A stretch of 64,000 nucleotides of DNA, from the NCBI RefSeq assembly GCF_024228675.1, contig NZ_CP100463.1, positions 186,001-250,000 on the forward strand. Reading direction: 5' to 3'. This DNA comes from Salinigranum marinum. Its GTDB lineage: Archaea > Halobacteriota > Halobacteria > Halobacteriales > Haloferacaceae. The notes beneath the pieces are model-generated. The model did no database searches, was not told where the DNA came from, and saw only the letters and a list, made by a program, of their open reading frames with translations. Of this stretch, positions 1 to 64,000 are shown one piece after another (position 1 is the stretch's first letter; every line of letters begins with the position of its first letter). Made by a program: the position numbers and the translations under genes.

Positions 1-1282
1 CTGTTGGCCGGCCTCGCATCTGCTTCCCCGCGAAGGGGGTGTAATCAGTCGTCATATGCAGTTTTTCAGCCTCAAGCGTCCACTCGGCCTCCGGGTCGAA
101 GATGACGAGGTCGGCATCAGCGCCAACACTGATACTTCCCTTGTGTGGGTAGAGCCCGAGCATCTTTGCGATGTTCGTGGCGGTGAGGTCGACAAAGCGC
201 TCGACCGGAAGTCGGCCTTCTGCGACTGCATCAGTGTAGAAGACGGTATTCCGCGTTTCGACACCGGGTAGCCCCATCGGCATGCGTGTGATGTCATCGC
301 GGTACTGCTCCTTCTGCTCTGTATCGTATCCGCAGTGATCGCTGTTGACCGTCTGAATCGCGCCACGTTCCAGCATCTCCCAAAGACGATTGTTGTTCTC
401 CCGAGAGCGGATTGGCGGACTACAGACGAACTTCTCACCGTCTTCGCGATTATACACTTCGCGCCTTAGGGTAAGGTAATGTGGACAGGTCTCGGCCAGT
501 AGCGGTAACTCCCGGTCAGCGGCCGATTCCAGCACCCGCTGGGCCTCCTTCGTGCTGACGTGGACGAAGAACGCCGGGCAGTCCGTCTCCTCGACGAGAT
601 CAGCAATCGTCCACATAGCAGTAGTTTCTGAGACGTTCGGATGCATGTCGGGATGGACCGAATAATCGGTCTCACCACGCTCCACCTGCTGTTCAATCAG
701 ATGGCCGATGATCTCCTCGTCCTCCGCGTGGATGAGGGCGAGCCCGTCGTTTTCCTCAATGGTCTTGAAAGCGTCCCGGATTTCACCGTGAGAGACCATG
801 AGACGACCTTCGTACACCATGAACATTTTGACCGAGGCCGCACCCCGGTCGATGAGCTCTGGGAGTTCGCCGAGCGTTGTCTCGGTGACTTCGGTCAGGC
901 AGGCATGGAGCCCGTAGTTCGTGAAGACATCACCGTCCGCATCTTGCCGACGTCGTTTGTATGCCTCAAGTGGGGTCTCGTCAGGGTCGGGTATGGCGAA
1001 CGGGACAATCGTTGTTGTCCCGCCGTGAGCAGCAGCACGCGTTGCGTCCGTGAAACCGTCCCGAGTGACGAACTCCCCTAGTGGAATCTTCACATGAACG
1101 TGGGAATCGATGAAGCCCGGGAAGACGTACTGACCGCTCGCATCGATTGTTTGCTCGGTGTCATCAGAGAGCGATCCGACATCGGTGAGAGTTACAATTT
1201 TACCATCCCGAACGCCGATGTCCATCTCGTCAGTTTGTTCAGGTGAAACAACAGTTCCACCGGTTACTATTAAATCATGCAA
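1..1282 (-). CDS. D-hydantoinase/dihydropyrimidinase, C-terminus beyond window
   Basis: Cyclic amidohydrolase that opens hydantoin or dihydropyrimidine rings in the cytoplasm. About 427 residues are visible and the frame is still open at base 1, so the C-terminal end is missing. Reading from a TTG at 1282, the metal-site motif PGFIDSHVHV puts His61 and His63 in place, SVKMFM gives the lysine that is carboxylated in this family (Lys152), IHAE gives His185, FVHVS supplies the next histidine and NSDHCGY the catalytic Asp region; this order and spacing match bacterial D-hydantoinases closely. TTG is chosen because no ATG precedes the conserved DLIVTGG start and a TATA-like box lies about 40 bp upstream. 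The next in-frame ATG, at about residue 20, would remove a conserved strand. Allantoinase or dihydroorotase are less likely given the motif set. Substrate is not determined. Confidence 0.88.
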   Translation of the reverse strand, partial: MHDLIVTGGTVVSPEQTDEMDIGVRDGKIVTLTDVGSLSDDTEQTIDASGQYVFPGFIDSHVHVKIPLGEFVTRDGFTDATRAAAHGGTTTIVPFAIPDPDETPLEAYKRRRQDADGDVFTNYGLHACLTEVTETTLGELPELIDRGAASVKMFMVYEGRLMVSHGEIRDAFKTIEENDGLALIHAEDEEIIGHLIEQQVERGETDYSVHPDMHPNVSETTAMWTIADLVEETDCPAFFVHVSTKEAQRVLESAADRELPLLAETCPHYLTLRREVYNREDGEKFVCSPPIRSRENNNRLWEMLERGAIQTVNSDHCGYDTEQKEQYRDDITRMPMGLPGVETRNTVFYTDAVAEGRLPVERFVDLTATNIAKMLGLYPHKGSISVGADADLVIFDPEAEWTLEAEKLHMTTDYTPFAGKQMRGRPT

Positions 1283-1664
1283 TGGATTACCACACCGCGT
1301 GTCTCCACTCAAGGATTTATATATTTTAACGAGACAGAAAGATTTTCCGGCATTTGACTTATTCGAAGTGGTGAGTGACGTCTGCTGATGAAGGCCACGG
1401 CTATCGCTGGCAGTCCACTGCGTAGGTGGTGATAGGCGAGGAAGCAGGCAACCAGTCGGCCGTGAACAGGGAGACCGTTAAGCGAACGTATTGCTGCATA
1501 CTCACCTAGCGCCCTGAGTGCGACAACTTGCTCGGTTATGACTCGGAGTTCGCGAAAAGTATCGACTTACTCTCTTGGCATCTGGTCAATAAGCGCTCTG
1601 TATTCAGCAAGACTGCTGAAACCTATCACCGATTGAGGGTTTCAACAAGGCCGTTCCGGGCTAA
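1283..1664. other. Intergenic, possible gene remnant
   Basis: No intact gene. On the minus strand, bases about 1620-1310 read as a coherent peptide with one internal TAA (near 1570), containing HGRLVACFLAYHHLRSG, which faintly recalls the helix after the Fic motif but lacks the HPFxDGN core. It is probably debris of an unidentified gene. Confidence 0.3.
1315..1325 (-). promoter_or_regulatory. TATA-like box of the hydantoinase gene
   Basis: AT-rich block reading AAATATATAAA on the minus strand in an otherwise mixed sequence. With the usual archaeal spacing of about 25-27 bp, transcription would begin near 1290-1295, just before the TTG start at 1282, giving a nearly leaderless message. Confidence 0.45.
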
Positions 1665-2133
1665 ATGGTCTTCGGCGTGATCGAGGGCGGTGTTCGCCGG
1701 CATCGGCCCGACAATGAACTCGGTCGCGTACTTCTCGTCGTCTCGGTAGATGTCGACGTGGAGTCCCTCTTCGGTGACGTCGTGCATGCACTCTCGACCC
1801 TCTCAGCGGAGCGTCTCGTACCCACCGCGTCGCCCGCGACCCGGCGGATGATCAAGGCGCTGCTTGAGGCTGGTGAACCGCTCGGGAAGGACGAACTCAT
1901 GGAGCGAGCGGATATCTGCGGGAAGACGTACTACAATCGGATTGAGGACCTGCGGGCAATCGCGATCGTTGAGCAGGACGAGGGGGGCGTGTGGCGTCTC
2001 TTCGTTGAGCCCTGGTGGGCAGCTGAGGCACAGACTGACGAGCCGTATTTGGATATGACCGAGGAGATGCGAACTGCGTTTACTCGTGAGTTCCCCGAGG
2101 ATCTGCTGTTTGAAATTGCCATACAGCACCGAG
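1665..2133 (+). pseudogene. Winged-helix DNA-binding protein, 3' end replaced by mobile repeat
   Basis: Residues about 60-125 look like a winged helix: a helix around ATRRMIKALLEAGEPL, a recognition helix around CGKTYYNRIEDL, and a wing followed by VWRLFVEPWW, a layout seen in haloarchaeal plasmid and virus regulators. The first 50 residues have no clear family character and may not be native. The frame runs into the repeat at 2134, which supplies the last residues and the stop codon, so the original C-terminus is lost. Across the repeat lies a truncated transposase on the other strand; both genes being cut suggests a deletion when the repeat arrived. Function unknown beyond presumed DNA binding. 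Confidence 0.45.
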
Positions 2134-2304
2134 CATCCGTATTCGGTTAAGGATGTGAATCGATAGACAGCGATGAGTTCGGCTGCATCTGTCCAAGTTC
2201 CCACTCAGGATCAGAATCTCCCCGAGCTGGGCCTCGGAGACACCGTTCTCAACGAGTCTGTATCTGCCGTTAGTGGCACAATGAAACTTAACCGAACACG
2301 GATG
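2134..2304. repeat. 171-bp MITE-like element with 18-bp inverted ends
   Basis: Left end CATCCGTATTCGGTTAAG (2134-2151) and right end CTTAACCGAACACGGATG (2287-2304) are inverted copies with one mismatch. The same end sequence bounds the element at 30074-31256, which carries an ISH8/IS4-type transposase, so that family probably mobilises this one. The 10 bp flanking each side do not match, so no target duplication is visible. It contains no gene. Confidence 0.8.
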
Positions 2305-3474
2305 ATCGAACACCCTGTCCATTAAGACGTTGTCGACGTGAACGAGCTCTTCGGCGGAGTCAAGCAGATCCTCGACAATTTCCAGTTGTGTCTCCCCCTT
2401 TCGGACGGGGCGCGCGTCCAGCACGATTGGGACGGCATTGCCGACCAGCTGGACCGTCGCCCACTGGTAGGCGTACTCGTCGCTGTTGTCTTTCGTTCCG
2501 ATGATTTCGTCCTCGTGGCCTGTACGGTCACCTGTGAAAGGATCAGCTTCGGTAATGTCGATTACGACGATACCTGCTCGGAAGAATTCCTCTGTCTTCG
2601 CGACCTCGTCCAGCAGTTGACGGACAGCTTGTCGATACATCTCTCGGATCTGCTCGATAGAGAGGTCGCGCAGCTGCTCCCGATGAGCGTGGCCCAACGG
2701 TGTCCGATCCCGGGTCGACTCGTGGACGAAACTGCGAGCCCCCTCATTTGCAGCGAGGCCCTCACGAAGTCCGAGATACGTCTGTAAATCCCAGTACGCG
2801 TTCTCGTGTATCTCACAGCCGTCCCCACGATCCAGCGAAAACGCCGGGAAAACGATGCGGCTGACGTGGTCCGTGATCGCCTCTGCCTGATCCAGCACGG
2901 TTTGATCGTTCGGTTCTGACTCACCAGACTCGTCATCATGGTGCCGAAGCTTTCGTTCCGGTTCACGCGGGACCGAGACACCCGCATTCTGTGCTTTGAT
3001 GAGGATTGTCCGAGCCGCTGTCTCGACTGTCTCCCTGAGGTCAGCGGAGAACCGCTCGTGCCAGCTTCGCCACAGTGTTGACTGCTCCGGAATCGTCTCG
3101 AAACCCAGTTGCTCACAGAGTTCAGGGCGGTTCTCTCGGTAGTCGGCGAGTGCTGTCTCGTGGTCCCACCCGTGGAGTTCTCTCAGTACGAATACCCGAA
3201 AGAGGGTGTTCATCTGGTAGCGTGTTGACCCCGCATAGCGGTCGTCGGCGGAGAACCGGAAGTAGGCTAGCGGGAGTACACAGACAAACTCCTCAACCGA
3301 ATTGTGGCTCTCGTGGACGAACCACGTTTCTGAGACTGTCCGGATATCTGATTCCAGTCCCACCAGCGACGTTCGATCGTACAGCGGTATCGAATCATAT
3401 GCTGGCCAAGTAGTGTACGAGCGCTGGGCAATCTGTCGAAAAACATCACGACGTGAGGCAAGCGTTGGAGACAC
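2305..3474 (-). pseudogene. ISH10-like transposase, C-terminus lost
   Basis: About 390 residues from a GTG at 3474 match, as far as I recall, the ISH10-type haloarchaeal transposases: an N-terminal region with LAQRSYTTWPAYDS-like sequence, the block ETWFVHESHNSVEEF, and the DDE-fold stretch AGIVVIDITEADPF with its catalytic Asp. The normal family continues through DREFDSQHV to about 560 residues. Here the frame changes to repeat-encoded sequence exactly at VFDHPCSVK, where the MITE end begins. The second and third catalytic acids are therefore missing and the gene must be inactive. No second IS end was located near 3500. Confidence 0.7.
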
Positions 3475-3540
3475 AGTTTTACTAAAATCGTGATTTCATA
3501 TCCTATAACAGACAATTTGATGAAAGTAACAAAAATATAT

Positions 3541-4386
3541 TCAGAACACGCCGAGAATGAATCCAACGCCCATGCTGATAAGGATCGCAGCGGAAAAGGC
3601 TGGTAAGTACGGCGTGTACTGTTTAACCGTCTCCTCGTGGTGCTGATAGCCCGCGACCAGTAGCATCGTTAGTCCCACGATGCCGATAATAACAGTAATT
3701 GCGTATGCACTCATCAGTTCGAGACAATAGTTCGACCCGGCACAGAGAGCGATAATCTCGAACTCCTCCTCGTGAGCGAATCCGAGCAGGAAGGCAAACC
3801 AGGTAATTCCGAACAATCCCCTCTCGGCAACATCATCGGACCCCTCGTCCGTATGTGAGTGCCCCCCAAAGAACGGAATGGTGCGTTTCAGGCGAGAAAC
3901 AAGTCCCTCATCGTCCTGTGAATTCGGATACTCATGAATATCACCGTGGCTGTCGCCGTGTACGGAGTGGTTCGTCGACTCGTGGTCGTGACTCTCTTGC
4001 GAGTGAGAGTGGTCGCCATCGGGACTGTCATGCGAATGGTCGTGGCGGTACTCTCGGATCCCAAGACCGATTAGCAGTACGCCCGCAACGAGACTGACCG
4101 GGCCACCGATCTGGATACCATTGAGAATCGTGACTGGCTCGTTGATCTGGGTGAGACTGAAATAGGATTTCGCGTAGAAGAACACGCCAACCATCGCGAG
4201 ACTACTGATGAGGTGGCCAACACCAATGATGAGCCCCGCCGCAAGGCCGTAGAGCCACTTGTTCGTCTGATCTAACGCGTATGAGGCGGCGACGGGCCAT
4301 CCATGACCGGGCTCAACACCGTGGACGGCCCCAAGTGCGATCGCACCGAGCAGTAGTCCGAACGTGTCGCCAGACACTATCGTCAT
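3541..4386 (-). CDS. NicO/RcnA-type nickel or cobalt transporter
   Basis: Multi-pass membrane protein of 281 residues. The first transmembrane helix carries HGVEPGHGW, the HxxxPGH signature of NicO/RcnA-type divalent metal transporters. About six hydrophobic segments follow. Between the third and fourth lies a long cytoplasmic loop with more than 15 histidines (runs such as HDHSHDS and HSHSQESHDHE) typical of metal-handling loops, and a later helix has GFAHEEEFEII. The ATG at 4386 is used because an upstream extension to 4503 would read through the divergent promoter region and lacks family similarity. It faces nikR 100 bp away. Direction of transport (uptake or efflux) cannot be told from sequence; NikR control fits either nickel uptake repressed by nickel or efflux. 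Confidence 0.82.
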   Translation of the reverse strand: MTIVSGDTFGLLLGAIALGAVHGVEPGHGWPVAASYALDQTNKWLYGLAAGLIIGVGHLISSLAMVGVFFYAKSYFSLTQINEPVTILNGIQIGGPVSLVAGVLLIGLGIREYRHDHSHDSPDGDHSHSQESHDHESTNHSVHGDSHGDIHEYPNSQDDEGLVSRLKRTIPFFGGHSHTDEGSDDVAERGLFGITWFAFLLGFAHEEEFEIIALCAGSNYCLELMSAYAITVIIGIVGLTMLLVAGYQHHEETVKQYTPYLPAFSAAILISMGVGFILGVF

Positions 4387-4395
4387 ACCCTGAAC

Positions 4396-4411
4396 TCGGC
4401 AAGAGTGCCGA
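4396..4411. promoter_or_regulatory. Candidate NikR operator, transporter side
   Basis: Perfect inverted repeat TCGGCA-AGAG-TGCCGA, ending only 10 bp before the transporter start, where a bound repressor would block initiation. It shares CAAGAGT(G/C)CCGA with a second site at 4451-4469. The assignment to NikR is inference from position. Confidence 0.5.
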
Positions 4412-4450
4412 ATAACGGTTGTTAATACCTGATTGGGGAAACCATCATAC

Positions 4451-4469
4451 TCGGGACTCTTGTGTCCGG
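4451..4469. promoter_or_regulatory. Second candidate NikR operator, nikR side
   Basis: Imperfect inverted repeat CGGGAC-TCTTGT-GTCCGG; on the minus strand bases 4462-4451 read CAAGAGTCCCGA, 11 of 12 identical to the transporter-side site. It ends 18 bp before the nikR ATG and would allow autoregulation. Confidence 0.42.
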
Positions 4470-4486
4470 GCATCAAATATGACCGT

Positions 4487-4876
4487 ATGCGAACGAGTTT
4501 CAATATCCCCGATACAGTGGTCGACGAGTTCGATCAGGTCTGGCAGGATGAGGGGTTGGACAACCGATCCCGGGCCGTCCGTGAAGCGATGCAGGAGTAC
4601 ATCGAGTCGCATTCCCGACTCGAAGACCTTAGCGAGGACGTTATCGCGCTCGTCGCCTTCGACTACCGCCATCACGAGGTAATCGGGGAACTCCACGGTG
4701 TCCAGCACGACTATCAGGACGTGATTCTCAACACGAGTCACACACATCAGGGGGAGTGGTGTCTTGAGTCCTTATTCTGCCAGGGGACCGGCGAACGCGT
4801 TCGGGAATTGACCTACCGCCTTCGTGACTTCGACGGCGTGAATCGGGTGAAAATTATGGTGATTCGAGATAACTGA
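4487..4876 (+). CDS. nikR: Nickel-responsive regulator NikR
   Basis: 129-residue metalloregulator: an N-terminal ribbon-helix-helix (MRTSFNIP strand, then helices through SRAVREAMQEYI) that binds operator DNA, and a C-terminal ACT-like metal domain. The square-planar nickel ligands are present in the expected order: His74 in QHDY, His85 and His87 in SHTH, and Cys92 in WCLE, equivalent to His76, His87, His89 and Cys95 of Escherichia coli NikR. The start at 4487 gives the conserved RTSFNI opening; the earlier start at 4433 adds residues without similarity and runs over the second operator-like site. Divergent from the metal transporter, so it very likely controls that gene and itself. Confidence 0.92.
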   Translation: MRTSFNIPDTVVDEFDQVWQDEGLDNRSRAVREAMQEYIESHSRLEDLSEDVIALVAFDYRHHEVIGELHGVQHDYQDVILNTSHTHQGEWCLESLFCQGTGERVRELTYRLRDFDGVNRVKIMVIRDN

Positions 4877-4906
4877 GCGCGATAGACGGCCCGTGAATTC
4901 GAACGC

Positions 4907-5290
4907 TCAGTCCGCTGCTGTCGCCGTGTTTCCGGCTGACTTGGACGGCGTGTTCAGATAGAGGTAAATCAACACGAGGATCAAGGCGACCTGAACTGCC
5001 TTGTCGACGTAGTCGATCATCCCATATTCTGACTTGGCTACGATCCAGAGGGGAAATTGCACGGCAGTATACGGAATCCCGATCAGGTAGAGCAGCCGCC
5101 GCCGGTAGTCGATGAAAAAAAGCACAAGTGCACCGGCGTAGCCGACACCTGCGAGTGCAACGGGAATCCGCCCCTCGACGAGGCCAGCATACACGTGGAG
5201 AACGCCAGTGACGACGACTAACGCAACTGCTAGCCACTGGAGTTGGGTGAGCGATCCGATCCGACTCGCTGACTTGTTTTGTGCGTTCAT
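4907..5290 (-). CDS. Four-helix membrane protein, function unknown
   Basis: 127 residues with four predicted transmembrane helices (around residues 15-35, 40-58, 65-85 and 95-112), separated by short charged loops including a DYRRR positive-inside stretch. Haloarchaea carry many proteins of this shape under DUF names. The gene converges with nikR, whose stop lies 30 bp away. ATG at 5290 is used; a GTG one codon earlier is also possible. A role in metal handling would be inference from neighbourhood only. Confidence 0.6.
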   Translation of the reverse strand: MNAQNKSASRIGSLTQLQWLAVALVVVTGVLHVYAGLVEGRIPVALAGVGYAGALVLFFIDYRRRLLYLIGIPYTAVQFPLWIVAKSEYGMIDYVDKAVQVALILVLIYLYLNTPSKSAGNTATAAD

Positions 5291-5487
5291 CACAATACTA
5301 TGTCGTTCGGGATAGGAAATAAGGACTGTTATTATCAGACTCCGGGTGTCATAATACGACGCGCATTACGCAGTTGTGCCGGTTTCTCAGTCACGATGGT
5401 TGTAGCTACGCCTTCGCCCGGAAAAGAACAGTATCCATACAACTGATTTGTTCACTCACTACCAGCTATGCATTGAGATGGCCAGTC

Positions 5488-5874
5488 TCAAGTTCTGACA
5501 TCGGTCAGCTCGAGGAGATGGGCCTGCTCTCCCGAAACGATGGGGTGACACCGACGACGGTCACTGTCGCTCCGATTCGGCTCCAACCCGACACCGAGCA
5601 CGGCGACGTCCTCGCGACACCAACGCTCGTCGACGCGGTCGGCCGACAGCTGGAGACCGATGACATTCGGGTGTTCGTCGAACGCCAAGGGGTCGCGAAA
5701 CTGGCTGCAGCACTCCACTACACGCTCCGCGTGATGAACGGTGAGCTCACACAGCGGACGGCAGCGACGAAACTCGGTGTTCACTCGGTCGAGGGGATGA
5801 CCGTGTTCACTGCACTCCAGGACGTCGTCGAGGACGCCGCATCCTACGACCCGTATCTGGAGCGCCCTGAATAA
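5488..5874 (+). pseudogene. DUF7437-like regulator lacking its N-terminal winged helix
   Basis: The sequence from LEEMGLLSRND onward resembles the second half of a haloarchaeal regulator family (DUF7437-like as I recall): a short strand region, then an all-helical domain with TPTLVDAVGRQ, DIRVFVERQGVAKLAAALHYT and a final helix around GMTVFTALQDVVE. The usual N-terminal winged helix of about 60 residues is absent. Sequence upstream of about 5480 stays open in frame to 5374 but has no family character, so the 5' end was probably replaced during rearrangement. The stop overlaps the next frame. Likely non-functional. Confidence 0.5.
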
Positions 5875-5969
5875 TGTCGGCGGTGGAGAGTCCGCACAAG
5901 GAACATCCTTTGTGTGATACCGCTGTATCACAGCACGTGAGCACTGACACGGATCAAGACAATGACCGG

Positions 5970-6194
5970 ATGGAGAAAATCAACGTCCGGGTCCCTGAAG
6001 TCCTCCTGAACCGAATCGACGAGGAGTGGGAACGACGTGGCTACCCGAGCAAGTCTGAAGCGATTCGGGATGCGCTCCATGACTGGGTCAATCCACCCGC
6101 GACGCTCTCAGAGGATACGCTCGCGGATCTCGAGGAGAGTCGCGAACGGGCCGAACGAGGCGAGACGGTGTCGGCAGCGGAGGTCCGCGAATGA
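5970..6194 (+). CDS. Ribbon-helix-helix antitoxin-like protein
   Basis: 74 residues starting MEKINVRVPEVLL: a beta strand followed by two helices with the GYPSKSEAIRDAL turn, the classic ribbon-helix-helix DNA-binding fold of CopG/ParD antitoxins. The C-terminal tail (LADLEESRERAERGETVSAAEVRE) is the acidic, flexible type that wraps a RelE or ParE toxin. The ATG at 5970 is chosen over the longer reading from 5874 because similarity begins exactly there. A fragment of a possible toxin gene overlaps the stop codon, so this antitoxin now seems to be an orphan. Confidence 0.8.
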   Translation: MEKINVRVPEVLLNRIDEEWERRGYPSKSEAIRDALHDWVNPPATLSEDTLADLEESRERAERGETVSAAEVRE

Positions 6195-6285
6195 CTGGGT
6201 CTGGATGACTGACGCCGAATACACTAAGAACCGTCTGGAGTCACTCTCTGACTATCGGTATTATTCACGGCGAACCAGTCACCGG
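6190..6285 (+). pseudogene. N-terminal fragment of RelE-like toxin gene
   Basis: Directly after, and overlapping, the antitoxin stop, one frame reads NDWVWMTDAEYTKNRLESLS, similar to the opening of haloarchaeal RelE/ParE toxins (DWxWxLxxxAxxxLxxL). Similarity ends after about 25 residues, against a normal toxin length of about 85. The position overlapping the antitoxin stop is where a partner toxin would be expected. Weak evidence, because the match is short and unverified. Confidence 0.3.
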
Positions 6286-6286
6286 T

Positions 6287-6736
6287 TCAGCCACCGTCGT
6301 CACTCAACAGAGTCGGGATTCGCTTCTCGAACAATCGATCCAGAGCGATCCAGAAAATCTCGGTTGGAATCGTTTTCTGGAACTGAGCGCGCTGGTGGTC
6401 ACTCTCGTCCCGTCGTGAGTGCTCATACTGGAAGTGCACTGGTCCGAGATCCGGGTGATCGTCGTCGCGATGCCAGCCGCAATTGAACCCCGTGTTCGGA
6501 TCGGCGTAGTGGATGCGGTAGTACGGCTCGCCATCGACGAACCGCCATTCGACGTCGAGCGTGGGCGACTCCGGGCCAGTAGGCGGGACGACACGGTCGG
6601 GATCGATCCGCGCGCAGAGATACCGCTTGACGATGCTATCCGGTTCGTAGGTGACGGATGTCACGGCAGGACGCCGCTGCAGGACGTCTTTTAGCCCCTC
6701 GTAGACCGAGCTGTCGGTCGTTCCGGGAAGACCCAT
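6287..6736 (-). CDS. DUF6516/TumE-like putative toxin
   Basis: 149 residues with a compact alpha/beta pattern: DSSVYEGLKDVLQRRP, DSIVKRYLCARID, then LDVEWRFVDGEPYYRIHYAD, FNCGWHRDDDHPDLGPVHFQYEH and a C-terminal helix EIFWIALDRLFEKRIPTLL. I recall this pattern from the DUF6516 (TumE-like) toxin family. The ATG at 6736 is used because the same frame upstream overlaps the partner gene and is arginine/serine-rich shadow sequence. The start lies 4 bp after the stop of the DUF7342-like winged-helix gene, so the two are co-transcribed, with the DNA-binding partner first as in many toxin-antitoxin operons. Toxicity is not demonstrated. Confidence 0.65.
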   Translation of the reverse strand: MGLPGTTDSSVYEGLKDVLQRRPAVTSVTYEPDSIVKRYLCARIDPDRVVPPTGPESPTLDVEWRFVDGEPYYRIHYADPNTGFNCGWHRDDDHPDLGPVHFQYEHSRRDESDHQRAQFQKTIPTEIFWIALDRLFEKRIPTLLSDDGG

Positions 6737-6740
6737 TGAC

Positions 6741-7265
6741 TTAGACGGAGACCCTGTCTCGCTCGGTCGCCCAGTCGTACTCGGCGAGTGCCGCTCGGAC
6801 CACTGGGATCCGGTCGGCGAGGTGCTCCCACTCGCTGGCGATTTCGCGCCGCTCCTCGATCTCGTCGGGATCGTCCCGGTCGGCGATACTCGCACGGAGT
6901 TCACCCGGCGTCTCGACGTTGTACGTCTCCTGCCAGCGCGTGATCTTCCGCCGCATCGATTCCAGCGCCGTCGTGAGTTCCTCGCGGTCGTGCTCGCGCT
7001 GGAGGGACGCGACCTCACGGTAGGTAGCCATGAGCTGGTCGATGCAGTAGAGCGTCTGATCGCCCTGCTCAATCTTCTGGAGGACGTTGTCCTCGACGAG
7101 CTGGTCGAGATATTTTTGTGCTGTTTTAACTGAGACTTCCGTCTCGTCGGCGACCCACGACGCAGTTCGGGGAGTTCGGAGAGTCCGCGCCGCGGCCCGC
7201 ACCCGCTCGCCCCGCGTCATCGACGTGTGAGTCGCATCATCGCCTCGGTCGGGATCATCGGACAT
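6741..7265 (-). CDS. DUF7342-like winged-helix protein, putative antitoxin
   Basis: 174 residues. Residues about 20-75 form a winged helix: ERVRAAARTL, then the helix pair TASWVADETEVSVKTAQKYL and the wing around LQKIEQGDQTLYCID. Residues 80-125 are a charged helix likely to form a coiled coil (LQREHDREELTTALESMRRKI), and the C-terminus has REIASEWEHLADRIPVVRAAL. This matches a haloarchaeal family I know as DUF7342. It is the upstream gene of a two-gene operon with the TumE-like protein, so it may repress the operon and neutralise the partner; that role is inference. Confidence 0.72.
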   Translation of the reverse strand: MSDDPDRGDDATHTSMTRGERVRAAARTLRTPRTASWVADETEVSVKTAQKYLDQLVEDNVLQKIEQGDQTLYCIDQLMATYREVASLQREHDREELTTALESMRRKITRWQETYNVETPGELRASIADRDDPDEIEERREIASEWEHLADRIPVVRAALAEYDWATERDRVSV

Positions 7266-7546
7266 ACCGACGACTACGTATTACTGAAACATATATCCAC
7301 TGCACTGGACATAATTATCTATCGTAGTCCGGATCCTCTGAAATCCCGGTATCGACGAGGCGGGGTATGGTACCGTCGCGTAGCGCTCTTGGACAGATCG
7401 GTATGAGGCCCACACGACGTGGTCGTAGAGATATCGGACTCGGAGAAGCGGCCTGATGCAGTCCACAGATGTCGAGGAGATACATCACACGCTCTTCAGC
7501 CGGGTTATTTGCCCTGGCCCGTGAGCTACCCCTCCCCGTCAGCGAA

Positions 7547-7579
7547 CATATTTATTGCAGTCTATTACAATCTATTACA
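7547..7579 (+). promoter_or_regulatory. TATA box and direct-repeat operator of the MarR-like gene
   Basis: A TATTTATT box at about 7549 lies some 30 bp before the ATG at 7581, so the message is nearly leaderless. Between them TCTATTACA occurs twice (7561-7569 and 7571-7579) with exactly one helical turn spacing, overlapping the expected start of transcription. This would suit autorepression by the gene's own product. Confidence 0.45.
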
Positions 7580-7580
7580 G

Positions 7581-7898
7581 ATGCCGATCAACATCGACCG
7601 ATTCGACGAGGAACCGACCGAGGTCCTCAATCTTCAGGAGGGGACACAGCCCTACCGGATCCTGCAGTTCCTTGCCGAACACGACGACAAGGCGTTCACC
7701 CAGACAGAGATTCACGAGGCGACCGACATCAACCGCGGGAGCGTTGGTGCCGTCCTGTCGCGCCTCGAGGACCGTGGACTCGTCCGTCACCGGGGTCGAT
7801 ACTGGACGATCAGAGGAGACGACCGCCTCGCGTCGTACGCGGCTCAGACACAGGCCAGTTCAGCCTCGACGACCGATGACTACTACGGCGAGGAGTAA
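7581..7898 (+). CDS. MarR-like winged-helix regulator
   Basis: 105 residues: QPYRILQFLAEHDDKAFTQ, recognition region EIHEATDINRGSVGAVLSRL, wing VRHRGRYWTI, then an acidic tail. Small MarR-like proteins of this type precede PemK/MazF-like or other toxin genes in haloarchaea. Here the following bases (7902-8030) begin GTG with VLYDRG, which resembles the start of such a toxin, but the frame soon loses similarity, so any partner is degraded. The start at 7581 is fixed by the TATA position and conserved MPINIDRFD opening. Function as DNA-binding regulator is likely, target unknown apart from its own promoter. Confidence 0.75.
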   Translation: MPINIDRFDEEPTEVLNLQEGTQPYRILQFLAEHDDKAFTQTEIHEATDINRGSVGAVLSRLEDRGLVRHRGRYWTIRGDDRLASYAAQTQASSASTTDDYYGEE

Positions 7899-8649
7899 CC
7901 CGTGTTGTACGACCGCGGCGTTCGTAGCGGTCACGACAGTCGAAGACGCTCGCGTGCATCAGTCATCGTCTCCAGTCTGTACTCCAGCGTTGAACTCGTC
8001 CCGTTCCACGTATGTACCAGATCTCTAACTATAGTCTGAACGTTTGTTCTATAGCCTCACGCTTCAGCTGTTCCTATCTCGCGAGCGCCATTTCCATACT
8101 CGGATTTGGCTTCGAGACGCCTCGAAACCATCGAAATTGGCTAATGAGTCGATGACGCGTACTAATTACCGGCACCATTTGCTTGTATTCCCAATCGGTT
8201 TTTGACCCACTGACGCGTCGAGACGACTGTAGAGGGGCTATCGACTGCTCTCACGCGGTTCATAATCGGAAAATCTCCCGCAAGAAGAGGCGTCTATGGG
8301 GATATGAAACCCGAATAAGGATATGTGAACTGATACGTAAGCGCGGACCGGCCGGTTCGCCGAGATGGGGCCGGAGGCGAGCGAACGGTCTGCCGAGGGG
8401 CATGCACTCCACGATCCGACATTTATCGAAAGACTGTCCTGACCCGTCTCACTGAGCGACTGGACTCGACAGTCCTTCTCGTGCTCTCTGCTTCGTCGGA
8501 AGGTCATCCATACGCTCCGAGAGAAAACAGAGATCGAGGAACCTTCCCCTCGGTCTTACAATTGTCTCCTGGTACGGCTCCCTAGTGGCTGGTATGCTGA
8601 GAGCGACTGTAACTACTCAGATTGAAGGAAGTTTCACACTCAGATTCGG
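7899..8649. other. Gene-poor stretch after MarR-like gene
   Basis: No convincing gene. The first 130 bases hold the possible toxin-start remnant. The rest is mixed-composition sequence with many stops and no obvious repeats. Confidence 0.5.
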
Positions 8650-8935
8650 GTGTGTTAGCGCTCGGAAGTTCTCAATTCGACGAATCAGGGTCGTGAGCTC
8701 GGAATCGGCGGTTGCTCCCGGTCTGTTTTCACACTCGGATTTGAGCCATGTGACGGTGTCAACGTCGCCGACGAGGCCTGTCGAGACATCTCGCGCGGTA
8801 TACACCCACTGACTTTCGCCGTAGGTGGAAGGGTGTACACTGCGTGTGAAGGGGTGTACATCGGTCACGACAGCTGTCTGGGTGTGGGCCGCATCTCCTG
8901 CACGAGTTCCTCACCCGTTACTCGTTCCCAGTTCC
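8650..8935 (+). pseudogene. Decayed gene fragment, copy A of an unknown family
   Basis: One frame reads continuously as a protein-like sequence including GVNVADEACRDISRGIHP, FAVGGRVYTACEGVYIGHD. The same peptide pattern appears in copy B on the minus strand near 38.3 kb (GLNIADDASQGISRG, then MVYTGCGRVYIGGD). Shared pattern: G(V/L)N(V/I)AD(E/D)A, ISRG, F(A/S), VYTxC, VYIGxD. The VYTxC..VYIGxD part looks like beta-propeller blades of PQQ/WD type, but the family is not recognised. No start codon or stop bounds the fragment, and it runs into the convergent nuclease-like gene. Confidence 0.45.
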
Positions 8936-10095
8936 GCCTCAATTCGGGTAATTCGCGAGGTGATCTCGTCTTCAGTCTCCCCCAACATCGATCGAATCTT
9001 CTCTGCTGACTGTTCCAACTGCGTGCACTGCGTCTTGATTTTGCCGAACGACTCGATCGACTGCTTCAGTCCATCCAATTCGGCCTTCATCGCTTCAGGA
9101 TCCACGTCGGAACCCATCTCGACCGCGGACAGGAGGGTCCGCGTTCGTGCCCAATGATACGCGAACTTCAGGAATCGCGGTTCGATTTCGTCATCCGGCG
9201 CTTCGCTCAGTGCGACGACCACGTAGTCCTGGTCGATCTCCGAGAACCAGCCAACTTTGGTTCGCGGGAGATACGCCAATGAACTCGCGACGCATATTCC
9301 GTAGTCGGCATCGCGGTTCTCGATCGCTTCTTCCATTTCCGACTGGATCGTTCCACTGAACTCGCCGTTCTTCGCCTCGACGACGATCCGTTGGCCCGTC
9401 CCCTCCAGCGTGAGGACGAAATCACCCTTCTTCGAGGTCGAGACGTCACCTGTCTCCTCGCTCTTATTCTTCAATCGGTTCGGCGTCTGGTGGACGACGT
9501 CCTCCAGCAGCGTCTCCAGCTGTTCTTCGAAATCAAATCCTTTCAGCCGAGTCTTCTCGCGTACCTCCTGTTGCGCGGCTTCCTGAGTGACTTTCTCTTG
9601 AACCTCTCTGATCTCTTCTTTGAGTTGATGCGTCGGTGTCCCAGGCTCGTTCGGATTAAGGGCCTGCTGGATCTTTTCGCCACCCTCGCCCAGCTGTTCG
9701 TCCAGACGGGTCGCGAACTCGCCATCGGTTCCGAAGACGTCCTCAAGTTGTCTGTCGAGTTGGCCGTCCTCCCCAAGGTGGTCATCGAGCAACCGACTGA
9801 CCTCTCCCTCGTCGCCGAATCGGTTATCGAGTTCGTCACGAAGTTCGTCCAGTTCCTCATTGAACGTCCGCTCCAGTTCGCCGAACCGCCGTTCGACAAC
9901 CTCGATCTCCTTCGTTGTCTCGACGATGTCCAACGTGGACGCCCCGATGCGGAGTGCTTGCGTGAGCGCTTCACCACGCTCGGCCGGCTCGATGTCCGAG
10001 AGATAGTCCGTCAGTTGCTCGTCCTGTATTGTGAGATTCTCAACGACGACGCGGCTCTCAGCGGTATCAAGCGTGACGTTTTCCACCGTCGACAT
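8911..10095 (-). CDS. Coiled-coil protein with PD-(D/E)XK-like nuclease domain
   Basis: 394 residues in three parts. Residues 1-70 are mixed. Residues about 70-190 are strongly helical and include four near-repeats of 14 residues (LDNRFGDEGEVSRL, LDDHLGEDGQLDRQ, LEDVFGTDGEFATR, LDEQLGEGGEKIQQ). Residues about 200-330 look like a restriction-endonuclease-like fold: GFDFEEQLETLLEDV helix, KKGDFVLTLEG with the Asp, IVVEAKNGEF with Glu-x-Lys, then a helix and a strand with DYGICVASS. The tail is another coiled coil. The layout recalls DUF2130 or RmuC-like nucleases. It is transcribed after an unknown gene 71 bp upstream. A role in DNA processing or defence is inference. Confidence 0.62.
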   Translation of the reverse strand: MSTVENVTLDTAESRVVVENLTIQDEQLTDYLSDIEPAERGEALTQALRIGASTLDIVETTKEIEVVERRFGELERTFNEELDELRDELDNRFGDEGEVSRLLDDHLGEDGQLDRQLEDVFGTDGEFATRLDEQLGEGGEKIQQALNPNEPGTPTHQLKEEIREVQEKVTQEAAQQEVREKTRLKGFDFEEQLETLLEDVVHQTPNRLKNKSEETGDVSTSKKGDFVLTLEGTGQRIVVEAKNGEFSGTIQSEMEEAIENRDADYGICVASSLAYLPRTKVGWFSEIDQDYVVVALSEAPDDEIEPRFLKFAYHWARTRTLLSAVEMGSDVDPEAMKAELDGLKQSIESFGKIKTQCTQLEQSAEKIRSMLGETEDEITSRITRIEAELGTSNG

Positions 10096-10166
10096 ACCAC
10101 CTCCAGTGACTGTCTGTAGCTACATCAATCTGTGTCGCAAACGCTCACAAACGAGAACGGTCCCTG

Positions 10167-10868
10167 CTATTTGTTGATCTTCAGAAGGCTCTTCGCGCGC
10201 TTGTGCACCTCGTCCATCCGAACGAGGTCGGGATCGTATTCGACATCGAGTTCTTCGAGGAGCATCTCGGTATCCGTCTGGTTGAACTGCCTGTGGAACC
10301 GGTCGTCCTCGTAAGCGATTCGGGCCAACCGTTTCTCCTCCTCGGGGTCAGTCCTGGCCTCTTTCTCGATTCGCTCTTGCATTCGTTCCAACTGACGCAG
10401 GCGCATCGACTCGACCCTGTTCTCGAGATCGAACCGCTCGGACTCTTCCAAATAGTCGGCGTACTGATTGAGGAGTTCGGTCGCGACCTCTTTTTTTCGC
10501 TGTACCTCCTCTTCGCTCTCGTCCCTTCCAAATCCCCCGAGCATCCCGACGCTCCCACGGGATTCTGACTGCTCTTGTTGTGGTCCTAGTCGCTCGTCAG
10601 ACTCTACATACCGGGTGTGTGCCCGCTCCCCGTGGATGTAGCACACTCCACCGAAATCGACGCCTCCCTCCGCAGTGCGATCCTCGAACACGTAGAACTC
10701 GTCGATGCCACGATCGACTGCCTGGTCAATGAACTCGACCAGCGAGACGTCCGTGAACACAAACCCCTCGAAGGGTTGATTCTCGACATGGAACGCGGTG
10801 AGGTCGGCCTGCACGTTTAGTTGGCTCTTCGCGTCTCCGAGTTGGCGTTCGATCTCTTCTTGATTCAT
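10167..10868 (-). CDS. Unknown protein paired with the nuclease-like gene
   Basis: 233 residues from the ATG at 10868 (a longer form from 10898 is possible). The N-terminal half alternates strands and helices (DLTAFHVENQPFEGFVFTDVSLVEFIDQAV, DEFYVFEDRT, VDFGGVCYIHG) and the C-terminal half is a long charged helix region (KKEVATELLNQYADYLEE, RLRQLERMQERIEKEAR) ending in LLEELDVEYDPDLV. No family is recognised. It lies 71 bp upstream of the coiled-coil PD-(D/E)XK-like gene on the same strand and 151 bp from the divergent DUF429 gene, so all three may be one functional unit. Confidence 0.6.
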   Translation of the reverse strand: MNQEEIERQLGDAKSQLNVQADLTAFHVENQPFEGFVFTDVSLVEFIDQAVDRGIDEFYVFEDRTAEGGVDFGGVCYIHGERAHTRYVESDERLGPQQEQSESRGSVGMLGGFGRDESEEEVQRKKEVATELLNQYADYLEESERFDLENRVESMRLRQLERMQERIEKEARTDPEEEKRLARIAYEDDRFHRQFNQTDTEMLLEELDVEYDPDLVRMDEVHKRAKSLLKINK

Positions 10869-11019
10869 ATACTCGACGTCGGATGCCGTCCAATTCAATC
10901 CCAGCCTAGATGCGCAGCTTGACTTCTTCTCCTCCCCTCGGATGGCCGGCTCACTGGGTTTTCACCACGGCTGCGACCCCGGTACAATATATGTCGCAGA
11001 AATAATCCATCGAGCAGAC

Positions 11020-11820
11020 ATGACGTACATTGGTGTCGACTGGGGCTCGAACGGGTGGATTTGCGCGGTTCTCGACCACGACGAACGCGGATCGCGGGAA
11101 ACGTACAGCTGGCGATTCGTTCGACGGCCCTCGATTCTGAGCGTCTGGATGGAGTTCGGTGCTGGCCACGAGGACGACGTCGGTCGAATTCTCGTCGATA
11201 TTCCCATCGGCTTGCCCACGGACGACGCTCGTGCTGCAGATCTTGAGGCACGTACGTTCCTCCCTCCGTCGCGTCAGTCGTCAGTGTTTCCGGCACCGTG
11301 TGAACAGGCGGTATACGAAGATGAGTACGATGAGGCGGCAGAGACCCACGAGGATGTTCTCGGCCGTGGGCTCTCGCCGTACTCCTGGAGCCTCTCGCCT
11401 CGAATTCGCGAGGTCGACGAGTTTCTCGGCCAGTACACCGACGCACGAGGACCGATGCTCGAATCCCATCCGGAGGTCTGTTTCCACGCGCTCGACGTGG
11501 ATGACGACCTCGAGGACTCGAAGCAGGACGACTCGGGACTAGAGCAGCGTCACGAACTTCTCACGGACTGTGAGCGAACAGCCGGCCTCTCGAGTAATGC
11601 GACCGCAGCCTATACCGATCTCGTAAAGCGGATCGAAAGGTTATCGCCGTTCGCTCGCCGGATCGGCCTGGGGAACCGGGATGACGTCCTCGATGCGATG
11701 GCGATGGCGCTCACTGCCCGGCTCGCTGACGGCGACTTCGATTGTCTCCCCGACAAAGACGCGCCCAACGGGGTGAACGAGATCGTCTATTTCGATGGGG
11801 AACGCCTGGATCCGATGTGA
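11020..11820 (+). CDS. DUF429 family protein (RNase H-like fold)
   Basis: 266 residues beginning MTYIGVDWGSNGW, the first strand and Asp of an RNase H-like fold. Later conserved acids lie in ILVDIPIGLP and in NRDDVLDAMAMALTAR near the end, with SHPEVCFHAL between, all hallmarks of DUF429 proteins, which are predicted nucleases or nucleotide-handling enzymes without a settled function. The ATG at 11020 places the first strand at the N-terminus; the longer reading from 10942 has no similarity. An AT-rich ACAATATATG box about 35 bp upstream is a likely promoter. Divergent from the unknown/nuclease-like pair. Confidence 0.8.
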   Translation: MTYIGVDWGSNGWICAVLDHDERGSRETYSWRFVRRPSILSVWMEFGAGHEDDVGRILVDIPIGLPTDDARAADLEARTFLPPSRQSSVFPAPCEQAVYEDEYDEAAETHEDVLGRGLSPYSWSLSPRIREVDEFLGQYTDARGPMLESHPEVCFHALDVDDDLEDSKQDDSGLEQRHELLTDCERTAGLSSNATAAYTDLVKRIERLSPFARRIGLGNRDDVLDAMAMALTARLADGDFDCLPDKDAPNGVNEIVYFDGERLDPM

Positions 11821-11983
11821 GTTCCCTCAGAAGCTCTCGGTCGTGACCAATCGGTGTCCGTTGCGTCGGCCAGCCTGACTGCGTCACTCACCGTCTCTTT
11901 GAACGCCCCCGGGCGCTCGACTCGGGGGGCTCGCTGCGCGCTTCGGCTCGCTCACGGGGTTCGCTCGCCTCCAGTGCTTACAC

Positions 11984-12094
11984 CGAAGCGACGCAGTCGC
12001 TTCGAGCCTCCGCTCACTCTGTTCGCGGAGACGTCGCCCGCCGTCACCAGAACGCTGCGCGTTCTGGTTGGCTCACGAGAGCTTGCTCTCGTGA
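11984..12094. repeat. Cluster of three perfect short hairpins
   Basis: CGAAGCGAC-GCA-GTCGCTTCG at 11984-12004 (9-bp arms), CCAGAACGC-TGC-GCGTTCTGG at 12047-12067 (9-bp arms), and a third at 12073-12094 with 10-bp arms TCACGAGAGC/GCTCTCGTGA and a 2-base loop. All three are exact. No coding explanation is seen. Confidence 0.8.
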
Positions 12095-12606
12095 ACGTCG
12101 TCGAGCGCCCGGCCCCGTTCAGTCCCACCCCTGCTCGTGTGAGCTTCCATCGTTCGCCCGGTTGTCCTGGTGTGCCCTCCCGAGTTGGATGCCGAGTTGT
12201 CGCTCTCGTGTTTGACCGGTGTGACGACCACGCCTCGCCGTACTCGCCTCCCCGAGGCGGGGACACACGTGGAACTCCCTGCGGTCGTTCCACGCCTTGC
12301 TCACGGCTGGCGCCGTTCGCTTCGAGGGACTCACTGCGTTCGTCCCTCGCCTCGCTCGCACCTTCCCGGTGCGCCAGCAGCCAAGTGTGGTTGCGGTTGC
12401 GCCCCTCGCGGGCTTTCGCGTTCCAGCCCTCGGTGCCGCTGGCGCGCGGGAACGCACCTCCCTCACGGTCGGCGCGTCCCCGTGCTCACGACAGTCGGCC
12501 TGGACACGGACCCGCAGTCCGGGCCGGACCGCGAACCACCTTGGCGCTGGCCGCTCAGGTCCCCACCCGCGGCGCGCGCGGCTGGTTCTTTCACTCGTGA
12601 GGAGGC

Positions 12607-12651
12607 GTCTCGCTCGCGCCCACAGGGGGCGCTCGAAGGCGCGAGCGAGAC
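12607..12651. repeat. Large perfect inverted repeat upstream of TFB gene
   Basis: Arms GTCTCGCTCGCGCC (12607-12620) and GGCGCGAGCGAGAC (12638-12651) pair over 14 bp without mismatch around a 17-base loop, 100 bp before the TFB ATG. It could be a terminator for readthrough, a structured leader or a protein site. Confidence 0.8.
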
Positions 12652-12750
12652 GCGGTCGGTGTCGAGAATCATCGGACGAAGTTGGAACTCATGTAGTGGT
12701 GAGTGTCGGAGAAGACGCGGTAGTGGACGCGCCTTCGGGTAAGTAACCCA

Positions 12751-13800
12751 ATGAGTAGTAGCTACGCTATCGGACAAGAAGCTTCGGACGGACAGGCGCG
12801 AAAACAGAACGCGGAACGCCCTACGGGTCGGTGTGACGAGTGCGGTGGGCTACTGGTGCGGGAGCAGATCGAGACGGTGTGCGCGGCGTGTGGACTTGTC
12901 GTTGACGAGGACGCCCTTTCGCGGGGGATGAGCCCGAGCGTGCACAAGCAGGGTGAAGTCGGTAACGGGCCGGTCGAGTGGAGTCTGGAGACGACGACTG
13001 CATTACGAGTGGACTCAGGGCTGCACACGACGTTCTTCCTCGGGTCGGATGGGTACGGGAACTCGTTGACAAAGGCGCAGAAAGACAAGTTCGGGCGGCT
13101 CCGGATGCGGCACAAGCGGTTTCAGATGGAGTCGAAGCGGTCGATTCGGCTCAACGAGGGGCTCCGTGACGTCCAGATGATTGTGGGCAACCTCGGGCTT
13201 CCGGGGTTCGTCGCGACAGACGCGGCGGCGCTGCTGAAGCAGGCGTCTGAATCGCGGCTTCCAGGCGGGCGGATGGCGTGGGAGGCGCTCGCGGCTGGAG
13301 CGGTCTACGTGGCGACGAGCCAGACCGGTCTGAGGCGAACGACGGAGGAAGTGGCGGTGCACGCGAAAACCTCCCACGAGCGGGTATGCGCAGCGGCGCG
13401 GAAGCTGCGGTGTGAGCTCGGACTAGTTGGGGAGGTGCCACCGACACAGGCATGGGCGGTCGACGCGGTTGTGGAGACGCTCGGGGAAAGTCAGGACGTC
13501 GAACTGAAAGCGTGTCTCGAACTCAGGCGGGTCGGTGAGTTCCTTCTTGAGTTAGCTGATGAGGCGTGCATCGGGCCGGGGACGCCGCGAGTGGTCGTCG
13601 GGGCGGCGGCGGTGTACGCGGCGGACCGGCTGACCGAGGGGAAGACCGTGACCCAGGCGGCAGTCGCGGAGGCCGCAAGTGCGATCGTGCCGACGTCGAC
13701 CGGCGTGGTGGCGGGCTACTCGCGGGAGGTGTACGATGCCCACACGGCGCGGTACGGGACCCGTGACGTCGACGCGGTGGTGACGGGTCGGCTGGCCTGA
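12751..13800 (+). CDS. tfb: Transcription initiation factor B (TFB), divergent
   Basis: 349 residues. The zinc ribbon near the N-terminus is intact: Cys28, Cys31, Cys44 and Cys47 (CDEC then CAAC). Two cyclin-like repeats follow, the first around LNEGLRDVQMIVGNLGLPG and TTEEVAVHAKTSHERVCAAARKL, the second around GTPRVVVGAAAVYAADRL and TVTQAAVAEAASAIVPT, which together contact TBP and BRE DNA. The linker between ribbon and core (HKQGEVGNGPVEWSLETTTAL) is unlike the usual haloarchaeal B-reader with its RTGxP motif, so this is a divergent paralogue, as often found on haloarchaeal plasmids. It may direct RNA polymerase to a subset of promoters. Confidence 0.88.
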   Translation: MSSSYAIGQEASDGQARKQNAERPTGRCDECGGLLVREQIETVCAACGLVVDEDALSRGMSPSVHKQGEVGNGPVEWSLETTTALRVDSGLHTTFFLGSDGYGNSLTKAQKDKFGRLRMRHKRFQMESKRSIRLNEGLRDVQMIVGNLGLPGFVATDAAALLKQASESRLPGGRMAWEALAAGAVYVATSQTGLRRTTEEVAVHAKTSHERVCAAARKLRCELGLVGEVPPTQAWAVDAVVETLGESQDVELKACLELRRVGEFLLELADEACIGPGTPRVVVGAAAVYAADRLTEGKTVTQAAVAEAASAIVPTSTGVVAGYSREVYDAHTARYGTRDVDAVVTGRLA

Positions 13801-13954
13801 GCAGGCCGGCTGCTCGTCTTTTTTGTGTCCCCCACCCACGGACCCGCCCCCCTCCCCACCCACCGCTCCGTGCTCGCGCCGCCGGAAGACTCGCGATACT
13901 CGTCTTCCGTGCTCCCGCTCGCTCCGCTCGCGGGAACTTCGGCGCTGCGCGCGC

Positions 13955-14129
13955 AGCCACGACCTAATGATTCTCTCATCTTCTGTGGGGTAGTCAATGT
14001 AGGTCCGGTCGAGCGCCTCGATGTGGTCGTACAGGAGGTCGAACGCCTGCTTCGACGTGGACTCGGCGAACGCGGGGATAAGATCGTTCTGCATCGCGAA
14101 CAGTACATTGTCCGTGACGATCCGAACAT
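13955..14129 (-). pseudogene. Fragment of unknown gene
   Basis: The minus strand reads NVRIVTDNVLFAMQNDL, IPAFAESTSKQAFDLLYDH, IEALDRTYIDYPTEDERII in one frame, protein-like and acidic, from just after the stop of the neighbouring gene at 14142. After about 13960 the frame turns into arginine-rich GC-biased sequence, so the 3' part is lost. An ATG exists at 14094. The family is not recognised. Bases 13801-13955 between this and the TFB gene hold nothing recognisable. Confidence 0.35.
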
Positions 14130-14141
14130 TCCACGAGGGGA

Positions 14142-15137
14142 CTACCCTGACTCACTACTGGATGGCGTGTGGAACGTTCTGCCGGATTCGAAGCTGGTGA
14201 GTTCCTCGATACGCCGTTCCAACTCCTCGATTTCTTGCTGGAGTTCGTCAGTATCCTCGCCGTCGACAGCGGCCAGCCGGCCTTTTAGCCCCTGCAGCCG
14301 CGACTCCTTGACCTCCTCGTCCACCTCGGCCTTGCGAACGTACTCGCTCTCTTCGATATCGTACACGTCGGATTCGGACAGGTCGGTCACGTCGAGAGCG
14401 TCGTCGACCTTATTTCGGTCCACGCTCAGGACACGCTCGCGCTCGATGCCCGCCGCTTCGAGCGTCTCGAGTACCTCCTCGTCGCCTTTGAGTGAACGGT
14501 TCCGCCGGATCGTGCGCTGGACCGAGCCGTACTGACCATAGATGGGCTGATCGTGATGCAGCCGGTCGAGCAGGACACTGCGTACCGCTTGTCGGAGATC
14601 GTCGGCGTTGCGCTGGACATCCGAAAGAAGCGTGTAGAGGTTGACCAACGCAGGTGTCCCCCTCCCCGCGAGATCCCTGGGATCGTAACGCTCCAGCGCA
14701 TCGATGAGGAGGAGAGCATCAGCGTAGACGTCGATATCGGGCTCTTCACGCGTCTCTTCATCAGATTCACTCTCGAGACGGATGTCCACAAGCTGTGTGT
14801 CAGTCGGCGCATCAGCTTCGGTAAGTGCGCCCTCCCGGTCGTCCACCTCGAAACGCGGGTGAAGACTCAACACGGTCGCGTATGGTTCGGCGTCCGCCGG
14901 GAGCCGGTCGAGATCGAACTCGCTGTGTGTATCTCTGACGCGCTCGTACAGCGTCTCGAACTGCTCGCGCTGGAGTGGGATCATTCCCGAGTCGTCTCGG
15001 TACTCGATGAGCACGCGCTGTTCCTGCACGTCGGTAATACGGAAGGGTCGCCGACTGAGCGGCGTGACAAGTGTCGCGTCAGACGGTAGGTCTTCCACCC
15101 GGTCGAGGAGGCTGTGCCAACTCGAGGTGAACGGCAT
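14142..15137 (-). CDS. Acidic protein of unknown function
   Basis: 331 residues, strongly acidic, from ATG at 15137. The N-terminal 60 residues (LVTPLSRRPFRITDVQEQRVLIEY) suggest a small beta domain, residues about 100-200 are helical (DVYADALLLIDALERYDPRD, ALVNLYTLLSDVQRNADDLRQAV), and the last 60 residues form a coiled coil (LQQEIEELERRIEELTSF). Codon use and composition are typical of a real haloarchaeal gene. No catalytic motif is visible and no family is recognised. It is followed by a gene fragment and precedes, on the same strand, a truncated SWIM-associated protein. Confidence 0.65.
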   Translation of the reverse strand: MPFTSSWHSLLDRVEDLPSDATLVTPLSRRPFRITDVQEQRVLIEYRDDSGMIPLQREQFETLYERVRDTHSEFDLDRLPADAEPYATVLSLHPRFEVDDREGALTEADAPTDTQLVDIRLESESDEETREEPDIDVYADALLLIDALERYDPRDLAGRGTPALVNLYTLLSDVQRNADDLRQAVRSVLLDRLHHDQPIYGQYGSVQRTIRRNRSLKGDEEVLETLEAAGIERERVLSVDRNKVDDALDVTDLSESDVYDIEESEYVRKAEVDEEVKESRLQGLKGRLAAVDGEDTDELQQEIEELERRIEELTSFESGRTFHTPSSSESG

Positions 15138-15196
15138 GGTACTGCATTGTCTGTCATCCGCTAAAAGGCCGAGGACGGTAACCCTAGTCGTGCCGC

Positions 15197-15637
15197 TCAG
15201 GTGTCCGGTCCCGTCGGAAACGCCGATAGCGCCCGTTGGAACTGCTCTCTGTGTGGGCCCGTCCCCGTGTTGGCTCGTTCGGCGAGAAACGCCTCGTGTG
15301 CGCCTAATTCGGACTGGTCAAGGTCGCCTCCTGTGATGCACTCGACGTAGGCGTCCAACGCGTCGCTGAACACGCGAGCGTAGTAATCGTATGCAGCGTC
15401 AACGAGGTGGATGTTATCGTCGAGACTGGCGACGAGTCCACGGTACACTGCTGCCGCGTCCCGATATCGGCCGCGCTCCCGGTAGCGCTCACCAAGTTCG
15501 GTAAACCGACTAAAATCGACGCTCTTCTGTAGGAGATTGTTGATACAACAATCCGACTCGGAGTGAGAACAGTAATCGCCAGTGTGAACCCGTGACGAAC
15601 TGGTTCTCGAATCACTCCAGTTCACACCGAATCGCAA
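15197..15637 (-). pseudogene. C-terminal part of a SWIM zinc-finger-type protein
   Basis: The last 105 residues, from FTELGERYRERGRYRDAAAVY onward, match the C-terminal helical segment that I associate with haloarchaeal SWIM zinc-finger proteins: GLVASLDDNIHLVDAAYDYYARVFSDALDAYVECI, then AEQ/REQFQRAL near the end. The SWIM finger itself (CxCxnCxH) is missing. The first 40 residues are unlike the family and coincide with sequence bounded by ATTGTTGAT inverted words (about 15535 and 15656) next to the IS end at 15671, so the 5' part was replaced. Confidence 0.4.
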
Positions 15638-15670
15638 GACAGCTCTACATCAACAATGTGCTACACATGT

Positions 15671-17327
15671 ACCCGTTATCGCTTTAGCTCAAGATGGTCG
15701 TTTAATTCCGAAGTTGGAGCTCAAGCGATGCTGCTGAAGTAGGAGACGTAACTCACAGCAGGACGTGATCCGCGAGATCACACTGATCCTTCGCGGCAGA
15801 GTGGCGGGATTCCTCCATGATTCTGGAGAAACCAGAGCGTTGCCACTCACCGCTGGCGTTCCCGGCCCGGCTGAACGCTGTCAGCCGGGCCGGATTGTCG
15901 CCAATTCACCGTCGTTGATCAGATTCGGATCGACGGTCCCGTGAGCCACGCGCTCGGTCAGCGCGTGGCGATTCACGTTCGGATCAATCACCCCTTCAAG
16001 AATCACCAGTCCGACGCAATCCCACGGATAGCCCAGTTGCTCGGCCATCGTTTCCAGCAGCTTTCCACTGAACCACTGGAGTCGCTTCGAGAACCGCATC
16101 GGTTGCACCCGAGTCGTCTCCTCAACAGAGTCCAGTGAGGCGGGTCCGAGCCGTGCTCGCACCCGCCGTAACAGATACCCACTCAACAGGAGCATAAGCA
16201 CCGCCGCCAGTAGAAAACAGTTGACGGCGGCTTCTCGGCGGACCGGAATCACCTCCAAGCCGAAGATCTACTTGAGTTCTTGAATGATGGTCTCGACGCT
16301 CCACTGGTTGCTGTACAGCGCCGCGAGTTCTCGCGGCGCGAAAACTTTTCTGGGAAGATTCGTCGCGTAGAGGTGGTACTCGTGGTCGGCATCAACGTCG
16401 TCGCGATAGGCGGGTGCATCCTCGTCATCCTCGTGTCGTACACCGATCACTCGGAGGTCGTAGGGAAGGTGTGGCTCGTCCTGATCCGCACCGACTGTTG
16501 CGGTGACGTCGATGATCTGTCGGTAGAGGTCGGGCAGCACCTCTTGGAGGTGCGTGCCCTCTAGGTCGATCGAGTTCCCGCGCAAGGTGCGGGGTTCGTC
16601 AATGACGTGTGGATGCGCATCGGCGTTGAGCCGGCAGACGAACCAGCCACCGTTATTGTCGATACGTCCTAACCGACCGTAGTCGAGATAGCCGAGATCG
16701 AACATTGTGAGGGAGTCTTCGACCCACTTACCGATCTCGAACTGGGTGGTTTCCTGGGTTCGAGCACTCGTAATCGAGTCGAGGAACGGGGCGACCGAGG
16801 CGAGTGATTCGACCACGTGGAGCTTCGCTCCAGCGTGGTCGTCATCAAAGCCGGGGAAGTCGTTGACCGATTCCGGTGAGAGCGTGCAAATGATCGCATC
16901 CGGGATGAAGATATCCCGGAAGCGACTGTACCGTCCACCGAGGGATGACTGGGTTCGTCCGAGTTCAACACTGACGTAGTCGACAAGATCAGCGAGAAGC
17001 TCGGTCAGTTCGGGAGTGATCCACTGTTGGATCGATGAGTAGGCGACATCGTCACTGGTGAACGCTTTGTAGAGGTCACGAACAGCGCTGACGGAGCCGT
17101 TGGCTTGGGTTGTCCCACTCAGAAAGGTCCAGAGGAACGGAACAGGCTCGATATCGCGGTGACGTTCAATGAGGTCGGTGGCGCGACCGTGGTCGCGCAC
17201 CGACCGAGGAGGGACCAGATTGTTCAGTTCCTGACAGATGAGGTGAAGCCATCGGTCCATATCTCCGTGTGTACGCGGGTGGGAATTGCCGTTGCTGTTC
17301 GAGTTGAATCGTTAAGCGAAAACGGGT
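15671..17327 (-). mobile_element. ISH8-like IS4-family element, inactive
   Basis: Near-terminal inverted repeats: ACCCGTTATCGCTTTA at 15671 and, inverted, ACCCGTTTTCGCTTAA ending at about 17327 (14 of 16 identical). They enclose a single transposase gene on the minus strand. Outer limits may extend a few bases. No matching target duplication was found at the visible flanks. About 1.66 kb, usual for the group. Confidence 0.7.
15881..17260 (-). pseudogene. ISH8-like transposase with in-frame amber codon
   Basis: From ATG 17260 the gene reads MDRWLHLICQELNNL through the IS4-type catalytic core: FDLGYLDYGRLGRID with the second catalytic Asp, FVCRLNADAHP, HLYATNLPRKVFAPRELAALY, and NQWSVETIIQELK, the YREK-like C1 motif with the Glu. 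A TAG at plus-strand 16268-16270 stops it directly after ELK, and the same frame continues IFGLEVIPVRREAAV with the family's C-terminal helix to 15881. Only one base change separates it from an open gene of 459 codons. Haloarchaea are not known to decode TAG as pyrrolysine, so a nonsense mutation is the simplest reading. Confidence 0.8.
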
Positions 17328-17330
17328 GGT

Positions 17331-17510
17331 ATGGCCCAGTCTTTGTGGGATTCCGTCGGACAACGGCAGGCAGGGATACTCATGATGGGTCTCTCGCTGT
17401 TGGTGTACCGTGTCGCCGGGTTGGATGGACGTGCTACTCCATCAATCATCGCGGGACTCCTTGTCTTCGCCGCGTTTGGAGGATTCCTGTTCGTGAGACC
17501 GCTGTCATAA
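17331..17510 (+). CDS. Small two-helix membrane protein
   Basis: 59 residues from ATG 17331, MAQSLWDSVGQRQAGILMMG then two hydrophobic helices (ILMMGLSLLVYRVAG and SIIAGLLVFAAFGGFLFV). The ATG begins within 5 bp of the IS end at about 17327, so the start may have been moved by the insertion and the native N-terminus may be lost. No family recognised. Confidence 0.5.
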   Translation: MAQSLWDSVGQRQAGILMMGLSLLVYRVAGLDGRATPSIIAGLLVFAAFGGFLFVRPLS

Positions 17511-17686
17511 TGATAAACATTTAGATGATGCACTGGTCGGTTGCCCTGATCTCGTCTGAGTGACTCGGAGACTCTCAGTGAGCGTTTTTCATTCACCGGT
17601 GACCATATCCAAATTATATCACTTGAAGCACATAATTATAAATGGTGTTGAATATACGTATTAGGGGCAGTGAGGCGAGATAACAC

Positions 17687-18583
17687 ATGAGACAAGACAT
17701 CGAATTCGAGGCGGAAGGGGATACACTTCGAGGATGGCTGTACACTCCCGACGAGAGGGACGGATCCGTACCCACGGTCGTCATGGCGCACGGGTTTTCG
17801 GCAGTCAAGGAGATGTACCTCGACAAGTACGCAGAGGTGTTCAGCGAGGCTGGACTTGGTGCGCTGGTGTTCGACAACCGGAACTTTGGTGATAGCGAAG
17901 GTGAGCCACGCTACGAGATCGACCCGTGGCAGCAGGTTCGTGACTACCGACACGCGATCACGTATGCGACGACACGTGAGGAAATCGACGGTGATCGTAT
18001 CGGCGTCTGGGGATCGAGCTATAGTGGTGGGCATGCACTCACGGTTGGCGCTCTCGAAAACCGGGTGAGTGCTGTCGTTTCCCAAGTCCCGGTGACTGAC
18101 GGGTATCACAACGTGCGGCGACTCGTTCGTGCGGACATCATGGGCCAATTACGAGGTCAATTCGATCAGGACCGACTCGCTCGGTTCAACGGGGAAGATC
18201 CTGCGATGATTCCCGTCGTCTCCGAGGACCTTCTGGGCGATGCGGCACTGCCGACACAGGATTCCTACGAGTGGTTCACGGAGACCAAGGAGAAACGGGC
18301 TCCGAACTGGGAGAACGAGGTTACGCTCAAAACCATCGAAATGTTGGCCGAGTATGCGCCCATCGACTACATAGATCAGATCAGCCCGACGCCGATGATG
18401 ATGATCATCGCGGAAGGCGACCATCTCGCAGTCGCTGATAAAGCGTTCGAGGCGTTCGAAGAAGCGCTTGAGCCGAAGAAACTCGTCACGATTGACGGTG
18501 GTCACTTCGGCGCCTACGTCGAAAAGTTCGAGGAGTCTAGCGGTCCTGCTCGTGACTGGTTCGTTGAGCACTTGGAGGCGTAA
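17687..18583 (+). CDS. Alpha/beta hydrolase (FrsA/YcjY-like)
   Basis: 298 residues with a complete alpha/beta-hydrolase core: VVMAHGFSAVK gives the oxyanion region, GVWGSSYSGGHAL the nucleophile elbow with its serine, IIAEGDHLAV the acid and DGGHFGAYVEKFEE the catalytic histidine. The long early strand GDTLRGWLYTPDE and the VFDNRNFGDSEGEPR segment place it with FrsA/YcjY-type hydrolases that act on small esters or similar substrates in the cytoplasm. A TTATAAAT box at about 17636 and GGCGAG before the ATG support this start. An SDR gene follows after 2 bp, so the two are translationally coupled. Confidence 0.85.
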   Translation: MRQDIEFEAEGDTLRGWLYTPDERDGSVPTVVMAHGFSAVKEMYLDKYAEVFSEAGLGALVFDNRNFGDSEGEPRYEIDPWQQVRDYRHAITYATTREEIDGDRIGVWGSSYSGGHALTVGALENRVSAVVSQVPVTDGYHNVRRLVRADIMGQLRGQFDQDRLARFNGEDPAMIPVVSEDLLGDAALPTQDSYEWFTETKEKRAPNWENEVTLKTIEMLAEYAPIDYIDQISPTPMMMIIAEGDHLAVADKAFEAFEEALEPKKLVTIDGGHFGAYVEKFEESSGPARDWFVEHLEA

Positions 18584-18585
18584 GC

Positions 18586-19398
18586 ATGGCAGACCAACTG
18601 GCCGGGCAAGCTGCCATCGTCACCGGTGCGAGTTCAGGATTCGGTCGCCAAATCGCCCTCTCCTTTGCGGAGGAGGGTGCCAGCGTTGTCTGTGCGGACA
18701 TCCGTGAAACCCCGCGAGAGGGTGGCTACGAGGAGCATCCCGATCTTTCGACACCCGAAGTAATCGAGGACAACGGAGGTGACGCGACCTTCGTCGAGTG
18801 CGACGTCACCAATGCTGATTCCGTGGCTGCAGCGGTCGAGGAGTGCGTTGAGGCGTACTCACGGTTGGACATCATGATGAACAATGCTGGGATTTACCCT
18901 CCGAACGGGCGGCTACACGAACGTCCCGACGAGGATTTAGAGAAGGCCCACGCTGTGAACGTCAAGGGAGTCTGGAACGGATCGAAACAGGCCGTTCTGC
19001 AGTTCTTGGAACAGGGTGACGGTGGAAACATCATTAATCTCGTCTCAACAGCCGGACTTCACGGCTGGCAGAATCAGCTTGCGTACAACGCTTCGAAGGG
19101 CGCTGCGAAGCAGATAACCGAGACGCTGGCGACCGACTACGGTCCTGACGGTATCAGAGCGAACGCGATCTGTCCGGGGTTTGCACCGACCGCACTCACC
19201 TCGGAACTCTACGAGATTGAGGAGTTCAAACAACACGTCATCGAGACGACTCCGTACGGGGATCGGTGGGTCAGTCCGAACGACGTCGCCAACCTAGCCG
19301 TCTTCCTGGCCTCCGACAACTCCGGATTCATTACTGGGCAGTGCCACGTCGTCGACGGCGGACACTCACTCGTTTACGCCCACACAAAGGACCTGTAA
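18586..19398 (+). CDS. Short-chain dehydrogenase/reductase
   Basis: 270 residues of the classical SDR type. The nucleotide motif TGASSGFG sits at residues 13-20, CADIR ends the second strand, NNAGIYPP is the fourth strand motif, and the catalytic Ser in LVSTAGLHGW with Tyr-x-x-x-Lys in YNASK complete the active site. The C-terminus FITGQCHVVDGGHSL is standard. A GGAGG ribosome site overlaps the end of the hydrolase gene, 2 bp away, so both are made together. An oxidoreductase acting on a hydroxyl or keto group linked to the hydrolase product is a reasonable inference; the substrate is unknown. Confidence 0.88.
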   Translation: MADQLAGQAAIVTGASSGFGRQIALSFAEEGASVVCADIRETPREGGYEEHPDLSTPEVIEDNGGDATFVECDVTNADSVAAAVEECVEAYSRLDIMMNNAGIYPPNGRLHERPDEDLEKAHAVNVKGVWNGSKQAVLQFLEQGDGGNIINLVSTAGLHGWQNQLAYNASKGAAKQITETLATDYGPDGIRANAICPGFAPTALTSELYEIEEFKQHVIETTPYGDRWVSPNDVANLAVFLASDNSGFITGQCHVVDGGHSLVYAHTKDL

Positions 19399-19434
19399 TC
19401 GATCCTACGAGGAAATATCACTCCGAATACAACA

Positions 19435-19557
19435 ATGGCAGACCAACTATCGGGCCAAACGGCCATCGTCACCGGTGCGAGTTCAGGCAACGGGCGAGCG
19501 ATCGCGAAAACCTTCGCCGATGAGGGTGCCGCGGTCGTTTGCGCGGATATTCGGTAG
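19435..19557 (+). pseudogene. Second SDR copy, cut after 40 residues
   Basis: Opens MADQLSGQTAIVTGASSGNG, nearly identical to the intact SDR just upstream, with CADIR before the break. The mobile repeat beginning at 19552 supplies the TAG stop (19555-19557) within its first bases. It was evidently a tandem paralogue; nothing beyond residue 40 remains. Confidence 0.85.
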
Positions 19558-19659
19558 TTCCCATCGTATCAATAATATCATATATTGTAGATGTGAACGA
19601 AGAAGAGTTTAATCGATAAAATCGAGAGACCTAGGGTCATTATGCCTATATTCATTTGT

Positions 19660-19679
19660 TACCGTAAATTGTACCGTAA
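19660..19679 (+). promoter_or_regulatory. Direct-repeat operator-like site before RHH gene
   Basis: TACCGTAA occurs at 19660-19667 and 19672-19679, 12 bp apart, 20 bp before the RHH start. Ribbon-helix-helix dimers commonly bind such half-site pairs, so autoregulation is plausible. Confidence 0.4.
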
Positions 19680-19699
19680 CACAGCTCATGTGAAGATGC

Positions 19700-19900
19700 A
19701 TGCCACCAGACGGATACACAACTGTCACGATCAGTGATGGGTTGGCTGAGAAACTCGTTCGGATCATGAACCGCCACAATCGGCCCAGCTACGCAGAAGC
19801 CATCAAGTATGCCGTCGATTCGACTCTCGTCCGTGAGGAAGATATCACGGTCAAAGAACTCGTTCAGTTCCTCGCTGAACGAGTCGACGAATTGGAATAA
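19700..19900 (+). CDS. Ribbon-helix-helix protein inside the MITE
   Basis: 66 residues: strand GYTTVTISDGLAEKLV, helices through RIMNRHNRPSYAEAIKYAVDSTL, then a C-terminal helix VKELVQFLAERVDELE. The turn RPSYAEAI matches the RHH fold used by CopG-like repressors. It is the only gene within the ISH3-ended repeat and may control its own expression through the TACCGTAA pair. Whether it affects transposition, copy number or host genes is unknown. Confidence 0.72.
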   Translation: MPPDGYTTVTISDGLAEKLVRIMNRHNRPSYAEAIKYAVDSTLVREEDITVKELVQFLAERVDELE

Positions 19901-20226
19901 CTACTTACAGTAACATTTACCATAACACTCGGAATGAATCATTGGCTAGTGGTTTTGGACTCCGACCGCAGCCGGTAATGATGATTTCCCAACTAGATGG
20001 GAACTACCGACAGTGTGAGCCTCGCGGGCAAGCCCGCCCGAGTCGGGGTTGCCCGTTCGCTTCCCCAACGCTTGTTTGGCTACACGTAGTGCTGTCTCAA
20101 CGAGTTCGAGTAGAGCGACGCCCATAATCGCCTTCTCGACCTCGTTTCCTCAAACTCCTTACGGAGCAATCCTGCTGCTGTCGTCCATTTTCAATAGAGC
20201 AGAAATCATGTGTCTTGAATCAATCG

Positions 20227-20502
20227 CTACAGTGGCAGAATGCCGAGCAGAGACAACTGCCAGGCGAACAGGAGTGCGAGCGCCGTCACCACCGAGTAGT
20301 GCACTCGGCCCCAGCGAGTCCAGAGGCCGTCGCGCCACGCGAACCCGGTCTCGATGACGGCACTGATTGTCCCGGCGAGGGTGACGTACCGGAGCACCTT
20401 GCCGGCCCGAAGTGCCAGCGACAGCGAGGCGGTCTCCGCGTTGAAGTTGATCCAAGCCAGCAGGAAGATCGCTAGCACTGCCAGCCAGAGCAGACTCACC
20501 AT
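20227..20502 (-). pseudogene. Membrane C-terminal fragment of a serine hydrolase-like protein
   Basis: 91 residues with three hydrophobic helices: MVSLLWLAVLAIFLLAW, VLRYVTLAGTISAVIETG and VHYSVVTALALLFAWQLSLLG. The motif around WTRWGRVHYSVV resembles the C-terminal membrane region of haloarchaeal beta-lactamase-type serine hydrolases; the enzymatic domain is absent, so this is probably only the tail. It could instead be a real small membrane protein. Between the MITE end (20009) and this gene, a minus-strand frame reads AIMGVALLELVETALRVAKQ, a further unassigned fragment. Confidence 0.45.
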
Positions 20503-20884
20503 GCCGAGGAGTCAGCGGGCCGCCCGCTAACGGTCGCTCGGGACCTCACCGCCTCGCCATCGTCGCCACACCGGGTTACCGAGCCGTGCGAAGAACTATC
20601 AGACGAATATTACTATCGGTATATAATAATATAAATGATATAAAACTCTTCGACAAAGGTAGAAGGGTTATCTATTCACGACTGACTAACCGAACCCGAC
20701 TGCAATTAAGATGGACTATGCCGGCGAGTGACCGGGTGTTCCGAACCGGTTGGGGCCGGCCGTCGGCTGACAAAGTCGAACCGCAGTGGCGGAGCAGTTT
20801 CGGGTAGAGAGCTGGCGACTGCGACCACGTCCTATCAACACCTATATACTGATGATTATATGGGCCAAAGCCATGACCTGAAAC
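20503..20884. other. Intergenic with IclR promoter
   Basis: No gene seen. It is AT-rich around 20600-20660. A CTATATA box at 20842-20848, 37 bp before the IclR-type ATG, is the best promoter candidate. Confidence 0.5.
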
Positions 20885-21658
20885 ATGGGAACCAGCCGCG
20901 TATTGTCGACGACGAACAACTCTCTTGAGGTTATCGAGACGATTATAAAACTCGACGGCGCATCGCTCTCAGAAATCAGTGACGAGTTGGAGATGGCCCG
21001 GAGCGCGGTTCACACTCACCTGAATACCCTCCTCAAGCACGGCTACGTTGTGCGAGAGGGGAACGTCTACCGAATTGGTCTGAAGCTGGTGCATCTAGGT
21101 GAATACGCGAAGAACCAGCACGAGGTACACTCGATGGCCGAAAAATGGGTCTCACGATTGGCGGAACGAACCGAACTAGAGACCGACTTCACGGTCGAAG
21201 AAAACGGTCGGATTATCTCTCTGTACGACAGCACGAAGTACTCCACGGATGGGGTGACGTTCCTCGATAACGGTCGATATTACTACTGTCACAACACCGC
21301 GGCCGGTAAAGCGATACTCAGCCACTACTCCGAAGAGAAGGTCGGGGAGATCCTCGACCAGTGGGGAATGCCGTCGGATACGTCGCGGTCGATAACGACG
21401 AGAGGGGAGTTCTTCGACGAACTCCAGCGGGTCCGAGAGCGTGGGTACGCCACCAGTCTGGAGGAGTGCATCGAGTCACTCAACGCCGCCGCCCGTGCGG
21501 TCCAGAATCCACGGGGCCAGATCTGTGGTGCGTTCGTCGTCACCGGGCCGTCGTACGTGCTCGACGAAACTCGTATCAAGGAAGTGAGCAACCAACTCGT
21601 CGAAACGGCACAGGAGTACGAGCGGAATCTCGAGCGATACTACGAAGTAAGTGAGTAG
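20885..21658 (+). CDS. IclR-family transcriptional regulator
   Basis: 257 residues. The N-terminal winged helix covers residues about 8-65 (SLEVIETIIKLDG, SLSEISDELEMARSAVHTHLNTL, wing VVREGNVYRIG), then the linker helix and a C-terminal IclR effector domain: LAERTELETDFTVEENGR, YYCHNTAAGKAILSHYS, RVRERGYATSLEECIESLNAAARAV and GAFVVTGPSYVL, the small-molecule pocket. Family members repress or activate catabolic operons on binding aromatic or carboxylic acids. It lies downstream of the hydrolase/SDR operon on the same strand, with a mobile repeat in between, so control of that operon is possible but not shown. Confidence 0.9.
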   Translation: MGTSRVLSTTNNSLEVIETIIKLDGASLSEISDELEMARSAVHTHLNTLLKHGYVVREGNVYRIGLKLVHLGEYAKNQHEVHSMAEKWVSRLAERTELETDFTVEENGRIISLYDSTKYSTDGVTFLDNGRYYYCHNTAAGKAILSHYSEEKVGEILDQWGMPSDTSRSITTRGEFFDELQRVRERGYATSLEECIESLNAAARAVQNPRGQICGAFVVTGPSYVLDETRIKEVSNQLVETAQEYERNLERYYEVSE

Positions 21659-21966
21659 CTCTCACGGACGGAGCAAGCGTTCCAGGTTCGTTCCGAGTAG
21701 CCTGGTCCGGCACGTCGTGACTCCCCGTTCGGGTATTCTCTCCTGTGACTCCTCGGTCTACCGTCGTCTGGATCGAAGAGAATAAACGAATATATTTTTG
21801 TATCCATAGTTATATAATTTTAGTGATACTATAGTAAGTGGGACTAGAAAATAACAATATAACAGTATACATGTTTCGACGATAGATAGCATGCGTCACG
21901 CCACCCGCGTCGATGGATTACTACGGGGCGATCGAGAGCGGTCTTGGAGACGCCCTACACCTGGAG
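21659..21966. other. AT-rich intergenic stretch
   Basis: 308 bases up to the outer inverted repeat of the next mobile segment; AT-rich around 21780-21880. Nothing coding is seen. Confidence 0.5.
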
Positions 21967-22086
21967 ACATTCGTCTTTAGTTAAGAAATCGCGTGACAGC
22001 GGCAGGATTTCTTCACTGTACAAGAAATAGCTGAGATTTCTTCTGATAAATATTCAACTTGAACCGAAATAAGACAATAAGCTTAC

Positions 22087-22102
22087 GGTGCACCCGGTGC
22101 AC
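22087..22102 (+). promoter_or_regulatory. GGTGCAC direct-repeat site before RHH gene
   Basis: GGTGCAC at 22087-22093 and 22096-22102; each contains the palindrome GTGCAC. It lies 25 bp before the RHH start. A single further copy is near 23392. Confidence 0.4.
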
Positions 22103-22126
22103 GCATTTCTAAGAGTGTCTAAAACT

Positions 22127-22330
22127 ATGAGCCGAACCAAAATGGGCGTCTCCATCCGGACTGAACTCGTCGATGAACTCGATACAGTTGTTGGTGAGTG
22201 CTCAGATCTCGCAGCAAGCCGCTCCGAGACCGTTGAAGCCATCCTCGTAGCATATTTCCAGAACGAGGAAGAGAGAATCAAACAGACACGAGAGGTGATT
22301 ATCCGCAACAGAAAACGCTCTAACTCGTAG
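22127..22330 (+). CDS. Ribbon-helix-helix protein in second mobile segment
   Basis: 67 residues beginning MSRTKMGVSIRTELVDEL, then GECSDLAASRSETVEAILVAYF and a basic tail IIRNRKRSNS. Strand-helix-helix order and the SRSETVEAIL turn fit the CopG/MetJ-like RHH fold. The start at 22127 is chosen because the reading from 22088 covers the operator-like repeat. Like the RHH gene at 19700 it is a passenger of an inverted-repeat-bounded segment. Function unknown; probably a DNA-binding repressor. Confidence 0.7.
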   Translation: MSRTKMGVSIRTELVDELDTVVGECSDLAASRSETVEAILVAYFQNEEERIKQTREVIIRNRKRSNS

Positions 22331-22355
22331 AGAAGTCCGTGCACTATAGTAACAG

Positions 22356-23346
22356 TCAAAAATAGCTGCTCACACTTGGGACGGAAATCTGGTCAAGTGC
22401 CTTGTCGATCGCTGCGTTGAGTTCGTTAAGAGAATCGAAGAATCGGTTGCCGAGAGCGTTTTTTAGCTGTCTCCAGCACTCTTCGACTGGATTCAGTTCA
22501 GGTGAATACGCTGGCAATCTCACGAGGGCGAGGTCGTCACGGGCCGCTAGGTCCGTGACGGCCGACGCCCGGAAGTATGGCGCACCGTCGAGGACGACAA
22601 TTAGATCTTCTTGGAATTCTTCACACAGTGCGAGGATGAAGTGCTTCGCGTGTTTGGCGGTGACGTACTCTTCGAATCGTGAAAAGAAGCGATTACCGTC
22701 CTCGGTGATCGCGCCGAGCAAGCACGTCCAGTCACGTTGTCCAGAAAGCTCAACCGACGGCCGCGTGCCGCGCGGAAACCACGCGGCTCAACTTGCACGG
22801 ATTTCTTGATTTGGTCGATACAGACTACCGTGGCGTCCATCTCTCGTCGCTTTTTTTGAGTTCTTCGTGAAACTCGTCGCGGTCTTCAGGCTCAGCTTCG
22901 GCGGCTGTTCGACGAGGCTTTTGATAACTCAATCCCGCTTCTTTCATCAACCGCCGACAACTGGGGATTGAGTACTCAACGCCGAACGTTTCTTCGAGAA
23001 ATTCGTCGAGAAGCGCCGGCGTCCACGCCGGCGCGTCGATTCCTGCTTCAGTGGGTGGTTGCTGAAGCGTCTGTTCCAATTACTTCTGTTGTTCTTCGGT
23101 AAGCTTACACGGTCTTCCTGACCGATGATCGTCCTGAACAGCCTGCACAAGCGGCTCTTGTTCGAGCCGCTTGAGCCAGCTGTAAATCGTCCGTCTCTGC
23201 ACACCGTACCACTCAGACAGCTCGGTTTGTGTGACACCGTTTTTGTACGCAATCGCTGCTGTCAGTCGCTGTGCCGGCTTGTTTCCCTCAACATTGTTGA
23301 GCGCGTGTTGAAGTTCCTCGACAGAAATCTCGTCGAGATGGTCCAT
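22356..23346 (-). pseudogene. IS630-family transposase, degraded
   Basis: The N-terminal helix-turn-helix is intact (NGVTQTELSEWYGVQRRTIYSWLKRLEQ from ATG 23346), then an in-frame TAA near 23080 interrupts TEEQQK and LEQTLQ. The second segment runs to KKSDERWTPR where the frame is lost, MDATVVCIDQIKKSVQVEPR lies in another frame, and a further shift leads to the end: LDGAPYFRA with a catalytic Asp and PAYSPELNPVEECW with the catalytic Glu. At least one stop and two frameshifts make it inactive. Confidence 0.8.
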
Positions 23347-23590
23347 AGTTAACCACTAATACTTGGGTAGAAAGTTCTAACGCCTAATATAGGTGCACGC
23401 ACTTCTTAGAGCGTTATTCGAAGTCACAATCCAACTGGATCAATATTGTCTCCATGTATCATGAATAGAAGTCGCCTTTTCGCTATTCAGTCCCTACGCT
23501 GTAATGCGGTTTTGCTCTTAACTAAAGACGAATGTGGCTGTTGGTTAACACCGTCTGAGAAATCGAGTATCGTCTCATCGAACTCTGACG

Positions 23591-25648
23591 TTACGCATCA
23601 TCAGTCGGGACGAACTCAGACAACTCGGTGTCTCGAGTTCCGCTTAGCCTTTGTCTGATGTCCGTCCGGTCCCATCCGAGGGGCGAGAGAACACTCTCGA
23701 CAGCTCGAACGAGCTGCGTTTCATAGTACGACGCGTCGTATGTCTCAATACATTCGTGCCGGAGAGCGACTCGATCCCGAGACGACTTCCCGTCATCGAC
23801 AACCACGTACTCGATATCCTGTCCCGGATGGACCGTGAGACCTCGGTCACGGGCTCGCTCGAGCGCCGCGACGTCCTGCGTGTACTGTGTGTATCCCTCG
23901 ATCGGTTTCGAGACACGGTTCCGTTCGACGAGCCGATCCACCGTCACCGCTCCAGCGCGAAGCTTCGAAACAGCCCGCCTCAGACACCCAATAACGGCCT
24001 CTGGCGACCGGGTCTCGTCGAACCGCTTCAGGCACTCCCGCTGGACGTCCGCGACAAACGCCGGTGTCGACCGTTGTCGCCACTCTATACCCCGTACCTT
24101 GAACTCGTCTTCTTCAGCGACTTTGCCGAAGTACTTCGTCAATGCACCAGCGTCACTCTCTCGCTGCGGCACGAACGCCACCCACTCGTATCGTGCTTCG
24201 TACTCGAGCCGAATCTCGACCGTCTCCGTGATTTCTTTCGCGAGGTCCTTGAGATTAACTCGCCTATCATCCTCGACATCGGGATCGGGCGTCACCCAGA
24301 TCGAATCGACAATGCCGTGAACGACACGCCACCCACCAGCCTCCAACCGTTGTTTCGCGGTCAACAGAATATCCCGAGCGAACGCATTGATCGCCTCGTG
24401 ACACTCGATCCGACCGAACTTCGCGTTACTGAACCCTTGATACCCGAAACAGGCGACGAGAATCCATTTCAACGCGCTCGACCGCCCGTTGAGTGCTTCG
24501 AGACGTTCTTGATCGGGCGTCTCCCGCCGCTGTTCGCGACGGATTTCGGCTTTGATCTCGTCGCGAGCATCGATGATCGGTTGGAGCACGTCGACGAGGT
24601 ACCCACGTTCGTCACAGATGGCGTACCCCAAGCCAGGCACGTCTTCACGACAGCGGTGACACTCACACCGTATCACGTCCGGTGACACGTTTCGCGTGCA
24701 GATGATGTTCGGATACAGACTCGAAAAGTCGAGTTCGTGGACGTCTTCGTGGAGACCAACCTCGGGCGCGAAAATGAAGCCACCTCGATCGGCGCCGTGG
24801 AGCGTCCGCATCGGTTTGTAGAACTCGTGCCGCCAGGAATTCCACGGCACCAACACATCTCTGTCGTGAGCTTCGCAGATCTGGATGGCCGTTAGTACGT
24901 TCCCAATTGACGCCCAGGCGAGCTCTTGGACCGGCTTTTTCGACCGCGACACGAGATCGAGGACGCCATCGAGGTTCGTCTCCCCGTAGAAGAACGTGTT
25001 CGACTCGTCGATGATCGCCCGACCGGGCACGTTGTACCGCGCCGGTGAGTGACCGACGCGATCATAACTCGAGTACGTTGACTGACTCGCGAGCTGCTGG
25101 TGGTCCACGTCTGGCCACCGACTCAACGAGAAGTCGTCGACGCCGACGGCCGTCGCCATCTCGGACAGCGTCGGGACGATCTCGCTCGTTGAGCAGACCA
25201 GGACGTCCGGATCGTGTGCGTCGAGCGCTGCCTGCACGGCGGTCAAGAGCTCCGAGGGCGAGCCAATGACGGTGTCGCCGGCGACGGACAGTTCCTCGTA
25301 GAGGTCGTTGCTCGTTTCGGTCACCGGGACGCTAAGCCGGAGCGTCGCCAGATCGATCGCCGGCGTCGGATCGACGCCAGTCTCCAGACAGTACCGGAAC
25401 TCCCGCGAAAAGTCGACGTTGAAGCAGGCGAGATCCCCGACTGGATAGTCCGACAGCTGGCGCGCCTGCTGGGCGAGTGGGGTGACGCGGTCGATGTGGC
25501 GGATGTCGACGGCCAGGACTGGTTCCTCGTCTCGTCGAAAACCGGGCCGTCGCGCAACCGTCTCGCTTGCGACGACATCTGGGTGTTGGTCGTACGCCGA
25601 CTGGAGTGTCGTGAGGTCGAGGTCGGCGTCGGGGTCGCGAGGGGCCAC
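23591..25648 (-). pseudogene. Family B DNA polymerase, plasmid type, N-terminus truncated
   Basis: 685 residues from an internal GTG. Polymerase motif A is DFSSLYPNI (residues 307-315); motif B is degenerate, KWILVACFGYQGFSNAKFG (from 394), where FGYQ replaces the usual N..YG; motif C is HGIVDSIWV (444-452), in which the first aspartate of YxDTDS is replaced, leaving one Asp. The frame is open upstream as VVDYTSRFYVAPRD to a TAG near 25690, so about 35 native residues are missing where the TnpB-type end abuts. The three exonuclease motifs are not evident. It resembles the family B polymerases of haloarchaeal plasmids and proviruses. The remaining frame is fully open and might still be translated. 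Confidence 0.7.
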
Positions 25649-25678
25649 ATAGAAGCGTGAGGTGTAGTCAACTACCCC

Positions 25679-26136
25679 GGCCTACTCGCGCTGACGCGCT
25701 CGTTGAGGCCGGGGCTTGCACGCCGGCTCGTCGGGTGGACTCACCCGCTCGCAGTCGGCTTGTAGGGCAGGGCCAGACGCCAGAGGCAATTTAATTGTCG
25801 GTGTCCTCCACTCTACCCCCGGTGGACACCGAGCGACGGAGAGGCACATGGCGTCACGTTCGCTTCGACGGACCCGACTTCGGGGCCGGTTGACCGCGAC
25901 CCGCCCATGCCGAGAAACGCACCGTGGCCTCGTTGGCACGCCAGCCCTCGTGGACTGTCTGTGGCCCGCCATGGACGGTCAGACGGTTCTCGCGCCCGGT
26001 TGTAAACCTTCGTACGCGCTCCTCTCCTCCCTACTCGCTCACTCCGTTCGCTCCTTGAGGAAGGGGACCCCGCGCTACCGCGAACTTGACATCCTCCCAC
26101 GGCTGAACCGTGGGATTCCTCCGGTGGGGCAGTGGG
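25679..26136 (-). other. Stacked 3' ends of IS200/IS605-type (TnpB) elements
   Basis: At 25680-25720 the minus strand reads ASPGLNERVSASRPG then stop, the usual TnpB C-terminus followed by a GGCCGGGG-type hairpin. At 26095-26115 TCCCACGG-CTGAA-CCGTGGGA is an 8-bp hairpin of the sort found beside TnpB ends. Between them no gene is recognised. Confidence 0.5.
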
Positions 26137-26525
26137 CTATGCCGTCCCCACGGAGGCAAGTTTCCCCTCGCCGGTACTCCGGTTTGTGCGCTCCTCGTTG
26201 GGACTGGCCCTCTCGGGAGAGCGTGGTGACTCCGACCAACAGTGGTCGTCCCACGTGAGGAGCACGGGCCGTGCCATCGACCCTGTCTCGAACTCAGTGC
26301 CAGTCTCCCGTTCAAGAAACGTCCGTGAGGCGTCGAGGTCAGCGTGGCTCTCGTGTCCACACGAACACCGAAACACGTCGCCATAATGCTCTGTCTCCAC
26401 CTGCTCGCCACACTCGACACAGGTTGCCGTCGTGAACGCCTCTGACCGCTCTTCGACAAACATTGCGTACTCCTCGGCAGTGTCTTTGAGGCGGTCGACA
26501 AACGACCGGTGTGCTCAAAACTGGT
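26137..26525 (-). pseudogene. TnpB (OrfB) C-terminal fragment
   Basis: Reads AHRSFVDRLKDTAEEYAMFV, then the zinc-finger segment CVECGEQVETEHYGDVFRCSC with GHESHADLDASRTFL, in which the final DLDAS supplies the third RuvC acid of TnpB. The N-terminal RuvC parts are missing, the sequence switching at about 26520 into the membrane protein gene. TnpB is an RNA-guided nuclease of IS200/IS605 elements; this copy cannot function. Confidence 0.75.
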
Positions 26526-27558
26526 CTGTGAGATGTACGCTTCCGCGATATCGAGTCCCCTTTCAGCCGCGTCAGCTTCCAGGTTCGCGATCGACTCTTC
26601 CAGCTCCCCGAACGTCGTCGCTATCGTGTGCTCGCGCGTCTCGGTGATCCGCGACGCTTTCGCGGGTGTCGCGTGTACCGCCGACGGGGAGAACGACGCC
26701 GATCCGTCGACGATTGTCGCGAGCGACACGAGCAGCGGGACCGTTCCGAGCGCCGCGCCGACGAACGGATCACCGACGAGCGCGTTCCCGACGAGCGATC
26801 CCACCCCGAAGAACAGGATCGCCTTAGACACCCGCGCTTGATCCCACTTCTCGACGGTGTACGGTTCCCCGCCGTCCGTTTCGATGCCGTCAGCAGCAGC
26901 GGGCGGATGCTCGATCGTCTTCCGAAGCGACGACGTCGAGATCTCGATAGCGGGCCACTGGATCGACAGCATATCTTCGACATACAGCTTCTCGTCTTCC
27001 GCGTCTCCCCGATACTCGACGCGCGTCTGAAGATCGCTCGTCGGGATCGTCGGGGGCTTCGCTCCGAGCAGGACGATCAGGAAGTGTCGAAGCGACGAAG
27101 ACGGAAGGATCGCCGTCGTTCCGTCGTCGCGATCCACCATATGATACGTCTTCCCCCGCTCGAACTCGATATCAGGGACGGACTTCTCGATCGCATTCTC
27201 GATCTTCTCGGTTAGCAGCTGCTCGACACGAACCGTCCGAGATGGATCGAAGTATTCGATCGCCGCGAAGAACGCGAGCACTAGGGGTATGAACCCGAGC
27301 ACGATCGGGAGCGTCACGATTATCTTGCCGATCTTCCCGAGCGCGAAGTACAGGATCAGCCCGCCGACGATCACGTACCACATGGCACCCTTCCCCGGCC
27401 CTCGTCCGGTGCGATCGAGCGTCTTCACCGCCGCGCCGATCCCGCTCGCGCTCGCATCCCTCCCCCACCTGATTGAAGTCCTGCCAGCGGATTTCTGTCT
27501 GTACGTCAGTACCGTCGTTTGGCCCGTCAGGGCCGTCGTCTTCCTGTTCGCTAGGCAT
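26526..27558 (-). pseudogene. Membrane protein with frameshift, 3' end cut by TnpB debris
   Basis: From ATG 27558 (preceded by GGAG) the reading MPSEQEDDGPDGPNDG to QDFNQVGE is in one frame; from about 27465, at a GGTGGGGGAGGGA tract, native sequence continues in another frame as ASGIGAAVKTLDRTGRGPGK, then two hydrophobic helices (MWYVIVGGLILYFALGKI and IVTLPIVLGFIPLVLAFF), a cytoplasmic beta-rich domain with YHMVDRDDGTTAILPSSSL, two more helices around FGVGSLVGNALVG and LGTVPLLVSLATIV, and a coiled coil (GELEESIANLEADAAERGL). It stops matching at 26525. The G-tract frameshift may be a slippage site or simple decay. Function unknown. Confidence 0.55.
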
Positions 27559-27593
27559 AGCGATCTCCTCTCTACCCAGACGCGGGTAGGGGG

Positions 27594-27615
27594 GTATCCG
27601 GGGCCTCCCGGATAC
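27594..27615. repeat. Perfect hairpin upstream of membrane protein gene
   Basis: GTATCCGGG-GCCT-CCCGGATAC, 9-bp exact arms, 36 bp upstream of the membrane protein start; between divergent genes. Possible operator. Confidence 0.6.
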
Positions 27616-27709
27616 GACGGCGCTTCCCCCGCGGTTCGAAGAATCCACGGAACGCCTCGGGGGGACAGCTCCGGCCGTATTGACGTGAGTAATCTTTTTC
27701 CGGTACGGG

Positions 27710-27925
27710 GTGGCCGGGAACCCAGCAGAAATAGCAGAACTTCTGAAACTCAGAAAATTGGGTAAGAACTCCGCGGGAGACAACGGCGGGATCAGTCTCC
27801 CGAAAGACACGCTCCGGCTTGAGGGACTGATCGGGGGGGAAGGTGAACTCGTCCAGCAGCCGTATCTCCGCGTGGAGTACGAGGGAAATGGTGGGTGGCA
27901 CGTCTCGCGGATCGACGAGAAATAG
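27710..27925 (+). CDS. AbrB-like small protein (DUF8053-like)
   Basis: 71 residues. LRKLGKNSAGDNGGISLPKDTLRLEGL is the swapped-hairpin AbrB/SpoVT-type DNA-binding start seen in a small haloarchaeal family (DUF8053 as I recall), followed by EGELVQQPYLRVEYEGNGGWHVSRID. Such proteins act as dimeric transition regulators or antitoxins. Divergent from the frameshifted membrane protein across a 151-bp region with a hairpin, so it may regulate both directions; this is inference. Confidence 0.68.
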   Translation: MAGNPAEIAELLKLRKLGKNSAGDNGGISLPKDTLRLEGLIGGEGELVQQPYLRVEYEGNGGWHVSRIDEK

Positions 27926-28244
27926 ATTCCCGATTTGGCAGACTGAGATGCTTGACGAAGGCTCCGGAAACCGATCTTCCGATCTGACCCGTGGGGTCCG
28001 ACTCAAATGTATGCAGCATCCTCGATGTATGCACCCCTTCGCTTCCAGTCGAGCGGTCTGGTGCATAGAATCGGGGCTGGTATCAGATGTAATCGACGGG
28101 ACCGCGCCCTGGGCGTGGGCCAGGTATATGAAGAATCGATGTTCAGCCAGCTCAGAACGACGCGCTCGCACCCCTGGTGCATACCTTCATCCATATGACC
28201 AAGCGAACGAGTCTGAAACTCACTGACGACCGGCAGCTACTGTC
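27926..28244. other. Intergenic with repeated GTATGCA words
   Basis: No gene. GTATGCAGC, GTATGCACC, GGTGCATAG and GGTGCATAC occur between about 28006 and 28184, two in each orientation; possibly binding sites of a plasmid protein, possibly chance. Confidence 0.4.
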
Positions 28245-29670
28245 GGTAGTTCCCATCACGTCAGCTGATAGCTACGACTGTCGTGGTTAGATTCTCAGGA
28301 AGCGTCTGGATGGGTGTTGATGAAGTGTTTATACCATCCAGACACTGTTCTTACGGCCTCTGACCTTGAAATCTTAGCGGAAGGCCTCCTCGCAGAGCTA
28401 CCGATACCCGGAGTCGAAGGCTGCGGCTTCGACTCCGGGATTATCCGACGGACGCTCCTCCAAGCAGCTGTTGACCAGACCTCGATCAAGGCGGTCACCG
28501 ACAGCACTCGTGGAACCTACTCCGACGACTACACGCTTGCTCAGCTTCACACCATCCCACCTGAAGAACTCGAAGCCACCGTCAACCTCCTCCTCAGACA
28601 ACAGGCGACGATGATCCTCGGCCCCGGCCCGAGGATCATCTGTCTTGACTTCGTCGACGTCCACTACCACGGCTGTCCACACCACTCTCCCGGTGAACTC
28701 TGTCACACGACGCCCCGCGATGGCACCTCACAGTGCCATCGCTACCTCGCTGGATTCGTCCTCTGTCGGGCGAAACCACTCGTCGTCGCCGTCACTGCTG
28801 TTCGTGGAGACGAACCAATAAGCGACGCGGTCGAGCGACTGCTCGACCACGTCGCGGCACTTCCCTTCGATGTCGCCAGTCTCCTCTGTGACCGCGGGTT
28901 CTACAACGGGGCGTGCATCCAGCGGTTGCGTGAGACTGCTCCGGTCGTTCTCCCGGTCATCCGACGCGGCCAACGGATGGCCGAGAAACTAGAGACGTCG
29001 ATCTCCTACTGGACGGAGTACACAATGTACGAGGGAAGCGAGCGGGAACTGCGCTTCCCGCTCGCTGTCTGTGTCTCCTACCGACAGGGCAAGCGGGGGA
29101 AGCACGGACTGCTTGTTCGTGCCTACATGGCGTGCGATCTGGCTGATCGCACGCCGAAGGAGGTTGAGGCTCTCTACCGGAAACGATCAGCCATCGAGAC
29201 AGCCTTTCGAACCATGCGCGAAGCGCGTGCACGCACAACCACGACCGACCCGGTCGTTCGGTTGGTGTTCGTGCTGGTGAGTTTCCTGTTGCGGAATCTG
29301 TGGCTGATCGTTCGCTGGGGCGTGCTCGCCACGCCGCGGCGCGGCGGGCGAGCACTACCCGTGTGGTTCCGCTTCGAGGTATTCCGAGCGTGGATCAACC
29401 ACACGCTCGACGAACTGCTACACCGGAAGTGGGAAGCACCGACCAACGGTGTGGGGATTCCCGCGACGTATGGTCAGCTGGACGCGGGCTGACCGAGCCC
29501 GCGTCCAGCGAGTGCCCCTGAAGAGCAGTTGCTAGGCATCGCCATCACATATTCGGCGCTCTCACTGACGTGAGACCGCCTTTCGCTGGCTATTGTCTCC
29601 GTACCGAGATCGAACTTGTCGCTTCCGCCGTGGAAAATCAAGTCAGCGTGTAGAACCGATGGGAACTACC
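28245..29670 (+). mobile_element. ISH3-family insertion sequence, apparently complete
   Basis: 1426 bp with 13-bp exact terminal inverted repeats GGTAGTTCCCATC (28245-28257) and GATGGGAACTACC (29658-29670), one intact transposase. No direct repeat at the flanks (CTGTC versus GAATT), so its target duplication was lost or it sits at a recombination joint. Confidence 0.85.
28320..29492 (+). CDS. ISH3-family transposase
   Basis: 390 residues, the family's usual length. The DDE triad is visible: CLDFVDVHYHG, LCDRGFYNGACIQRL, and ALYRKRSAIETAFRTMRE with the Glu, followed by ARTTTTDPVVRLVFVLVSFLLRNLW and TPRRGGRALP, all typical ISH3 blocks. ATG 28320 is used. The gene is open throughout and the element has both ends, so it may be active and may mobilise the 458-bp repeat at 19552-20009, which has the same ends. 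Confidence 0.88.
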   Translation: MKCLYHPDTVLTASDLEILAEGLLAELPIPGVEGCGFDSGIIRRTLLQAAVDQTSIKAVTDSTRGTYSDDYTLAQLHTIPPEELEATVNLLLRQQATMILGPGPRIICLDFVDVHYHGCPHHSPGELCHTTPRDGTSQCHRYLAGFVLCRAKPLVVAVTAVRGDEPISDAVERLLDHVAALPFDVASLLCDRGFYNGACIQRLRETAPVVLPVIRRGQRMAEKLETSISYWTEYTMYEGSERELRFPLAVCVSYRQGKRGKHGLLVRAYMACDLADRTPKEVEALYRKRSAIETAFRTMREARARTTTTDPVVRLVFVLVSFLLRNLWLIVRWGVLATPRRGGRALPVWFRFEVFRAWINHTLDELLHRKWEAPTNGVGIPATYGQLDAG

Positions 29671-29811
29671 GAATTTATAAATACTACAAAGGTAAGTCTG
29701 TTTGTCTGCGACTGGACGTTGGTGAGTTTAGTCTGTACGACATCGAAAGCTTCGTCTTTGGCCTTCTCTCACGACGCTAAAGTTCCGCGATTATCTGCCT
29801 GGAGCGCCGAG

Positions 29812-30051
29812 TTACTCGTTACGCTCCGCCAGCATCTGTCTTATTTCTTCCAGTTTGAAGTACGAGGCGAGACTGAGTATCGTGACGGGCCAGAGACCGA
29901 CGAACTGGCCACGCTGTTTGTCACCGCGCACGTAGTAGAAGTATAGCGCAAGGGCGACCGAGCCAACCGATGCCAGCACGGCAGGGCTGAGACCGTCAGC
30001 ACCGATTCCTTCCGCAGTTTCTATTGGCGTCTCTTCAGTTGTGTCACTCAC
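29812..30051 (-). CDS. Small membrane protein, promoter separated by IS
   Basis: 79 residues from a GTG at 30051: an acidic N-terminus (SDTTEETPIETAEG), then two hydrophobic helices (LSPAVLASVGSVALALYFYYV and FVGLWPVTILSLASYF) with a KQRG loop. No family recognised. Removing the composite element at 30074-31256 with one copy of its 10-bp duplication rejoins the GTG to a TATTAT box, about 30 bp apart, so the insertion has pushed the promoter 1.2 kb away and the gene may now be silent. Confidence 0.55.
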   Translation of the reverse strand: MSDTTEETPIETAEGIGADGLSPAVLASVGSVALALYFYYVRGDKQRGQFVGLWPVTILSLASYFKLEEIRQMLAERNE

Positions 30052-30073
30052 ACATTTAGTTATGTTCGTACAG

Positions 30074-30226
30074 CATTCGTGTTCGGTTAACACTGCCAGT
30101 AATATTTCTCGAGTAGTGGCAGCCATACCTGTTCGCTGAACTCGCCGAATTCGGCTGTTTGAACGTGGCCAATCAGATCCGGTACCCGGACTATTTAGCA
30201 CTCCTGACCTTAACCGAACACGGATG
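30074..30226. repeat. 153-bp MITE-like unit forming the left part of the composite
   Basis: Inverted ends CATTCGTGTTCGGTTAA and TTAACCGAACACGGATG, similar to the 171-bp unit at 2134-2304 but with unrelated interior. No gene. Confidence 0.75.
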
Positions 30227-31243
30227 GACCTCCTCGAGAGCGTGCTCGAGGAGGTCGCGGTCCCCCACACCATCGCTCCACGGTTCGAGCTGTTCCGTGA
30301 GGTGCTGATCGCCGATGCAACCGTCTTCAGATTGCATCGGCTCCTCAGCGAGTTTCCAGCGACTCACTCGGACCAGTCCGGTGCGAAGCTTCACCTCGTG
30401 CATAACACGACGACACAGACGATCGAACGGTTCAGACTCACCGACGAATGCATCCACGAGAGCAGCCAGCTTCGCACCGGGAGCTGGCTGCGAGGCCGGT
30501 TGTTGCTGTTCGATCTCGGGTTCTACAGTTTTCGTCGCTTCGCGTTAATCAACGAGAACAGCGGCTTCTTCGTGACACGGTTGAAGTCGAACGCGAACCC
30601 GTTGATCGTGGGGAAGCGGCGGAAATGGCGCGGGCGCGCCATTTCCTTGCCAGGACGTCACCTCCAGGACGTTCTGGGCGATCTCACACGGGAGATCATC
30701 GATGTGACCGTGGAGATCTCGTTCAAACGTCGGGCATACGCGGGGAAGCAGTCAACCGATACGATGGAGTTTCGCGTCGTCGGTGTCCGCAACGAGGACA
30801 CCGACGACTACCATCTGTACGTGACGAACCTCCCAGACGAGTTCACACCGAGGCAAGTGGCGGCGTTGTATGGACTGCGGTGGGAGGTAGAGTTGCTGTT
30901 TAGGGAACTGAAATCGCTGTACGGCTTGGAGAAGTTCCAGACGAGTGATCCAGCGATCGTCCACCTGTTGGTGGTGGCGGCTCTGCTGACGCTGACGGTC
31001 AGCAGAGCCTTACTGGGCGTGTTTCAAGAGCTGTTTCCAGAGACCGTGTTCCCCCGTGAGCGCTGGGCGAAGACCTTCCGGTCTCTCGCCCAGCTCATCC
31101 TCGAAGACCTCGCCCAGTCGTTCGGCCATCCACCGCCGAATCTGTCGGAGTTGATGTTTCATGGCGCTCGTCAGCCAGAGAAATCACGCCTCTTACTCAG
31201 CGAACGAGTGTCTGAAGCCTTCATGAGGCGATCCAGTGCTTAA
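30224..31243 (+). pseudogene. ISH8-type IS4-family transposase lacking N-terminus
   Basis: 339 residues. Core blocks: GAKLHLVHNTTTQTIERF, LFDLGFYSFRRFALI with a catalytic Asp, FVTRLKSNANPLIV, HLYVTNLPDEFTPRQVAALY, and LRWEVELLFRELKSLYGLEKF with the catalytic Glu in the YREK-type motif. Compared with the related gene at 15881-17260, about 110 N-terminal residues that include the first catalytic Asp region are missing; the ATG at 30224 lies within the internal repeat end. Probably inactive alone, although the element clearly moved as a unit, needing a transposase supplied elsewhere. Confidence 0.78.
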
Positions 31244-31314
31244 CCGAACACCGATGGTTCGTACAGATAATACAACCAGTGGCCGATTGCGGCGATTGGC
31301 GATGGAATCCTCTC

Positions 31315-31695
31315 TCACGCTTCGTCAAGCACCTTCTCAACTCGACTGACAAGCTCGATTTCGGAAAAGGGTTTTGCCACAAAATCGTCAGCACCGGCGT
31401 TGAGGGCTTGAACGATATCTTCCTCCCGGTTACGGGATGTCAACATGACGACTGGCAGATCGACGAGTGCGTCATGATCCCGGATGCGTTCGAGGACCGA
31501 TATTCCGTCGAGTTCGGGCATCATCACGTCCAACACCACGAGGTCCGGTGGGTCGTTGGCTCGTGATTCGAGATGCTCCCAACACTCATCGCCATCCGTA
31601 AACGCCAGTACGTCCCACCCTTTGTCACTCAAGTTGAATTCGACGACTTCGCGGGTCGTCTCATCATCCTCAGCAATGACAATTTCAGAGGTCAT
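31315..31695 (-). CDS. Single-domain response regulator
   Basis: 126 residues consisting only of a receiver domain: acidic pocket EDD at 9-11, phospho-acceptor Asp56 in VVLDVMMPELDG, the switch Thr in VVMLTSR and Lys in FVAKPFSE. There is no output domain. ATG 31695 starts MTSEIVIAEDDE; the 6-residue longer form from 31713 is less likely. It follows the large histidine kinase gene by 49 bp on the same strand and is presumably phosphorylated by it, passing the signal through protein contact. Confidence 0.88.
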   Translation of the reverse strand: MTSEIVIAEDDETTREVVEFNLSDKGWDVLAFTDGDECWEHLESRANDPPDLVVLDVMMPELDGISVLERIRDHDALVDLPVVMLTSRNREEDIVQALNAGADDFVAKPFSEIELVSRVEKVLDEA

Positions 31696-31744
31696 GTGGA
31701 ATTCCTTATTCACACTTTATTACGGGCACGTTTGATTCCACGGT

Positions 31745-33778
31745 TCACCCGCTTTGCTCACCAGTTCGTATTTCGATGCGTGCTCCGTCGTCCGTGTCGG
31801 GGACTGTGAGTTCCCACTCGTGTGCATCTACGACATCGGTAACGCTCATCAGTCCGATTCCCGTCCCCGATAGTTCGTCCGTTTTTCCGAGTTCTTCGAT
31901 CTCTCTCCGGCTCTCGGCGGAGAACCCTGGCCCGTCATCGGTAACATAGAACCACTTGTCGTCAGCGAGAGGGCCGACCTCCACGGCAACGTCGTCGCCG
32001 CCGTGTTCGACGCTGTTGCGAAAGAGATTGCCGAACAGTTGCAGCAGTCGTGTCTCATCGGCCTGTATCTCACCGAGCGGGTCGTCTACGGACAGGGTCG
32101 CGTTCGGGGTGTCGATATATGACCACGCCTCCTCAATGATTGATTGGAGTTGGAGTGCGCGTACGTTGACTGCCTGGCGATCACCGCGTGCGATCATCAG
32201 CAACTTGTCGATAAGTTCATCCATCCGGTCCAGGGACTGTTCGACGCGTTCGAAATGCTGTGACTCGTTCGTTTTGCGGGCAATTTCGAGGAAGCCGACC
32301 GCTCCTGTCAGTGGGTTCCGGAGGTCGTGGGCCACGACATCGGCAAACTCTTCGAGGCGTTCGTTCTGTCGCTGGAGTGCTTCACCACGCTCGGCCAGCT
32401 GTTCTTCGCGTTTGACTGCGGTGATGGCCTCTGTCACCAACGCCTCGAGCAGGCGGAGGCTTTCGATGTCAATCTCGTCGAAGGCACGTGGCTCGGTCGC
32501 GGCACTTGTGATGATTCCATGATTCCCGCAGGGAAGGTGGACCTCTGACCGTAACGGAGTCTCCGGATTAGAAACTCCTGGTTGTTCGGCCAGGTCCTCG
32601 TAGTGACGGAGTTCGCTACTGTCGAAACTCTCCCAAAGGAGTGCGTCACCTCGCTCGAACGTCGGGGCCTCCCCGACGATCCGTACTGCTTCGTCTGTCT
32701 CGGCCACCGCGCGTAAGACGTCTTCGCTGGCATCGTACTCCCAAAACGCACTCACCGGGAGATCGAACAGGTCCAGGCCCATCTCGATCGTGATTTCTGC
32801 GACGTCCGTCGTCGTTTCAGCCGCCAACAACTGCTGTGAAATCCCGTGTAGACCTTCCAACCGTTCTTCGAACCGCTGCCGTTCGAGTTCGTACCCGGCC
32901 CACTGTCCGAGGAGCCTGATCACCTCGCGCTCGCCAGAGGTGAATTCCAAGTCACGGTCGTGGGGGGCCGCAAAGCAGAACGTCCCGTAGAGGGCCTCCC
33001 CGACCATGACCTTCGTTCCGATATAACAGCCCAACTCGAACAGTTCGTACGCCGGGTCGTTTTCGCCTAACTCCGCTCGGGCGTCTTGCATACCCACGAG
33101 GCTGTCACTTTCGATGGTTTTCCGACAGTACGACTGCTCTATTGGTGCCGATTCGTCCGGCTGGAGGAGTGTGTGATCGCCAACAGCGTGGACAATCTTC
33201 TGTACGTCCTCTTCCAATCTCGTTAAGAACCCATACGGCAGGTTCAGGTACTCACATCCGATAGAGAGGATGCGCTCGGCTTTTTGTTCGAACGTGAGAC
33301 CGGTCTCAGCGCCAACCTGATAGAGTTTTGCCAGCACCTCCTGCTTTTGTTCTGCAGCCCGAGCCCTCCGCTCGCGCTCTGTCACATCCCTGACCACGCC
33401 GACGATATCTTCAGTGCCGTCGTCCCGGATATGTTTCGAGATGCGAACATCTACCACCTGCTCGGTTCCGTGGCCAATTTCGAATGTCAGAATCTCATCC
33501 TGGATTTCTCCGTCGGCAATATTGTCGATGGCCGTAACGAATCGATCAAACTCGCCCGATTGAACCAGTCCTGACTCGACCAGCGTGTCGAACGTCTTGC
33601 CGACCAGTTCGTTCCGCTCATGTCCAGTCAGTGAACAAAGCGAGTCGTTGACGTAAGCGATGGTACCGTCCAGATTGACGACGAAAACGCCGTCCCGAAC
33701 CGCTTCAATGATGGACCGATCCGGGTTTGTGATCTCTTCGTTATCCCCCGAAGCCTCATTGTGGGGGCCTGTCTCCAT
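31745..33778 (-). CDS. PAS-GAF-GAF sensor histidine kinase
   Basis: 677 residues: PAS domain at about 20-135 (DGVFVVNLDGTIAYVNDS), GAF domain at about 160-300 (ILSIGCEYLNLPYGFL), a second GAF-like domain at about 310-460, then HisKA with the phospho-acceptor His484 in VVAHDLRNPLTG and an HATPase with FGNLFRNSVEHGG, YVTDDGPGF and GTGIGLMSV. No membrane helix, so it is cytoplasmic and likely senses redox, light or a small ligand. A single-domain response regulator gene follows at 49 bp. Such kinases are numerous in haloarchaea and few ligands are known. Confidence 0.9.
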   Translation of the reverse strand: METGPHNEASGDNEEITNPDRSIIEAVRDGVFVVNLDGTIAYVNDSLCSLTGHERNELVGKTFDTLVESGLVQSGEFDRFVTAIDNIADGEIQDEILTFEIGHGTEQVVDVRISKHIRDDGTEDIVGVVRDVTERERRARAAEQKQEVLAKLYQVGAETGLTFEQKAERILSIGCEYLNLPYGFLTRLEEDVQKIVHAVGDHTLLQPDESAPIEQSYCRKTIESDSLVGMQDARAELGENDPAYELFELGCYIGTKVMVGEALYGTFCFAAPHDRDLEFTSGEREVIRLLGQWAGYELERQRFEERLEGLHGISQQLLAAETTTDVAEITIEMGLDLFDLPVSAFWEYDASEDVLRAVAETDEAVRIVGEAPTFERGDALLWESFDSSELRHYEDLAEQPGVSNPETPLRSEVHLPCGNHGIITSAATEPRAFDEIDIESLRLLEALVTEAITAVKREEQLAERGEALQRQNERLEEFADVVAHDLRNPLTGAVGFLEIARKTNESQHFERVEQSLDRMDELIDKLLMIARGDRQAVNVRALQLQSIIEEAWSYIDTPNATLSVDDPLGEIQADETRLLQLFGNLFRNSVEHGGDDVAVEVGPLADDKWFYVTDDGPGFSAESRREIEELGKTDELSGTGIGLMSVTDVVDAHEWELTVPDTDDGARIEIRTGEQSG

Positions 33779-34041
33779 ATTTACATATCACACTCATTCA
33801 ACATAGCAGTTTTGTTCGACGGATCGCAACGTCGTGCAGCGGGAGTGCCGAACAGTGCGGGGTCTAGCATCACAGCATTGGCTACGAGTTGCGAGAGATC
33901 ATCTGTAACAATGTTCAGGATCATGAGGGGTCGCGAAGAACTCCGACTAGGTTACGCGTTATAGACTAGTCGAAATATATCCCGGAATTACGAATCTGAA
34001 TTTGAGAATCGAGTCTCAATTACCGAGGGCTGGTTAGCTTT

Positions 34042-34800
34042 AGCATCGAGTCCACCAGACAGCGAAGGCGTTCAACCACGAGTCCGCGGTCACCAACCGT
34101 GCGTTCGAGAACGTATTTGAGAACGAGGAGGTTCGTCATTTTACCTCACGAAGGACACGCTCGATGGCGTTCCGAGTTCCATATCGTTCGGATCGAAATC
34201 GGAGGCCGAGTCGCTCCAGCGCGTTCTTGAGATGATGAGCGTCATCGACGAGAAGCGTCACGTCTGAAAGCTGCTGTTTCTCGCACAGTTCGCGAAGAAC
34301 CAGCACGGGAAGTTGCGTTGTTCGCGTCTGAAACAATCGAACATAGGGGAATTGGTTTGAGTCAGGATCGACCGCCGCAAACAGCCAGTGACGCTGTCCG
34401 TTGACGCGAATCATCGTCTCGTCAACCGCGATCTGATTCGGTTCGACGTCACTGTCGGGCTGTAGAGTGGCCTTCCGAACCCAGCCGTGAATTGCTGTGC
34501 GACTTCGTTCGACACCCAACCTCTCACGATGTTGTTTGGTATTCGAGAGCATCTGTCTTTAGCGGTATGATCCACGCAACCGAGGCGAAACAGTTGTCTC
34601 GTGCTGCTTCTTCGTTGTCGTTCACGGGGCTCGATTTCGGAACGAAACCGAACGGGCAGTATCCGAGCGAGGACTTCGAGAAAGTCCTCGCTCGGAGTGC
34701 CTTCGACGGTGAATTCGTCCATACAACCGCGAAAGAGCTACAGCTTGCACGGGGAGAAGACATCAATCTCCAGCATCGGAGTCCGCTCGCGAAATCACTC
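34042..34800 (-). pseudogene. IS6-family transposase, degraded
   Basis: Core blocks of haloarchaeal IS6 transposases: HGWVRKATLQPDSDVEPN, QIAVDETMIRVNGQRHWLFAAVD with the first catalytic Asp, LLVDDAHHLKNALERLGLRF with the second, and ERYGTRNAIERVLREVK with the Glu. A TGA at about 34136 then replaces the codon before RTSSFSNTFSNA, which continues in frame. The N-terminal part (34800-34560) has lost frame. It is clearly inactive; IS ends were not defined. Confidence 0.75.
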
Positions 34801-34930
34801 TGTAGACGCTAGAGATCGGGGCGGGCCGCACGCGAGTGAAGACAGACGCACGTCAATTCCCACTCTCTCTCAGTGTTGATATTCAAGCGACATGATATAT
34901 AGCACGGGTTTGTGTTGGGTATCTCGAACG

Positions 34931-37849
34931 ATGAGCCAGAACCGACCAGAAGACGACGTTTCGACTCTATCGGGCGGTGGGTCACCGACGAAACGGAGAC
35001 GGTTTCTGACCGGCGTTGGATCTGCCGCATCGGTGCTTCTCGCCGGCTGTAACGAACGAACCTCGACGTCGTTCGAGGCCACGCCCGCCGGCTTCTCCGA
35101 GGAAGGGATGCAACTGGCAGGCTACGAGGCGGCAACTCAGCGCGAACAGACCACCGAGCGGAGCCCCTCGGCCGCGGGGCTGTCCGTCGACGTGACGGTT
35201 ACGAGCTACCTCACGACGTACGGCGTCGAGGACGCGAAGACGGTCGTCGGCGGAGTGCTCGCGACGCCGGAGATCCGTCTCCAAGGGCGGCGATTCAACC
35301 CTCTCGCGACCGACTCGCTCGCCTCCATCGTCGAGAGCGACCGGGCGAAACGGCTCCTAGTCGAACTCGACGTCGTCGGTGAGGAGGCAAGGTGGGCGGA
35401 GCCACCGACGGCGATCGAGGGGCCGGGAACGGCCACGATGCTCGGCAGTGACGTTGAGATCGAGCGGTTCAGCGGCCGTGCAGTCGGCCCGAAAGACGAC
35501 GACGCGACGGCGGTCGTAATTAACGTTGCCCGCACCACCAGCGAGGGTGATGCGGTCATCGGGGTCGTCGTCCAGCACGCGCCGCTGTCGGAACTCCGGA
35601 CGGACGAGCGGCGCCGTCGACTGCCGGACGTCACCATCGACGGCGTCGACACTGAGGACGGCGAGGACCCAACAGCCGACGACGAGGCCACAGAGCCGGA
35701 AGAGTCGGAGACCCCGTTCGACGCGGCGTTCCTCGATCGGGTGGGCGAACTCAGCCTGGACCTCTTCGAAACGGTCACTCCGCGGTCCCCCGAAGAGATC
35801 GGCACGCTCGCCGGCATCACTGTCGAGGACCTGCGACTCGTCCAGGTCGTCGACGATACCGAGGTACGGAATCTCTCGAACAGTCGGACGTTCTCGCCGC
35901 CGCGTCCCGACCTCGTCGAGGAAATGCCGACGACCGCCTTGTTCGACATCGACGTGCGGAACCGGTCGCTGCTCCCGAAGCAAGTCACCTTCGAGGTTCG
36001 ATTCGTCCACTCCTGGGGGGGTCACATGAGCCACGTCAGCTTCGAGCGCAGCGAGATAGAGGAAATCCTCGACGGGAGCGACATCCGGGGATACTTCGAC
36101 AACGGCTCGCGGGACGACGACTGGTCGAAGATGCTTCCCGTCGTTCCCCTCGACGACGAACTCGAACGGGTGGAGGTTACCGCGGAAGCCGCCGGGGGGC
36201 CCGTGTACGACACCACGACCATCACAGCTGGCGCAGACTGGACGACGACACGGAAACGCGTGCTCAACGTCGGCGTCTGGGACGTCAGAGACCCCGAGAA
36301 GGGGAGCAACTACGGGTCGACGAACGGGTTCGCCTCCGAGTCGAGTTCAATGGCCTGGTCGGTCTTCGAGTATCTCAAGCGCACGTTCCCCGGGGCGGTT
36401 CGGCTCTGGCAGTACAGCAGGGGGCTTTCACTCGACGGCCACAAGAAGTGGCTGCCGAAGTCGCCCAACAGTGACTTCCGGCGAGCACGACGCGGCCTCG
36501 ACAACACCGTCGCGGGCAACAACTCGGCAAACTTCCCGGATGACGGTCGGTTCTTCCGCTACGCGACGGGGACCTCGAACAGCACCACGAAGCTCACCCC
36601 GAAACAGGCCAGACAACGCGACGTTAGGGCGGTCGAAAAATACGGTTTCGACGTGACGCTGCTCATCGTTCCGTCGAATCACTCCTCGAACAACGGCGGC
36701 GTCGAATACTACACCTACCACAACAAGAGCGTCGACGGCCTTTTCCCCGGTTACAGGGGGATGGCAGTTTCCGCGGTCGACCCTGGTGATTCACGTGCGA
36801 GACACCTTTCGGCTTGGATTGCAGCTCAAGAGATCAGCCACTACGTGAGTGAACAGCCGTATCGACCGCACGTCGAGATGGCACAGCGAGACACCGATGG
36901 GTCCGACAGCACGTACAAGGGTGCACACGTCGACTTCGACCATGCGCGCCACGAACACTCTGACAACGACGACGACGGGACGAAAGACGTACCGGGCGTC
37001 ACCGCCGTCGGCTACGACCTGACTGATGGCCGGTTCAAACTCGTTCAGGGGTATTCCATCGGGCAGTTCGGCCGATTCTCGCCGAAACGAATCCACAAAT
37101 CCGGCGTCGACAGCCAGTACGTCCCGCTTTCGATGTCGAGTTACATGAGCTACGACACCAGTAAGAACTGGACCGACGCGATAATCCGCCAGCGCCTCGT
37201 CGAGAGCGCCTACGCGTTTCAGGGGAGCGATACGACGAACGCGAGTGTGGGAGCGCGTCCGACGAAGACGACCATCCTCGACGCCGCCGGGCTGCCGACC
37301 GACGGCGGCGGTGTCGAGTTCTACGACGTCGGCGCCTACGAGGGGTACCCACAACGCTCGATGGAAACGGGTGACGGCGTTGAGGTCGAACTCGTCACGT
37401 CGGCCGGCGAGGCCGTCGTGACAGCGACCGTTCCGAGTTCCAGACGCGAGACACACACCGGTGAAACGACCGAACACGTCGTGTTCCGCCTCCCGTTCCC
37501 CGAGCGGGTCGTCGAGTTCAGGACCCGACTCGATGGCGTGGAGACTCGCGTCAATCCCATCACGCGCAGCGTGCGCGACACCGTCGGTCGGGTTCCCGAT
37601 CGCGGCCTGCGGACGAGTCCAGCGGCCGCGGCCGAGATGTTCGGCGCGGCGCTCGACAGGGTGGGGGCGGCGATGGACGAGGGCTTGTACACAACCGCTG
37701 CCGAGCGAATGAAGAGCGAAGTGCGACCGCTCGTCGATCGTCACGTCCGCGACGAGTTTGACGCGACCATCGACGACCCGACCCGCCAGCAATTGACGGA
37801 CCTCGTCGATCGGATGACCAGTCGGCTCGACAGAGTAGCCGACAGATAG
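34931..37849 (+). CDS. Large Tat lipoprotein with degenerate zinc-protease-like motif
   Basis: 972 residues from ATG 34931. The N-terminus has the twin-arginine signal KRRRFLTGVGSAASVLLAGC, ending in a lipobox cysteine, so the protein is exported folded and anchored outside the membrane. Residues 50-450 are acidic and beta-rich. A middle block includes HLSAWIAAQEISHYV, where QEISH sits in the position of an HExxH zinc-protease helix but with Gln for the first His, followed by further His-rich sequence (HVDFDHARHEH). The last 200 residues are helical. No family is recognised. Possible roles are adhesion, a cell-wall enzyme or an inactive peptidase; none is shown. Confidence 0.72.
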   Translation: MSQNRPEDDVSTLSGGGSPTKRRRFLTGVGSAASVLLAGCNERTSTSFEATPAGFSEEGMQLAGYEAATQREQTTERSPSAAGLSVDVTVTSYLTTYGVEDAKTVVGGVLATPEIRLQGRRFNPLATDSLASIVESDRAKRLLVELDVVGEEARWAEPPTAIEGPGTATMLGSDVEIERFSGRAVGPKDDDATAVVINVARTTSEGDAVIGVVVQHAPLSELRTDERRRRLPDVTIDGVDTEDGEDPTADDEATEPEESETPFDAAFLDRVGELSLDLFETVTPRSPEEIGTLAGITVEDLRLVQVVDDTEVRNLSNSRTFSPPRPDLVEEMPTTALFDIDVRNRSLLPKQVTFEVRFVHSWGGHMSHVSFERSEIEEILDGSDIRGYFDNGSRDDDWSKMLPVVPLDDELERVEVTAEAAGGPVYDTTTITAGADWTTTRKRVLNVGVWDVRDPEKGSNYGSTNGFASESSSMAWSVFEYLKRTFPGAVRLWQYSRGLSLDGHKKWLPKSPNSDFRRARRGLDNTVAGNNSANFPDDGRFFRYATGTSNSTTKLTPKQARQRDVRAVEKYGFDVTLLIVPSNHSSNNGGVEYYTYHNKSVDGLFPGYRGMAVSAVDPGDSRARHLSAWIAAQEISHYVSEQPYRPHVEMAQRDTDGSDSTYKGAHVDFDHARHEHSDNDDDGTKDVPGVTAVGYDLTDGRFKLVQGYSIGQFGRFSPKRIHKSGVDSQYVPLSMSSYMSYDTSKNWTDAIIRQRLVESAYAFQGSDTTNASVGARPTKTTILDAAGLPTDGGGVEFYDVGAYEGYPQRSMETGDGVEVELVTSAGEAVVTATVPSSRRETHTGETTEHVVFRLPFPERVVEFRTRLDGVETRVNPITRSVRDTVGRVPDRGLRTSPAAAAEMFGAALDRVGAAMDEGLYTTAAERMKSEVRPLVDRHVRDEFDATIDDPTRQQLTDLVDRMTSRLDRVADR

Positions 37850-37887
37850 ATTATACATAGTGCGAGCGCATACCCGCGTCTTCAGGC

Positions 37888-38140
37888 CTGTCTCTTACCC
37901 ACATGTCCGTCGGACTCCAACGTCACGTTGCAGACGCTCTCGACGATGATCTGGATCTGAAGAATCAGGGTCGAGATATGATTCCAGCGCAGCCACTGAG
38001 GAGGGGATGGTCGGATCGGAGTTCTTCGGCCATCTGTGATCGCTTCTGTTCGCGAGCGAGACGGGCATATACCGCTCCTTTTGCTCTCAGTCACGACGGT
38101 GCATCTCGTCCCGCCGGGTCGACTTGTGGGTAAGAGACAG
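37888..38140. repeat. 253-bp MITE with IS50-like inverted ends
   Basis: CTGTCTCTTACCCACATGTC at 37888 and, inverted, CTGTCTCTTACCCACAAGTC ending at 38140 differ at one base in 20. The words match the Tn5/IS50 end sequences in 15 to 16 of 19 positions, suggesting an IS4-superfamily relative. No gene inside, no clear target duplication. Confidence 0.75.
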
Positions 38141-38450
38141 AGCTCTAGTTGTAGGGCTCTGATGATGGGCTACGGTCTTACACTGATTCGAGCGCGGCGT
38201 TATTGCGGCGCTGAACGATTCGCGATCCGGAGACATCGTTGGACAGAGGGGCGCATTCACATATAGACCGCCGTCGCCACCAATGTACACCCGCCCACAC
38301 CCAGTGTACACCATTCACTTGCGGAGAAATCCCGTGGGGGCACGCCGCGCGAAATACCTTGAGAAGCATCATCAGCAATGTTGAGGCCGTAAGATAGATC
38401 ACGCATGGGGTGGACAAGCGGACCGATATGGACCAAACAGCCAGGAAAAA
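38141..38450 (-). pseudogene. Decayed gene fragment, copy B of an unknown family
   Basis: The minus strand reads LSYGLNIADDASQGISRG, VPPRDFSAS then, after a one-base deletion near 38316, MVYTGCGRVYIGGDGG and LYVNAPLCPTMSPDRE. It is homologous in order and spacing to copy A at 8650-8935. It is truncated at one end by the MITE at 38140 and has a TAG about 20 codons upstream. Family not recognised; the VYTxC..VYIGxD part suggests beta-propeller blades. Confidence 0.45.
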
Positions 38451-38989
38451 CCTAACCCGTCGAATATTGGCGCTCTGAGCCTTGAAGAGGGCGAATATGA
38501 GCGGACAGTCGTGTTCGACCGGTGGGCTCAGGGACCCCATGGGGCATGGGCGAGTTACTAAACCCCCCGGCATGCTGCCTCGTGTGTTCCGAGAGACGCG
38601 CCCGCCAGTGACCGCCGCTGAAGGCGCGATAGCCGAGATAGCGACCGGTGCTCTCCGCGAGTGAGTCACCGGGCTCGTCGCGAAGGAGGACCGAGCGCGT
38701 GCCCGAGAAGGTCGTAGCCAACGTCGACGAACTCTCGGAACCCGACTCGCTCGACGACGATCGAGTTCATACTCATCCTAATTTGGATTTACACCCCGTA
38801 ACTTGCGGGAGTCTAAGCCGATTATGGGCGGTGTGAGAGTGGCCAAGAAGTACTCTCAGCCCCTTTCGATCCGTAATCTGGTTAAATCTAATTATGGAAA
38901 TACGGTCTGAGAGAGATAATTTCGTCTATTGGTGAAGTGAATTATGTGAATTCGACTGTTGTAAGGGTTCTATCTCCAAAATCCGATTA
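38451..38989. other. Gene-poor stretch before TnpB remnant
   Basis: No convincing gene. A short plus-strand peptide VPEKVVANVDELSEPDSLDD near 38700-38765 looks coding but is isolated. GATTATGG words recur at 38819, 38891 and 38988. Confidence 0.4.
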
Positions 38990-39168
38990 TGGAAACTACT
39001 GTTTCGGCCTTCGAACGCATCGGTAAGCGTGTTGAAGAGAGGCTTTCTGAAGTAGGGCAGGGATGGCCCGAATCAACGCCCGTGGAGACTGCGCTCCCTA
39101 CGGGCACGCCTGACTTTCAGCGTGTGTCTGCAAAGCGCGTCGTGGAAACAGGAAGCCTCGGGTCTTGA
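38990..39168 (+). pseudogene. TnpB C-terminal remnant
   Basis: Reads AFERIGKRVEERLSEVGQGW, then ESTPVETALPTGTPDF and VSAKRVVETGSLGS stop, the signature C-terminus of haloarchaeal IS1341-type TnpB. A hairpin GCCTCGGG/CCCGAGGC at 39155-39178 overlaps the stop, as is usual at the right end of such elements. Nothing of the catalytic part remains. Confidence 0.75.
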
Positions 39169-39401
39169 CCCCCGAGGCGATTCACTACACCGTGAACAGG
39201 TAGCCTGTTGGTGAGTGTTTAGTAAGTTTGAATACTGACGCACGGCTGTTTTTGATCGAGGCGTCACCCCTCCTTCCCCCCTTCCCCCTACAGTGGTGGC
39301 CCTCACTTTTCCGCCGGCAGAGTACCCCGGAGCGACCGCCCCCCGACCGAGACGTGGTCGGCCCGTGGAGACGAGCAGGTATCCGGTCCCCTCCGAGCCA
39401 C

Positions 39402-39860
39402 TCAGTCCCCAGTCCCGGCTTCTCGTTGTCCAGTGAACTCCTCGGGCGTGAGCCGGAAGAATCGGAACTCCAGAGTGAGGGGGTGGCTGTCGTACACGTC
39501 CACGAACGGGATGCTCACTCGCTGCATCGCCTCTTCGACTGCGGGGTCGAGCGCCGAGTTCGTGATCTCCTCCAGTCTGCCGGTCGCGACGACGCTCCGC
39601 CAGCCGTGCTCCGTCTCGTCGTACGTGACGAACGATATCTCCCGATCCGCGTCGACGAGTTCCGCCTTGCCGGCGTCCTCCGGACCGACGGCGAGCCGGA
39701 AATAGAGGTTCCTCGTCTCCTCGTCGTATCCGTACGAGATCGGTCGAGTGTACGGAGGACCGTCGCTGGACGTCGCGAACGAGATGACGCCTGTCCCACC
39801 ACTGCCCAGGAACTCGTTCCGTTCTTCCGTGCTCATCCGTACCGAGCGGACGTCTTCCAT
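39402..39860 (-). CDS. Pyridoxamine 5'-phosphate oxidase-family FMN-binding protein
   Basis: 152 residues with the split-barrel fold pattern: STEERNEFLGSGGTGVISFAT, PYTRPISYGYDEETRNLYFRLA, GKAELVDADREISFVTYDE and WRSVVATGRLEEI. These are the strands that bind FMN or F420 in the PPOX superfamily. Members act as flavin reductases, heme-degrading or general redox proteins; the substrate here is unknown. Next on the same strand upstream is a broken metallo-beta-lactamase-fold gene 22 bp away. Confidence 0.8.
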   Translation of the reverse strand: MEDVRSVRMSTEERNEFLGSGGTGVISFATSSDGPPYTRPISYGYDEETRNLYFRLAVGPEDAGKAELVDADREISFVTYDETEHGWRSVVATGRLEEITNSALDPAVEEAMQRVSIPFVDVYDSHPLTLEFRFFRLTPEEFTGQREAGTGD

Positions 39861-39882
39861 AGGGAGACATGAAGCCGAACAA

Positions 39883-40403
39883 TCAAAAACCGTGTCTCCG
39901 CACGTCGCACGCGACCGGAGGAGTGGTCCCTCCGATCACGTGAGGCTGGCCCGGCACATCGAGTTCACGCTCGTCGGAAAACGGTTCGACCGATGTGACT
40001 GCTGGGATCGAGGTGCCGTCCGAGTGGAGGACCTCGACGAGATAGCGGAAGACTGCCGGGCGCCAGAGGTTCTTCAGGAATCCGGCCAGCGGTGGATCAC
40101 CGCCCGTTCGGGCACGTCGTCGTCCCGCCTCGTGCAGCCAGACCGGGACGGGGGCCGCTGTTCGCAACTGTTCGGCGAACCCGATGTGGTCCGGATGGGC
40201 ATGCGTCAACAGACACGCGTCGATGTCGGCAAGCTCGTAGTTCAACGCAGCCAGCCGGTCGAGTAACTCCTGCCAGTGGGTGGAAATCCCGTGTCGACGA
40301 CGGTGAGAGTGTCGTTCTCCTCGACCAGATACCAGTTGACGTGCGTGCTGCCGCACCGGTGGATTCCCTCAGCGATCTCCGCTGTCGCGTCAGTGGTGGT
40401 CAT
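39883..40403 (-). pseudogene. Metallo-beta-lactamase-fold hydrolase, frameshifted and truncated
   Basis: From ATG 40403 the start reads MTTTDATAEIAEGIHRCGST and VNWYLVEENDTLTVVDTGFP; then the frame shifts near 40280 and continues THWQELLDRLAALNYELADI, LTHAHPDHIGF (the intact HxHxDH zinc motif), VPVWLHEAG and SVEPFSDERELDVPG. After QPHVIG, where the family has TPGHSPGH with the next zinc histidine, the sequence breaks off. Likely non-functional. Confidence 0.75.
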
Positions 40404-40646
40404 GGGGGAGTTGTGGGTTGGCTCCCCGACGCGTCCACACGACACACCTCGATCTCCCCCCTGCACGGTGACGGAACGGACGCCCGGTACTGAGTTCGAC
40501 GGTGGGGTGTATTGAGTGTTGACACGAAATGGTGAGCCCGGTCCGTCCCCACCGGGGAGAGACGCGCCCTGGAGACGGCACGGCTCTCGAACCCCCTCGC
40601 CCCCTGAGACTTCCGAGGGCCCCGGAGATGTCGAAGATCCCGTCGA

Positions 40647-42611
40647 TCACCGATCGACGGAGGTGGGCGCTGGGTCGGCCTGGCCGCGCCAGAGGTCGGC
40701 GTAGGTCCCGTTGGCCGCGAGGAGTTCCTCGTGAGTGCCCTGTTCGACGATCCGGCCGTCGTCGAGGACGACGATCTCGTCGGCGCTCTGGATGGTCGAC
40801 AGCCGGTGGGCGATGACGAACGCGGTCCGTTGCTCGACGAGTCGTTCGAGGCTCTCCTGGATGAGTTCCTCCGTCTCGGTGTCGACGTCGGAGGTGGCCT
40901 CGTCGAAGACGATGATCGCGGGGTCGTTCAACAGCGCGCGGGCGATCGCGAGTCGTTGGCGCTGGCCCCCCGAGAGCTTCACCCCGCGCTCACCGACCTG
41001 CGTATCGTATCCGTCGGGGAGGTCGCGGATGAACTCGTCTGCCGCCGCTGCGGTCGCCGCCGAGATCACCCGGTCGCGCGCCGCCGTCTGGCCGTCGCCG
41101 GACCACTCGGCCGCGAGCGTCTCGCCGTCGCCGTAGGCGATGTTCTCGGCGACCGTGCCGGAGAACAGATACGGGTTCTGTTCGACGATCGCGATCTCGT
41201 CGCGCAAGGCCTGGAGGTCGTACTCGCGGACGTCGACGCCGTCGACGCGGACGGCTCCGTGGTCGTCACCGTCATCGTCACGCGAGTCGGCGTGATCGGT
41301 AGTCGGTCCGCTCCCGTCGACGTCATGGAACCTTGCGATGAGTTTCACCAGGGTCGACTTGCCAGCGCCGGTCGCCCCGGCGAGACCGACCGTCGTGCCC
41401 GCGGGCACGTCGAGCGAGACGTCGCGTAGGACCGGGTCGCGGTCGCCGTACGAGAACGTCACGGAGTCGAAGCCGACGTCGCCGTCGATCGAGTCGGGCG
41501 TGTACGCCGACGGCGGGCTGGTGATCGTCGGGTCGCGTCCGAGGAGTCCGAACACCCGCTCGGCACTGGATTTGGCGAGTTGGTACTTGTTCGCGGACTT
41601 GCCGACGCGGCGCATCGGCGAGTACAGCCGCCGGAGGAGGAGGAAAAACAGCGCGAAGCCGCCGAGGGTCAACGCACCGCCCTCACCCGGGATCCCCGTA
41701 ATGATGTCCCTGCCACCGATGTACAACACGAGGACGAACACGACCCCGGTGAGCAGTCTGAGAGTCGCGAAGAAGCCGCGACGGATGCGGAGGGCGGCGA
41801 TCTTCTCGTCGTGATACGCCGCGCTCTGCTGGGCGACACGCTCGCGCTCGAACGCGTAGCGGTCGAACGTCTTGATGACGGCCGCGCCGCCGAGGTTGTT
41901 CTCCAGCCGGGTGTTCAGCCGAGCGACCGTCTCGCGGATGGATTTGTAGCGTGGCTCGATCCACGTGAGGAACTGCCCGCTGGCCAGGCCGATGAGCGGT
42001 ACGGGTGCCAGCGCGATGGCGGCGAGCGTCGGCGAGTACGTCCAGAGGATGAGCGCGATCCCACCGACGGTGGCGACCACGCGGATGAGCTGGCGGAACT
42101 CCGTGTTGAGGAACTGTTCGAGGCGGTTGATGTCGCTGTTGAGGATCGACATCATCCCGCCGGTCTGGTGGTCGACGAAGAAGTCCATCGAGAGGCGTTG
42201 CAGATGGTCGTACGTGTCGTTGCGGAGGTCACGCTGGACCTTCTGTGCGGTCGCCTGGAGCAGATACCGGGAGACAAACCGCGTGACAGACCGGAGGAGG
42301 TACGCGAGGACCGCGATCACGACGAGCTGTTCGAGGACGGCGAGCCGGGCGGCCTGGCCGGTGAGTTGGCCGGGCGGCAGCAGGCCGAGATCGGTCAGGA
42401 GTCCCGTCTCGCCCGACTGCCTGATCGCTCGGTCGATCGCGGCCGCGACCACGATCGGGGGGACAAGTCGGGCAAAGCGGGTGAGGAAGGCGGCGACGAC
42501 GCCGAGCGTCAGCCGAATCCAGTACGTCCGAGTGTACGCGAGCAGGTTCACCATCGGGTGGCCGTCGACGTTGTCGCGAACGTGCTCGAAGCCACCGTGG
42601 TCGTCTGGCAT
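40647..42611 (-). CDS. ABC exporter, fused permease and ATPase
   Basis: 654 residues from ATG 42611 (upstream in-frame sequence to 42764 has no similarity). Six transmembrane helices in residues about 20-330, with the coupling region FFVDHQTGGMMSILNSD, then an ATPase domain: Walker A GATGAGKST, Q-loop EQNPYLFSG, signature LSGGQRQRLAIARALL, Walker B IIVFDEATSDVD and switch IAHRLST. It works as a homo- or heterodimer exporting lipids, peptides or drugs. A linker insertion rich in Asp/His (DHADSRDDDGDDHG) precedes VRVDGVDVREYD, a common haloarchaeal acidic insertion. Substrate unknown. Confidence 0.92.
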   Translation of the reverse strand: MPDDHGGFEHVRDNVDGHPMVNLLAYTRTYWIRLTLGVVAAFLTRFARLVPPIVVAAAIDRAIRQSGETGLLTDLGLLPPGQLTGQAARLAVLEQLVVIAVLAYLLRSVTRFVSRYLLQATAQKVQRDLRNDTYDHLQRLSMDFFVDHQTGGMMSILNSDINRLEQFLNTEFRQLIRVVATVGGIALILWTYSPTLAAIALAPVPLIGLASGQFLTWIEPRYKSIRETVARLNTRLENNLGGAAVIKTFDRYAFERERVAQQSAAYHDEKIAALRIRRGFFATLRLLTGVVFVLVLYIGGRDIITGIPGEGGALTLGGFALFFLLLRRLYSPMRRVGKSANKYQLAKSSAERVFGLLGRDPTITSPPSAYTPDSIDGDVGFDSVTFSYGDRDPVLRDVSLDVPAGTTVGLAGATGAGKSTLVKLIARFHDVDGSGPTTDHADSRDDDGDDHGAVRVDGVDVREYDLQALRDEIAIVEQNPYLFSGTVAENIAYGDGETLAAEWSGDGQTAARDRVISAATAAAADEFIRDLPDGYDTQVGERGVKLSGGQRQRLAIARALLNDPAIIVFDEATSDVDTETEELIQESLERLVEQRTAFVIAHRLSTIQSADEIVVLDDGRIVEQGTHEELLAANGTYADLWRGQADPAPTSVDR

Positions 42612-42810
42612 CACACGTCCTATCGGATTCGTGGTGAAATATCCGGTGACTCCGGGGCGGCCGACTGTAGAGTCTGTCGGGGGCGAGGACGCGTGCGAGG
42701 TCGGTCGAGCGGACGAACGACACCGCTGAGACAGTGGCCGGGCGATCCACGGATCGCGACCCACATCAGGAGTGCCGTATCGCGTGTGTCACCGAGTCAC
42801 CGAACCCACT

Positions 42811-43023
42811 ATGTTTGCGGGGCAATACGTCACACGAGTGAGTCAGTCGCTTCGATCGCAGTTTCTTACGGTCGCTTCCCTCTCGATCGTGGTCGGCTTC
42901 GCCGTCAGTGCCGTGCTGACCCCGCCGGATCCCGCCACCCAGATACGCACGGCGCTGGTGGTCCTCCTGGTGACGGTTCTGTTCTCGTACTGGCTGGTCT
43001 ACGAGCGGGAGCTCCCGCTCTGA
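42811..43023 (+). CDS. Small two-helix membrane protein (DUF7534-like)
   Basis: 70 residues from ATG 42811 (an earlier start at 42772 is possible). Two hydrophobic helices, FLTVASLSIVVGFAVSAVL and TALVVLLVTVLFSYWLVY, separated by TPPDPATQIR, a motif I associate with the haloarchaeal DUF7534 group. It is divergent from the ABC exporter and upstream of the amine oxidase with 155 bp between. Function unknown. Confidence 0.6.
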   Translation: MFAGQYVTRVSQSLRSQFLTVASLSIVVGFAVSAVLTPPDPATQIRTALVVLLVTVLFSYWLVYERELPL

Positions 43024-43178
43024 GTTCGGTTCCGGGCGACACACGCGTCGCGTCAGGTCTCGGAAACCGCCGGCCGCCGGGCGCGTCTACGCCAATCCTG
43101 GGACGCTCAGAGGGCTGTTCTCCCCGGAGCGCGACGCGGCAAAAAGAGTTTAGTAGACACTGACGCAGGCATATATGT

Positions 43179-45230
43179 ATGACAACTGAAACTACTGCGC
43201 AGGTCTCCCACCCGCTGGATCCGCTAGCACCCGACGAGATCGAGACGGCCGGGAGCCTGCTGAGCGGCGCGAGCGAGTTCACCGACGGAGCGCGCATTGT
43301 CAAGATCGGCCTGAACGAGCCCTCGAAGGAGGCCATCGCGAGTTACGAGGAAGCCGGCACGGAGATCGAGCGTGAGGCCTTCGCCGTCGTTCGGGACAGT
43401 CCCGAGCGCAAGACGTACGAGGCGACCGTCTCGCTGGACGACGAGGAGATCACCGCGGTCGAACACGTGGCGGGCGCACAGCCCTCGATCGCCATCGAGG
43501 AGTTCATCGAGTGCGAACGGACGGTGAAAGCCCACGAGGAGTGGCAGGCCGCCCTCGAAGACCGCGGCGTCGAGGACACCGAGCGGGCGATGGTCGACCC
43601 GTGGTCGGTCGGGTACGACTTCATCCCCGAACATATCGACCGCGACCGCCGCATGGCCCACGGCCTGACGTACGTCCGTCCCAGCGCCGCCGACGGCGAC
43701 GAGGGGTACGCGAAGCCCGTCACCGGGTTACACGTCTACGTCGACCTTGACGAGATGTCCGTGATCGACGTCGTCGACCACGGCCCGCCGGACGAGGACC
43801 ACCCGCTGCCGCCCGAGGAGATGCAGTACCGCGAGGCGGACGTCGAACTCCGAGAGGACCTCAAGCCGTACGACGTGGTCCAGCCGGACGGCCCGTCCTT
43901 CGCGGTCGACGGCCACAAGGTCGAGTGGCAGAACTGGGAGTTCCGCGTCGGCTGGAGCCAGCGCGAGGGGCTCGTCCTGCACAACGTCGGCTACGACGAC
44001 GACGGGGAGTTCCGCAAGATCCTGCACCGCGCGTCGCTCGCGGAGATGTCGGTGCCCTACGGCACGCCCGACCGGAACGACCGCTTCAAGAACGCGATGG
44101 ACGCCGGCGAGTACAACATCGGCCGGATGGCCAAGTCCCTCGAGAAGCGGTGTGACTGTCTGGGCTACATGCACTACTTCGACGCGGTGATGAACACGAT
44201 GGACGGGGAGGTCAACGTGCTCCCCAACGCCATCTGCATGCACGAGGAGGACTACGGCCTGCTGTGGGAGCGGTCGGACTGGCGCACCGAGAGCGCCGAG
44301 TCCCGCCGGAACCGCCGGCTCGTCGTCTCCTTCATCGCCGCCGTCGGCAACTACGACTACGGCTTCTACTGGTACTTCTACCAGGACGGCTCCGTCCAGA
44401 TCCAGGTGCGGCTGACCGGCATCGACAACGTCTCCGCGGCCCCGAAGAACAAGGATGTCAACGGCTACTCCGAGTTGGTCGCACCGCAGCTGAAAGCCCC
44501 GATCCACCAGCACTTCTTCAACTTCCGACTGGACTTCGACGTCGACGGCGTCGAGAACAACGTCTACGAGGTGGAAAACCGGACGGTTCCGACCGGGCCG
44601 GGGGGCTTCAGCCCCCACGCGGACCCGTCGGAGGACACACCCAACCCGGGCGGGAACGCCTTCTACGCGGCGGAGCGCCAGCTCGAGAGCGAGCAGGAGG
44701 CCCAGCGGCTCATCAACCCGCTCGAGGGGCGGTACTGGAAGGTCTCGAACCCCAACGAGACGAACCGCCTCGGCAACGAGGTGGGGTACCGCATCGAGCC
44801 GTACGAGAACGTCAAGGCAGCCCAGCAGGACGACAGCAGCGTCGTCCGGCGGTCGGGCTTCGTGAAGAACCACCTCTGGGTCACGCCGCACGACGAGGAC
44901 GAGCGGTTCCCGGCCGGCGACTACCCGAACCAGGCCGAGGGGCCCGAGGGACTGCCCGTCTGGAGGGAAGCCGACCGCGACCTCGACAACGAGGACCTCG
45001 TCGTCTGGTACACGCTCGGGAAGAACCACGTCACGCGACCGGAGGACTGGCCGGTGCTGCCGGTACAGATGGCGAACGTCAAGCTGACGCCCGACAACTT
45101 CTTCGACCGCTCGGAGGCGCTGGACGTGCCGCCGGAACACGCGATAAACGAGGGGCACACCATCCCCTCGCGCGACGAGTTCGACGACGAGACCCCCGAG
45201 AGCGTGGACGGCACCGCGGACGACGACTGA
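43179..45230 (+). CDS. Copper-containing primary-amine oxidase
   Basis: 683 residues, the length of bacterial and archaeal enzymes. Tyr392 in GNYDYGFYW is the residue converted to topaquinone; the copper ligands are His443 and His445 in HQHFFNF and His617 in GKNHVTR; Asp308 in MDAGEYNIG is the catalytic base. It oxidises primary amines to aldehydes with release of ammonia and hydrogen peroxide. No signal peptide is evident, so it is probably cytoplasmic. It converges with a 925-residue Bat-type regulator ending 106 bp downstream. Start 43179 follows a GGCATATATGT box. Amine substrate is not known. Confidence 0.93.
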   Translation: MTTETTAQVSHPLDPLAPDEIETAGSLLSGASEFTDGARIVKIGLNEPSKEAIASYEEAGTEIEREAFAVVRDSPERKTYEATVSLDDEEITAVEHVAGAQPSIAIEEFIECERTVKAHEEWQAALEDRGVEDTERAMVDPWSVGYDFIPEHIDRDRRMAHGLTYVRPSAADGDEGYAKPVTGLHVYVDLDEMSVIDVVDHGPPDEDHPLPPEEMQYREADVELREDLKPYDVVQPDGPSFAVDGHKVEWQNWEFRVGWSQREGLVLHNVGYDDDGEFRKILHRASLAEMSVPYGTPDRNDRFKNAMDAGEYNIGRMAKSLEKRCDCLGYMHYFDAVMNTMDGEVNVLPNAICMHEEDYGLLWERSDWRTESAESRRNRRLVVSFIAAVGNYDYGFYWYFYQDGSVQIQVRLTGIDNVSAAPKNKDVNGYSELVAPQLKAPIHQHFFNFRLDFDVDGVENNVYEVENRTVPTGPGGFSPHADPSEDTPNPGGNAFYAAERQLESEQEAQRLINPLEGRYWKVSNPNETNRLGNEVGYRIEPYENVKAAQQDDSSVVRRSGFVKNHLWVTPHDEDERFPAGDYPNQAEGPEGLPVWREADRDLDNEDLVVWYTLGKNHVTRPEDWPVLPVQMANVKLTPDNFFDRSEALDVPPEHAINEGHTIPSRDEFDDETPESVDGTADDD

Positions 45231-45335
45231 TCGCCCCCGACTCGGGCGTTCGACCGCCGAGATCACGACGAGCGGTCGTGACGTCCGCCGGGCCCCCGAC
45301 TCGTGGGGCGACCGGACTGGGCGAACGATCCACGC

Positions 45336-48113
45336 TCACGACCCGCCGCTGGTGGTCGTGTCGGGGTCCTCACCGACGAACACGGAGAGCAGCGCGCGCT
45401 CGGCCTTCCGCAGGTGTTGGTGGAGCGTCGAGGACGCGATGTCGAGGTCGCTGGCGATCTCCTCGGCGGTGTGTTCTCGCGGCCACTCGTAGTACCCCGC
45501 CTCGAACACCGTCCGTGCGATCTCACGCTGTCTGGGGGTCAACAGCTCCGAGACGTCTCCCCGGAAGGCCGCCGGCGGTCGGTCGACCCGATCCCGCTTC
45601 GCGACGAGTTCCGCGTCGGCGTACCGCGACTGGATCGCGTCGACGACGGCCCTGATGTCGGCAGTTCCGGGGGCCGCTGCGGTCAGACGGGCGACGCCGT
45701 CCTCGGCGACGATGCCCTCTAGGACGGCCCCCGACTCGACGAGCACCTCCGGCGGTGACTGTTCGACGACGACCGTCACGTGACACTCGTCGTCGTGGTC
45801 GTGTCGGACCGTACAATCGATGACCTCGTCGGACGCCGCCGCGAGTCGCGACACGTCGGCCGCCGACGCTCCTTCGATTCGGACGTGATGCTTGATCTGC
45901 CCGGCGGCGAACGGGGTGCCACCCTGGTAGACACACCGACACCCGAGTCGGTCCGAGAGGTGGACGAAGAAGGTCCGCCCACGGATCTCGAACACCAGTT
46001 CGACGGCGGTGTCGGTCATGAGCATGTTCCGTCGGTGGAGGGCGTCGATGGCGTAGCCGACGAGGTTTCCGAGCGCCTCCAGGCCCGCCGTCGCCTGGTC
46101 GCCGAACACGTCGGAGCGCGAACTGGAGAGGACGAGGACGCCGTGGGTGCGGTCGCCGGACAGGAGCGGAACCGCGGCGACCGCCCGCAGTCGACCGCTC
46201 TCGATGCCGACCTCGTCGACGCCGGCACCTGTCGCGACGTACCGTCGGTGCACACGCGCCGTCCCCCTGTCGAGCGCGTCTGCGACGAGCCCCCCGTTGA
46301 CGGCGTTCAGATCGACCGAACCACGCTCGAGCACGAGCTCGGCCCGTTCGCCGGCGGCCGCCTGTGGCGTGACCGTCTCGTCGACTTCGTCGACGCTCCC
46401 GATCCACGCCTGTTGGTACAGCTCCGACGCGACGAGATCCGCACAGACGGTCTCCTCGATAGTCCGCCTCGATTTCGCCTCGACGAGCGCTTCGAGCAGG
46501 TCCCGCACGAGGACGTTCACCCGGTTCAACGTGTCCAGTTCGTCCCGCTGGGTGCGGACGGCTCGTTCTTTCGCTTGCAGCGTCGCCTCGCGGGCGGCCC
46601 GCTCGAGCGCCGCGGTCACGATCCCCGCGAACACCTCCGCGGTTCGGCGTTGATGATCGGTGAACGTCGCCTCCGGTGCGACGACCGAGAGCGTCCCGTA
46701 CTCCCCGAGTGGGAGGTGGAGGCTCGATTCCGTCTCCCCGCGCTCGTAGGGATCGGTGGCCGACGTCGTGTTTCGGACGGTGGTCCCCGAGCGGAACGCC
46801 CGACCGGCGTAGGTCGCCTCGAAATCGTACGCCGGTCGGTCTGCGAGGAGCGCGTCCGCCGCGTCCGTCGTCGCCACGCGGTCGAGCGCGTTCGCCGACT
46901 CGTCGTAGGAGCGGACACACGCCGCGTCGAAGCCGAGCACCGACGAGACGGCCTCGACGGCCTGGGCGGCGACGTCCCGCCCGGTCTCCGCACGCAGTAA
47001 CTCCTCCGAGACGGTCGAGAGCGTCCTGAGTCGGCGTTCGCGCCGTTTCTGGTCGCTCACGTCCCGAACGACGAGCACCATCCCACCCCCCTCCAAGAGC
47101 GAGAGCGTGAGCTCCTGTGGGAACGTGCTGCCGTCGGTTCGCGTGCCGACCGCCTCGCCCCGCCAGGACCCGTCCTCGCGGAGTTCAGAAAGCGCCTCCC
47201 ACTCCAGCCGGTTGACCTGTTCGTCGCCGTAGAGCTCCTGCCACGGGCATCCGACGAGGTCTTCCGGGTCGTCGTAGCCGTACATCCGGGCGTACGCCCG
47301 GTTCACGTAGACGAACTGCTCTTCGGGCGAGAGGATCGCCGTCCCGTCCATCGCGGCGTCCATCGCCTGTGACTGACGCCGAAGCTCCACCTCACGCTCG
47401 TGCCGCTCGGAGATGTCACGGATGCTCGCCAGTACCTGGCGACTGTCTCCGTCGCCGACGACCGAGGCCGAGATCTCGGCGGGGACGACCTGTCCGTGCT
47501 TCGTGTAACAGCTGAGTTCGCTCGTGAAGCTCGCCCCCTCCTCAAGGACGGTTTCGACGAACGCCTCCAGTCGGTCGACTTCGTGTGGGTGGACGTCCGC
47601 CGGCCGCAACTGCAGGAGTTCCTCACGCGCGTACCCGAGGAGCGAACACGCCTGTGGGTTGCACTCGACGATCCGTTCGTCGACGGGGTCGAGGATCAAG
47701 ATCCCGTCGTTGCAGTGTTCGAAGATCGTCCGGTACCGCTCGGAGGCCGTGCGGAGCCGATCGGTCGCCCCACCCTCGGCGTCTCCGACGACCACGACGT
47801 ACTCCACGGCCGCGTCGTCGAACGCGTACACGACGAGTTCGGCCGGAGCCGCGTCCGCCGTGTCGACCGAAAGTCGTACCGGGCCGTCCGTCCGGTCCGT
47901 CGTCTCACCACTCCAGTCAGCCGGTGGCCACGGCCCGTCGACGTACTCGCTCAGCGACTCGCCGACGAGTGCGCCGCGCGTCGTCCGGAGTCGGGCGGCC
48001 GCTCGCTCCGTCGCACCCGTCACGCGGCCGTCCGCACCGACCGTGATGAGTCCGTCCGTTGCGGGTGCTGGCCGGTTGAGAACGGTGCCGGAGTCGGGTG
48101 GATCTGTGCTCAT
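45336..48113 (-). CDS. Bat-type PAS/GAF sensor transcription regulator (HTH_10)
   Basis: 925 residues with PAS domains at about 15-110, 125-245 (FEHCNDGILILDPVDERIVECNPQ) and 250-365 (MDGTAILSPEEQFVYVNRAYARMYGY), GAF domains at about 370-500 and 520-670, the Bat-specific domain at about 680-830 (VELVFEIRGRTFFVHLSDRLGC), and the C-terminal HTH_10: LLTPRQREIARTVFEAGYYEWPRE then ASSTLHQHLRKAERALL. This is the layout of bacterioopsin activator (Bat) relatives, which sense light or redox and activate genes. It faces the amine oxidase gene convergently, so regulatory linkage is uncertain. Confidence 0.9.
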   Translation of the reverse strand: MSTDPPDSGTVLNRPAPATDGLITVGADGRVTGATERAAARLRTTRGALVGESLSEYVDGPWPPADWSGETTDRTDGPVRLSVDTADAAPAELVVYAFDDAAVEYVVVVGDAEGGATDRLRTASERYRTIFEHCNDGILILDPVDERIVECNPQACSLLGYAREELLQLRPADVHPHEVDRLEAFVETVLEEGASFTSELSCYTKHGQVVPAEISASVVGDGDSRQVLASIRDISERHEREVELRRQSQAMDAAMDGTAILSPEEQFVYVNRAYARMYGYDDPEDLVGCPWQELYGDEQVNRLEWEALSELREDGSWRGEAVGTRTDGSTFPQELTLSLLEGGGMVLVVRDVSDQKRRERRLRTLSTVSEELLRAETGRDVAAQAVEAVSSVLGFDAACVRSYDESANALDRVATTDAADALLADRPAYDFEATYAGRAFRSGTTVRNTTSATDPYERGETESSLHLPLGEYGTLSVVAPEATFTDHQRRTAEVFAGIVTAALERAAREATLQAKERAVRTQRDELDTLNRVNVLVRDLLEALVEAKSRRTIEETVCADLVASELYQQAWIGSVDEVDETVTPQAAAGERAELVLERGSVDLNAVNGGLVADALDRGTARVHRRYVATGAGVDEVGIESGRLRAVAAVPLLSGDRTHGVLVLSSSRSDVFGDQATAGLEALGNLVGYAIDALHRRNMLMTDTAVELVFEIRGRTFFVHLSDRLGCRCVYQGGTPFAAGQIKHHVRIEGASAADVSRLAAASDEVIDCTVRHDHDDECHVTVVVEQSPPEVLVESGAVLEGIVAEDGVARLTAAAPGTADIRAVVDAIQSRYADAELVAKRDRVDRPPAAFRGDVSELLTPRQREIARTVFEAGYYEWPREHTAEEIASDLDIASSTLHQHLRKAERALLSVFVGEDPDTTTSGGS

Positions 48114-48548
48114 AACCGATGTGATGACCCCTCGGAGATCGATCCCGGAGCGTGCGACCGATGGTCTACCGCGTCGGGGTTGTGTATCGGCAGAACCGAA
48201 GCGCCCGACTCAATTAATTGTTTCTCAGCGCACGAGTTCGTCCGAAGGTGGCGGTGCTGTCACCGACCCCATCGACGAGGGCGATCGGGTCGCTCCCGGA
48301 GTGAGGCGAGAGGCGTCGCTCGTCACGGGCGAACCGGTCGATTGCCGCGACACGACGAGTTATGACTGGAGGGAGAGACGTCACCCGAGAAGATCGACGG
48401 TGTCCGAGTACACGATCACGGACGGGGACACTCCGGGTGTCGTCGGGAGGCGCACCGACCGATACGACGGACGTACACGCCGGGTGGGGGACGACAGTTG
48501 GGGATCGGTTGTTCGAGTGGGCCGGATGCGGTCTGCTCTCCCGTCGAC
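48114..48548. other. Intergenic
   Basis: 435 bases between convergently arranged and divergent neighbours. No gene or clear repeat seen; the open frames here are arginine/serine-rich shadows. Confidence 0.5.
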
Positions 48549-48911
48549 TCATCCGATCGGCAGGAGTTCGTATCCCTCTTCGACCAGGAGGGCGACGTCC
48601 GGGGCGTGTTCGTCGGGCGAGCCGAGCAGTGTCACCCCCGCCTCCTCACACGACGCCGTCGTCTCGTAGGCGCTTGCACAGAGAGCACACGCGCCGACGG
48701 TCGCGCCCAGTTCGAGGAGGTCGTCGAAGTACGTCCGCATCGGATGGTCGAGCCGTGAGACGAGTTCCCCGGGCCACGCCGTCGCGGCCCCATCGAAGTA
48801 CACCGCGACGTCGTGGTCGGCCGCGGCGAGGGTCGCCGCGTATCGCAACGCGTTCGTCGCGGGTCCGGCGTCCTTCGGTCCGGCGTTCAAGAGGACTGCG
48901 TACTTGCCCAT
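48549..48911 (-). CDS. DsrE family protein
   Basis: 120 residues beginning MGKYAVLLNAGPKDAGPATNALRYA, the first strand and helix of the DsrE/TusD sulfur-relay fold, with VAVYFDGAATAWPGEL and GATVGACALCASAYETT that contains the conserved cysteine region. DsrE proteins pass sulfane sulfur or simply bind partners. Start 48911 is the only one with family similarity; the longer open reading to 49202 overlaps the divergent HxlR gene. It is divergent from HxlR across 172 bp, suggesting shared control. In haloarchaea DsrE genes often sit with redox regulators. Confidence 0.82.
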   Translation of the reverse strand: MGKYAVLLNAGPKDAGPATNALRYAATLAAADHDVAVYFDGAATAWPGELVSRLDHPMRTYFDDLLELGATVGACALCASAYETTASCEEAGVTLLGSPDEHAPDVALLVEEGYELLPIG

Positions 48912-49083
48912 CGTTGTCGACTCGTCGTGACGGCTCGGTTTATACTGCGGCTCACCTCGGGGTAACCCGGCTGCCCGAGCGGACGGGCGCGTATTTATGC
49001 ATTCGGAGGATGTGCCGGGGTGGCGCACATCGGCGGAGTCTACTGATGTTCCCGGAGCCTTCCTCAGGCCACGGAGCACCAGT

Positions 49084-49449
49084 ATGCAACGAAACAGCCC
49101 TCCGCGGACGGGACGGTCCGACGGGGTGGTGACGCCGGCTCGGTCCCAAGAGGCCCTCGTCTCCATCACGGACGTCGTCGGGAGGAAGTGGCAGCCGGTC
49201 ATCGTGTATCACCTCCACACCGCCGGCCCGCACGGGTTCGGCGAGCTGCAGGACCGGATCGACGGGATCTCACCGAAGATGCTCTCGACCAGCCTCACCG
49301 AACTCGACGAGACGCACGCACTCGTCGAACGGCGCGTCATCAGCGAAACCCCGTTTCGTGTCGAATACGCGCTCACGGCCGCCGGCGAGTCGCTCGGTTC
49401 CGTCGTCGAGGACCTCCGGCTGTGGGGACTCGAACACTGCCGGTCCTGA
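49084..49449 (+). CDS. HxlR-family transcriptional regulator
   Basis: 121 residues from ATG 49084. The winged helix has VVGRKWQPVIVYHLHTAGPHGFGELQDRI, DGISPKMLSTSLTELDETHALVERRV and the wing PFRVEYALTAAGESLG. The classic N-terminal cysteine of redox-sensing HxlR proteins is not seen before the helix. Upstream start at 48997 would include unconserved residues. It is divergent from the DsrE gene and probably regulates it. Confidence 0.85.
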   Translation: MQRNSPPRTGRSDGVVTPARSQEALVSITDVVGRKWQPVIVYHLHTAGPHGFGELQDRIDGISPKMLSTSLTELDETHALVERRVISETPFRVEYALTAAGESLGSVVEDLRLWGLEHCRS

Positions 49450-49596
49450 GGTCACTGTCTGTCCACGGTCGTGTCCGTGGCGTCGCTGGAACCGACCGCG
49501 GACAGCGTCTGCCACGGGCCCGACTCCCGCCGCGGCCTCCTCCGGGCCCTGGAAGGCCAGCGACGAGCCTGCGAGCGCGGGTCCCTCACGGAGCGC

Positions 49597-50922
49597 TCAA
49601 AAGCCCGCGGGTTGCTCGACCGCGACTGCAGAGCTCCCGGACTCACGCAGGGAGAGGGCGTCGACGAGTTGGGCGGCCGCCAGCCGTGCACCGATGACGT
49701 TGCCCGCGAACGGACCGACGGATCCCATCGCGAGGGCACCCACGACGTGAATCGACGACGAGACGCCGTCGGGTCGAGTCCACGCGAGCGTTCGGTCGTC
49801 AAGGACCGGCATGCCAGCCTCGCCGCGAACGAGCTCTTCCGCAGCGGCGACACGCTCGACGAACGGGTGGTCGAACGGCGACTCGAAGCCGGTCGCGAGT
49901 GCGATGTGGTCCGCCCGCAGGCACCGACCGTCGGTGACTGCGAGGCGGACGCCCGACTCGTGATCGTCCCGTGCACGCAGCACGTCTCCGTCGACGACCG
50001 AGAGCTCGTTCTCGGCGACGGCCGCCTCTATATCACGCAGCAGATACGAGGGCACTGTCCCGTCGTACCGCGCCCGACTGATGCGTCGGAGTCGGGCCCG
50101 ATGGCCCGGTGGGTGGCCATGGAGCGTCTGCTCGATGTGGTTCCATCGCTGCCACCGCTGGTCCGCTTCGATCGTCCGTTCGGTGAGCCCGCTCCGGGCG
50201 AGAAGCGTGACGTCGGCCCCGCGTTCGGAGAGCGAGAGCGCCGTCTGTGCGGCCGTCACACCGCCGCCGACGACGACGACGCGTCCCCAGTGGTCGAGGT
50301 CGAAGGAGCGGTCCCAGACGTGGTCGACGGCCGACCCGTCGAGTGCCGTCGTCCAGGACGGACGGGTGTACCGGTTCCCGTGGCCGATCGCGAGCACGCA
50401 CCGGTGTGCGTCCAGCGTCCCCTCGTCGGTCTCGACGACGACCCTGTCGTCGGACTCGCGGAGAGCAGTCACCCGTGCCCGGACGTGCAGGTCGTCGAGG
50501 TCGTACCTGTCGACGACGTGGTCGACGTGGTCGAGAAAGAGCGAGAGCGACGGACGGGGAGGGTAGTCGTCGGTCTCGAACAGTTCGTCAGTGCGGTTCC
50601 GCCGTGCGGCGAACAGCTCCAGTTCTAGGGGGTGGACACCGACGTGATCGAGAGACGACGAACGCATCGACTCCATCCCACACTGCGTTGCCTTCGCTCG
50701 GAAGTTCGTCGCGAGCCGGTGGTTGAGGTCCACGATGCGCAACTGGCCGTGGTCGATCTCCGTCTCCTCGAGGAGTTTGGCCGCGACGTGAATCCCGTGG
50801 AGCCCGCCACCGACGATGACGCACTCAGACGGTCGACGGTCGAGCGTGCCGCGTCCCGGGCTGTCCTCCGCTGGCCGGCCCGGGACGGCTGGTTCGTCCG
50901 GACGGCGCGTGTCGGTCGACAT
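49597..50922 (-). CDS. FAD/NAD(P)-dependent oxidoreductase
   Basis: 441 residues with two Rossmann nucleotide motifs: VIVGGGLHGIHVAAKLL for FAD near residue 35 and VVVVGGGVTAAQTALSLS for NAD(P) near residue 215. Other blocks are RIVDLNHRLATNFRAKATQ, LAIGHGNRYTRPSW and ALATGFESPFDHPFVE, as in lysine/ornithine hydroxylase-like and flavin monooxygenase-like proteins of the FAD-NAD(P)-binding superfamily. The substrate is unknown; one haloarchaeal subset is annotated simply as FAD/NAD(P)-binding protein. It lies alone between HxlR and the CoA-disulfide reductase-like gene. Confidence 0.8.
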   Translation of the reverse strand: MSTDTRRPDEPAVPGRPAEDSPGRGTLDRRPSECVIVGGGLHGIHVAAKLLEETEIDHGQLRIVDLNHRLATNFRAKATQCGMESMRSSSLDHVGVHPLELELFAARRNRTDELFETDDYPPRPSLSLFLDHVDHVVDRYDLDDLHVRARVTALRESDDRVVVETDEGTLDAHRCVLAIGHGNRYTRPSWTTALDGSAVDHVWDRSFDLDHWGRVVVVGGGVTAAQTALSLSERGADVTLLARSGLTERTIEADQRWQRWNHIEQTLHGHPPGHRARLRRISRARYDGTVPSYLLRDIEAAVAENELSVVDGDVLRARDDHESGVRLAVTDGRCLRADHIALATGFESPFDHPFVERVAAAEELVRGEAGMPVLDDRTLAWTRPDGVSSSIHVVGALAMGSVGPFAGNVIGARLAAAQLVDALSLRESGSSAVAVEQPAGF

Positions 50923-51517
50923 CTGTGCTCGTCGTCGACACGGCCTCGCCCCCAGTAACGTGGGCCTAGGTGTTTGTGCGACCCCGGCCGACGTGCTTCA
51001 CCCCGGCCCGTGTCGGCGGACCAAATCGCTCGCGGGCGTCGCTCCCCGGGCTCCGCGTCGATCACGGAGCTACCCCCGCTGGCGCTCCGTTTCGATGCAG
51101 GCTCTCCAACGCGAGCGGTTCCAGACTCATCCGTGATAAATATACTTTCTCTCGATGTGCGTCCCGTTCGACGAGTTCAAAAAGAAACGTATCAATGGCT
51201 ATTTAGAGTTTTTACGGATTGAAAATGTAAGACATTGATAAGCTTTGTCGAAATCGGTTTTGGTATCTAAGACGGTGTCGAACCACCGCCCGCGAGCGCT
51301 CGGGCCGGGTGTTTCGACTCGGTCGGCCGAGGGCAACTCACGCGCACAGCCCCGAAAGTGATACACACGTATGACTGTCTGTCGTTCTTTCGTCGACAAT
51401 CCGGGCCGGGCGGCACCGCGTCCAAGACGGGAGACTGCCCGGTGTCCTGGGCTGTCGTGTCCGCGCCAGGCGCTCGGGCCGGTGTGGGCGGGAGAACGGA
51501 TCGGCGTCCGTGAGCGT
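50923..51517. other. Intergenic
   Basis: 595 bases, AT-rich between about 51120 and 51280. No gene recognised. A GATAAATATAC word near 51136 could be a promoter, direction unclear. Confidence 0.45.
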
Positions 51518-52927
51518 TCAGCGCCGCCCGTCGATCACTTTCGCCGCCGTCAGGATGGGGTCCCACGTCGTGTTGAACGGCGGTGCGTACGCGAGGTCGT
51601 AGTTGGAGAGTTCGCTCACGGTGAGCCCCTCGGTCACCGCACCGACGATAGCGTGACTCCGGTGGACGGCTCCCTCGCCGTACTCCGAGACGAGGCTCCC
51701 ACCCAGGACGCGCCCCGATGGACGGTCGACGGTGAGTGTCACCGTCACCGTCCCTCCGTCGGGGTAGTAGCCGGCCCGGGACTTCGCCTCGATGCTCTCC
51801 GTGATCGGCTCGAAACCGGCGTCCCGGGCGACGTCGTGGTCGAGGATGCCCGTCCGGGCGGCTTCCATCTCGAACGCTTTGACCGCGGCCGTCCCCGCGA
51901 CACCCCCGCCATCCGTCGGTCGTCCCGCGACCGTCCGGCCGATGGCTCGTCCGTGTCGGTTGGCCGTCAGTGCGAGCGGGACGTACACCGCTTCCCCCGT
52001 GACGACGTGTTCGGCCTCGGCGCAGTCGCCCGCGGCGTACACGCCGGGGAGGTTCGTCTCCCGGGAGGCGTCGGTCGCGATGGCACCCGTCTCGCCGAGT
52101 TCGACACCGGCCGCCTCGGCGAGGTCCGTTCGGGGCCTGACCCCGGTCCCGACGAGGACCATCTCGACCGGGACGCGGGTGTCGGCCGTCACGACCGCCT
52201 CGACGGCCCCGTCACCGTCGAGTTCCCGGACCTCCGTGTCGAGGGAGACGGCGACGTTCTGTCCTGCGAGATGGTCGAGCACCGCCTCGCTGGTCGCCTC
52301 GCTGAAGGGTTTCAGCACCCGGCCGCCGCGCTGGAACAGGTGAACCTCGAAGTCGTTGGCCGCGAGCGCCTCGGCCATCTCGACGCCGATGTAGCCGCCG
52401 CCGACGATGCCGACCGGTCCGTGACACGTCTCGAGGAACTGGCAGGCGGGGCCGCGGTCGGGTTGCTGGAGGTTCCCATCCGACCGCGCCCGGGCGACGT
52501 ACTCGCGGAGTTCCTTCCCATCGGACATCGACCCGAGCGTGTAGACCCCCTCACGGTCTACCCCTTCGATCGGGGGTGTGACCGCCACCGAACCGGTCGC
52601 GACGAGGAGGGCGTCGTACGCCTGCGTCACGTCTCCGTCGTCGTTCCGGGCCGTGACGACCGCGTCGTCGGGATCGATATCGACGACTTCGTGGCCGGTG
52701 CGGAGGTCGATGTCTCGCTCCTCGCAGAACTCCTCGGGCGTGACCGACACCAGGTCGTCGAGCGACTGGATCTCCCCTTTGATATAGTACGGGAGCCCGC
52801 AGGCACCGTAGGAGACCCACTGCCCCTTCTCGAAGACGACGACGTCGAGATCGGGGTCGTCACGCTTTGCTTTACTGGCCGCGGACATCCCGGCGGCGTC
52901 ACCGCCGACGACGACGAACGTTGACAC
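51518..52927 (-). CDS. CoA-disulfide reductase/NADH oxidase-family flavoprotein
   Basis: 469 residues. FAD motif VVVGGDAAGMSAASKAKR at the N-terminus; the redox-active single cysteine is Cys43 in SYGACGLPYYI, the same position as in CoA-disulfide reductases; NAD motif VGIVGGGYIGVEMAEAL; FAD-binding TNLPGVYAAGDCAEAEHVV; C-terminal dimer domain ending LAYAPPFNTTWDPILTAAK. These enzymes reduce CoA disulfide or oxygen/peroxide, or act as NADH oxidases. A Cys43-type active site is compatible with all these. It is divergent from the reductase gene at 53062 (134 bp), suggesting a shared thiol-redox role. Confidence 0.9.
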   Translation of the reverse strand: MSTFVVVGGDAAGMSAASKAKRDDPDLDVVVFEKGQWVSYGACGLPYYIKGEIQSLDDLVSVTPEEFCEERDIDLRTGHEVVDIDPDDAVVTARNDDGDVTQAYDALLVATGSVAVTPPIEGVDREGVYTLGSMSDGKELREYVARARSDGNLQQPDRGPACQFLETCHGPVGIVGGGYIGVEMAEALAANDFEVHLFQRGGRVLKPFSEATSEAVLDHLAGQNVAVSLDTEVRELDGDGAVEAVVTADTRVPVEMVLVGTGVRPRTDLAEAAGVELGETGAIATDASRETNLPGVYAAGDCAEAEHVVTGEAVYVPLALTANRHGRAIGRTVAGRPTDGGGVAGTAAVKAFEMEAARTGILDHDVARDAGFEPITESIEAKSRAGYYPDGGTVTVTLTVDRPSGRVLGGSLVSEYGEGAVHRSHAIVGAVTEGLTVSELSNYDLAYAPPFNTTWDPILTAAKVIDGRR

Positions 52928-53061
52928 GGAGAACGGATCGGGAAGCGAGGAGATAAAGCTCGGGTGGCTGTGCGCTCGTCGTCCGTGCCTTTCGCGGCTG
53001 TGCGATCGGGGTGACCCCCCGCGCGAGGTTCTTTATCGGCTGTGCTGTCGCTGTGGTACGT

Positions 53062-54423
53062 ATGACCGACTTCGACGTCCTCGTCATCGGTGGCGGAACC
53101 GGGAACAACGTCGCGGCGGCGGCGGCCGACGCCGGGCTTTCGACGGCGCTCGTCGAACCGGGGCCGCTCGGAGGGACGTGTCTCAACCGCGGCTGCAACC
53201 CGTCGAAGATGCTTATTCAGGCCGCTAACGCGGTGAACCACGTCCGGGACGCTGAACGGTTCCACGTCGACGCGGCGCTCGACGGCGTCGACCACGCGGC
53301 GGTCGTCGACGAGATGGAAGCGCTCCTCGGCGGGATCTCCGAAGGGATGCAAGCGCGGTATCGCGAGAAGGAGAACCTCACGCTGTTCGACGAGTACACG
53401 CGGTTCGTCGACGACCGGACGGTCGTGCTCGGTGGCGCCGAAGTCACCGCCGAGAAGGTCGTCGTCGCGGCGGGGAGCCGTCCGATCGTGCCGCCGATCG
53501 ACGGCCTCGACGAGATCGACTACCTCACCAGTCAGGACGCCCTCTCGCTGCGAGAGACCCCGGACAACCTCGTCGTCATGGGCGGCGGGTACATCGCCGT
53601 CGAACTGGGCTACTTCTTCGACGCGATGGGCGCTGACGTGACCATCGTCGAGATGATGGATTCGCTGGTCCCGCGCGAAGACGGGGACGTCGCCGACGCG
53701 TTCACCGAAATCGCCGCCAAGCGGCACGAAGTCCACACCGGCTATCGCGTGACCGCCGTCGAGGGGACGGCCGCCGGCGTCCGCGTGCGCGCCGAAACCG
53801 AAGGCGGAGACGAACTCGTCGCCGACGGGGACGAGGTGTTGGTCGCGCTCGGGCGACGACCCAACAGCGATACGCTGGACCTGGAGGACACGAACGTCGC
53901 GGTCGACGACCGGGGGTTCATCGAGACGAACGAGTACCTCGAGACGACCGCGGAGGGCGTCTGGGCGCAGGGTGACATCGCCGGGAACGCCCTGTTCAAG
54001 CACGCCGGCGACTACGAGACGCGTGTTACCGTCTCGAACGTCGTCCGGGACGAAACGCGAGCGATCGACCTCTCAGCGATGCCACACACGATCTTCACCG
54101 AACCGCAGATCGCCGGCGTCGGGGCCACTGAGGCGGAACTCGTCGACGGAGGGGTCGAGTACGTCGTCGGACGGGCCGACTACGCCGACTCGGCGATGGG
54201 GCGAGCGAAAAAACTCGACCACGGCTTCGTGAAGGTGCTCGCCTCGCCCGACGGCGAGATCCTGGGTGCACACGCCATCGGATACGAGGCGTCGACCCTG
54301 CTCCACGAGGCGGTCCTCGCGATGCGCGCCGAGCTCACCGTCGACGAGGTCGCCGGGACGATCCACGCCCACCCGACGCTGAGCAAGATCGTCGAAGCGG
54401 CGTTTCGAGACGTCCCGGCGTAG
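53062..54423 (+). CDS. Dihydrolipoamide dehydrogenase-like reductase, possibly bis-gamma-glutamylcystine reductase
   Basis: 453 residues from ATG 53062, about 28 bp after a TTCTTTATC box. FAD motif VIGGGTGNNVAAAAADAG; redox pair Cys40 and Cys45 in GGTCLNRGCNPSKML; NAD(P) motif VVMGGGYIAVELGYFF; FAD-binding GVWAQGDIAGNALFK; and HAHPTLSKIVEAAF at the C-terminus with the catalytic His. The family covers dihydrolipoamide, glutathione, mercuric and mycothione reductases. Haloarchaea use gamma-glutamylcysteine, and their disulfide reductase (GCR) was first annotated as mercuric reductase; NPSKML and the absence of a MerA N-terminal domain suggest GCR here. The neighbour divergent on the other strand is a CoA-disulfide reductase-like gene. 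Confidence 0.85.
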   Translation: MTDFDVLVIGGGTGNNVAAAAADAGLSTALVEPGPLGGTCLNRGCNPSKMLIQAANAVNHVRDAERFHVDAALDGVDHAAVVDEMEALLGGISEGMQARYREKENLTLFDEYTRFVDDRTVVLGGAEVTAEKVVVAAGSRPIVPPIDGLDEIDYLTSQDALSLRETPDNLVVMGGGYIAVELGYFFDAMGADVTIVEMMDSLVPREDGDVADAFTEIAAKRHEVHTGYRVTAVEGTAAGVRVRAETEGGDELVADGDEVLVALGRRPNSDTLDLEDTNVAVDDRGFIETNEYLETTAEGVWAQGDIAGNALFKHAGDYETRVTVSNVVRDETRAIDLSAMPHTIFTEPQIAGVGATEAELVDGGVEYVVGRADYADSAMGRAKKLDHGFVKVLASPDGEILGAHAIGYEASTLLHEAVLAMRAELTVDEVAGTIHAHPTLSKIVEAAFRDVPA

Positions 54424-54512
54424 GCGATTTCTTACGCCCTCCCGCTCGACACTGCGTCGGACGAACGTCTACTCTCAGTTGCGCGGCGAGCGTTCCGATC
54501 GCGCCGAACGTG

Positions 54513-55478
54513 TTACAGTCGGGCTCGAAACTCCTCGGCCCGTCGCTCGCCCAACGTCGTCAGCTCCTGGATGAACTCCGGGCTCCGGTCGACCTTCGTC
54601 GAGCAGTGATACGCCCGGCCCATCGGGATCCGGTGGATCTCGGTCCTCGTGAACTCGCCCTCGGGGAGGTGGCCGGCGTCGACCCACTCGTTGACGCGCT
54701 CGATGACCCGGAGTTCTTGATTCAACGAGATGTTGCCCGACAGTTCGTTGCGGCGATCGGCGATCGCTTCGAGCGAGGTCGGTTCACCCTCACGCTCCTG
54801 AGGGTTGACCTGGATCACCCACAGCTCGTCGGGCTTTCGGTCGGCGTCGACCGTCATCAGGTCGTCTATCGGTGGATTCTGGCTGAACAGCCCGTCCCAG
54901 TGGTAGTGTCCGTTGATCTCGACCGCCTCGAAGAGATGAGGGACCGCTGCGCTGGCGAGCACCGCCTCCGGCGTCACATCCTCGTTGGTGAACGTCTCGA
55001 AGATGCCAGCGTTGATGTTCACCGTGCCGACGACGAGTTCGGGCGTGTCACGGCGACAGAGGTCGGGAACCGCGTCGAAGTCGATGTGCCGCTCGAGCAC
55101 TCGTTTGATCCGGTTCTTTCCGACCGTCGAACCGGGTGTGAGATACGGACTGAGCTGTGGAGCGGGAAAGCCACTGCTCTCGATTCGAGAGAGACCGACG
55201 ACCCAGTTGTTGGCGAGTCGGTCGGAGACGCTATCGGCTGCGAGATCCTCCCAGAGCGCGTCGAGCAGTTCGATCGACCGCTCCATGTCGGCCGTGACGA
55301 GACCGTACCACGCCGCGAGCGCGTTGAACGCCCCGCCGGACGTCCCGCTGATCCCGACGAGTTCGTCCGCGTCGTCCCACTCGCGGAACAGCCCCTTCAG
55401 CACGCCGGCGGTAAAGGCGGTGTGACTCCCACCCCCCTGGCAGGCGATCGCGACCCTCGTCCGTTCACCCTCACTCAT
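54513..55478 (-). CDS. phaZh1: Patatin-like PHA depolymerase (PhaZh1-type)
   Basis: 321 residues. With the start at 55478 the residues known to be essential in Haloferax mediterranei PhaZh1 (Gly16, Ser47, Asp195, from memory of the published work) fall in place: GGG at 15-17, lipase box GTSGG with Ser47, and Asp195 in HYHWDGLF, the catalytic Asp of patatins. It is predicted to act on native polyhydroxyalkanoate granules, releasing 3-hydroxyacids. The longer open frame to 55535 overlaps the previous gene further and would spoil this numbering. The start overlaps the end of bdhA by 8 bp, so both are translated together. A phospholipase function is a fallback reading. Confidence 0.85.
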   Translation of the reverse strand: MSEGERTRVAIACQGGGSHTAFTAGVLKGLFREWDDADELVGISGTSGGAFNALAAWYGLVTADMERSIELLDALWEDLAADSVSDRLANNWVVGLSRIESSGFPAPQLSPYLTPGSTVGKNRIKRVLERHIDFDAVPDLCRRDTPELVVGTVNINAGIFETFTNEDVTPEAVLASAAVPHLFEAVEINGHYHWDGLFSQNPPIDDLMTVDADRKPDELWVIQVNPQEREGEPTSLEAIADRRNELSGNISLNQELRVIERVNEWVDAGHLPEGEFTRTEIHRIPMGRAYHCSTKVDRSPEFIQELTTLGERRAEEFRARL

Positions 55479-56331
55479 ACGTCGTGGTGTAGCCGCCGTC
55501 CCAGAGCAGGTCGCCGCCGTTGAGATGTTTGCCATGACGGGAGAAGCCGAACGTGAAGAGGTTCGCGACCTCGGCCGGTGTCATCATCTCCTTCGTGCGC
55601 GCCTGTCCGAGCATCACGTCCTCGACGACCGCGCGTTCGGAGATGCCGCGCTCCTCGGCAGTGTCCTCGATCTGGTCGACCATCAGCGGGGTGAGGACGT
55701 ATCCGACGCTCACCGAGAAGCCGCGGAGCGTTCCTTCGCCCTCGGCAGCGATAGACCGAGTCAGTCCCTGGAGCCCGTGCTTGGCAGTGATGTATGCGGG
55801 TTTGTCCTGCGTCGCGTAGTGGCCGTGGACCGAGGACATGTTGCCGATCGCGCCGACGCCGTCGTCGGTCGCGCGGATGTGCGGCATCGCGAGTTTCGCG
55901 GTCAGGAACGGAGCGCGCAGCATGATGTCGAGGAGGAGGTCGTACCGCTCCATCGGGAACTCGTGGATCGACGCGATGTGTTGCATCCCGGCGATGTTCG
56001 CGACGTATCTCAGTTCACCCGTCTCCGCGGCGACCTCGATCATCGTCTCCACGTCGGCGTCGTCGGTGAGATCGGTCGGGACTGGGTGGATCTCCCCCGA
56101 CGCACCGACGTCGTCGGCGAGGTCGACCGTCGCTTCGAGTCCCCCTTCGTCGATGTCCGCGCCGACGACGGTGAGGTCGTTCGCCGCGAGGGCGACCGCC
56201 GTGGCCTGGCCGATCCCCGAAGCCGCACCCGTCACGACGGCCGTCGTCTCGGGAGTGAAGTGTGGATCGTTCAGCACGAGCAGGTCGTCGGCGGTCAACT
56301 CCGGTTCCGTGAGATCGAACTCGGTGGACAT
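55471..56331 (-). CDS. bdhA: 3-hydroxybutyrate dehydrogenase
   Basis: 286 residues, classical SDR: TGAASGIGQATAVALA nucleotide motif near residue 35, VVGADIDEGG second strand, NIAGMQHIASIHEFP, catalytic Ser in NMSSVHGHYA with Tyr-x-x-x-Lys in YITAKHG, and VSVGYVLTPLMVDQIED, an arrangement seen in D-3-hydroxybutyrate dehydrogenases. It oxidises 3-hydroxybutyrate to acetoacetate with NAD. It is the first gene of an operon with the patatin-type depolymerase, the second step of PHA degradation, the same gene pair reported in Haloferax mediterranei. The N-terminal 30 residues are an acidic extension. Confidence 0.88.
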   Translation of the reverse strand: MSTEFDLTEPELTADDLLVLNDPHFTPETTAVVTGAASGIGQATAVALAANDLTVVGADIDEGGLEATVDLADDVGASGEIHPVPTDLTDDADVETMIEVAAETGELRYVANIAGMQHIASIHEFPMERYDLLLDIMLRAPFLTAKLAMPHIRATDDGVGAIGNMSSVHGHYATQDKPAYITAKHGLQGLTRSIAAEGEGTLRGFSVSVGYVLTPLMVDQIEDTAEERGISERAVVEDVMLGQARTKEMMTPAEVANLFTFGFSRHGKHLNGGDLLWDGGYTTTYE

Positions 56332-56451
56332 GTTCGCACGGGAACGAACGCCGAGCGGTCGTATAGTGCTACAGCGGGTGTGTGACGGGGGCGCACAGGG
56401 GGCTGCGTGCCGGTGGCCGCCGGTTCAGCAGACCGTTCCCCATCGAACACC

Positions 56452-56636
56452 TCAGTCAACAGCCCGGCACCGATCGCCTGCGAGGAGGAAGAGGCCGACG
56501 ACCAACATGAAGCACGGGCTGAAAAAGAGCGCGCCCGACGAGGGGGTGATCGCACCGGTTACCCTCGCGACGGGACGGCGACCACTCCAGTGGCGCCGAA
56601 GAGGCCACTGTACATCAGGGTCCGATTACGACGCAT
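56452..56636 (-). pseudogene. Possible frameshifted small membrane protein
   Basis: From ATG 56636 the frame reads MRRNRTLMYSGLFGATGVV, then a shift near 56565 leads to VTGAITPSSGALFF and CFMLVVGLFLLAGDR stop. Two hydrophobic helices would result. Evidence is only composition and coherence; a sequencing error could equally explain it. It lies between the PHA operon and the decarboxylase-like gene. Confidence 0.3.
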
Positions 56637-56684
56637 GGTCCGTTGTCATATGAGCTGCCGTGTTCGAGGTCGATGCCGGGACGG

Positions 56685-57242
56685 CTACTCGAAGAGCGCT
56701 GTGACTAGCTCTTCGTTCGGCGTCCAGCCGACGAACTCCCCGCCCTCGAACGGAAGGTCGACGGAGGCGATGTAGTTACACAGGCCGACGTAGAAGTCGA
56801 CGAGCAGGCCGATGGCGACGACTTCGCTCGGCGCGTAGTGTCGGGTGAGCGCGTCGTGGATCTGGTCGGTGACGGTCCCGGACTCGACCGCACGGGCGTA
56901 CTGGAGGAGGACGAACTCGGCGTCGTCGAACAGCGACAGCTCACCCCCGCCGATCGCTCTCATCTCCTCGATCGTGACGCCGCGGTCGCGGGCGATGTCG
57001 ACGTGTTGGTGCCACTCGTAGCGAGCGTTACGGGCTCTCGCGACGGTGAGGATCACCAGTTCCTTGCGCCGGTCGCCGAGTTGGTCGTACAGGACGTTCA
57101 GGTACTCCAGCGTGGCTTCGAGGACCTCGGGGTTGTGCGCCCACGCGCGGAAGATGTGGCGGTCGCCGAGGTAGTCGTCGGTGAACAGGTCGTGGTACTC
57201 GTCGGGGATCTCATCGAGTTCGAGCAGCGGGAGTCGTGACAT
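56685..57242 (-). CDS. Carboxymuconolactone decarboxylase-family protein
   Basis: 185 residues. Helical blocks LGDRHIFRAWAHNPEVLEATLEYLNVLY, RRKELVILTVARARNARYEWHQHV and ARDRGVTIEEMRAIGGGEL match the CMD/AhpD fold; the ERT-type catalytic cysteine pair CxxC of AhpD peroxidases is absent, so this is not a classical AhpD. A role in aromatic degradation or a small redox function is uncertain. Similar proteins are often annotated only by fold. Confidence 0.82.
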   Translation of the reverse strand: MSRLPLLELDEIPDEYHDLFTDDYLGDRHIFRAWAHNPEVLEATLEYLNVLYDQLGDRRKELVILTVARARNARYEWHQHVDIARDRGVTIEEMRAIGGGELSLFDDAEFVLLQYARAVESGTVTDQIHDALTRHYAPSEVVAIGLLVDFYVGLCNYIASVDLPFEGGEFVGWTPNEELVTALFE

Positions 57243-57787
57243 GATCGGGTTGAGGCCGTGTCATCGGTCCGGACTCGACGACGCTCGTCGTCCGGACACC
57301 CTCACCGGCCTCGACGACGATTACGGCACCTCAGCCGGTGGCGACGGGATCACGGTGAGGGGAGCGAGTTACCGGACACAGCCAGTCGCATCAGATTCGG
57401 GCGGCGCAGTAAACCGCGACGCGGTCGGTGAGCACTCGTGCACACGCGCGAAAGGATTGATACTGATGTCGACAGCAGTCCAGTTCGCGTCGACAGCGCG
57501 TCGTCGAGCGCTCCGCGACTGAAACGCGCGGGGGCTCTGCGTCCCCGTTGGGCGCTGCGTCGGGGCGTCGTGGACCAGTCGCCGGCACGTCGGCGAGCGA
57601 CTGCCGGTCTCTCGCGTCGGGCGCTTTCGAGGTTACTTACGCCAGAAGGCCCGCGCGCAGGAAGCCACCGAGGACGACACCGGAGACAGCTTAGCGCCTA
57701 CATTCAGCGACATCGCGATGCGGTCGGTGTGTCTCGCTGCACAGCCCCGAACCGACGGCCGAGCCCGTGGCCCGTCGGTTCGTGGGT
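57243..57787. other. Intergenic
   Basis: 545 bases; no recognisable gene. Short GC palindromes such as GGGGGCTCTGCGTCCCC near 57530 are present. Confidence 0.45.
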
Positions 57788-58675
57788 TCAGGAGGGGATC
57801 ACGGTGAGCGTGCCGGTCGCTCCCGCGACGACGAGGAGGTAAAAGACAGTTCCGAGGGCCGCACTACCGAAGACGGTTCGGTCGGGGTCGCAGTCCGGGA
57901 GGGTGTGCCGAACGACCGGAACGGCTCTGATTTCGGGGTGCGTGAGCACGTGATTCGTCGCGACGGCGAACACGCCGATCAAGACGGGTCCCGGGAGGAG
58001 ACTATTGACGACCGCCAGCAACGTCCCCGTCGTGGCGTCGGAGAGGGCGACAGTGGCCACCGGGCCGAGCACCCCCGCCGGGTCCGGAAGGACCGGGAGC
58101 GACCCGCCGTATTTCGCGTACACGAACAGGAGCGGGCCCCCGACGAGTGCGGAAAGTTTGCTCCCGCTGGCCGCTCGCGGCGAGGCGAACTGCGGGAGGA
58201 CGAGCAACCCGACGACGAAGACGAGGTTCATCCCGATCCATGGACCGAGCGCTTGCAGCGACAGTGGGAGGCCCGTCGCGAGGATGCCGACGCTGAACCA
58301 GTCGAGACTCAGCAGCTCGGTGCGCGGACACGACCCCGAGAGGACCTGCTGTCGGTGGACCGGGTGAGCGAGGTGGAATCCCGCACGAAGCGCGAGGAAC
58401 GTCGGGACCAACAGCAGATAGGCGACGACACGGAGCTGCAACCCGGCCGGGGAGACGACCGCACCGAGGACGAGCGCCGTCGAGAAGTCGAGCACGCCGT
58501 TGATGAACCAGAAGGTCAGCAACGAGGGGGCGAACAGACAGCCGCTCAGGAACGCCGTCAGGTGCCCCGTCGAGAACGCAAACTCGCGTGAGAGCAACTC
58601 GGAGGCGGCCGCTCGGAGGCTCAACCAGCGCCCCCGAGCGAGACGAGATCCAAGCGGCGATGAGTCCGAATTCAT
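57788..58675 (-). CDS. Multi-pass membrane protein, unknown function
   Basis: 295 residues with about eight hydrophobic helices, for example LTAFLSGCLFAPSLLTFWF, VVSPAGLQLRVVAYLLLVPTF, WIGMNLVFVVGLLVLPQF and VFGSAALGTVFYLLVV, and a conserved-looking HLAHPVHRQQVLSGSCP loop. No transporter family signature was recognised. It lies 34 bp from the next unknown gene on the same strand, so the two may form an operon. Confidence 0.62.
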   Translation of the reverse strand: MNSDSSPLGSRLARGRWLSLRAAASELLSREFAFSTGHLTAFLSGCLFAPSLLTFWFINGVLDFSTALVLGAVVSPAGLQLRVVAYLLLVPTFLALRAGFHLAHPVHRQQVLSGSCPRTELLSLDWFSVGILATGLPLSLQALGPWIGMNLVFVVGLLVLPQFASPRAASGSKLSALVGGPLLFVYAKYGGSLPVLPDPAGVLGPVATVALSDATTGTLLAVVNSLLPGPVLIGVFAVATNHVLTHPEIRAVPVVRHTLPDCDPDRTVFGSAALGTVFYLLVVAGATGTLTVIPS

Positions 58676-58709
58676 CGAGTACGTCGCGGCGGTTCCACGC
58701 GAGCGCTCG

Positions 58710-59102
58710 TTACCGTTCCCGGGTCGAGAGTTCGTTCGTCGTCGCCGCGCGGTACAGACAGTGGAACCCGGCGACTCGTCCGTAGAAGGCCAGGAGGACG
58801 TCGGTTCGGAGGTCCGCGTCGGATCGATCCGCGAACGCCTCCCGTGCGTCGTCGATCGATCGCTCGACGTGGGGCGGGACCTCGGGCTCGTCGACCGAGC
58901 TCAAATACGCCCAGACGAACGCCGATTCGAGGCGGTCGAAGAGCGAGTCGTCGGGTGAAAAACCCGCTCGTTCGGCGGCCGTGAGCCCGTAGTATGTTCG
59001 GGTGACGAGGTCGACGGCGTCGTCGACGCCGTGGTCGCTGAACGACTCGGTCGTCGTGCAGTCGCCCGTGCTTCTTTCCTGACCCGGGTCGAACTCGCCC
59101 AT
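58710..59102 (-). CDS. Unknown acidic protein
   Basis: 130 residues from ATG 59102 (a longer form from 59129 is possible). Predicted mostly helical: DAVDLVTRTYYGLTAAERAG, LFDRLESAFVWAYLSSV, VERSIDDAREAFADR and LRTDVLLAFYGRVAGFHCLYRAAT. No family recognised. It is upstream of the membrane protein gene by 34 bp in the same direction. Confidence 0.6.
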   Translation of the reverse strand: MGEFDPGQERSTGDCTTTESFSDHGVDDAVDLVTRTYYGLTAAERAGFSPDDSLFDRLESAFVWAYLSSVDEPEVPPHVERSIDDAREAFADRSDADLRTDVLLAFYGRVAGFHCLYRAATTNELSTRER

Positions 59103-59250
59103 ACACGGAGAGTCGGTCCGGGGAGACAAGTAAGCAGTCAGCGTGTGCCGTCCGGATACACGACCGACGAACCCTCATATCCGAGGTAGAGACGGCCGGG
59201 TGGGGGACCGTGGCTCCCTCTCGTCGTTCGACCCGCTCGGCGACAGCGGT

Positions 59251-59967
59251 CTATCCCTCGAGTCGGAGCCAGTCGTGGTCGTCGAAGGGACAGTCGTACG
59301 CGATGTCGAGTCGTTCGTACACCGTCGCGGGGATCCCGATGTCCGCGACGAACACCTCCCCGCCGACCCCGATGAGTCCCGTTTTCGGGAGCGCGAGTGT
59401 GACCGTCCTGTCCGGCGTCACTGTCGCCCCGAGCGGTTCACCGGTCGTCGCGTCCGTTCCGGACGGGACGTCGAGTGACAGGACCCGCGCGGAGTGGTCG
59501 TTCATGCTCTCGATGAGGGTGCTCGCTGGCGGGCGAACCGTCCCTGACAACCCGTATCCGATGAGTGCGTCGACGACGACCGAGTCCGCGACGGTCTCGA
59601 GTGACGGTTCGCTCGTGGTGACGGGGACCGACATCTCCGCGAGGATCCGGTGTTGGTGCGCGGCGGCACCAGTCAGTTCGTCCGGAGTTCGGTCCAAGAC
59701 GACCTGCACCGGAACACCTCGATTCGCGAGATGTCGGGCACAGACCATCCCCCCACCCCCGTTCCCCCCGTTGCCGGCGACGACCGCGACGGACCCGGTG
59801 TGGAGGTCTCGGACGTGCCAGGCGAGTGCGCGGCCTGCGTTCTCCATCATCTGCATCAACTGGAGGCCGATCCCCTCGACGGCGACCCGGTCGACCGCTC
59901 GCATCTCGGCGGCCGTCACCGCACTGATCTCGCGGCCGGTGGCTGTTTCGAACGACTGTCGAGTCAC
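59251..59967 (-). CDS. nnrE: NAD(P)H-hydrate epimerase
   Basis: 238 residues from a GTG at 59967. YjeF-N fold: ISAVTAAEMRAVDRVAVEGIGLQLMQMMENAG, VVAGNGGNGGGGMVCARHLANRG with the nucleotide-binding glycine loop, VDALIGYGLSG and LSLDVPSGTDATTGEPLG with the catalytic Asp, then ALPKTGL. The enzyme repairs damaged NAD(P)HX by interconverting its epimers in the cytoplasm. The dehydratase domain (YjeF-C) is absent, so this is the stand-alone epimerase. The open frame extends upstream to 60108 but similarity starts near the GTG. Confidence 0.85.
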   Translation of the reverse strand: MTRQSFETATGREISAVTAAEMRAVDRVAVEGIGLQLMQMMENAGRALAWHVRDLHTGSVAVVAGNGGNGGGGMVCARHLANRGVPVQVVLDRTPDELTGAAAHQHRILAEMSVPVTTSEPSLETVADSVVVDALIGYGLSGTVRPPASTLIESMNDHSARVLSLDVPSGTDATTGEPLGATVTPDRTVTLALPKTGLIGVGGEVFVADIGIPATVYERLDIAYDCPFDDHDWLRLEG

Positions 59968-60530
59968 ACCCGACGATGCGGGGCGGCGTCTCAAATACTC
60001 ACTGTCGCACGGCCGACCGAGGCGACCGTGCGACGACCTACTCGGCGTCGCGGACGACCCACCGCGTGCGTATCCGATTCGGATCCTCGGCCACCACGAA
60101 ATCGTCAACCATGTTCACAGAGCGACCGATCCAGCGGGAACGGCGGACGGCTCAACCACCCGTGTCTGATTGTCGATAGCCGTATGCTCCGAACGGTCGA
60201 CAGAGGATGGATCGTTTGGGCGATCCAATCAGTATTCAGCCTCACTCGTTGGTCAGCGTTCCGGGGGTGCCGAGAGACGGTGATTTCGACTGAATCGTTC
60301 GAACTGATACGGCCCGTCGCTCGTTCTCACGAACGACGAGGGACGGCCGTGCCACGGCGGGCGATACGTTGACCACGCTACGTGTTGTGCCCCCGATGGG
60401 GACAGAGCGCCCGTCCGCCCGCTGAATCCAAGCGCTCTGCTTCCCGCAGACAGTGTCTGTGCAGAAGTTGAGACCGGAGCTCTCAACCTATAGGTGACGG
60501 AGTTTGTCTGACCACCCACACTAGTTCTCC
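59968..60530. other. Intergenic
   Basis: 563 bases without recognised gene. Some GC palindromic words around 60400-60450; nothing firm. Confidence 0.45.
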
Positions 60531-61233
60531 CTACTCCGCCATCTCGAACTCGAACCGTGCTCCACTATCTGTTCCCTCAGTCACTGACAGCTCCCAGCCG
60601 TGAGCTTCCACGATTCGTTTTACAATAGTCAACCCGAAACCAGTGCCACCACGGGCCGACGAATGGCCCGGTTCGAGAACTTCTTTCCGCTTGTCTGCTG
60701 GGATTCCTCGCCCATCGTCTTCGACGTGAATTCTTTGTTCGCCATAACATCCGACACGAACGGTCACGTCAGAGCCACCGTGTTCGACAGCGTTCCGGAA
60801 CAGGTTCTCGAACACGTGCTGTAACCGGTCGGGGTCGCCTTGGAAAGTCATCTCGTCGACGATTTCGATGGTCGCGTTTTCGGTGTCTACTGTCGCCCAG
60901 CACTTCCCGACGAGATCGGTCAAACCGATTGACTCCGTCTCGTCAATCATATCGCCTTGGCGAGCGAGCGTCAATGTGTCCTCGACGATAGCGTCCATCC
61001 GGTCGAGCGCTTGCAAGAGTGGGTCAAGATGTTCGCTTTCTGCTTGCTCGGCAAGGAGCGTCGCACGACCCTGTGCGACGTTGAGTGGATTACGCAAGTC
61101 GTGCGAAATAACACTTGCAAACTCGTCGAGTCGCTCGTTTTGCTGGCGTAACTGTCGTTCCCGTTCGACGCGATCGGTCACATTCCGAGTGACCCCAATG
61201 AGGCGAGTTATCTCATCATCGGTGACAACGGGT

Positions 61234-62353
61234 TGCCTTGTTGAACGCAAGACAGCGTCGGGGTGGGGTTGCTGATCTACAATTTTACGGCGCTAAAGAC
61301 GGCTTCTCGCCCTCAGAAGATGCAGTAGCTGTCACTCACAGCGGTTGCTGATGAGTCAAAACTATGGTACCTTGCTCCATTGTTCCGGTGACGGCGGCGA
61401 TGCCTCTCCCGGATACGTCCGGAGAAGGGGAGCAGACGGCGAGCCCTAACTCGCCGCCTGCGTCAGGTTATGCACGATGCACTTGCGAGTCAGCTCCCGG
61501 AACTGGCCATGCCAGCTCCGGGAGCGGAGCTTCTCGCCGTCGTCTTCCTTCAACTGCGAGAAACCTGTCTCGCTCATCCAGCGTTGGTTGTAGTCCTCGT
61601 TCATCCGGGCGTTGTGGGCCTTCTGCAACGGTGTCTGCTCCCTGTGCTTGATCAACGGTCGCGTTGAGTTGGAGCGACACTCCTCGCGGAGGTCGCTCCA
61701 CGAATAGTTCGCATCAGCAGACAACACACGCAGGTCTTCCGCGTTCCGGCGGAAGACCTGCATCCCGATGTGGCCGTCCCAGGCTTTCTTCGTCGTGAAA
61801 TGAACGTCCTTGATCGCCAGCGAGTTCACGTCGATCAAGATCGTCGTCTTCATCGACTGGAACGAGTAATTCGCGCGGTCGCGGTAGTGGTAGCTGGTTT
61901 GATCGCGCTGGAAGCCACTCGCGTCAATCGCGGCTTCACCACTCCAGCCCGCCTGCTCCGCCGAAGCGCGGAGCAGGCGGCGCAGGTCACGCATCCGGTA
62001 CTCTTGTTCCCACCGGCAGAACGAACTGTAGTGCGGTGCCTCGTCAAGTTCGAACACGGCGAGGACACCGGGCATCTCGTTAAGATAGTCTTCAGTCTCA
62101 CGGAGGCTCTTCTCCAACTCGACGCGGTACAGAATCAAGGCGATCTGCACCCATTTCGCGTACCCGCCCGCGCCGTCCGGCGCGGCGGGTACTTCCGGGT
62201 CGTCAACGTGCTGTTTGGCAAGATCTCGACACATCCGTGCTAGCCGTCTGAGCGATGCCATATCGCCAGACGGCGTCCAATTACGGGTTAGCGTGACGGA
62301 ATCTTCCCGTGAGAGCGTCTGAAGCTGCCGTTAGTCGACCGCAAAACAAGGCA
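61234..62353 (-). mobile_element. IS5-family element with 8-bp target duplication
   Basis: 1120 bp; ends TGCCTTGTT and AACAAGGCA, with CAACGGGT repeated exactly at 61226-61233 and 62354-62361. Removing the element and one repeat restores the kinase reading across KLAPVVTDDE. Confidence 0.9.
61446..62261 (-). CDS. IS5-family transposase
   Basis: 271 residues, intact from ATG 62261. Catalytic acids: Asp in EAAIDASGFQRDQ, Asp in RVLSADANYSWSD and Glu in QRWMSETGFSQLKEDD, with REETEDYLNEM-like N-terminal helices and RNAEDLRVL. This is the length and motif spacing of the IS5-type ISH elements. With both ends and a duplication present, the element is probably a recent arrival and may still be active. 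Confidence 0.85.
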   Translation of the reverse strand: MASLRRLARMCRDLAKQHVDDPEVPAAPDGAGGYAKWVQIALILYRVELEKSLRETEDYLNEMPGVLAVFELDEAPHYSSFCRWEQEYRMRDLRRLLRASAEQAGWSGEAAIDASGFQRDQTSYHYRDRANYSFQSMKTTILIDVNSLAIKDVHFTTKKAWDGHIGMQVFRRNAEDLRVLSADANYSWSDLREECRSNSTRPLIKHREQTPLQKAHNARMNEDYNQRWMSETGFSQLKEDDGEKLRSRSWHGQFRELTRKCIVHNLTQAAS

Positions 62354-63142
62354 CAACGGGTGCAAGCTTCGTTTGCCAGAAGCGTGCTCCCTCCTCGACC
62401 CGTAGCTCCTCTTGGTACGAAATTGGCTCACCAACGTTGACACAGCAGTGGTAGTTTGCTTCGAGGCCCGCCCCCTGCTCGTCACCGAATACGTTTCGTG
62501 GCGTCCGGCCTTGCACTTCCTCGGTCGTAATCCCAGTTTGTCGCTCATAGGACGGACTGAGCCGTTCAAATTCGAATCTGACAGCACCATCATCCGCCTG
62601 TTTAACGTCGATAAGAAAGATCGGTCCTCCACGTTGTTCAACAGGGCTTCGTACTCTTCGGCGAGTTCCCGAACTTCGATCTCGTACTCTTTTCGCTCAG
62701 TGATATCTCGACTGCTGAGGAGAATCCCATTGATCAGGCCGTCGTCAAGTCGATTCCTCATTGTGGCTTCGATCCAGCGCCACGATCCGTCAGCATGCTG
62801 GAACCGGACTTCGACAGTCTGAGGTTCAGACGGGGTCGATAGAACGGTCTCGACCGCCTCGGCGTTTCGCTCTTGATCGTTGGGATGGACGTATTCGTAT
62901 CCCTCGTGGCCAACCAACTCGTCAGGTTCGTAGCCAAGAATGCGTGTGACGGCTGGACTGACGTAGGTTATCGTCCCGTCGGTATCGACGACTGTTGCAA
63001 GATCGTTCACTTCTTCAACGAGCGTCCGATACCAGTCAGCCCCGTGTTTATCATCCTCGCCGGGGGTCGCACCGTCTTCCATTGATCCTAATGTGATCAG
63101 TACATACAAAAACAGTCCCAAACATCAACAGAAGGCATCGGA

Positions 63143-64000
63143 TCATCCCTCCGCAAGCGCCTGCTGGACCGTCACCTCGACGGGCGTCTGCTCGATGGGA
63201 ACGACCGACTGCAGGTCCCGGTCGGGGTCGACCGTCACGGGGTTTCGCATACTCTCGGCCAGCGGCCGGGCGATAGCGTACTGGACGTCCGTTGTCAGTC
63301 GGAGCCAGTGCGAAGAGAGTCCCGGGGACATCACCGGCACCGGCACGATCAGGACCCGCTTTCCCTTCTCCTCGGCGGTCAACTTCAGCAGGGACTCGTA
63401 GGACCACACTGTCGACGCGCCGATGTCGTAGATGCCGCCACGGGTCTCCTCGACGTCGAGGACGCCGACCAGATAGGCGACAGCGTCGTCGATACCGATC
63501 GGCTGGCACGGCGTACGCACCCACTTCGGAACCGCCATCACGGGCAACCGGTCGGTGAGGTCGTCGATGATGCGGAAGCTTGCGCTGCCGGCACCGATGA
63601 TGATCGCCGCCCGGAGGACGGTCAGATCGAAGCTTCCGGCCTCGAGCACCGACTCGACCTCCCGGCGAGATGCGAGGTGTGGCGAGAGGTCCCGCTCGTC
63701 GCCGCTGATTCCGCTCAGGTAGACCACCCTGTCGACGCCGGCCGCCGACGCCAGCTCCCGGAACCGGCGGGCGTAGGTCCGGTCTAGCTCCGCGAAATTC
63801 TCGGCCGTCAGCGAGTGGATCAGGTAGTAGGCCACATCGATCTTCTCACAGAGCCCCTCCAGCGATGCCGGATCGCCAAGGTCGCCTTCGAATATCTCGA
63901 CATCGTCGGGGAATCTCGACTGGCTCGCGCTCCGGGAGAAGGCGACGACCTCATGGCCGGCCGAGCGCAACGACTCGACGAGCCGGCCGCCGACGAACCC
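63143..64000 (-). CDS. NAD(P)H-binding (NmrA-like) protein, N-terminus outside window
   Basis: The frame is open to the window edge; the first visible residues GFVGGRLVESLRSAGHEV are the end of the Rossmann GxxGxxG motif, so only about 10 residues are missing. Further blocks: VEIFEGDLGDPASLEGLCEKIDVAYYLIHSL, VDRVVYLSGISGDERDLSPHL, TVLRAAIIIGAGSASFRIIDDL and YDIGASTVWSYESLLKL, as in atypical SDR proteins that bind NAD(P) and act as reductases or redox-sensing regulators. It converges with nothing close and precedes the broken kinase gene on the same strand by 60 bp. Confidence 0.82.
   Translation of the reverse strand, partial: GFVGGRLVESLRSAGHEVVAFSRSASQSRFPDDVEIFEGDLGDPASLEGLCEKIDVAYYLIHSLTAENFAELDRTYARRFRELASAAGVDRVVYLSGISGDERDLSPHLASRREVESVLEAGSFDLTVLRAAIIIGAGSASFRIIDDLTDRLPVMAVPKWVRTPCQPIGIDDAVAYLVGVLDVEETRGGIYDIGASTVWSYESLLKLTAEEKGKRVLIVPVPVMSPGLSSHWLRLTTDVQYAIARPLAESMRNPVTVDPDRDLQSVVPIEQTPVEVTVQQALAEG

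What the first reader, a model, noticed from the sequence alone, without database searches (positions are those of the whole stretch)
8911..11820. Coiled-coil PD-(D/E)XK protein, unknown partner and divergent DUF429 nuclease-like gene as a candidate system
Seen: a 394-residue protein with four 14-residue near-repeats and a GDF..EAK nuclease-like core, preceded by an unknown 233-residue protein, and facing a DUF429 protein with an RNase H-like start across 151 bp. Known: PD-(D/E)XK and RNase H-like folds are frequent in DNA repair and defence. Inference: the three may form one nucleic-acid-processing or defence unit in an accessory island; I know of no described system with this composition.
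Basis: partly seen in the sequence, partly recalled or inferred. Interest (0 to 1): 0.6.

Follow-up and report, generated by a model that had tools for sequence, protein, structure and literature searches.

The report
Uncharacterised coiled-coil nuclease of defence islands
One of the three genes belongs to an unnamed family of nuclease-type proteins that turns up, with changing neighbours, among the antiviral and DNA-processing genes of salt-loving archaea, methanogens, cyanobacterial plasmids and one phage; the other two genes look like chance neighbours, so there is no three-gene system.

Summary
The genes are there as described. The 394-aa protein (8911-10095, -) has PD-(D/E)XK motifs, a predicted nuclease core that Foldseek matches mainly to such nucleases (McrC first), and an E190/D225/E240/K242 site invariant in 13 haloarchaeal relatives. 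The 14-residue repeats are real: the period is exactly 14 and unit number varies by whole units.

The three-gene system is not supported. None of 17 other nuclease-bearing haloarchaeal genomes searched has the 233-aa protein; its three relatives elsewhere have neither nuclease nor DUF429 beside them. DUF429 is an ordinary PF04250 protein and lies beside no relative of the nuclease.

The nuclease itself is the finding: an unnamed family, patchy (about 5% of haloarchaeal genomes), often plasmid-borne, sometimes decayed, with distant full-length relatives in methanogens, Nostoc plasmids and one tailed-phage contig. Its neighbours vary but are often defence genes or DNA motors: AddB-like+UvrD, AAA/VWA/metallo-beta-lactamase, type III restriction-modification, Mrr, prokaryotic Argonaute, Mokosh-like helicase. 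A UvrD helicase lies within 10 kb in 9 of 18 genomes (0.27 expected). Most likely it is a metal-dependent nuclease accessory to the motor or defence genes beside it. Fold and site are well supported; activity, defence role and mechanism are inferred.

The parts
8911..10095 (-). 394-aa coiled-coil PD-(D/E)XK family protein, intact ORF
   Evidence: ORF; full-length relatives at 38-46% identity; AF2 model and Foldseek
9205..9543 (-). nuclease core, residues 185-297; predicted order alpha-beta-beta-beta-alpha-beta with further strands
   Evidence: AF2 elements H189-201, E207-210, E226-230, E235-242, H250-260, E265-270, E284-287, E291-295; best Foldseek hits McrC, DdmD, HindIII, Bax1, MspJI, Hjc
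9370..9528 (-). predicted catalytic residues E190 (9526-9528), D225 (9421-9423), E240 (9376-9378), K242 (9370-9372)
   Evidence: invariant in 13 haloarchaeal relatives and in 14 with methanogens
9652..9819 (-). four 14-residue near-repeats (residues 93-148), predicted as short helices joined by GxxG turns
   Evidence: motif spacing and copy-number variation; helices 98-107, 112-121, 126-135, 137-145
10167..10868 (-). 233-aa protein of unknown fold, upstream and co-directional with a 71-bp gap; partnership not conserved
   Evidence: AF2 pTM 0.29, no Foldseek hit at E<=0.001
11020..11820 (+). DUF429 (PF04250) RNase H-like protein; divergent neighbour, not part of a conserved unit
   Evidence: 159.5 bits; not adjacent to relatives of the nuclease

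Best explanation
The 394-aa protein belongs to a so far unnamed family of PD-(D/E)XK proteins with this order of parts: small beta-alpha N-terminal domain, long coiled coil, 14-residue GxxG repeats, second coiled coil, nuclease core, C-terminal coiled coil. It is most likely a Mg-dependent DNA nuclease carried as an accessory gene in defence and DNA-processing islands, often on plasmids. Proposed working: coiled coils and repeats assemble the protein into dimers or higher oligomers and dock it to whichever DNA motor or sensor is encoded nearby; when that motor engages foreign or damaged DNA, the E190/D225/E240/K242 site cuts it. Shown here by computation: the motifs, their conservation, the predicted fold, the patchy spread, the changing defence and motor neighbours. 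Inferred: activity, oligomerisation, docking, defence role. In the window the only candidate helper is the 233-aa protein; DUF429 is probably unrelated.
For: Invariant E...GD...EAK, kept as E...GD...ExK in methanogens and in a phage copy. AF2 core with mean pLDDT mostly 74-88 over residues 191-270; Foldseek hits are mainly restriction enzymes, McrC, DdmD, Bax1 and Hjc. Pfam Mrr_cat is hit by 11 of 13 members, best E 4e-5. UvrD within 10 kb in 9 of 18 genomes against 0.27 expected. Close and often co-directional neighbours: AddB-like+UvrD; VWA/metallo-beta-lactamase; type III Mod/Res and prokaryotic Argonaute; Mrr; Mokosh MkoA-like helicase. Patchy presence and split or fragmentary copies, absent from the three other species of its genus.
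Against: No biochemistry. The window copy has no helicase or recognised defence gene next to it. Nostoc relatives have EAR where others have ExK, so the lysine is not universal. Association with defence genes does not show that the gene itself defends. Outside the core the AF2 model is weak (overall pTM 0.40).
Confidence: 0.6

Rival explanations
1. A DNA repair or recombination nuclease rather than a defence gene: it processes ends or branched DNA together with AddAB-like or other helicases.
For: AddB-like PD-(D/E)XK + UvrD pairs immediately upstream in L021, L029 and L040, with exonuclease VII genes nearby in L040; the phage copy lies in a replication block between SNF2-like and DnaB-like helicase genes; Foldseek also finds Hjc and Bax1.
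Against: A housekeeping repair gene would not be in about 5% of genomes, plasmid-borne and decaying; neighbours also include restriction-modification and Argonaute genes.
Confidence: 0.22
2. The 233-aa protein and the nuclease form a two-gene module special to this lineage, the 233-aa protein being its regulator or target adaptor.
For: Same strand, 233-aa gene first, 71-bp gap.
Against: The nuclease has its own ribosome-binding site; 233-aa relatives occur without a nuclease relative; none of the 17 other nuclease-bearing genomes searched has one.
Confidence: 0.12
3. The three genes are one system.
For: They are adjacent in the window, and DNA from about 8.0 to 11.9 kb has no match in the three sister species, so they may have been gained together.
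Against: The trio was found in no other genome.
Confidence: 0.03
4. The nuclease fold is catalytically dead and serves as a DNA-binding scaffold.
For: Lysine replaced by arginine in a Nostoc relative; a weak Pfam hit to an inactive-REase family.
Against: E, D, E and K all invariant in archaeal members.
Confidence: 0.08

Closest known systems
Mrr_cat (PF04471) type IV restriction endonucleases
   Same: Nearest Pfam nuclease family for most members (11 of 13, best E 4e-5); some relatives are annotated 'restriction endonuclease'
   Different: The window protein itself does not match it at E<=1; a direct comparison with a neighbouring Mrr protein gave nothing; the coiled-coil and 14-residue-repeat arms are extra
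McrC nuclease subunit of McrBC
   Same: Best Foldseek hit, over the nuclease part only (E 7e-4)
   Different: No McrB-like GTPase among the neighbour genes scanned; low TM-scores (0.22-0.23); different N-terminal architecture
CoCoNuTs, coiled-coil nuclease tandems (PMC11090510)
   Same: Extensive coiled coils combined with a PD-(D/E)XK nuclease in defence islands
   Different: CoCoNuTs are built on McrB/McrC homologues and are nearly absent in archaea (PMC11090510)
RmuC and DUF2130 proteins (coiled coil + PD-(D/E)XK; architecture from own knowledge)
   Same: Similar overall architecture
   Different: No RmuC match among the families listed; DUF2130 only at E 0.011 in 3 of 13 members
DUF429 (PF04250, PMC3985635)
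   Same: The third gene is a clear member
   Different: Not linked to this nuclease family

Membership tests
PD-(D/E)XK nuclease superfamily | core of order alpha-beta-beta-beta-alpha-beta | tested here: met
   AF2 model; Foldseek
PD-(D/E)XK nuclease superfamily | conserved D and (D/E)xK on neighbouring strands | tested here: met
   D225, E240, K242 invariant
PD-(D/E)XK nuclease superfamily | metal-dependent cleavage of nucleic acid | not testable with these tools
   needs purified protein
Mrr_cat PF04471 | profile score over Pfam's gathering cut-off | tested here: not met
   no hit at E<=1 for the window protein; hits in 11 of 13 relatives, bit scores not shown
DUF2130 PF09903 | profile score over cut-off | tested here: not met
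   no hit for the window protein; best E 0.011 in 3 relatives
McrBC / CoCoNuT | McrB-like GTPase encoded beside the nuclease | tested here: inconclusive
   none recognised among the neighbour proteins scanned with Pfam and PADLOC; not every neighbour was scanned
Known anti-phage system in PADLOC-DB 2.0.0 | profile match of the nuclease or its window neighbours to a system component | tested here: not met
   only a weak coiled-coil match, E 0.006; nothing for the 233-aa protein or DUF429 and no convincing hit in nearby genes
DUF429 PF04250 | profile score over gathering cut-off | tested here: met
   159.5 bits against 23
Proposed three-gene system | co-occurrence of the three genes in other genomes | tested here: not met

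The most novel reading that the evidence does not exclude
An unnamed nuclease family, spread through archaea, cyanobacterial plasmids and a phage, that acts as an interchangeable effector plugged into several different motor-based defence systems (AddAB-like, AAA/VWA/metallo-beta-lactamase, type III restriction-modification, Argonaute), its coiled coils and 14-residue repeats being the docking device.
Probability: 0.25. Interest if true: 0.75.

Novelty: new variant of a known kind. Interest (0 to 1): 0.42.

Why it matters
The family has no Pfam, NCBIfam or PADLOC model that recognises it, so defence surveys built on such libraries would not count it, yet it recurs next to restriction-modification, Argonaute, UvrD and Mokosh-like genes in archaea, where defence repertoires are less well charted (PMC12988326). 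A single nuclease used by many motor systems would be a testable case of a shared effector.

Tried and rejected
Single-sequence pattern scans of genome and viral contigs found nothing; the profile scan of genomes found 11 loci and a profile widened with methanogens found one phage contig. No relative in the phage record collection. A consensus bait of my own for a possible wide bacterial family reached only archaeal plasmids already known. PDB sequence search gave only coiled-coil chance hits. Structure of the 233-aa protein: low confidence, no Foldseek hit at E<=0.001. hhalign against a neighbouring Mrr protein gave nothing. Rejected: the three-gene unit; DUF429 as a partner; RmuC, DUF2130 and CoCoNuT membership. 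Paper searches found no description of this family.

Full report
Observation. The 394-aa gene (8911-10095, -) follows the 233-aa gene (10167-10868, -) after 71 bp and has its own GGAGGTG ribosome-binding site; DUF429 starts 151 bp away on the other strand if the ATG at 11020 is used. The 14-residue repeats are real by period (12 identities at lag 14, at most 7 at other lags, 0.4% of shuffles) and because three relatives have one unit fewer while most keep spacings of exactly 14.

What the 394-aa protein is. No family in Pfam, NCBIfam or PADLOC claims it. Full-length relatives at 38-46% identity occur in haloarchaea (18 of 392 genomes of the order have a match, some of them fragments; 10 of 170 in its family, 6 of 125 and 11 of 146 in two other families; named examples). 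The alignment keeps E190, G224-D225, E240-A-K242, E253, N260-R261 and more without exception. The AF2 model has an alpha-beta-beta-beta-alpha-beta core at residues 189-270, mean pLDDT mostly 74-88, flanked by long helices; the rest of the model is weak (overall pTM 0.40). Foldseek returns mainly PD-(D/E)XK nucleases: McrC, DdmD, HindIII, Bax1, MspJI, Hjc. Mrr_cat is the nearest Pfam nuclease for most relatives. Together these make a PD-(D/E)XK nuclease fold with an intact site the supported reading; activity is not shown.

Reach of the family. Distant full-length relatives occur in methanogens, including a Methanomethylovorans hollandica plasmid, in Nostoc plasmids (hhalign probability 99.1), and in a 58-kb tailed-phage contig between SNF2-like and DnaB-like helicase genes (gene names there are my reading of the sequences). 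The Nostoc copy has EAR in place of ExK.

Is it a three-gene system? No. The 233-aa protein has relatives in only 3 of 391 other genomes of the order and in none of 17 other haloarchaeal genomes that carry the nuclease; its relatives are beside neither a nuclease relative nor a DUF429 gene. DUF429 genes lie beside no relative of the nuclease; in two genomes one or two sit about 7 to 16 kb off. In the three sister species no DNA match to window 8.0-11.9 kb was found; matches begin at 11.9 kb, in a multicopy TFB-bearing stretch. DUF429 was described in 2014 as RNase H-like, probably an active nuclease and unlikely to be mobile (PMC3985635).

What are its real neighbours? They change from locus to locus but keep a theme: (a) AddB-like PD-(D/E)XK + UvrD directly upstream (L021, L029, L040), the same pair divergent (L032) or about 4 kb away (L053); (b) AAA/DUF4143 (PDC-S01-like in PADLOC) - VWA - metallo-beta-lactamase - nuclease, with UvrD about 9 kb upstream (Haloferax L022, L023, L043), a variant with metallo-beta-lactamase, nuclease, then prokaryotic Argonaute (L109), and Halobaculum arrangements with a MkoA-like helicase (L031, L042); (c) type III Mod and Res directly upstream (L039); (d) Mrr downstream (L025); (e) a QatC/QueC-like gene upstream (L026, L027); (f) a DUF87 ATPase upstream (L078). 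UvrD lies within 10 kb in 9 of 18 assembled genomes where 0.27 are expected (P about 1e-12; about 4e-9 after merging the two closest pairs), and in all three plasmid records tested. The P values treat genes as placed at random and ignore both clustering into islands and shared descent, so they overstate the case.

How it most likely works. Inference: coiled coils and repeats mediate oligomerisation and docking to a neighbouring motor or sensor; the nuclease site cuts DNA that the motor engages. The rival of a repair role is kept at 0.22 because of the AddAB-like context and the phage copy. In the window no motor is adjacent and no UvrD was found on its contig, so this copy either works alone, works with distant motors, or is a recent arrival.

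Known or new. It is a member of the PD-(D/E)XK superfamily by fold and motif, not a member of Mrr_cat or DUF2130 by profile, and nothing points to a McrBC/CoCoNuT system. I found no paper that describes it in the library available. I rate it a new variant of a known kind.

Noticed in passing
window 11898-13965: DNA around the TFB-like gene (12751-13800) is multicopy: several copies at 73-84% identity in the own genome and in sister species, as if a TFB-bearing cassette were mobile or expanding.
   Followed up: no
L109:4423-14930, L022, L023, L043, L031, L042: Recurring operon of AAA/DUF4143 (PDC-S01-like), VWA, metallo-beta-lactamase and often a large UvrD; VWA and metallo-beta-lactamase proteins have no PADLOC match where scanned (L022, L109). 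Looks like an undescribed haloarchaeal defence system.
   Followed up: partly
L076:7530-8855: A tailed-phage contig encodes a full-length member of the nuclease family inside its replication block.
   Followed up: partly
window 14142-15137 and L034:7442-8425: 331-aa protein of unknown function with a 70% identical relative about 6 kb from a decayed nuclease copy in another genome.
   Followed up: no
window 23591-25648: 685-aa family B DNA polymerase with a PADLOC homing-endonuclease match in its C-terminal part, possibly an intein-related hit.
   Followed up: no
L026:9009-12589, L027:8497-12077: QueC/QatC-like gene with two small genes upstream of the nuclease; not a complete Qat system as far as seen.
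   Followed up: no

Follow-up and report, generated by a model that had tools for sequence, protein, structure and literature searches.

Results

The locus and the identity of the element

The window, i.e., the whole stretch of 64,000 nucleotides of Salinigranum marinum that was analysed, carries at 21967–23535 a small ribbon-helix-helix (RHH) gene of the CopG type enclosed by terminal inverted repeats, together with an inner insertion of the IS630 family whose transposase gene is broken into three (Table 1). A family B DNA polymerase gene (23591–25648, 685 codons, Pfam DNA_pol_B, E 4.9e-24) lies next to this segment, with its 3′ end 55 bp from the right end.

Table 1. Features of the outer element, its nested insertion and the sibling element, in window coordinates
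Feature	Position	Strand	Remarks
Sibling mini-element, ends TCGGTAGTTCCCATC	19551–20010	+	Different RHH-like gene at 19700–19900; paired TTACNGTAA-type sites on both sides
Left terminal inverted repeat	21967–21986	+	20 bp, 100% complementary to right end
Upstream 17-bp palindrome GGTGCAC-CCG-GTGCACG, probable RHH operator	22087–22103	.	24–40 nt before ATG; position and bases kept across copies
Small RHH (CopG-type) gene	22127–22330	+	67 codons plus stop; homolog of WP_000124630.1
Left half of downstream palindrome (CGTGCAC) and first TA	22338–22346	.	Uninterrupted in L030 (G039:C10) and ISH2
IS630-family insertion, including both TA copies	22345–23391	-	Transposase broken into three ORFs
IS630 transposase fragment, DDE_3	22356–22721	-	Pfam PF13358, E 7.3e-28
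IS630 transposase fragment, winged-helix HTH_33	22825–23079	-	Pfam PF13592, E 1.7e-19
IS630 transposase fragment, N-terminal HTH	23080–23346	-	Pfam PF13551, E 8.2e-11
Second TA and right half of downstream palindrome (GGTGCACG)	23390–23399	.	From the sequence
Right terminal inverted repeat	23516–23535	-	Complementary to left end

The original prediction had described exact inverted ends of 19 bp; they are indeed exact, but 20 bp long. The element proper starts with CATTCG at 21968, inside the left terminal inverted repeat, and CATTCGTCTTTAGTTAAG stands at both of its tips, as it does in L246, L247 and the ISH2 copy L123. Judged by their sequence, these inverted ends, which begin with CAT, belong to haloarchaeal ISH8-type (IS4-family) elements, and the same ends were found on ISH8-type elements and MITEs of relatives. 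The terminal 20-bp word has no other match within the window at up to three mismatches. The end word CATTCGTCTTTAGTTAAGA (at most one mismatch) occurs in 12 of the 99 genomes searched, the window's own counted, and there are copies elsewhere that combine these ends with the same kind of RHH gene and target duplications of 10–11 bp; uniqueness of the ends, named beforehand as grounds for abandoning the prediction, is thus disproved. A chance inverted repeat around unrelated pieces would be in keeping with the lack of a target-site duplication in the window copy, whose flanks, CCTGGAGA and TGGCTGTT, differ, but 100 shuffles gave no match to the end word, and in other genomes copies with identical limits and duplicated flanks occur, which refutes this explanation and leaves it a negligible probability.

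Without the IS630 insertion and one TA, the element measures 522 bp, and ISH2 of Halobacterium salinarum 521 bp. It is identical to the ISH2 copies of pNRC200 at 436 of 521 positions (83.7%), and at 87.8% over its left 378 bp. The two pNRC200 stretches listed as ISH2 in the available part of PMC10264941 (70,690–71,220 and 308,738–309,268) both encode WP_000124630.1, and both elements are 521 bp long with duplicated flanks; the same part of that paper describes ISH2 as a MITE whose termini are related to those of ISH8 and which the ISH8 transposase mobilises in trans. The interior of the window element is related to that of ISH2, with the expected length of about 521 bp, and the only transposase remnants within 21967–23535 are those of IS630, none belonging to the outer element. 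Since ends, length, interior and gene are all common to ISH2, 21967–23535 can be assigned as one mobile element, an ISH2-family MITE and a new copy of a known element. Two points thereby go beyond the original prediction: the element is the known ISH2, and a GTGCAC pair stands on either side of the gene.

The window copy shares both palindromes with ISH2 and differs from it in being split by IS630 within the downstream one and in lacking a target duplication, which is also absent from one of three ISH2 copies (L123). A duplication of 10–11 bp is present in L246, L247, L030, L031 and L096 and absent from L123 and from L032, a copy with ends of class A (see below); being a mark of insertion that some copies have lost, it was not counted as defining ISH2. 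The RHH-bearing copies measure 521–522 bp. No empty insertion site was found in relatives, the left flank being weakly matched in seven of 59 other genomes, and no viral source in 50,697 phage records (0 matches).

The nested IS630-family insertion

The inner insertion has both a DDE_3-type transposase and a TA target duplication (22345–22346 and 23390–23391), the marks of the IS630 family, and the degraded transposase that had been predicted was recovered as three minus-strand ORFs with HTH, HTH_33 and DDE_3 domains. Used as a query, the IS630 part matched 16 of 60 genomes, the window's own counted, including two copies at 89% identity on contig C1 of the same genome. Most near-full-length matches begin at query position 4–6 and finish at 1052–1056, and it is by these alignment limits that the bounds were set at 22345–23391, with a TA at each end.

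The insertion interrupts a palindrome, 22339–22344 and 23393–23398 being the two halves of a single GTGCAC palindrome with IS630 between them; in relatives without IS630, the site reads GTGCAC-N3-GTGCAC. A direct copy of the upstream region had been noted on the far side and was found again (22096–22118 against 23392–23414, 23 nt, 87%, with the word GGTGCACGCA repeated); with IS630 in mid-palindrome, this copy includes the right half of the downstream site of the element. Directed insertion of IS630 into the operator was considered and rejected, as the central TA of CTAG suffices and there is one clear case only. In L137 and L138, two copies of one stretch, an IS630-type ORF lies near the site, outside it.

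The RHH protein is constrained across the family

The protein encoded by the window element, whose start codon was picked from relatives, is 84% identical to that of the ISH2 copy L123, and in a protein search of plasmids nine Halobacterium salinarum records proved to carry the gene, at 81% identity. WP_000124630.1 is annotated in the records as 'hypothetical protein', and four plasmid relatives as 'ribbon-helix-helix protein, CopG family'. At E 0.1 neither Pfam nor NCBIfam has a model that matches the protein of the window element, and the assignment of this protein as RHH follows from its relatives, ten of 14 family members matching Pfam RHH_1 (best E 8.1e-6). An AlphaFold model of only fair quality (pLDDT 76.5, pTM 0.48) has strands at residues 3–5 and 8–10 and helices at 12–24, 32–43 and 47–66, a modelled order that might fit an RHH protein with an extra helix. 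Nothing significant was returned by Foldseek, with CopG itself at E 3.8, or by a profile search of solved structures, with the antitoxin EndoAI on top at E 0.27.

Nei-Gojobori dN/dS (ratio of means, over pairs that are non-independent) is 0.27 in class A (54 pairs, 11 sequences), 0.14 in class B (883 pairs, 44 sequences), 0.09 in class C (9 pairs, 5 sequences) and 0.08 in class D (1 pair). These low ratios clearly indicate that the RHH gene is in use and its protein constrained across the family. Protein of the multicopy ISH2 has been detected in a proteomic data set, as stated in the available part of PMC10134880. The window protein has a mean dN to the other class A proteins of 0.120, with most others at 0.050–0.093 and L096 at 0.143, and deviates from them at A29, T35 and V41, so that its RHH sequence may be starting to drift. 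Outer ends and RHH frame are intact in the window copy, but this possible drift, a single whole operator and the missing target duplication suggest that it is probably a relic.

Paired palindromes flank the gene

In ISH2, the RHH gene lies between two GTGCAC-N3-GTGCAC palindromes; the upstream one corresponds in the window element to the GGTGCAC pair that had been predicted in front of the gene, and that is confirmed here (Table 1). Among eight class A copies (six distinct sequences, the three pNRC200 ISH2 copies being identical), each site is invariant at 12 of 15 positions and varies in the 3-nt spacer only, the terminal inverted repeats are 95% and 100% invariant, the arms 43% and 38%, and the coding sequence 74%. 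Across 81 distinct relatives, a 7-3-7 palindrome (at least five of seven pairs) was found upstream at −33 to −41 in 57 of 67 full-length cases, against 97 of 1340 upstream shuffles, downstream at +3 to +16 after the stop in 64 of 67, and on both sides in 54, counts that omit 13 of the 81 loci with a protein outside 64–68 aa and one more per side with too short a flank, and that take the best-scoring palindrome, so that a true site is missed if another scores higher (L096).

The half-site sequence follows residue 5 of the protein. Where this residue is K, 117 sites were called as GTGCAC, none as TTGCAG and 13 as other; where it is E, 12 were called as TTGCAG, none as GTGCAC and three as other; R or S gave two GTGCAC calls and three other. 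The E5 rows with assigned ends all belong to class C (L243 has none assigned), and the switch between K and E therefore amounts to about one event. Most likely, the predicted RHH protein binds both sites and represses its own gene.

A second RHH-like family with equally spaced sites

The original prediction had counted two independent cases of RHH genes in mobile segments, and the sibling element (Table 1) bears this out, as it too has transposon-type ends. Its 15-bp ends TCGGTAGTTCCCATC also bound a 1430-bp element in the same window (28243–29672) with a 392-codon DDE transposase ORF (28314–29492, Pfam DDE_Tnp_1, E 1.1e-8), and further pairs of these ends lie 1430 bp apart on C2 (two) and 1432 bp apart on C1 (one). 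The sibling interrupts the second copy of a short-chain dehydrogenase-like gene (window 18586–19557): 19435–19553 repeats the start of 18586–19398 (119 nt, 75%) and then enters the sibling element.

Proteins of this second family, which includes that of the sibling, have weak Pfam matches only, below the cut-off, and the RHH label is a reading of their sequence. TTACNGTAA-type words stand on both sides of the gene in 16 of 20 loci, with 173 of 4000 upstream shuffles having one. In the 15 loci with pairs on both sides, the spacing is equal in 14 (12/12 in nine, 11/11 in two and 21/21 in three, the exception being 10/11), an agreement difficult to account for if the two sites are not read by one and the same protein.

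An alternative is that the palindromes act as RNA hairpins (terminators or stabilisers) or as structural DNA rather than as protein sites. Both sites are palindromic, and in ISH2 the downstream one can be prolonged into a hairpin whose arms measure 14 bp. However, a half-site sequence common to both sides goes beyond mere complementarity, the upstream site is conserved too, the half-site co-varies with residue 5, and in the second family the spacing shifts jointly on both sides, to values (11, 12, 21) that suit DNA faces over RNA stems. Hairpins are thus an unlikely explanation, and binding of both sites by the RHH protein is preferred.

The module occurs within five classes of ends

A protein search of 392 genomes of the order matched 39, the window's own counted, with 11 copies in G214, and a further scan, covering a collection of 84,980 species, yielded 70 loci, every title being haloarchaeal. 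Identical copies were merged by the gene plus 60 bp on each side, reducing 143 loci to 81, among which 51 have both ends of one class, 20 have one end and 10 none. The module, site–RHH gene–site, is found within five classes of ends (34 of these 51 loci in B, nine in A, four in C, three in D and one in E). Class A is the ISH2 type and class D another ISH8-like type, whereas class B has partner elements of 1063–1069 bp with a DDE transposase and is termed ISH11-like by the lengths in the available part of PMC10264941, not by sequence. For classes C and E no partner element was identified, E being one locus without duplication; target duplications are present in A, B, C and D. In a tree of 66–67 residues with several weak nodes, A, C and D form clades and B takes in one row without ends; as the classes are mostly clades, swaps of ends appear to have been few.

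Some loci with related ends have other contents. L115 (G068:C1:589984–591769) has class C ends 1786 bp apart, enclosing a class C RHH gene whose C-terminus is altered and a TnpB-type ORF of 436 codons (Pfam OrfB_IS605, Cas12f1-like_TNB), apparently a nested insertion. L143 (G219:C13) is a short MITE with ISH11 ends that contains a single GTGCAC-N3-GTGCAC site and lacks an RHH gene; it may have arisen by deletion from a class B element. L118 (G122:C1:96729–100127) combines ISH11-like ends and a 9-bp duplication (TCACGGAGT) with a 1039-codon PAS/GAF histidine kinase gene (Pfam PAS, GAF, HisKA, HATPase_c), no transposase ORF being seen in this large cassette-like element, and L119 (G119:C15:6049–6745) has ISH11-like ends, a 9-bp duplication (TCCGCGGCC) and a 173-codon ORF without Pfam match.

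As a further sign that the RHH protein reads the palindromes, the exact site is common in RHH-bearing genomes. The window's genome has four exact GTGCAC-N3-GTGCAC sites, all within its three RHH elements; 13 RHH-bearing genomes have 82 against three in a reversed control (one strand), and five other genomes (G014 and G016, without RHH match, and G001–G003) two against two. Twenty site stretches without a listed RHH gene were opened, and 18 were judged to lie in or beside a mini-element or IS sequence, with L141 and L142 left unassigned. Genomes G054 and G008, which also carry RHH elements, have gene-free mini-elements with other ends and one palindrome inside (L124–L129, GTGCAC-N3-GTGCAC, six of seven opened, and L130–L136, seven copies opened, respectively). 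That the RHH gene is cargo retained for regulating host genes would accord with the purifying selection on the protein and with the several copies per genome in some hosts, but this distribution of sites, in the window's genome, across the 13 RHH-bearing genomes and in 18 of the 20 gene-less stretches, makes it quite improbable.

Partner transposases and mobility

The window's genome has three open ISH8-type transposase frames, 89% identical to that of a relative, in elements that end in CATTCGTCTTTAGTTAGAC / CATCCGTCTTTAGTTAGGA. A second type (54%) is represented by four full-length frames, of which three were read, with ends CATCCGTGTTCGGTTAAGA/CATCGGTGTTCGGTTAAGC. These second-type ends match those of L002, another RHH element of this genome (496 bp, 10-bp duplication ATCTCCGACC). 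Transposase-bearing elements with the end word measure 1403 bp between outer bases in L006, L018 and L021, the other end differing by 2.

Gene-free ISH8-type MITEs of 199–224 bp with duplicated flanks (L005, L007, L010, L025) contain no site at up to two mismatches, and both the RHH gene and the sites are therefore dispensable for mobility. At the same threshold no site was found in L006, L018, L021 and L264–L269, with one weak two-mismatch match inside L026, nor was one found by pattern in six full ISH11-like copies (L111, L112, L113, L116, L120 and one in L114). Apart from the match in L026, the partner elements examined are thus without sites, and repression of their transposase genes by the RHH protein through these sites is unlikely.

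Discussion

The reading that we consider probable is that of a 522-bp ISH2-family MITE, moved in trans by ISH8-type transposases, that carries an RHH autorepressor bound at two palindromes and was later split by IS630. For the window copy we infer mobilisation in trans, DNA binding, autorepression and bridging as follows. ISH8-type transposases would move the transposase-less element in trans, and the autorepressor would occupy both 17-bp palindromes as a higher-order RHH complex, its binding at the upstream site shutting the gene's own promoter and the downstream site allowing the element body to be bridged or closed. Selection would retain the RHH protein for its service to the element rather than to the host. 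Later an IS630-family element inserted at the TA in the middle of the downstream palindrome, separating its two halves.

Mobile insertion cassettes such as MIC231 of Bacillus cereus consist of IS ends around a non-transposase gene and are moved in trans. The window element likewise has IS ends around a non-transposase gene, and differs from these cassettes in its cargo, a predicted DNA-binding protein that has probable sites of its own on both sides and is found with several kinds of ends.

A role of the RHH protein in trans-mobilisation is plausible. More specifically, and rather tentatively, it could be a transposition accessory factor that acts at both subterminal sites and holds the ends together or recruits the transposase, so that the MITE competes better. 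In classes A, B, C and E, the left and right sites are set in from their tips by similar distances (commonest values, left/right, 127.5/143.5, 68.5/82.5, 74.5/75.5 and 78.5/80.5 bp, respectively) and are separated by a near-fixed centre-to-centre distance (250–251 bp in A, 253–255 bp in B, C and E), the module is kept among MITEs with differing ends, and sites without the gene occur in multicopy mini-elements. The fixed distance may, however, reflect gene length alone, and in class D the depths are less equal (113.5/140.5) and the centres 242–243 bp apart. Gene-free, site-free ISH8-type MITEs also move, and the full ISH8-like and ISH11-like elements examined have no site, save the weak match in L026. 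A precedent is MobC of plasmid RA3, an element-encoded member of the RHH superfamily with a palindromic operator at its promoter, which autoregulates and stimulates transfer; yet it has 176 aa and serves conjugation, and its stimulation is independent of binding near oriT (all from the available part of PMC4175270), whereas for the ISH2 protein a part in transposition is a proposal.

The available parts of the literature place the window element among known kinds. ISH2 causes many strain-specific insertions among laboratory Halobacterium strains (PMC10264941) and is described as a MITE with an expressed ORF, not named as RHH in the parts covered (PMC10264941, PMC3119063, PMC10134880). MITEHsal2 of H. 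salinarum, given as 413 and 411 bp with duplications of 8 and 6 bp (PMC10264941, Table A2, seen in part), fits class B in length (405 bp) and, as matched by length only, would be a bearer of the same RHH/palindrome module; MITEHsal2 and class B differ from the window element in their ends, GAGSGTGTCATAGAA, and in their partner elements. Among the matches listed in a literature search, taken by title and start of abstract and with most subscription journals and ISfinder outside its scope, no paper was found on the RHH nature of the ISH2 protein or on the paired sites. The window element is thus known in kind, and the flanked-RHH architecture, the five classes of ends and the parallel in a second family are not described in the literature covered.

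A wider possibility, put forward with reserve, is that haloarchaeal MITEs of several IS families share a self-encoded accessory system, an RHH gene between its own paired operators, which would have arisen or been recruited on two or more occasions, given two RHH families that differ in their operators, and would act in trans on gene-free mini-elements that carry the operator only. If so, a layer of transposition control would be carried by the parasites of transposons and not by the transposons themselves. For ISH2, recognising its product as a probable RHH protein encoded between two operators provides a testable function and suggests a reason for a MITE to keep a gene under selection. Should the protein steer transposition, such MITEs would have a control of their own instead of riding passively on a foreign transposase.
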